18,040 nucleotides of DNA, taken from the NCBI GenBank assembly GCA_022825185.1, contig JAJDYK010000351.1, positions 1-18,040 of the forward strand, in the 5' to 3' direction. Shown piece after piece: positions 1 to 18,040 of this stretch (within the stretch, counting starts at the first letter, position 1; the number at the start of each line of letters is the position of its first letter). Position numbers and translations under genes: made by a program. Source of the DNA: Candidatus Latescibacterota bacterium (GTDB lineage Bacteria > Latescibacterota > UBA2968 > UBA8231). The notes below the pieces were generated by a model. The model saw only the letters and a list, made by a program, of their open reading frames with translations. It made no database searches and was not told where the DNA came from.

Positions 1-16
1 AAGAAGGAGGAGTTTT

Positions 17-1042
17 ATGAACACACCAAACCTACCCGAGGATTACGCACGTCTCCTCGCAGACGTGAAGGAGCGCGTCCGCGCTGCCCAGTACGCAGCT
101 CTCAAGGCGGTGAATAAGGAGCTAGTCGGTCTGTACTGGGATATTGGTCGGATGATCGCGGAGCGGCAAAAGGTCGAAGGCTGGGGCAAGTCGGTGGTTG
201 AACAACTGGCCAAGGATCTGCGGGCGGAATTTCCCGGTGTGCGGGGATATTCTGCCCAGAACCTATGGTATATGCGGCAGTTTTTTCTGGAATACCATGA
301 AGATGTAAAACTCCAACCGCTGGTTGGAGAAATCAGTTGGGCCAAAAATTTGGTTATTATGGGGCGCTGCAAAGACCCGCTAGAGCGGGAATTCTACATC
401 CGCATGACCCGTAAGTTCGGCTGGACGAAAAGTGTCCTCATCCACCAGATTGAAAACCAGAGTTATGAAAAGTCCCTTTTGGGCCAAACCAACTTCGACC
501 AAGCCTTGACGCCGGAACTGCGCGCCCGTGCTCAGCTAGCGGTCCGCGACGAATATACGTTCGACTTTCTCGCGCTGGGCGACGAGCACGGCGAACGGGA
601 ACTGGAAAAAGCCCTCATTGCCCGCGTCGAGGACTTCCTGCGCGCCATGGGAGGGATGTTCGCCTTCGTTGGGAGTCAGTTCCGGCTGGAAGTGGGCGGT
701 AAGGAGTACTTCGTCGACTTGCTGTTATTCCACCGTCGTCTGCGCTGCTTAGTGGCGATTGAGCTGAAGGTTGGCGAGTTTCAGCCAGAGTTCGTAGGGA
801 AAATGCAGTTTTACCTGACCGCTCTCGACCGGCAGGTGCGCGAAGAGAGCGAAAAGCCATCCATCGGTATCATCCTCTGTAAAGAAAAGAACCGGACAGT
901 GGTCGAATACGCCCTGCACGACGCCGGCAAGCCCATGGGCGTGGCAACCTATCACATCAGCAAGCAACTGCCTAAGGAACTCAAAGGTCAATTGCCGTCG
1001 CCACAGGAAATTGCCCGACTGCTGGAGATTAAGGACTTGTGA
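17..1042 (+). CDS. YhcG/DUF1016-family PDDEXK nuclease
   Basis: 341 residues, complete. The start ATG follows a strong AAGGAGG ribosome site at about 4-10. The N-terminal part (about 8-150) is the helical, winged-helix-like DUF1016 N domain, recognisable by the segment LVGLYWDIGRMI (37-48) and by YSAQNLWYMRQF (78-89). The C-terminal part (about 170-330) is a PDDEXK nuclease fold: E225, D234 in FVDLLLFHR, and the E249-L-K251 pair in VAIELKVGEF, followed by KMQFYL (262-267), typical of the family. All catalytic positions I can place are intact. Family members are thought to act as DNA nucleases linked to restriction, recombination or mobile DNA, but the exact substrate is not known. It stands alone here, with no methylase or partner beside it. 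Family assignment is firm; biological role is inferred. Confidence 0.93.
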   Translation: MNTPNLPEDYARLLADVKERVRAAQYAALKAVNKELVGLYWDIGRMIAERQKVEGWGKSVVEQLAKDLRAEFPGVRGYSAQNLWYMRQFFLEYHEDVKLQPLVGEISWAKNLVIMGRCKDPLEREFYIRMTRKFGWTKSVLIHQIENQSYEKSLLGQTNFDQALTPELRARAQLAVRDEYTFDFLALGDEHGERELEKALIARVEDFLRAMGGMFAFVGSQFRLEVGGKEYFVDLLLFHRRLRCLVAIELKVGEFQPEFVGKMQFYLTALDRQVREESEKPSIGIILCKEKNRTVVEYALHDAGKPMGVATYHISKQLPKELKGQLPSPQEIARLLEIKDL

Positions 1043-1149
1043 AACTGGCTCGGGTCAATAACAGCAGCCCATGGGAAGTTTCCGGTGAATTGCCCCAATA
1101 AACTATGCAGCGCAGCCTGCCGAACCAACTTAACGCGCTGGAGGAGACT

Positions 1150-2718
1150 ATGGCAGAGCGAACGGTCGCGCCCAACTACGGCATCATGTACAACTGGGAC
1201 GGTGCGCCGCACGGCGCCAGCGAGTACCCCCAGTCGCTGGCGCAGTTCCTCGACAAAGTGTACGCGCCCTTAGCCGATACTCAGGTAGGGGCCTTGTGCT
1301 GGTGCGTGGGCGTCCACGAAGTGCCTTGGCCGTCGCAGCAATTGGATGTGGTCGGCACATCGACCGAGCGGCGCTACGATTCCGTGCAGACGATGCGCCA
1401 CACTGAAAACATCCGCGCCTTTTTCGAGCGGGGGGACGATTTGTACGGAGCGCTGGTGCAGCGCGGCCGCGAGTTGGGCATGGCGGTACTGCCGTCGCTG
1501 CGCATGAACGACAACCACTTCTGGGACTTGCGCCCGGGCGATCTGGGCAGCTTGCAACGAGCCGATTTGACGCCGCTGAGACAGCAACACCCCGAGTGGC
1601 TCTTGGGTGAGGAGCAGGCACCGGGCTGGGCCTCGACTTCGTGGAATATGGCCATCCCCCAAGTGCGGGCGTACATCTTGCAGCGCGTCGTCGAAGCCTG
1701 CCGCTTGGCCGATTGGGACGGCGTCGAATTGGATTGGCAGCGGCACGCCTTCCACTTGCCAGCCGACGATGCGTACCGCCTGCGCTACGTTTTAACCGAT
1801 CTCATGCGGGCCGTGCGAGCGCAAACCGACCAGATCGCCGAGGAGCGGGGGCGGCCCTTTCACGTGGCCGTGCGGGTGGCCACGACCTTTGAAGCCTGCC
1901 GCCGCATTGGCTACGATGTCGAGACTTGGGTGCGGGATGGTTTGTGCGATGTGGTTATCACTGGCGGCAATTCGGGGACTGATCCAGGGGCCGAGGTCGA
2001 GCAATTCGTCGAGCTATGCCGTCCCCACGGCGTGCACTTCTACGCAGGCTTTGACTCGGACGGGCGGCAACAGGCGCGACGCTTGCGGCCCCACGGGGCG
2101 TGGCGAGTGGATTGGTTTCGCGGCTTGGCGCAGGATCAGCTAGCGCGCGGGGCGGACGGCGTGTACGTATTCAACTGGCACGGCCACGCCCAGACGCATC
2201 GACCATTGCTCACTACTATGGGGTCGGCGGAAACCTTAGTCGGCTTAGACAAAGTGTACACCGCCCTGCACCGCAGCATTGGCCCCAAGACCGGGAACCG
2301 GGTGGATGCCGAGCGCGACGATCGTTTGTACGGCGAGGTGCCGGTGACGCTGTATCCTACGCTGACGGACTGTGGGCCAGTCTTTCACGTCCGCGTCGGC
2401 GACGAGGTCGAGACCGAAGGCGAGTTGACAAGTGCCGAGTTGCAAATCGAAATGGCCCACTGGTCGCCCGCCGATCAGATCGAGGTGGCGTTGGACGGAG
2501 TCGCGCTGCCAGCGCCAGAGGTGCGCGATGCCGCAGCCGAAGATGCGGCCGATCCAAGCGATGTGTCGGAAAACGCTTGGCTCTGTTGGAATTTAACCGC
2601 AGCACAGGTGGGACGCGGCGTCCACCAAGTCCGGCTGCGTCTGCTAGAGCGGGATGGGCGGTTGCGGGTGTCCTTGCGAGTCGAGCAGGTGGAAATCTAT
2701 TTGCAGTACCGACGGTAG
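1150..2718 (+). CDS. GHL10-like TIM-barrel glycoside hydrolase family protein
   Basis: 522 residues when started at the ATG at 1150, which has GGAGGAG at 1140-1146 upstream. An in-frame ATG at 1105 would add 15 residues with no good ribosome site. The first two thirds reads as a TIM barrel: YGIMYNWDGAP near the N-terminus, a strand with MAVLPSLRMNDNHFW, then the acidic strand DWDGVELDWQRH, where the D/E residues sit at the position expected for catalysis in GHL10/DUF187-like hydrolases, and later VYVFNWHGHAQ. The last ~130 residues look like a beta-rich accessory domain. No signal peptide is visible, so a cytoplasmic enzyme is likely. The substrate is unknown. The following operon of oxidoreductases fits a carbohydrate-breakdown setting, but 229 nt separate them. 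Confidence 0.68.
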   Translation: MAERTVAPNYGIMYNWDGAPHGASEYPQSLAQFLDKVYAPLADTQVGALCWCVGVHEVPWPSQQLDVVGTSTERRYDSVQTMRHTENIRAFFERGDDLYGALVQRGRELGMAVLPSLRMNDNHFWDLRPGDLGSLQRADLTPLRQQHPEWLLGEEQAPGWASTSWNMAIPQVRAYILQRVVEACRLADWDGVELDWQRHAFHLPADDAYRLRYVLTDLMRAVRAQTDQIAEERGRPFHVAVRVATTFEACRRIGYDVETWVRDGLCDVVITGGNSGTDPGAEVEQFVELCRPHGVHFYAGFDSDGRQQARRLRPHGAWRVDWFRGLAQDQLARGADGVYVFNWHGHAQTHRPLLTTMGSAETLVGLDKVYTALHRSIGPKTGNRVDAERDDRLYGEVPVTLYPTLTDCGPVFHVRVGDEVETEGELTSAELQIEMAHWSPADQIEVALDGVALPAPEVRDAAAEDAADPSDVSENAWLCWNLTAAQVGRGVHQVRLRLLERDGRLRVSLRVEQVEIYLQYRR

Positions 2719-2880
2719 CTCCCTTCAAAAACTGACCGGCGGTTTTCGCCTCGCACCGGCCAGTGGGCCGCGTCCAATTTGAAAATGTGCCAGTCGTTTG
2801 ACTTTCTGCGCAAAAATATCTTGAATACCCGATTGCCCTCAGCGCACTAGGTGCTCTGCGGACAAACTGCGCGTTTCGCT

Positions 2881-2900
2881 GGGCAGCTACGTGGCTGCCC
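2881..2900. other. Perfect 7-bp hairpin in the leader of the methyltransferase gene
   Basis: GGGCAGC at 2881-2887 and GCTGCCC at 2894-2900 enclose the loop TACGTG. It lies 48 nt before the start codon at 2948, inside the 229-nt gap after the TIM-barrel gene. There is no T-run after it, so it is not a classical terminator; it could be an mRNA leader structure or an operator. The remainder of the gap shows a weak TTGACT at 2798-2803 with no convincing -10 partner. Confidence 0.35.
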
Positions 2901-2947
2901 AATATCCAACGAACCAAAAGCCAGCTCAGAAAAGGAGAATTAAATCC

Positions 2948-3784
2948 ATGAGCGAGTCGAAGAGCGATGCAACATATACGATGGGACGCACCCAAGGGGA
3001 GGAGGAGCGTCTGATCCTGCAGTCGCAACTGTACGAAGCCGTGACGCGGCGCTTTTTTACAGAAGCGGGCATCAGCAGCGGGATGAAGGTGCTCGACATT
3101 GGCAGCGGTGCCGGAGATGTGGCCATGACAGCCGCCGAATTGGTCGGTCCAGAAGGGGCCGTCGTAGGCGTGGATGTAAATCCGGCGATTCTCGAAACGG
3201 CACAGGCACGGGCGCAGGCGGCCGGGTTTTCCAACGTCGAGTTTGTCGCGGGGGATGCCCGGACCTTGGAGTTGGGAAACGACTTCGACGCCGTAACTGG
3301 TCGGTTGGTTCTCATGTATATGGCCGACCCCGCCGACGCCCTGAAACAGCTAGCGACTCGCCTGCGCCCGGGGGGGATCGTGGCTTTTCAGGAGGCTGAT
3401 TTCACTCCCTACCGACAGATGTATAATCCAGATACACCCCAAACGAACAAGCTAATCGATTGGGCTATCGGACTGTTTGAGCAGGCCGGGGCGCATATCG
3501 ATATGGGCTTCAACCTGTACCACGCATTCGTCGAGGCCGGCCTGCCCGAGCCATACATGCATTGCGAGTATCCGGTCGGCGGCCCGGAGTCTTGGGCCGG
3601 GTACGAATTTGCTGCCAACAGCTTTCGCAGCATGCTCCCGCTTATGGAAGAACTCGGGATCGCCACGGCGGAAGAGGTCGATGTAGAAACGATGGCCGAG
3701 CGAGTTCGGCAAGAAGTGGTGGCGGCGAAACGTCCGCTTGCCCTGCCGCCCCATGTAACCGCTTGGGCACAGCTTGCGAGCTAA
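2948..3784 (+). CDS. Class I SAM-dependent methyltransferase
   Basis: 278 residues from the ATG at 2948, preceded by AAGGAGA at 2932-2938. An in-frame ATG at 2891 would add 19 residues of low-complexity leader and has no ribosome site. Motif I is KVLDIGSGAGDVAM (47-60), the SAM-binding glycine loop; the acidic end of strand 2 is GVDVNP (74-79); motif post-I/II is AGDARTL (101-107) and the motif IV region is DFDAVTGRLVLMYM; LRPGGIVAFQEAD is the usual post-motif strand. This is a UbiE/small-molecule type methyltransferase; the substrate cannot be read from sequence. It is the first gene of a tight run: the next gene begins 3 nt after its stop codon. Confidence 0.9.
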   Translation: MSESKSDATYTMGRTQGEEERLILQSQLYEAVTRRFFTEAGISSGMKVLDIGSGAGDVAMTAAELVGPEGAVVGVDVNPAILETAQARAQAAGFSNVEFVAGDARTLELGNDFDAVTGRLVLMYMADPADALKQLATRLRPGGIVAFQEADFTPYRQMYNPDTPQTNKLIDWAIGLFEQAGAHIDMGFNLYHAFVEAGLPEPYMHCEYPVGGPESWAGYEFAANSFRSMLPLMEELGIATAEEVDVETMAERVRQEVVAAKRPLALPPHVTAWAQLAS

Positions 3785-3787
3785 ACA

Positions 3788-4864
3788 ATGAGCAAGTGGA
3801 AAATCGCCGGGATCAACTTCGACCATCTGCACATGGGCGACAATCTGCGCATGGCCTTTGAGCACGCAGACGTCGAGATCGTCGGCATCTGCGACGAGCA
3901 GCCCGAGCGCATGAAGCAGGCGTGCGAGGATTTCGCCATTCCAGCCGACCGGGTTTTCAGCGACTACCGGGAATGTCTGGAAAAGACCCAGCCGGACATC
4001 GTCCTCTTGTGCCCGGCTACCGCCGAACACGGGGAGTGGACCGAAAAGGTCGCGCCTTTTGGCGTACACATCATCATGGAAAAACCCTTCGCCGCCACCC
4101 TCGCCGAGGCGGACCAGATGCAGCGGGCCATGGAGGGGACGGGCAAATTGTTGGCGATCAACTGGCCGCTGGCTTGGTATCCACCGCACCGCACGGCGCG
4201 GCGGCTCATCTCCGAAGGCGAGATCGGCGAGGTGATCGAAGTCCACTACTACGACGGCAACCGAGGGCCGCTGTGGCACCTCGCCGACAAAGTGGAGCGC
4301 ACCGCCGACGTCGTCGAGCGGGAAAAGCCCACGAGTTGGTTTTACAAAAAGGAGGCGGGCGGCGGCTCCCTGCTGGACTATCTAGGCTACGGCACCACAT
4401 TGGGCACCTGGTACATGGACGGCCGGGCACCAATTGAGGTGACAGCCACCGTAGATCAGCCCCAAGGACTCGAAGTAGATGAACACTGCATTGCGGTGGC
4501 GCGCTACGAACGGGGCCTATCGAAATTCGAGACGCGCTGGGGCACCTTTACCGACCCCTGGACCCTGCAACCCCAGCCCAAGTGCGGCTTCGCGATCGTC
4601 GGCAGCGAAGGCACGATCAGTTCCTACGACTACGAGGAGGTAATCCGCGTGCAGACGCGGGCGCAGCCAGCGACCGAGGAACGGCCGGTGGACGCGCTCG
4701 AACCGCCGTTTCAGAATCCCGTCCAGTACGTGATTCACTGCATCGAACAGGACCAACCCATCGAGGGGCCGCTCTCGCCAGCGCTGTGCCGCATCGGCCA
4801 ACAGATCGTCGATACGGCCTACCAGAGCGCCGCGCAGAAGCGCACGTTACCGCTGATTCAATAG
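3788..4864 (+). CDS. Gfo/Idh/MocA-family oxidoreductase (atypical nucleotide and catalytic motifs)
   Basis: 358 residues, starting 3 nt after the methyltransferase stop, so probably translationally coupled. The N-terminal Rossmann half ends with IIMEKPFAATL, where E98-K99-P100 is the family EKP motif holding the catalytic lysine. The C-terminal half begins near IGEVIEVHYYDGNRG and contains GGGSLLDYLGYGTT (191-204). Two features are odd. The usual GxGxxG loop at the N-terminus is replaced by AGINFDHLHMGD, and the catalytic histidine normally found in a GGGxLxDxGxH segment is not present. This may be a specialised subfamily with a different reaction. These enzymes usually oxidise or reduce sugars or cyclitols with NAD(P). 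The neighbouring paralogue keeps standard motifs. Confidence 0.88.
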   Translation: MSKWKIAGINFDHLHMGDNLRMAFEHADVEIVGICDEQPERMKQACEDFAIPADRVFSDYRECLEKTQPDIVLLCPATAEHGEWTEKVAPFGVHIIMEKPFAATLAEADQMQRAMEGTGKLLAINWPLAWYPPHRTARRLISEGEIGEVIEVHYYDGNRGPLWHLADKVERTADVVEREKPTSWFYKKEAGGGSLLDYLGYGTTLGTWYMDGRAPIEVTATVDQPQGLEVDEHCIAVARYERGLSKFETRWGTFTDPWTLQPQPKCGFAIVGSEGTISSYDYEEVIRVQTRAQPATEERPVDALEPPFQNPVQYVIHCIEQDQPIEGPLSPALCRIGQQIVDTAYQSAAQKRTLPLIQ

Positions 4865-4866
4865 CT

Positions 4867-5985
4867 ATGGCAGAAAGCCAAGACAGCGGCTATGGCCGAG
4901 GCAAAACCGGGTCGGAGACCGCAGTAGCAGCCCCGGATTTGCCCTACCAGCCGCGCGATCCAGCGACCTATCGTCCGCAGATCGGCCTGATCGGCTGTGG
5001 TGGCATCTCCGAGATGCACTTGCGGGCCTATAAAAACGCCGGCTATGAGGTCGCGGCCCTGTGCAGCCGCGACCAGGGACGCGTCGAGCAGCGGCAGCGG
5101 CAGTTCTACCCCGAGGCCGATACATACCTCGACTATCGGGATCTGCTCGCTCGCGACGATATCGAGGTGGTGGACGTTACGCCCCATCCGCAAGAGCGGC
5201 TGCCGATCCTTGAAGCGGCCATTGACGCGGGCAAACACGTCCTCAGCCAGAAGCCTTTTGTGCTCGACTTGGATGTGGGCGAGGCGCTAGTTGCCCGGGC
5301 AGAGCGGCGCGGCGTGCAACTGGCCGTCAATCAGAATGGCCGCTGGGCACCGCATTTTAGCTACATGCGCCACGCGGTGGCCGCCGGCTTAGTCGGCCAA
5401 GTGCAGAGCGTCGAGTTCGCCGTGCACTGGGACCACAACTGGATTGCTGGGTCCGCTTTTGACGCGGTGGAAGATCTGGTGCTCTACGATTTTGGGATGC
5501 ACTGGTTCGATATGGCGACGGTACTCTTGGGCAGCGAGACGCCGCAACGGGTCCACGCCTCAGCCCGACACGCAGCCGACCAAGACGCCAAACCGCCGCT
5601 TTTGGCCCAAGCGGCGATTGAGTGCGCGGGCGCACAGGTGACTATCTTCTTTGATGGCAACACTCGCCAAGGCCAACAGGACCGCACGTATCTGGTCGGC
5701 ACGGAGGGCACAATAGGGGCTAGCGGCGTGGATTTGACGGAGCAAGAAGTCGTCTTGTACACCGCAGCAGGAGTAGCCCGGCCGCAGCTTGTGGGGACGT
5801 GGTTTGAGCAGGGGTTTCACGGAACTATGGCCGAACTACTCTGCGCTGTCGAGGAGGGCCGCGAGCCTAGTAACAGTGCCCGTGCCAATCTCGCGAGTTT
5901 AGCACTGTGTTTTGCAGCCGTGGCGAGCGCCCACCGTGGCGAGCCGATAGTGCCGGGGACGGTGCGGCGATTGCCTGGCCATTAA
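4867..5985 (+). CDS. Gfo/Idh/MocA-family oxidoreductase (canonical motifs)
   Basis: 372 residues from the ATG at 4867, 2 nt after the preceding stop codon. The reading frame is open much further upstream (to 4582), but that stretch overlaps the previous gene and is not homologous. The first ~36 residues are a polar, proline-rich extension before the Rossmann fold begins. GLIGCGGISEMHL (40-52) is the NAD(P)-binding loop. LSQKPFVLD (126-134) is the EKP-equivalent motif with Q in place of E and catalytic K129. YDFGMHWFD (207-215) supplies D208 and H212, the usual catalytic pair. Likely an NAD(P)-dependent sugar or inositol dehydrogenase acting in the same pathway as its upstream paralogue; substrate unknown. 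Confidence 0.92.
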   Translation: MAESQDSGYGRGKTGSETAVAAPDLPYQPRDPATYRPQIGLIGCGGISEMHLRAYKNAGYEVAALCSRDQGRVEQRQRQFYPEADTYLDYRDLLARDDIEVVDVTPHPQERLPILEAAIDAGKHVLSQKPFVLDLDVGEALVARAERRGVQLAVNQNGRWAPHFSYMRHAVAAGLVGQVQSVEFAVHWDHNWIAGSAFDAVEDLVLYDFGMHWFDMATVLLGSETPQRVHASARHAADQDAKPPLLAQAAIECAGAQVTIFFDGNTRQGQQDRTYLVGTEGTIGASGVDLTEQEVVLYTAAGVARPQLVGTWFEQGFHGTMAELLCAVEEGREPSNSARANLASLALCFAAVASAHRGEPIVPGTVRRLPGH

Positions 5986-5998
5986 GCCGCCTACAATT

Positions 5999-6015
5999 TT
6001 GCCGACAGACGGCAA
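5999..6015. other. Small hairpin before the PhyH-like gene
   Basis: TTGCCG at 5999-6004 pairs perfectly with CGGCAA at 6010-6015 around a 5-nt loop. It sits in the 48-nt gap between the second oxidoreductase and the oxygenase gene, just upstream of that gene's ribosome site. No T-run follows, so a terminator is unlikely; an mRNA-stability or spacing element is possible. Confidence 0.25.
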
Positions 6016-6033
6016 TTCGCTTGGAGGTTTCCC

Positions 6034-6882
6034 ATGGATGCAACCTGCCTGCAATATACTTTGACTGAGGAGGAGCGCCGCCAATTTGAGGAGGACGGCT
6101 TCTTCATCGTCCGCGATGTGCTGCCCTTGGATTTAGTAGCACAGCTCATCCCCATAGTCGATCGCCTCGACGCCGAGGCCCGGCGACAAAAGGGGTTGGA
6201 AAAGCACCAGATGCACAACTTTTTCGACTTTATCGGCAAAGACGAACTCTTTTTGGAGTTGCTCGACTGGCCCAAGACATTCGCCAAGGTATTTGGGATT
6301 TTGGGCTGGCACATTCAGCTCTACCACACGCACTTGATCGTCACTCCACCTTTAGACGGCGTCGTGCCCGCGCGCAAGCGGCTGGGCTGGCATCAAGACA
6401 GCGGACGGCTCAACATCGACATGGAAACTGAGCCCCGGCCGAGGGTTTCGCTCAAGGTGGCGTATTTTCTCACGGATTGCACCGAGACCAATCGCGGCAA
6501 CTTCCACGCCGTGCCCGGCTCGCACCTAAAAAACAAGCTGGAAATGCCAGCGGACGAGGACTTAGACCCAGCAGGCGCAACACCGATCCAAGTAGCGGCG
6601 GGCGACGCGGTATTTTTCGACCGGCGCATCTGGCACGCAGCCGGCCACAACTCATCGCCCGATGCGCGCAGGGCGCTGTTCTACGGCTATAGCTACCGCT
6701 GGTTGCGACCGCGCGACGACATGACGGTGGAGCACCTGATGGACCGCTGCGACCCCATCCGCCAGCAGCTACTAGGTGCCGGCCCAAGCGGCGGGCACGG
6801 CTACACTTCGCCGAAAGAAGAAGACGTGCCGCTGAAAGCGTGGATCCGCGAGCATCTGGGTGAAGAAGCAGTGGTTCAGTAA
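6034..6882 (+). CDS. Phytanoyl-CoA dioxygenase (PhyH) family Fe(II)/2-oxoglutarate oxygenase
   Basis: 282 residues; the start ATG is preceded by GGAGG at 6023-6027. The double-stranded beta-helix oxygenase signature is visible: H120-x-D122 in LGWHQDSGR for iron binding, then the distal histidine in IWHAAGHNSS (H201 or H205), and an arginine of ARRALFYGY (R212/R213) suited to binding 2-oxoglutarate. FHAVPGSHL (157-165) is the typical PhyH strand. The N-terminus (EEERRQFEEDGFFIVRDVL) matches the family opening. Expected to hydroxylate a small substrate using O2 and 2-oxoglutarate; substrate unknown. It is the last gene of the + strand run and ends 3 nt from the convergent polymerase-like gene, with no terminator visible between them. 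Confidence 0.92.
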   Translation: MDATCLQYTLTEEERRQFEEDGFFIVRDVLPLDLVAQLIPIVDRLDAEARRQKGLEKHQMHNFFDFIGKDELFLELLDWPKTFAKVFGILGWHIQLYHTHLIVTPPLDGVVPARKRLGWHQDSGRLNIDMETEPRPRVSLKVAYFLTDCTETNRGNFHAVPGSHLKNKLEMPADEDLDPAGATPIQVAAGDAVFFDRRIWHAAGHNSSPDARRALFYGYSYRWLRPRDDMTVEHLMDRCDPIRQQLLGAGPSGGHGYTSPKEEDVPLKAWIREHLGEEAVVQ

Positions 6883-6885
6883 AAC

Positions 6886-9800
6886 TCAGTCCGCCGTCAG
6901 TCCCACAAAGAGCCTGCTGAACAAGCTGGTCAGCGGCTCGACCTCGCCGCGCTCGACCGCCCTAGCAAAGACTACACCCGGCTGTGCAGCCCTAGCAGCA
7001 CGGCCCAAAACGTGGTAATCGGCACGAGCGGGCTGTTGGGCCGCTTCCCGCGCCTCGCTCCAGCCCTGGTTGGTGGCAGCCAAACCCCATAAGGCACGCG
7101 GGGCACGCACCTTGGCTTCCTCCACCGACAGGCCGTCGCGCCAACAACCGCGCTGGGCGAATAGGCCGCCATCTTCCCGATAGATTAACCCACCGCCCAC
7201 GTATTGGATCAACTGCTGTTGGTTGCCCCGCGCCCCCGACAGCGACAACAGGGCCAAGGGCCCCAAGTCGTTGTCGTCGAAATCGGCCTGCTGGTAGAAA
7301 GCCGCCACTAACTCGTCGCCATACATTTGCCACTCATCCCAATCGGCTTCTTTGGGTTGCTCAGGCCACTCCTTGCTCGAACCGAGGAAGGGATTGAAGG
7401 AGGCCCCCGACTGCTTGCAGACCTCAAAGCCGCGCCGCGTCAACTGGTCGAGTACCTCCAGTGCTCGCTCTAGGCCCTCGCGCTGCATCACCTGAGCTAA
7501 TAAGCGGTTGAGGTCGTGCTTGGAAAATAGCCGGCTGCCATCCACGGCCATTCCGGTCAATTCCTCCACTTCAGCGCGGCCGTCCTCCGTGCGGCATAGC
7601 TGCGCCAAGCCCCATATCGTGCCGTGGTAGTTGTCGGTCACGTAGCGCCATATATCTGCATCGCGCTGTATGTGCCCGGCCACCGACAGCGCGGTTCCGG
7701 CTTCGGCCTGGGCTTCCTCAGTGAGGGGCAAAAACACCTCGATCTGATCGCCGTCAAAATCTAGCTCCATCAGTCGGCAAACGCGCGGATGGACGCGCAC
7801 GGCGGCCCCGGCCAAACGCTGTGGACGAAAGGCCATCACCGCGGTGGACGCCGGGCCATCGTCAACCAGCACCCGCTGGACGCTGTACAGCAGCACCCAC
7901 GAGCGCGCCATGATCGCGTCCAGAACCTCAGCCGCTCGGGGCGAACGCGGGGCCACTTCCTCGGCGCGACCCATCTCCCGCTCTACCTGAGGCCCGAACA
8001 AAGCCCAAGCCATCTCCTCGGGCAGGCCCACTTGGTCAAGCTCCAACTCAAAACCCGAGACAAGCGCGGCCCGGCCGCTAAACAGCGGTCTGGCCCGGAA
8101 GTGGAGGTGCTCCGGGCGCAACAACGCGGCAAAAAAATCCTCCACCCGTTGGGTCACCTGCGCCACTGCCGGTCCGACCAGAGCCTCGGGTGCCTCACTA
8201 TCGACGATGCGTTGCAAGCGCGTGTTGGCTTCGACCAAATCCTCGTAGCAGTCTCGGATCGGGTCGAATTCGGCTCCTGCGGGCAAGGCAACGGGAGTTC
8301 CCACCGTCCCTACTTGGCGTCCTGGGCCCACTTGGCGTCCTGGGATCCATGGGTGCGGCACTGGGCGGGCCAAGGTCAGTCCCTCGGGCTCGGCAAAGGA
8401 AAAGCGCAACTCCTCGCTCGCTAACTCGGCCCGTATCCCGACCATACCTAACAACTGCTGCAGCAGGGCAAAGCGGGGGGACGGGGGCGGGGCTGGAGAT
8501 ACTGGGCCGGTGGTTAGGCGCTGACTTAGCCCATCGGCGTCGGGCCGCTCAGCCGCGGCCGTGTTGAACAAAGCGTGGATATTGGCTACGGCCCCGGCCT
8601 CGCACAAAGCTCCGTAGGTCATCATGTCGAGCTCTGGTCCGCCAGCTCCTGCCACCGCAGTTTCCAAGCGCTCGGCCGCGGTGTGGGTCCGCCCCCAGTA
8701 CACCCAACCCACGGTACTGCGATAGGGCAGTTTTGCGCCTTTGAGGATCAGTTGCTCCATGCCGTCTTCGGACAGTGCCGCCGCCGCCAGACGCGCTTTC
8801 AACGTCTCTTCGCTGGGTGCTTGAAAAGGCGGCACCACCGCCGGAGTCCCCTCGGCTTGGGCAATGCGACCCATGACCGCCTCGCGCTGCTGGCCGAAGT
8901 TGAGCCGCGAGACCATACTGGTCGGACTGAAGATGAGCTCTATCGGCGCACCATCGGGCAACTGCGGCATGTCGGCGTCGGGCAGGATGCGCGTCACCAC
9001 TCCCTTGGCACCGTGGCGGTTGCTCAGGCGGTCGCCCTCCCCCACTGCGGTGGGAAAATCCATCCGCGCCGCGGCCGACTCGCTAATGACTAAGCCATCC
9101 TCAAACGTGTCCCCGTCCCACATGATGAAGGCGGTCAACAGATTGTAGCCACCCCAAAAATCGGCGGCTTCGGGCTCGTATCCCGTCTGCACTAGGGCCG
9201 GCTCTGGTTTGTTGCCCTTGGAGGCTAAGCGCTGGTCGTGCTGCTGGCGGAACCAACCCGTGTCGTGAATCGGTGCTGCTGTGTCGGCGGCGCTTGTCCA
9301 CTGGCGCATCATATTGATGCCCATCAGAGCGCGATTGGTATCGTCGTGTTCGAGAAAGGGCACCATGGAGGCCGAAAAACCCAAGATGCTGTCGGGCGCT
9401 TCGTCGATCCGTTCGAGCTTGCCGTCGCGGATGCGGGCACCGCGGGCTACTTCCAGCACTCGGCCGATATTGGGCCCCTCGGGAGTGCAGTGGGGGCACA
9501 CTAGGCCGTATTGGCTGTCGGGGAAAACGTCTCGGTCGTCAAAAGGCTCACCGACGATGGGGATCAAAGTCAGCCGTCGCAGATGAGTATAGCGGTCGAG
9601 CCAGTTGGTCGCCTGTAGATACTGCGAAGTTGCCTCCAAGTGGAAGTCGCGCATCCAAGCGTCTAAGGGCAGCCAATTCCTCACTAGGTCGTCGTCCCAA
9701 GCCAACTGCTCGGGGGCCGCCTCCAACCTCTGGTCAATAAAGTCGTAAATCTGCTCGCCCACGCACAGAATGCGCGCTTGATCGAGTTCGCGCCGGTCGG

Positions 9801-10059
9801 GATAGGGGACCACGACCCGATAGTTGCCCTCAATGCGGAAAAGACCATCGCGGTCGGGCCGAGGCAAATCTCGGTACTCAACCTCGACTGAGGCATCGCC
9901 GAGTCCCAAGCCCAGTTTAATGGAAAAAGTATAGGAGTCCTGTTGTTCGACCTGGTAATCGGCCAGCGGCAAGCGCTCGCCCAAAAGCCGGGGCAGTCGC
10001 TGGTAGATGAAAAGGTCAAAGGACTCCCTATGCCAAGGTACGTCGAGATTCAATGTCAT
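6886..10059 (-). CDS. Single-chain fused beta-beta' RNA polymerase-like protein (compact)
   Basis: 1057 residues, starting at 10059 with GGAGG (complement of 10067-10071) upstream; its ATG overlaps the sigma gene's stop. RpoB-like half: a beta1-lobe GLFRIEGNYRVVV (72-84); a Rif-pocket segment THLRRLT (158-164); CPHCTPEGPNIG (188-199); FLEHDDTNRALMG (235-247); FEDGLVISE (319-327); GDRLSNRHGAKGV (342-354); SRLNFGQ (384-390); and the C-terminal LLQQLLGMVGIRAEL (532-546). RpoC-like half: LARPVPHPWI (563-572), a clamp coiled coil (about 602-640), SGRAALVSG (661-669), VGLPEEMAWALF (677-688), VRVHPRVC (755-761), the catalytic DFDGD (D767, D769, D771), GFEVCKQSGAS (877-887), SGARGNQQQL (941-950) and a bridge-helix-like RDGLSVEEA (974-982). 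Beta flap, beta' zinc ribbon and trigger loop appear absent. The intact aspartate triad suggests RNA synthesis; this is inferred. Normal subunits are ~1300-1400 residues each. Confidence 0.9.
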   Translation of the reverse strand: MTLNLDVPWHRESFDLFIYQRLPRLLGERLPLADYQVEQQDSYTFSIKLGLGLGDASVEVEYRDLPRPDRDGLFRIEGNYRVVVPYPDRRELDQARILCVGEQIYDFIDQRLEAAPEQLAWDDDLVRNWLPLDAWMRDFHLEATSQYLQATNWLDRYTHLRRLTLIPIVGEPFDDRDVFPDSQYGLVCPHCTPEGPNIGRVLEVARGARIRDGKLERIDEAPDSILGFSASMVPFLEHDDTNRALMGINMMRQWTSAADTAAPIHDTGWFRQQHDQRLASKGNKPEPALVQTGYEPEAADFWGGYNLLTAFIMWDGDTFEDGLVISESAAARMDFPTAVGEGDRLSNRHGAKGVVTRILPDADMPQLPDGAPIELIFSPTSMVSRLNFGQQREAVMGRIAQAEGTPAVVPPFQAPSEETLKARLAAAALSEDGMEQLILKGAKLPYRSTVGWVYWGRTHTAAERLETAVAGAGGPELDMMTYGALCEAGAVANIHALFNTAAAERPDADGLSQRLTTGPVSPAPPPSPRFALLQQLLGMVGIRAELASEELRFSFAEPEGLTLARPVPHPWIPGRQVGPGRQVGTVGTPVALPAGAEFDPIRDCYEDLVEANTRLQRIVDSEAPEALVGPAVAQVTQRVEDFFAALLRPEHLHFRARPLFSGRAALVSGFELELDQVGLPEEMAWALFGPQVEREMGRAEEVAPRSPRAAEVLDAIMARSWVLLYSVQRVLVDDGPASTAVMAFRPQRLAGAAVRVHPRVCRLMELDFDGDQIEVFLPLTEEAQAEAGTALSVAGHIQRDADIWRYVTDNYHGTIWGLAQLCRTEDGRAEVEELTGMAVDGSRLFSKHDLNRLLAQVMQREGLERALEVLDQLTRRGFEVCKQSGASFNPFLGSSKEWPEQPKEADWDEWQMYGDELVAAFYQQADFDDNDLGPLALLSLSGARGNQQQLIQYVGGGLIYREDGGLFAQRGCWRDGLSVEEAKVRAPRALWGLAATNQGWSEAREAAQQPARADYHVLGRAARAAQPGVVFARAVERGEVEPLTSLFSRLFVGLTAD
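8309..8344 (-). repeat. 18-bp tandem duplication inside the polymerase-like gene
   Basis: Two adjacent 18-nt copies (8309-8326 and 8327-8344) match at 17 of 18 positions and keep the frame, giving the doubled peptide GRQVGPGRQVG around residues 574-584. It falls in the linker between the RpoB-like and RpoC-like halves, where length changes should be tolerated. Confidence 0.85.
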
Positions 10060-10655
10060 TCGTGTTCCTCCGGGTTATGAATGGCCTGCCAGGCCCGTGA
10101 AAGTTGACGGCGACCGTGGTGCAGCCGCGACTTTACGGTGCCTTCGGGAATGCCCAAGCGTTCGGCCGCGTCCCGCACTTCTACTTGGGCGTCGTAGATC
10201 AGACGGAAAACTTCGCGCTTGTCCTCGGACAGCGCTTGTACTTGTCGCCGCAGCCAGCGCTGCTGGTCGGCCCGTTCGACTTGGGCGTCGGGGCGTTCGG
10301 ACGCCGCCTCAATCATCCACTCGGGCACTTGCTGCGTCTCCTGCTCCACGGTTTCAGACAGCATTTCTAGCCGCTGCTCTCGCCGCCTTCGCACGGTGCG
10401 CAGGTGAGTCAGGGAAAGATGAGTGGCAATGCTAAACAGCCAGCTAGCCGCAGAGCCTCGACCGCTCCATTGACCGGCCCGGTTCCAGACCCGCAAGAAA
10501 ACCTCCTGCACTACATCGTTGGCACTCGCATCGTCGCGAACGATGCGGCGCACATGGCGGAGGATCTGCTCTCGATAGCGTTCAAAGAACTGCTGGAACG
10601 CGCAGGCATCGCGTTCTTTTATTTGCGCTATGAGTTGTGGGTCCGGTATCTGCAT
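10056..10655 (-). CDS. ECF-family RNA polymerase sigma factor, coupled to the polymerase-like gene
   Basis: 199 residues when started at the ATG at 10655, where the family-type sequence begins (PQLIAQIKERDACAFQQFF). The frame is open to 10793 and ATGs at 10733 and 10793 are possible, but the extra residues do not resemble sigma factors. Sigma region 2 spans about 18-92, with the core-binding helix DVVQEVFLRVWNR (47-59) and promoter-melting/-10 helix SWLFSIATHL (71-80). Region 4 spans about 135-188, with LSEDKREVFRLIY and the helix-turn-helix IPEGTVKSRLHHGRRQL. The stop TGA overlaps the polymerase-like ATG in an ATGA. No anti-sigma gene is adjacent. Sequence shows a normal ECF factor; that it serves the linked single-chain polymerase is inferred from coupling. 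Confidence 0.9.
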   Translation of the reverse strand: MQIPDPQLIAQIKERDACAFQQFFERYREQILRHVRRIVRDDASANDVVQEVFLRVWNRAGQWSGRGSAASWLFSIATHLSLTHLRTVRRRREQRLEMLSETVEQETQQVPEWMIEAASERPDAQVERADQQRWLRRQVQALSEDKREVFRLIYDAQVEVRDAAERLGIPEGTVKSRLHHGRRQLSRAWQAIHNPEEHE

Positions 10656-10756
10656 CGAGGCTCTCTGCAAGTAAAGACGCCGCCCGGAAAGTACAGGTTC
10701 AAAGACGAAGGTGAAAAAGTCCGGAAATCTCATTGAGGGCCAGTTTCCCCCTTGAG

Positions 10757-10784
10757 TTGACTCGCTAGTCGAGTGCGGTATCTT
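10757..10784 (+). promoter_or_regulatory. Putative promoter of the second PhyH-like gene, with internal dyad
   Basis: TTGACT (10757-10762), a 16-nt spacer and TATCTT (10779-10784) give a good sigma70-type promoter pointing to the gene at 10835. An inverted repeat ACTCG/CGAGT (10760-10764 and 10770-10774) lies between the two boxes and could be an operator. The -10 box shares bases with the divergent sigma-operon promoter, so the two directions probably compete. Confidence 0.45.
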
Positions 10785-10807
10785 ACCACCCACCGCCTGA
10801 AAACCAA
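10780..10807 (-). promoter_or_regulatory. Putative promoter of the sigma/polymerase-like operon
   Basis: On the - strand, TTGGTT (complement of 10802-10807), a 16-nt spacer, and TAAGAT (complement of 10780-10785) form a sigma70-like promoter upstream of all three candidate sigma starts that lie below it. Its -10 box overlaps the -10 box of the divergent promoter on the other strand. Placed by eye only. Confidence 0.4.
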
Positions 10808-10834
10808 CCTCAACCTATACTAGATCGAGACCCC

Positions 10835-11791
10835 ATGAGTCTAACGCCAGCCCAACTCGACCAATTCCACCGCGACGGCTATATCATCGTCCCTGATCTG
10901 TTCTCCGCCGACGAGATGGATGATGCTCTAGCGGCGATGGAACAGATTTTCTACGGCCAATCCTTCCAGCAGTGGTTGGCCGATTGCGACCAAGGCGACG
11001 CCTCCGGGGTCTCGGATGGCTTCACCACCACGCACGACCACTCCGAGGGCCGCTCGCAATTTCCCGTGGGCGCGTCGGCTCTGGATCGGCTGATAGAAAA
11101 CGAGACCTATCTCGACGTCTTTGAGCAGTGCCTAGACTCAAAAGCCAGCTACTGCAATGCCCACCTCTTCATGCGCTCGGGGCCTACTGACAAGCGCCAT
11201 CCCGACAACCCTTGGGAGGGCTACCACATTGACCACTACACCAATTGCCTGCTGCCGCCCCACGACCAAACAGGCCGTTTCGACTACGTCAACTCCGGGG
11301 TGTACCTGCACGATGTCGAAGACGACGGCGCTCCCATGCTGGTCATCCCCGGCTCGCACAAAGTAGCTGGTCCCGCTTTTGTGCGGGCGCTTGCCGAAGA
11401 CAACGCCGCGGGTGGGTCCTTCAAAGACCTGCGCCAAGCCACCGAACTGGCCGCTCCGGTCCCTGCCACTGGTCGGCGGGGGTCAGCTCTTTTGTACTCG
11501 TCGTACCTAGTCCACGCAGCCCAACCTTTTGCCAATAAGCGCACGCAGCGCGCCTTTTGGACTTTGTCCATGTGCCGCCGCGACAACGATCGCTGGACCC
11601 GGTTCGCCAATCCCTTCATGTACGGCGAACGCGAGCATATGCTGCCTTTCTTTACCACTACCACGCCTCGGGTGCGCGGCCTATTCGGCTGGCCCGAACC
11701 CGGACACCCGTACTTCACCAGCCAAACGCTAGACCTTTTGGAGCATACCCTACCCGGCATTGATACAGGTCCCTATCGCAATAACCGTTGA
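10835..11791 (+). CDS. Phytanoyl-CoA dioxygenase (PhyH) family Fe(II)/2-oxoglutarate oxygenase
   Basis: 318 residues, start ATG at 10835. The opening AQLDQFHRDGYIIVPDLFS is the standard PhyH N-terminus. Iron ligands are H131 and D133 in GYHIDHYTN and the distal H227 in YLVHAAQPF. The arginine needed for 2-oxoglutarate is in NKRTQRAFWT (R236 or R239). VIPGSHKVAGP (170-180) is the family's conserved strand and turn. It is only distantly similar to the oxygenase at 6034-6882 and is longer, so a different substrate is likely. The gene is transcribed divergently from the sigma/polymerase-like pair, 180 nt between start codons. The role of this pairing is unknown. Confidence 0.92.
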   Translation: MSLTPAQLDQFHRDGYIIVPDLFSADEMDDALAAMEQIFYGQSFQQWLADCDQGDASGVSDGFTTTHDHSEGRSQFPVGASALDRLIENETYLDVFEQCLDSKASYCNAHLFMRSGPTDKRHPDNPWEGYHIDHYTNCLLPPHDQTGRFDYVNSGVYLHDVEDDGAPMLVIPGSHKVAGPAFVRALAEDNAAGGSFKDLRQATELAAPVPATGRRGSALLYSSYLVHAAQPFANKRTQRAFWTLSMCRRDNDRWTRFANPFMYGEREHMLPFFTTTTPRVRGLFGWPEPGHPYFTSQTLDLLEHTLPGIDTGPYRNNR

Positions 11792-11804
11792 AAGGCGACC
11801 ATCT

Positions 11805-12045
11805 ATGACTCCGACAATCACTCTGCGGCAACGCGCCCTTTGCTGGTTATTTCGAGCCTCAGGTAACACTGAAAGCGCCGGTGCAACCGGGCGATGTAAT
11901 CGGCACAGTGGTCGATCATCTGGGACAGCGGCGCGAGGAAGTGGTATCGACTCAAGCGGGTTTGATCCTATGTCTGCGAGTCTTCAATCGCGTCCACCAA
12001 GGCGACAGTTTAGCCGCAGTTTTGGAACTCGACCCTTCCCAGTGA
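11805..12045 (+). pseudogene. Broken AstE/AspA-type (M14-like) deacylase, C-terminal remnant
   Basis: In frame from about 11812 to the TGA at 12043-12045 the translation is a clear C-terminal domain of the succinylglutamate desuccinylase/aspartoacylase family: GYFEPQVTLKAPVQPGD, VIGTVVDHLG, LILCLRVFNRVHQGDSLA. No start codon opens this frame; a TGA lies at 11806-11808. An ATG at 11805, in a different frame, begins MTPTITL, which looks like the genuine N-terminus of such a gene. The simplest reading is that a ~300-residue gene lost its middle, including the zinc-binding catalytic part, leaving both ends out of frame. An assembly error in the window is the alternative. Confidence 0.7.
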
Positions 12046-12067
12046 TCTTCTTTTTTAGGAGTAACAA

Positions 12068-12997
12068 ATGTTTCGCGAAGCAATCGGTTTATTCGTCCCT
12101 GAACCAAAAGCCAAACTCTACATCCCCAAGAACAGTGGTCTGCATGAGTATGTGAACAATCTGCTGAGTGAAATTGGCGTCAGAAACGGAGGCGAGTTTA
12201 CCCGAACTGACGAGAGCGTGGGAACCCTCGAAATAATCTCGGCGCGCGGGGAGGACGTGCCCCAACGAGTTGACGATTGCCTCCTACGTGGGGAAGTCGC
12301 GTATGGCCTCACTGGAGACGATCTATTCGACGAGTACATGCTGGGCGCGGATGATTCTCCGCTTGGAGTTCTCAACACCTACGATTGGTTCGATCCAAGT
12401 GCTCAGTTTTATCGACCGGCCCTTTGTCTATTGAATCGCGAAGGACAGATTCCAGATTCGTCCGCAATGGTGTCCATTGCCGTGAACAAGAAATACGAAC
12501 TCTCCTCTCGCCAATTCCTGTCGCAGCGCTTCCAATCCAGCAAGCTGCAGATCAGTATCGTTGCTTATGCTGGAGACACGGAAAACACCGTAGCAGAGGG
12601 CACGCACGACTGGTGCGTCGAGGTGGTATATCGCGGAGAACGCTCGCCCACAAGCGCAATGTCCAAGACCGGACTCAAGGTCGCCGAGGTCGTCCGATTC
12701 AGCGACATCTCATTGATCGGACGAGAAATCGTCAATCCATGGGAAGAGGAGTACCGGAGAATATCCGCAGTCGCGCAAAAGCCCACCGGTTCCAGTACGT
12801 CAAAACTCCTTGCCGACAGCAATGAGATTTGCAAGAAGGTCGGCGAGGAATCCGCTGAGTTTGTGAGGGCATTTACCCAAGAAACGGGGATTCCAGAAGA
12901 GTTTAACGGCGTCGTATATGCGTTGATGGTCGCAGCCGCAAAACTGCAAGTCCCTTGGCAGGAAATCGAGGCGGACCTGAAATCTAGGTGGTCGTGA
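12068..12997 (+). CDS. HisG-like/HisE-like fusion protein with degenerate catalytic motifs
   Basis: 309 residues; AGGAG at 12057-12061 precedes the ATG. Residues about 15-225 resemble the ATP phosphoribosyltransferase HisG: a LYIPKNSGLHEYV start, ARGEDVPQRVDDCLLRGEVAYGLTGDDLFDE (59-89) matching the HisG segment that recognises its ligands, and a later TGLKVAEVVRFSDISLIGRE (201-220). The HisG PRPP loop is not conserved: the expected TG-containing acidic loop reads VYRGERSPT. Residues about 243-309 resemble the phosphoribosyl-ATP pyrophosphatase HisE/MazG fold: KLLADSNEICKKVGEESAEFV keeps the EExxE metal motif (E260, E261, E264), but the second metal motif's aspartate is replaced (EFNGVVYAL). 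It may be a diverged enzyme or binding protein outside histidine synthesis; no other his gene is in the window. Confidence 0.65.
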   Translation: MFREAIGLFVPEPKAKLYIPKNSGLHEYVNNLLSEIGVRNGGEFTRTDESVGTLEIISARGEDVPQRVDDCLLRGEVAYGLTGDDLFDEYMLGADDSPLGVLNTYDWFDPSAQFYRPALCLLNREGQIPDSSAMVSIAVNKKYELSSRQFLSQRFQSSKLQISIVAYAGDTENTVAEGTHDWCVEVVYRGERSPTSAMSKTGLKVAEVVRFSDISLIGREIVNPWEEEYRRISAVAQKPTGSSTSKLLADSNEICKKVGEESAEFVRAFTQETGIPEEFNGVVYALMVAAAKLQVPWQEIEADLKSRWS

Positions 12998-13195
12998 TCT
13001 GCCTATCGAGCGACTCTGGTCTGAATAGCTCCAAGCCGCTTAATACCAAGAACAGGCAAACGCTGATCAGGTAGCTTGTCCGACCCTTGCAGGCGTTCAT
13101 CGCCTTGATTTTACTATACAAATATCACCACTGTCTGCATCGTCCCGCCGGACGCGGACTGACGCAGACGTCACTAATGGCAAAGGAGATTTCTA

Positions 13196-13687
13196 ATGGC
13201 CGTTATCAATGAACTTCTCGAAAACAACGCTCGCTATGCCGACAACTTCGACAAGGGCGACCTACCCCTACCTCCAGGACTGAACCTAGCGGTGGTGGCT
13301 TGTATGGACGCGCGTATCGACGTTCACGGTCTGCTGGGGATCGCAGAAGGAGACGCGCACGTCATTCGGAATGCGGGCGGCGTGATAACCGACGACGCCA
13401 TTCGTTCGCTGACGATCTCGCAGCGGCTGTTGGGCACGACTTCGATCATGCTCATCCACCACACGGACTGCGGCATGCTGACGTTCCGCGACGACGACGT
13501 GAAGGACGCGATCACAGCCGATACCGGCATCCGCCCGGCCTTCGCCCTAGAGGCGTTCGGCGATCTCGCGGAGGACGTACGGCAGTCGATCGCCCGCATT
13601 CAGGCCAGCCCGTTCATCCCGAACAAGGACGACGTGCGGGGATTCGTCTATGACTGCGCCACCGGAAAGCTGAACGAAGTCACCTGA
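13196..13687 (+). CDS. Beta-class carbonic anhydrase
   Basis: 163 residues, ATG at 13196 with AAAGGAGA at 13182-13189. The zinc and catalytic motifs are intact: C36-x-D38-x-R40 in VACMDARID and H89-x-x-C92 in IHHTDCGM. RNAGG (58-62) is the family's conserved turn. The length and the motif spacing match the small Rv1284-type beta-carbonic anhydrases, which interconvert CO2 and bicarbonate in the cytoplasm. It sits between the HisG/HisE-like gene (198-nt gap) and a histidine phosphatase whose start lies 3 nt after its stop. Its link to those neighbours is unclear. Confidence 0.94.
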   Translation: MAVINELLENNARYADNFDKGDLPLPPGLNLAVVACMDARIDVHGLLGIAEGDAHVIRNAGGVITDDAIRSLTISQRLLGTTSIMLIHHTDCGMLTFRDDDVKDAITADTGIRPAFALEAFGDLAEDVRQSIARIQASPFIPNKDDVRGFVYDCATGKLNEVT

Positions 13688-13689
13688 AC

Positions 13690-14238
13690 TTGCTGCTGAT
13701 TAGACATTGTCAGTCCTCAGGACAAGACCCAGATGCGTCACTGACAGAGCTTGGGCAGAAACAGGCGAAAGCACTCGCTAGGTTCTTGTCCGACTACCCG
13801 ATCGACACGATCGTCTCCAGCTCCTACGCGCGGGCACGGCAAAGCATTGAACCGTTCGCCACTAATGTAGGATTGCCCGTCCACTTGGATCACCGTCTAA
13901 TTGAACGGACGCTTTCGGGGAGTCCGATTGACAACTGGCGCGAGGTGGTTCGCGATTCATTCGAAGACTTGGAGTTGCGAGTGCCGGGCGGCGAATCCGC
14001 ACGCGAAGTATTAGACCGCGGCTGGTCCGCCATCACCGAACTAATCGACGGGGGTTATCAGTTCCCAATTGCGGTAACTCATGGCAACCTCTTGAGTCTG
14101 ATCCTGAACTCACTGGACTCTAATTTCGGCTACGCTGGATGGGAATCTCTGTCGAATCCAGACGTATTCGCACTGCAAGAAGCTAGCGACGGGCGCTTGG
14201 TATTTGAGAGAGTCTGGTCTGAAATGGTTTTCAAATGA
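13690..14238 (+). CDS. Histidine phosphatase (phosphoglycerate mutase-like) family protein
   Basis: About 182 residues. The best start is the TTG at 13690, 3 nt after the carbonic anhydrase stop; there is no ATG near the conserved LLIRHCQSSGQ opening and no clear ribosome site, so translation probably depends on coupling. R5-H6 of the RHC motif supply the phosphohistidine (RHG in most relatives; RHC is a known variant). Other active-site positions are visible: SSSYARARQ (43-51), E72 in IERTLSG, GGESAREVL (100-108) and the second histidine H131 in VTHGNLL. It removes phosphate from a small metabolite; substrate unknown. Its stop overlaps the next gene's ATG (ATGA, 14235-14238). Confidence 0.88.
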   Translation: MLLIRHCQSSGQDPDASLTELGQKQAKALARFLSDYPIDTIVSSSYARARQSIEPFATNVGLPVHLDHRLIERTLSGSPIDNWREVVRDSFEDLELRVPGGESAREVLDRGWSAITELIDGGYQFPIAVTHGNLLSLILNSLDSNFGYAGWESLSNPDVFALQEASDGRLVFERVWSEMVFK

Positions 14239-15092
14239 CATACGAACCCGATTCTGTACGACAGTATTTTGATGCGTTTGCCGAGCGCGAATGGAATCGA
14301 CTCTCTGATTCTCTCCAAGGACGAATCAAGTATGGGATTCATCGCCAATTCATCGAGAAAATCGTACGCCCTGAGATGCAGGTGTTAGATGCTGGTTGTG
14401 GCCCAGGTCGATTCGCGATTGATCTCATTGAGTTGGGTGCCCATGTTACTCTTGTTGATTTGTCCAGCGTACAACTTGAGCTTGCCCGAAGCCACCTAAA
14501 CGATGCCAACTTGCTACAGAGGGTCACAGCGATTCAGCAAGGAGATATTACACGTCTTGATAAGATCGACGATTCGACATTTGATGTTACCATTTGCTAC
14601 GGATCCACAATATCATATACATGCCAGGAGTTCCCTCGGGCACTCAAGGAACTGACGCGTGTAACACGACCCGACGGACACATTATTGCGAGTGTAACTT
14701 CACTATTTGGCTCACTGAGGCTTGTGGGTCCTCTCGACGCTCATGGTTTTATCAGTTCAGCTAAGTGTCACCTAGACTGGGAAGCCGTATTGTCGGGAGA
14801 ACAAATCGTGTACACCAAGCCGGGGTCTCCTGAATTTCACCAACCGATGGTTTTATTTACTTCAGTCGGTTTTCTATCGGCACTCGAGGACGCTGGCTTG
14901 GCGGTTGTCGAGATGGCCAGTGCTAATCCAATTGTACCATCTTTTACTTCCATTTCGTCAATCGCAGAAAGCGCAAGTGCCTCAAAAGAACTTGAGCGCT
15001 TGGAACTTGCCACATGCAAGGTTCCAGGACTGTTAGATGCAGGCGAACACTTGATCGCTGTTGCCAAGAAGGCCGGGACTGGAAGCAAGTAG
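14235..15092 (+). CDS. Class I SAM-dependent methyltransferase
   Basis: 285 residues, starting inside an ATGA overlap with the phosphatase gene. Motif I is QVLDAGCGPGRFAIDL (49-64); VTLVDLSSVQLELAR (71-85) carries the acidic end of strand 2; QQGDITRL (101-108) and STFDVTICYGSTISY (114-128) are the following motifs; LTRVTRPDGHIIASV is the post-motif strand. The C-terminal ~100 residues vary and would hold the substrate pocket, which gives no clue. Translational coupling to the phosphatase suggests the two act on related compounds. The base composition is visibly less GC-rich than in the first 12 kb. Confidence 0.88.
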   Translation: MTYEPDSVRQYFDAFAEREWNRLSDSLQGRIKYGIHRQFIEKIVRPEMQVLDAGCGPGRFAIDLIELGAHVTLVDLSSVQLELARSHLNDANLLQRVTAIQQGDITRLDKIDDSTFDVTICYGSTISYTCQEFPRALKELTRVTRPDGHIIASVTSLFGSLRLVGPLDAHGFISSAKCHLDWEAVLSGEQIVYTKPGSPEFHQPMVLFTSVGFLSALEDAGLAVVEMASANPIVPSFTSISSIAESASASKELERLELATCKVPGLLDAGEHLIAVAKKAGTGSK

Positions 15093-15176
15093 GTTTTCGC
15101 AATGAACTAACTGCTCTAGACTGAAGGGTTTCTCTCGGGACTTTATTGGGGTATTTATTCAGGAGATGTAGGCTAA

Positions 15177-15623
15177 ATGATACGGACTATCACATCAGAA
15201 GACTTGGGAGATTGCGCGCGTCTATTCGTGAAGGTTTTCTCCGAATGGCCGTACGAGGAATCGTGGAGTGTCACCCAAGCCCACCACTACCTCAGTCGGT
15301 TCTGGAAGTTCGATCCCGATCATTGCCTCCTCGTTCTCGAAAAAGGTGACGTGATCGGAGCGATGTTCGGATACTGCTATCCCTGGCAAGACCGAATTAA
15401 CTATTACATGCAGGAACTTTTTATCGAGTCTGATCAAAGGCGGTCAGGCCACGGACGAAGACTGGTGCGTCATCTGCTCGACAAACTCGGAGAATCGAAT
15501 GTATCCATGTCCCTAATTGCCAATGAGGCAACGCCGGCAGCCGCGTTTTACGAAGAGCTTGGACTGCGGCAGCATAGATACTACAAGTTCTATTGTGGTA
15601 CCGTGAAAACGGGCGTGGAATAG
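15177..15623 (+). CDS. GNAT-family N-acetyltransferase
   Basis: 148 residues from the ATG at 15177, preceded by AGGAG at 15161-15165. The fold is clear from MIRTITSEDLGDCARLFVKVF at the N-terminus, the beta4 strand MQELFIESD and motif A, QRRSGHGRRLV (87-97), the acetyl-CoA pyrophosphate-binding Q/RxxGxG/A loop. The C-terminal NEATPAAAFYEELGL (116-130) is the standard motif B helix leading to the final strand. It should transfer an acetyl group from acetyl-CoA to an amine; substrate unknown. It lies 84 nt after the methyltransferase and shares that gene's less GC-rich composition. Confidence 0.9.
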   Translation: MIRTITSEDLGDCARLFVKVFSEWPYEESWSVTQAHHYLSRFWKFDPDHCLLVLEKGDVIGAMFGYCYPWQDRINYYMQELFIESDQRRSGHGRRLVRHLLDKLGESNVSMSLIANEATPAAAFYEELGLRQHRYYKFYCGTVKTGVE

Positions 15624-15679
15624 TCCGTCGTATAACACAGCGGTTTTCGCTGCGGTGGAATGAAAGGAGAAGCGTCGCA

Positions 15680-16585
15680 ATGGCTATGAATTTCCCCAAA
15701 CTCGACGAAGCCCTGCGCCTAGAGCGCCTGACGCCGCCGACAGACAAGGTGCGGATAGTCCTCGACACCGATACGTACAACGAGATCGACGACCAGTTCG
15801 CCGTGGTCCAAGCGCTGCTCTCGCCCGACCAACTCGCGGTCGAGGCGATCTACGCGGCACCTTTCTACAACATTCGTTCGTCCGGGCCGGGCGACGGAAT
15901 GGAGAAAAGCTACGAGGAAATCCTGCGGCTATTGGAGCGGTTGGATATTGCGCCGGAGGGCTTGGTATTCCGGGGAGCGACGGATATACTGCGGGACGAC
16001 GCACCGCAAGAAAGCGCAGCGGTCGATGACCTAATCGCCAAGGCGAACGCCGACCCGCTCTACGTGGTAGCTATCGGCGCACTCACCAACGTGGCCTCGG
16101 CTATCCTGAAAGATCCCTCCATCATCGAACGAATCGTCGTGGTCTGGCTCGGCGGCCACGCGCTCTACTGGCCGACGGCTGACGAATTCAACCTCCAAGG
16201 CGATCTCCTAGCAGCGCAGGTAGTCTTCGACAGCGGCGTGCCCTTCGTCCAGATCCCATGCCACCCCGTGGCCTCACACCTGCAGACGACACTGACAGAG
16301 CTGGAGCATTTCGTCAAGGGGCGGGGGGCGATTGGCGACTATCTGGTCGAAATATTCGCCGCCTACGCCCAAAATCACTTCGCCGCTTCCAAGGTGATTT
16401 GGGACATGTCAGCGGTCGCTTGGTTACTCGATGCGTCGTGGGTACCGACCGACGTGGTACATAGTCCGGTGCTGACTGATCAGAAGACTTGGAGCCACGA
16501 TCCGTCGCGGCACTTTATGCGGGTAGGGCGAACGGTGCGACGCGATGCAATTTTCGGGGATTTGTTCAAGAAACTGGAAAGGTGA
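15680..16585 (+). CDS. Nucleoside hydrolase (IUNH-like) family protein with altered active site
   Basis: 301 residues from the ATG at 15680, with AAAGGAGA at 15663-15670. An earlier in-frame ATG at 15593 overlaps the acetyltransferase gene and is unlikely. Calcium-binding aspartates appear in IVLDTDTYNEIDDQ (D29, D31, D37, D38), a variant of the usual DTDxxxDD box. EFNLQGDLLAAQ (169-180) is the substrate-ribose segment and VAIGALTNVA (130-139) a conserved core strand. Where classic IU-nucleoside hydrolases have His-Asp (HD), this protein reads W241-D242 in KVIWDMSAVAWLL, so the histidine that protonates the leaving base is missing. Expected to cleave an N-glycosidic bond of a nucleoside-like molecule, but the base preference is probably different. 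Confidence 0.85.
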   Translation: MAMNFPKLDEALRLERLTPPTDKVRIVLDTDTYNEIDDQFAVVQALLSPDQLAVEAIYAAPFYNIRSSGPGDGMEKSYEEILRLLERLDIAPEGLVFRGATDILRDDAPQESAAVDDLIAKANADPLYVVAIGALTNVASAILKDPSIIERIVVVWLGGHALYWPTADEFNLQGDLLAAQVVFDSGVPFVQIPCHPVASHLQTTLTELEHFVKGRGAIGDYLVEIFAAYAQNHFAASKVIWDMSAVAWLLDASWVPTDVVHSPVLTDQKTWSHDPSRHFMRVGRTVRRDAIFGDLFKKLER

Positions 16586-16614
16586 GCGGGAAAGCTCGAA
16601 GCATAGAAGGAGGA

Positions 16615-17022
16615 TTATCCCTGTCGGTACCGTTCCAGAAATTCGGCTGGAGATATGACTTTAACTCCTTGGTGGCTTTCGGCCGGATAGTGCCTGAGAT
16701 TGCCTGTGACTAGGTATTCCGCTCGTCCAGCGATAGCCGCAGCCAGAAACATGTCGTCATCAGGGTCTGGCAGGCTTGGGGATAACGGTCTTGCTCCTAC
16801 TAATTCTCCGCTAGATTCAATTTGCTCTAGAGACGCTTCCACTTGGTCTATGCCGAACGGGAAGGCAGGGCGCAATAGAACCTCCCGGTATTCGGCTAGA
16901 ATGCGTACGTCATAGCACAGAGACAAATCGCCCGTCGCCACCAATCGCACGATTTCGCCGGGTGGACCATAGGGGGCTAGCATACCGGAGACGAGGACGT
17001 TGGTGTCGAGGACGATCCTCAC
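16615..17022 (-). CDS. PIN-domain ribonuclease toxin
   Basis: 135 residues. The VLDTNVLVSGML opening (D6) is the PIN signature; further acidic residues are E44 (LAEYREVL), D86-D90 in PDPDDDMFLAAA, and the TGN turn (106-108) near the C-terminus. These residues bind Mg2+ and cut RNA in VapC-like toxins; the sequence places it in the 'putative toxin component, PIN family' group rather than classic VapC. Its ATG overlaps the antitoxin stop (ATGA, 17019-17022), the usual coupled arrangement. The target RNA is unknown. It ends 29 nt from the convergent nucleoside-hydrolase gene. Confidence 0.93.
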   Translation of the reverse strand: MRIVLDTNVLVSGMLAPYGPPGEIVRLVATGDLSLCYDVRILAEYREVLLRPAFPFGIDQVEASLEQIESSGELVGARPLSPSLPDPDDDMFLAAAIAGRAEYLVTGNLRHYPAESHQGVKVISPAEFLERYRQG

Positions 17023-17306
17023 CGGCGGAACCCTTTGCGCACGGCTTTGATTTCGGCCTCAATATCAGCAGCAGACAGACGGTCAGTACCTGCCTTTATG
17101 GACGCTTGCTGCATGGCGTTGACGGCGGCCAAAGCGCGGGTGCTACGCAGGGCAGCGAGCGATTCTTCCAGCAATTCTTCCGATGTCGCCGAAAGCAAGG
17201 CGATTGGCTTGCCATTGGAAGTGATTACCATCTCTTGCTCCTGCGCGAGTTCCTTCCAGATAGCAGCCGATTTCCCGCGCAATTCGCGGACTGAGACAAA
17301 GCGCAT
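17019..17306 (-). CDS. Phd/YefM-family antitoxin
   Basis: 95 residues; AAGGAG precedes the ATG on the - strand. The N-terminal ~50 residues (FVSVRELRGKSAAIWKELAQ, then MVITSNGKPIALLSATSE) form the DNA-binding Phd/YefM fold; the C-terminal half (about 55-95) is charged, helical and probably the toxin-neutralising part. It is expected to bind the PIN toxin and, with it, the palindrome over their promoter. The two genes overlap by 4 nt. Confidence 0.9.
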   Translation of the reverse strand: MRFVSVRELRGKSAAIWKELAQEQEMVITSNGKPIALLSATSEELLEESLAALRSTRALAAVNAMQQASIKAGTDRLSAADIEAEIKAVRKGFRR

Positions 17307-17321
17307 AGAAAACTCCTTGTT

Positions 17322-17364
17322 GTTGTGTACATGATAGTGTACACAACTATAAACTACCTGTCAA
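17322..17364 (-). promoter_or_regulatory. Autoregulated toxin-antitoxin promoter with perfect 10-bp dyad
   Basis: On the - strand, TTGACA (complement of 17359-17364), a 17-nt spacer and TACACT (complement of 17336-17341) form a near-ideal sigma70 promoter. A perfect 10-bp inverted repeat, GTTGTGTACA at 17322-17331 and TGTACACAAC at 17338-17347 around a 6-nt spacer, covers the -10 box. Binding of the antitoxin there would block RNA polymerase, the standard control of Phd/YefM operons. Confidence 0.85.
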
Positions 17365-17402
17365 TCATTGCGCCGGAGCTAGTCGATTAGTAGCATACCT
17401 CT

Positions 17403-18040
17403 ATGGCCACCGTCGTCCTCACCGAAAAGCCCAGCGTGGCGCGCGACATTGCCCGAGTCCTAGGGGCCAACAAACGCGGCCAAGGCTACGTCGAAGGCAA
17501 CGGCTATATCGTCACCTGGGCACTAGGGCATCTCGTGCAATTCGCCGAGCCAGACGATTACGGCCCGCCTTGGAACAGCCGCTGGTCCTTTGCCCAGCTA
17601 CCGATGATCCCTGAGCGGTGGAAGCTCAAGACGACGCGCTCGACCTCCGACCAGTACCAAATCGTCAAAAAACTGCTCAACAGTCCCCAGACGGAGCGCG
17701 TCATCTGCGCCACAGACGCCGGCCGCGAGGGCGAACACATCTTTCGCCTGATCTACGAGCACGCCCGCTGCAAAAAGCCGTTTAGCAGGCTGTGGGTTTC
17801 GAGCCTGACCGACGAGGCGATTCAGAGCGGCTTCCGCGCCTTGCAGGAAGGAGCGGCCTTCGATCATCTTGCTGCAGCCGCACGGGCGCGCGGCCAAGCC
17901 GACTGGCTGATGGGCATGAACCTGACCCGCGCCTACACCGTCCACAACAAGGCGCTCTGCACCATCGGCCGCGTGCAGACGCCAACCCTATCCATGGTCG
18001 TCAAGCGCGATGCGGCGATTGCCAGCTTTGTAAAGGCGTA
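17403..18040 (+). CDS. topB: DNA topoisomerase III (type IA), N-terminal part, cut by the window end
   Basis: 212 residues visible, open at the right edge. The TOPRIM domain begins with TVVLTEKPSVARDIARVLG (E8 is the first acidic residue) and continues to ATDAGREGEHIFRLI, where D105, E109 and E111 supply the metal-binding residues; the DAGREGE form is typical of TopB-type enzymes. LTRAYTVHN and IGRVQTPTLSMVVKRD (188-203) are type IA family blocks after TOPRIM. The catalytic tyrosine lies further downstream, outside the window. It changes DNA linking by passing a strand through a single-strand break, decatenating DNA. No strong ribosome site is visible before the ATG. Full enzymes are ~650-850 residues. 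Confidence 0.93.
   Translation, partial: MATVVLTEKPSVARDIARVLGANKRGQGYVEGNGYIVTWALGHLVQFAEPDDYGPPWNSRWSFAQLPMIPERWKLKTTRSTSDQYQIVKKLLNSPQTERVICATDAGREGEHIFRLIYEHARCKKPFSRLWVSSLTDEAIQSGFRALQEGAAFDHLAAAARARGQADWLMGMNLTRAYTVHNKALCTIGRVQTPTLSMVVKRDAAIASFVKA

Follow-up and report, generated by a model that had tools for sequence, protein, structure and literature searches.

On balance, our analysis favours the view that the DNA studied here carries a two-gene operon, consisting of an ECF sigma factor gene and the gene of a compact second RNA polymerase, which is probably active and would start transcription with a sigma factor and from a promoter of its own; both the catalysis and the sigma binding are what we infer here. 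The window, that is, the whole stretch of DNA analysed, comprises 18,040 nucleotides of contig JAJDYK010000351.1 in the Candidatus Latescibacterota bacterium assembly GCA_022825185.1. The gene of the compact single-chain beta-beta' RNA polymerase (1,057 aa) occupies 6886..10059 of the minus strand, where the first-pass annotation had noted an unbroken frame of 1,057 codons; this frame is borne out and opens with ATG, and the six RpoB/RpoC motifs quoted for it are all found in the translation in the order given. The search with RpoB and RpoC profiles that had been proposed as a check finds the Pfam domains RNA_pol_Rpb2_3 (residues 146-210), Rpb2_6 (341-457) and Rpb1_2 (740-789), all three scoring higher than their curated cut-offs. 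Profile-profile comparison (hhalign) gives 100% probability with E values of 1.5e-64 against RpoB and 4.5e-47 against RpoC, so the resemblance is far beyond chance, and the alignment spans about 500 RpoB and 480 RpoC columns.

In the alignments and the predicted model, the one chain holds the catalytic barrel regions of both beta and beta', the fork, the clamp coiled coil and the bridge helix, in the bacterial order. The TPEGPNIG motif of the beta fork region (residues 192-199; 9463..9486, on the minus strand like all features below) maps to the E. coli beta 495-579 block, and the equivalent of beta E565 is invariant in all 71 aligned members. The beta barrel motif GDRLSNRHGAKG (residues 342-353; 9001..9036) maps to beta 1056-1129, with the K1073 equivalent retained in 65 of 71. 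By the conserved basic residues of the beta barrel, the DFDGD of the beta' barrel and the Rpb2_6 and Rpb1_2 matches, the family would belong among the two-barrel (msRNAP-type) RNA polymerases as a superfamily. The beta' clamp coiled coil (residues 599-646; 8122..8265), which maps to beta' 263-309 and is the predicted dock of sigma region 2, appears in the model as two long helices (599-620 and 625-646), and its N276 and R278 equivalents are retained in 69 and 67 of the 71 members, respectively. The DFDGD triad of the beta' barrel (residues 767-771; 7747..7761) maps to beta' D460/D462/D464; the catalytic aspartates are intact in the window protein, as had been claimed, and the homologues with intact DFDGD that were to be sought in related genomes do exist, the triad being unaltered in 62 of 71. 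The bridge-helix region (residues 979-1007; 7039..7125), a 29-residue helix in the model, is aligned to beta' 719-795. Toward the end of the chain, a conserved motif (residues 1027-1054; 6898..6981) is tentatively the equivalent of the beta' C-terminal segment 1330-1354 by a weak hhalign match (p 0.06); we had considered its PGVVFARA..GEVDPL..SRLFVG as the first half of a trigger loop, and rejected this since the match falls on that segment. Three observations on these parts count against our main reading: the sigma-facing side of the coiled coil has residues unlike those of canonical enzymes, with several near-constant beta' residues replaced; DFDGD is altered in nine of 71 members (DFDGN in four of these); and the window protein has Ser where beta' has R425 and Glu where it has N458.

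The lobe, the flap, the zinc finger and zipper, the trigger loop and the jaw are absent from both the sequence and the predicted model. The flap slot measures 14 residues in 71 of 71 members, compared with 112-271 in 73 comparison enzymes, and hhalign aligns nothing to beta' before position 267, nor to the trigger loop. The model, built from an alignment of 71 sequences, reaches a pLDDT of 92.9 and a pTM of 0.90, and supersedes an earlier one from 18 sequences (pLDDT 73.6). Structure prediction had been named as the means to see whether the two barrels come together, and at this pTM the overall arrangement is confident, in which the barrels may face each other to form one active site. As the VIA structure alignment covered mainly residues 1-549, the beta' half rests on hhalign together with Foldseek matches, for example 9e7y_D (560 columns, 4.6 A, 21% identity).

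Among the best 120 database matches, 110 have 1,002-1,077 aa with identities from 92 to 44%, and the other 10 are shorter pieces. Full-length open frames of the family are found in two phyla down to about 41-44% identity, and dN/dS values of 0.15-0.20 in comparisons with seven relatives show purifying selection on the gene, while broken or partial copies also exist, one in pieces with a stop (G032) and one remnant (G010). The part of the relevant literature that was searched yielded no description of the family; PADLOC gave no match for the polymerase, and Rfam found nothing within the window. The canonical RpoB/RpoC set was taken from a scan of genome contigs, of which the best 80 matches were kept (22-41% identity); it comprises 72 frames of RpoB and 74 of RpoC, all longer than 1,000 aa. 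In the tree of 87 sequences, built without an archaeal outgroup from 14 compact-family members and 73 comparison enzymes (one being the fused L099), the compact family is monophyletic with a support of 1.0 and a stem of 0.85. Its members are 30-32% identical to every comparison enzyme, those of the four hosts included, and together with the monophyly this led us to reject a recent copy of the host enzyme; the clade may be ancient or fast-evolving. That the enzyme is a second polymerase, as the first-pass annotation had it, agrees with the normal-length rpoB and rpoC frames present in each of the four host regions fetched (G001, G028, G045, G024). The description of the genome as cellular-looking also holds, the neighbours being of chromosomal type (a DUF1016/YhcG nuclease, methyltransferases, GFO/IDH/MocA oxidoreductases and two PhyH dioxygenases). 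A pattern-based scan of viral contigs, which sees only sequences sharing its two patterns, returned no relative, and in plasmid and phage records no place covers 80% of the polymerase query; a mobile-element origin thus finds no support in either.

The sigma factor gene lies at 10056..10655, encoding 199 aa from the ATG at 10655, and shares 4 nt (ATGA, 10056-10059) with the start of the polymerase gene. Both this gene and its promoter were overlooked in the earlier annotation. The product matches Sigma70_r2, Sigma70_r4_2 and TIGR02937 (sigma70-ECF, 101.6 bits against a cut-off of 42.9), and consists of regions 2 and 4 with no region 1 or 3 domains, as in ECF sigma-70 factors. An alternative longer frame from the GTG at 10793 would cross the promoter. 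At all 31 loci examined, which come from Latescibacteria-type and Poribacteria genomes, a sigma gene stands upstream of the polymerase on the same strand while the other neighbours change. Linkage and co-divergence of sigma factor and core are seen across the loci; the correlated distances are expected from close linkage alone, which we count against the main reading.

Upstream of the sigma gene we predict the ECF-type promoter TGAACCTGTACTTTCCGGGCGGCGTC (10676..10701), with TGAAC at 10701-10697 as the -35 and CGGCGTC at 10682-10676 as the -10 element. The 26-nt pattern TGAAC-N14-CGGnGTC occurs at this place in 32 of 33 loci, where simulation expects 0.005 loci, and in searches with the spacing off by one base (two pattern searches) no operon promoter is among the matches listed. 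In the genomes searched, strict copies are nearly confined to the sigma-polymerase operon, apart from one Poribacteria genus with a second copy ahead of an ABC-2 transporter operon; that few target promoters were found outside the operon also counts against the main reading. Away from the operon, two exact matches that are conserved (G001:C60:269860 and G027:C5:46874) fall within longer frames of the opposite strand and were set aside. A large regulon was considered and rejected, because copies with at most one mismatch number 11-48 in genomes with the gene and 13-41 in those without; only strict or extended copies are therefore readable. The 48 copies in G028 are mostly two repeated sequences.

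According to our main reading, region 2 of the sigma factor would dock on the retained, re-surfaced coiled coil, the sigma factor would read the TGAAC/CGGnGTC promoter, and the small core would synthesise RNA from there via the DFDGD metal site. With the trigger loop absent, the enzyme would work with lower accuracy, which is also what has been reported for YonO. As hardly any strict motif copies lie outside the operon, the module would chiefly activate itself, feeding back on its own genes, and in the one Poribacteria genus it would also drive the ABC-2 transporter operon. The wider proposal, that promoter, sigma factor and 1,057-residue polymerase, each private to the system, form an orthogonal self-transcribing chromosomal module which captured a second promoter in some lineages, is a possibility we put forward with some doubt.

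The host polymerase could instead be the user of the sigma factor, since flap, zinc finger and zipper are missing while the promoter layout is ordinary for ECF factors. Region 4 of ECF sigma factors enfolds the flap, and zinc finger and zipper contact the spacer, in the passages cited from PMC6411747. The small enzyme may then be an active polymerase independent of sigma, which would act by extending primers or ends or by copying special templates, while the host core and the sigma factor transcribe the operon. The absent docking site of region 4 (for the role of the flap, see the same passages of PMC6411747), the changed coiled-coil residues and the usual motif layout would all fit; however, a sigma relative precedes the gene at every locus in two phyla whatever the other neighbours, and N276 and R278 are mostly kept, and we regard this explanation as unlikely. 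About equally improbable, although we rank it as the main rival, is that the protein makes no RNA: its coiled coil would keep the sigma factor bound, and only on a signal would the factor be released to the host RNA polymerase. The slot after the sigma gene in ECF operons is often that of an anti-sigma factor gene. The gene order with the 4-nt overlap, a coiled coil retained where flap, zinc finger and zipper are gone, the ordinary promoter layout and the nine altered triads would all agree with such trapping (one ECF operon with an anti-sigma factor is described in the portion cited of PMC3397946), yet a trap would have no need of the active-site residues, which vary little or not at all in most members, or of the bridge helix and the two barrel regions. 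A decaying, functionless remnant of a duplicated and fused rpoB-rpoC, to which the large domain losses and the broken or partial copies might point, is very improbable given full-length frames across two phyla, purifying selection, and a monophyletic clade whose distance to every enzyme compared, the hosts' own among them, is about the same.

Bacteria are generally held to have one core RNA polymerase, which swaps its sigma factors. If the main reading is true, this picture no longer holds, since the chromosome then carries a second core along with a dedicated sigma factor and promoter; the case also shows how small the bacterial enzyme can become and stay functional, having lost flap, trigger loop, jaw and zinc finger, and offers a natural orthogonal expression system in less than 4 kb with its promoter ready. 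If it is a sigma trap instead, a polymerase has turned into an anti-sigma factor, of which we know no other case.

Compared with known systems, the enzyme has in common with the canonical bacterial core (separate beta, beta', alpha and omega) the colinear blocks, DFDGD, the basic residues of the barrel, the fork, the coiled coil and the bridge helix, whereas it is one chain of 1,057 residues, about 31% identical, without the lobe, flap, beta' N-terminus, trigger loop and jaw. YonO of phage SPbeta and YonO-like enzymes are likewise single chains, of about 100-120 kDa, with no trigger loop homology. In the account cited from PMC5467207, YonO has only a few residues homologous to msRNAP, is prophage-borne and serves late-gene promoters, which fits the earlier remark that known short single-chain enzymes lack close RpoB/RpoC motifs; in contrast, the compact family aligns over most of its length, is chromosomal and stands beside a sigma gene (YonO being compared by description). 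The full-length beta-beta' fusions of Helicobacter and Wolbachia (NCBIfam PRK09603 and PRK14844) show the same single-chain order of beta then beta', but have about 2,800-2,900 aa (models of 2,890 and 2,839 positions), and the 1,057-aa enzyme reaches 155 and 154 bits where the cut-offs stand at 5372 and 4632. In the yeast linear-plasmid (VLE) polymerase ORF6/ORF7, the large subunit also joins beta and part of beta'; as the cited part of PMC6211774 describes, it requires a second small subunit, resides on a cytoplasmic plasmid and is related to poxvirus transcription. The fused beta-beta' polymerase of crAssphage, a single chain too, is set apart by a divergence described as too great for the models COG0085 and COG0086 (PMC7481178, in the part cited). 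Finally, ECF operons with an anti-sigma factor have in common with the present one the sigma regions 2 and 4 and the ECF-type motif before the sigma gene, but here the second gene is that of an RNA polymerase core, not of an anti-sigma factor.

On translation, the minus strand at 6886-10059 gives 1,057 codons without interruption from an ATG start, which bears out the claim of the first-pass annotation that one uninterrupted frame of this length carries the RpoB and RpoC motifs it quoted. Rpb2 domain 3, Rpb2 domain 6 and Rpb1 domain 2 of Pfam all match this compact polymerase above cut-off, and NCBIfam gives partial matches, far below the full-length cut-offs, to its models for bacterial RpoB, for RpoC and for the beta-beta' fusion. 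By sequence, the solved structures that match best are beta chains of bacteria, and the best 60 listed also include beta' chains. In an hhalign comparison built on 71 members of the family, both RpoB (E 1.5e-64) and RpoC (E 4.5e-47) are matched with 100% probability. The family profile follows E. coli beta in order through 118-147 (insignificant alone), 495-579, 652-705, 790-824, 1056-1129 and 1177-1342, and then continues in order through beta' 267-514, 569-639 and 719-795. Every one of the 71 members has a flap slot of 14 residues, compared with 112-271 (median 133) in 73 comparison enzymes, and the lobe slot is 40-43 residues against a median of 231 (47-346); beta' upstream of about residue 263 is missing, as is most of beta' past the bridge helix, including the trigger loop and jaw.

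At the active site, in E. coli numbering, the equivalents of beta D814, R1106, E565, R678 and R687 are invariant in 71 of 71 aligned members, and those of E813, K1073 and beta' D462 are kept in 69, 65 and 70 of them, respectively. The whole Asp triad is intact in 62 of 71 and altered in nine (four DFDGN, two NFDGD, one Ser, one Tyr and one middle Ala). The equivalent of beta' R425 is Arg in 53 of 71 and that of N458 is Asn in 39 of 71, these being Ser and Glu in the window protein. In addition, dN/dS against seven close relatives is 0.15-0.20.

A protein search with the compact polymerase scored at least 7,992 candidates, and at least 1,570 proteins, which may include canonical subunits, have E <= 0.001. 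Among the best 120 matches listed, with identities from 92 to 44%, 110 are 1,002-1,077 aa long, and the records are named as hypothetical proteins from Candidatus Latescibacteria, Gemmatimonadota, Candidatus Poribacteria and Candidatus Hydrogenedentes. Record P0106 (Poribacteria) is identical to the protein of locus L139 in genome G403, and P0027, labelled 'Gemmatimonadota', to that of L005 in G003. Among the papers listed in the literature searches none is named as describing this family, and a prior mention is possible, two older surveys of unusual polymerases being outside reach. The genome nearest to the window, G001, has 27% of sampled words in common with it. Matches are found in 7 of 11 genomes of its genus, in 22 of 64 genomes of its phylum (E <= 1e-90; hereafter 'Latescibacteria-type') and in 23 of its 386 relatives, and the phylum of G380, including G403, has 11 of 84 (E <= 1e-100). 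Across genomes the gene is patchily distributed, and not every absence is genuine. A contig end truncates it in G040; in G010 the promoter and sigma residues 1-111 (L183, contig C605) stand on a contig with no polymerase match, likely a joint loss of the pair. G003 has a second copy (L185, contig C279), in which the promoter and the whole sigma gene are followed by polymerase residues 1-460 before the contig ends. All four fetched host rpoB/rpoC regions have rpoB (1,258-1,275 aa) and rpoC (1,359-1,393 aa) frames of normal length.

An ECF sigma gene (10056-10655, minus strand) precedes the compact polymerase on the same strand, the two sharing the overlap ATGA. We examined the neighbourhoods in the window and in 30 genomes out of the 33 (22 plus 11) that have a match; G023, G032 and G393, with matches that are broken or begin within the gene, were left out. 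All 31 loci have a sigma relative upstream of the polymerase and on its strand, 26 by gene calling and five, which gene calling passed over through its greedy choice of genes or at a contig edge, from a separate neighbourhood examination, that of L013 being only a 79-residue piece at a contig edge; the next commonest neighbour family occurs in 15 of 31. Adjacent pairs are spaced by -22 to 324 nt, and an intervening gene of 396-620 codons separates them in four loci, and one of 381 in L013. Pairwise distances of sigma and polymerase correlate with r 0.98 over 29 loci (0 of 2000 permutations as high), as linked inheritance alone would give. Of 33 loci (L183, L184 and L185 together with the 31 minus L013), 32 have the motif TGAAC-N14-CGGnGTC before the sigma gene, the exception being L138, with one mismatch. 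Simulated upstream regions would give 0.005 loci, and spacings from 10 to 19 other than 14 give no match. The 32 are not independent events, because the loci represent 11 genera and the window. The window copy of the motif lies at 10701-10676, and therefore ATG 10655 is likely the sigma start.

TGAACYT-N11-GCGGYGTC was searched in 38 genomes, a scan that weak sites would escape. In the 15 Latescibacteria-type genomes with the gene, exact matches are operon promoters only, 13 sites in 12 genomes (two in G003, with its two copies), and in the remaining three the operon site differs by one mismatch. Among 12 genomes lacking the gene, G463 and G466 have three exact matches between them. In 25 genomes of the Poribacteria phylum, an extended 36-nt pattern with up to 3 mismatches, which weak sites would likewise escape, gives 12 matches in 10 genomes: nine operon promoters, two before one operon (G398 and G399), and one in G400, with 3 mismatches and away from its operon. 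In G398 and G399 this second promoter copy precedes two ABC-2 membrane proteins (L250, 2099-5166, minus strand; L251, near 6390-9555, plus strand). Among the 11 gene-bearing genomes, the operon site of G400, diverged downstream of the -10, is missed and none is found in G393. The 14 genomes without the gene give zero matches, as does the reversed control.

Two PhyH dioxygenase genes (6034-6882 and 10835-11791, plus strand) flank the sigma-polymerase pair on the opposite strand, and elsewhere in the genus the pair is likewise flanked by relatives of one or both. The window also carries a DUF1016/YhcG nuclease (17-1042, plus), matching candidate defence family PDC-S02, a single chain with HisG-like and PRA-PH domains (12068-12997, plus), a PIN-domain toxin with Phd/YefM-type antitoxin (16615-17306, minus), and, running past the window end, the first part of a type IA topoisomerase (Toprim and Topoisom_bac; 17403-18038, plus).

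Other fused polymerases were also met. L099 (416-6355, minus strand, contig C268 of G021, a genome that shares its phylum with G003) is a 1,979-aa chain in which an RpoA-type domain is joined to beta and beta', and it has a trigger-loop-like motif. A record under the name Candidatus Latescibacteria is identical to it, a ground for the label 'Latescibacteria-type' used above. All its 18 best matches (P0243-P0260, 1,913-2,081 aa) have the alpha domain, and together they make up a family of alpha-beta-beta' fusion polymerases. In L100, on contig C540 of G058, a beta-beta' fusion frame that is still open where the contig begins (2-4426, plus) is followed by an overlapping frame (4302-5087, plus) with SGARG and trigger-loop-like motifs, through a frameshift, a split gene or an assembly error. 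Further single-chain beta-beta' proteins (P0261-P0275 and P0289-P0362) have about 1,420-1,720 and 2,100-2,400 aa, some of them named from Patescibacteria or Paceibacterota, apart from the known Helicobacter and Wolbachia fusions.

The family keeps the beta' coiled coil, the docking place of sigma region 2 in the holoenzyme. There 69 of 71 members retain the equivalent of N276 and 67 that of R278. R271, R275, E295 and M298, each of which 70-72 of the 73 comparison enzymes have, are mostly replaced: R271 by Ala (46/71), R275 by Ala or Val (68/71), E295 by Ala or Thr (68/71) and M298 by Gln (50/71). We read this pattern as a probable private interface for the private sigma factor. Together with the losses named below, it would also suit a core no longer taking sigma factors, or a protein holding the sigma factor without making RNA; an enzyme is preferred mainly because the active site is near-invariant. 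According to the ECF holoenzyme report (PMC6411747), the beta flap-tip helix is enfolded by sigma region 4, the beta' zinc-binding domain and zipper touch the spacer DNA, and ECF promoters have a rigid spacer length. Compared with that holoenzyme core, the compact polymerase is without flap, zinc-binding domain and zipper, while the coiled coil is retained.
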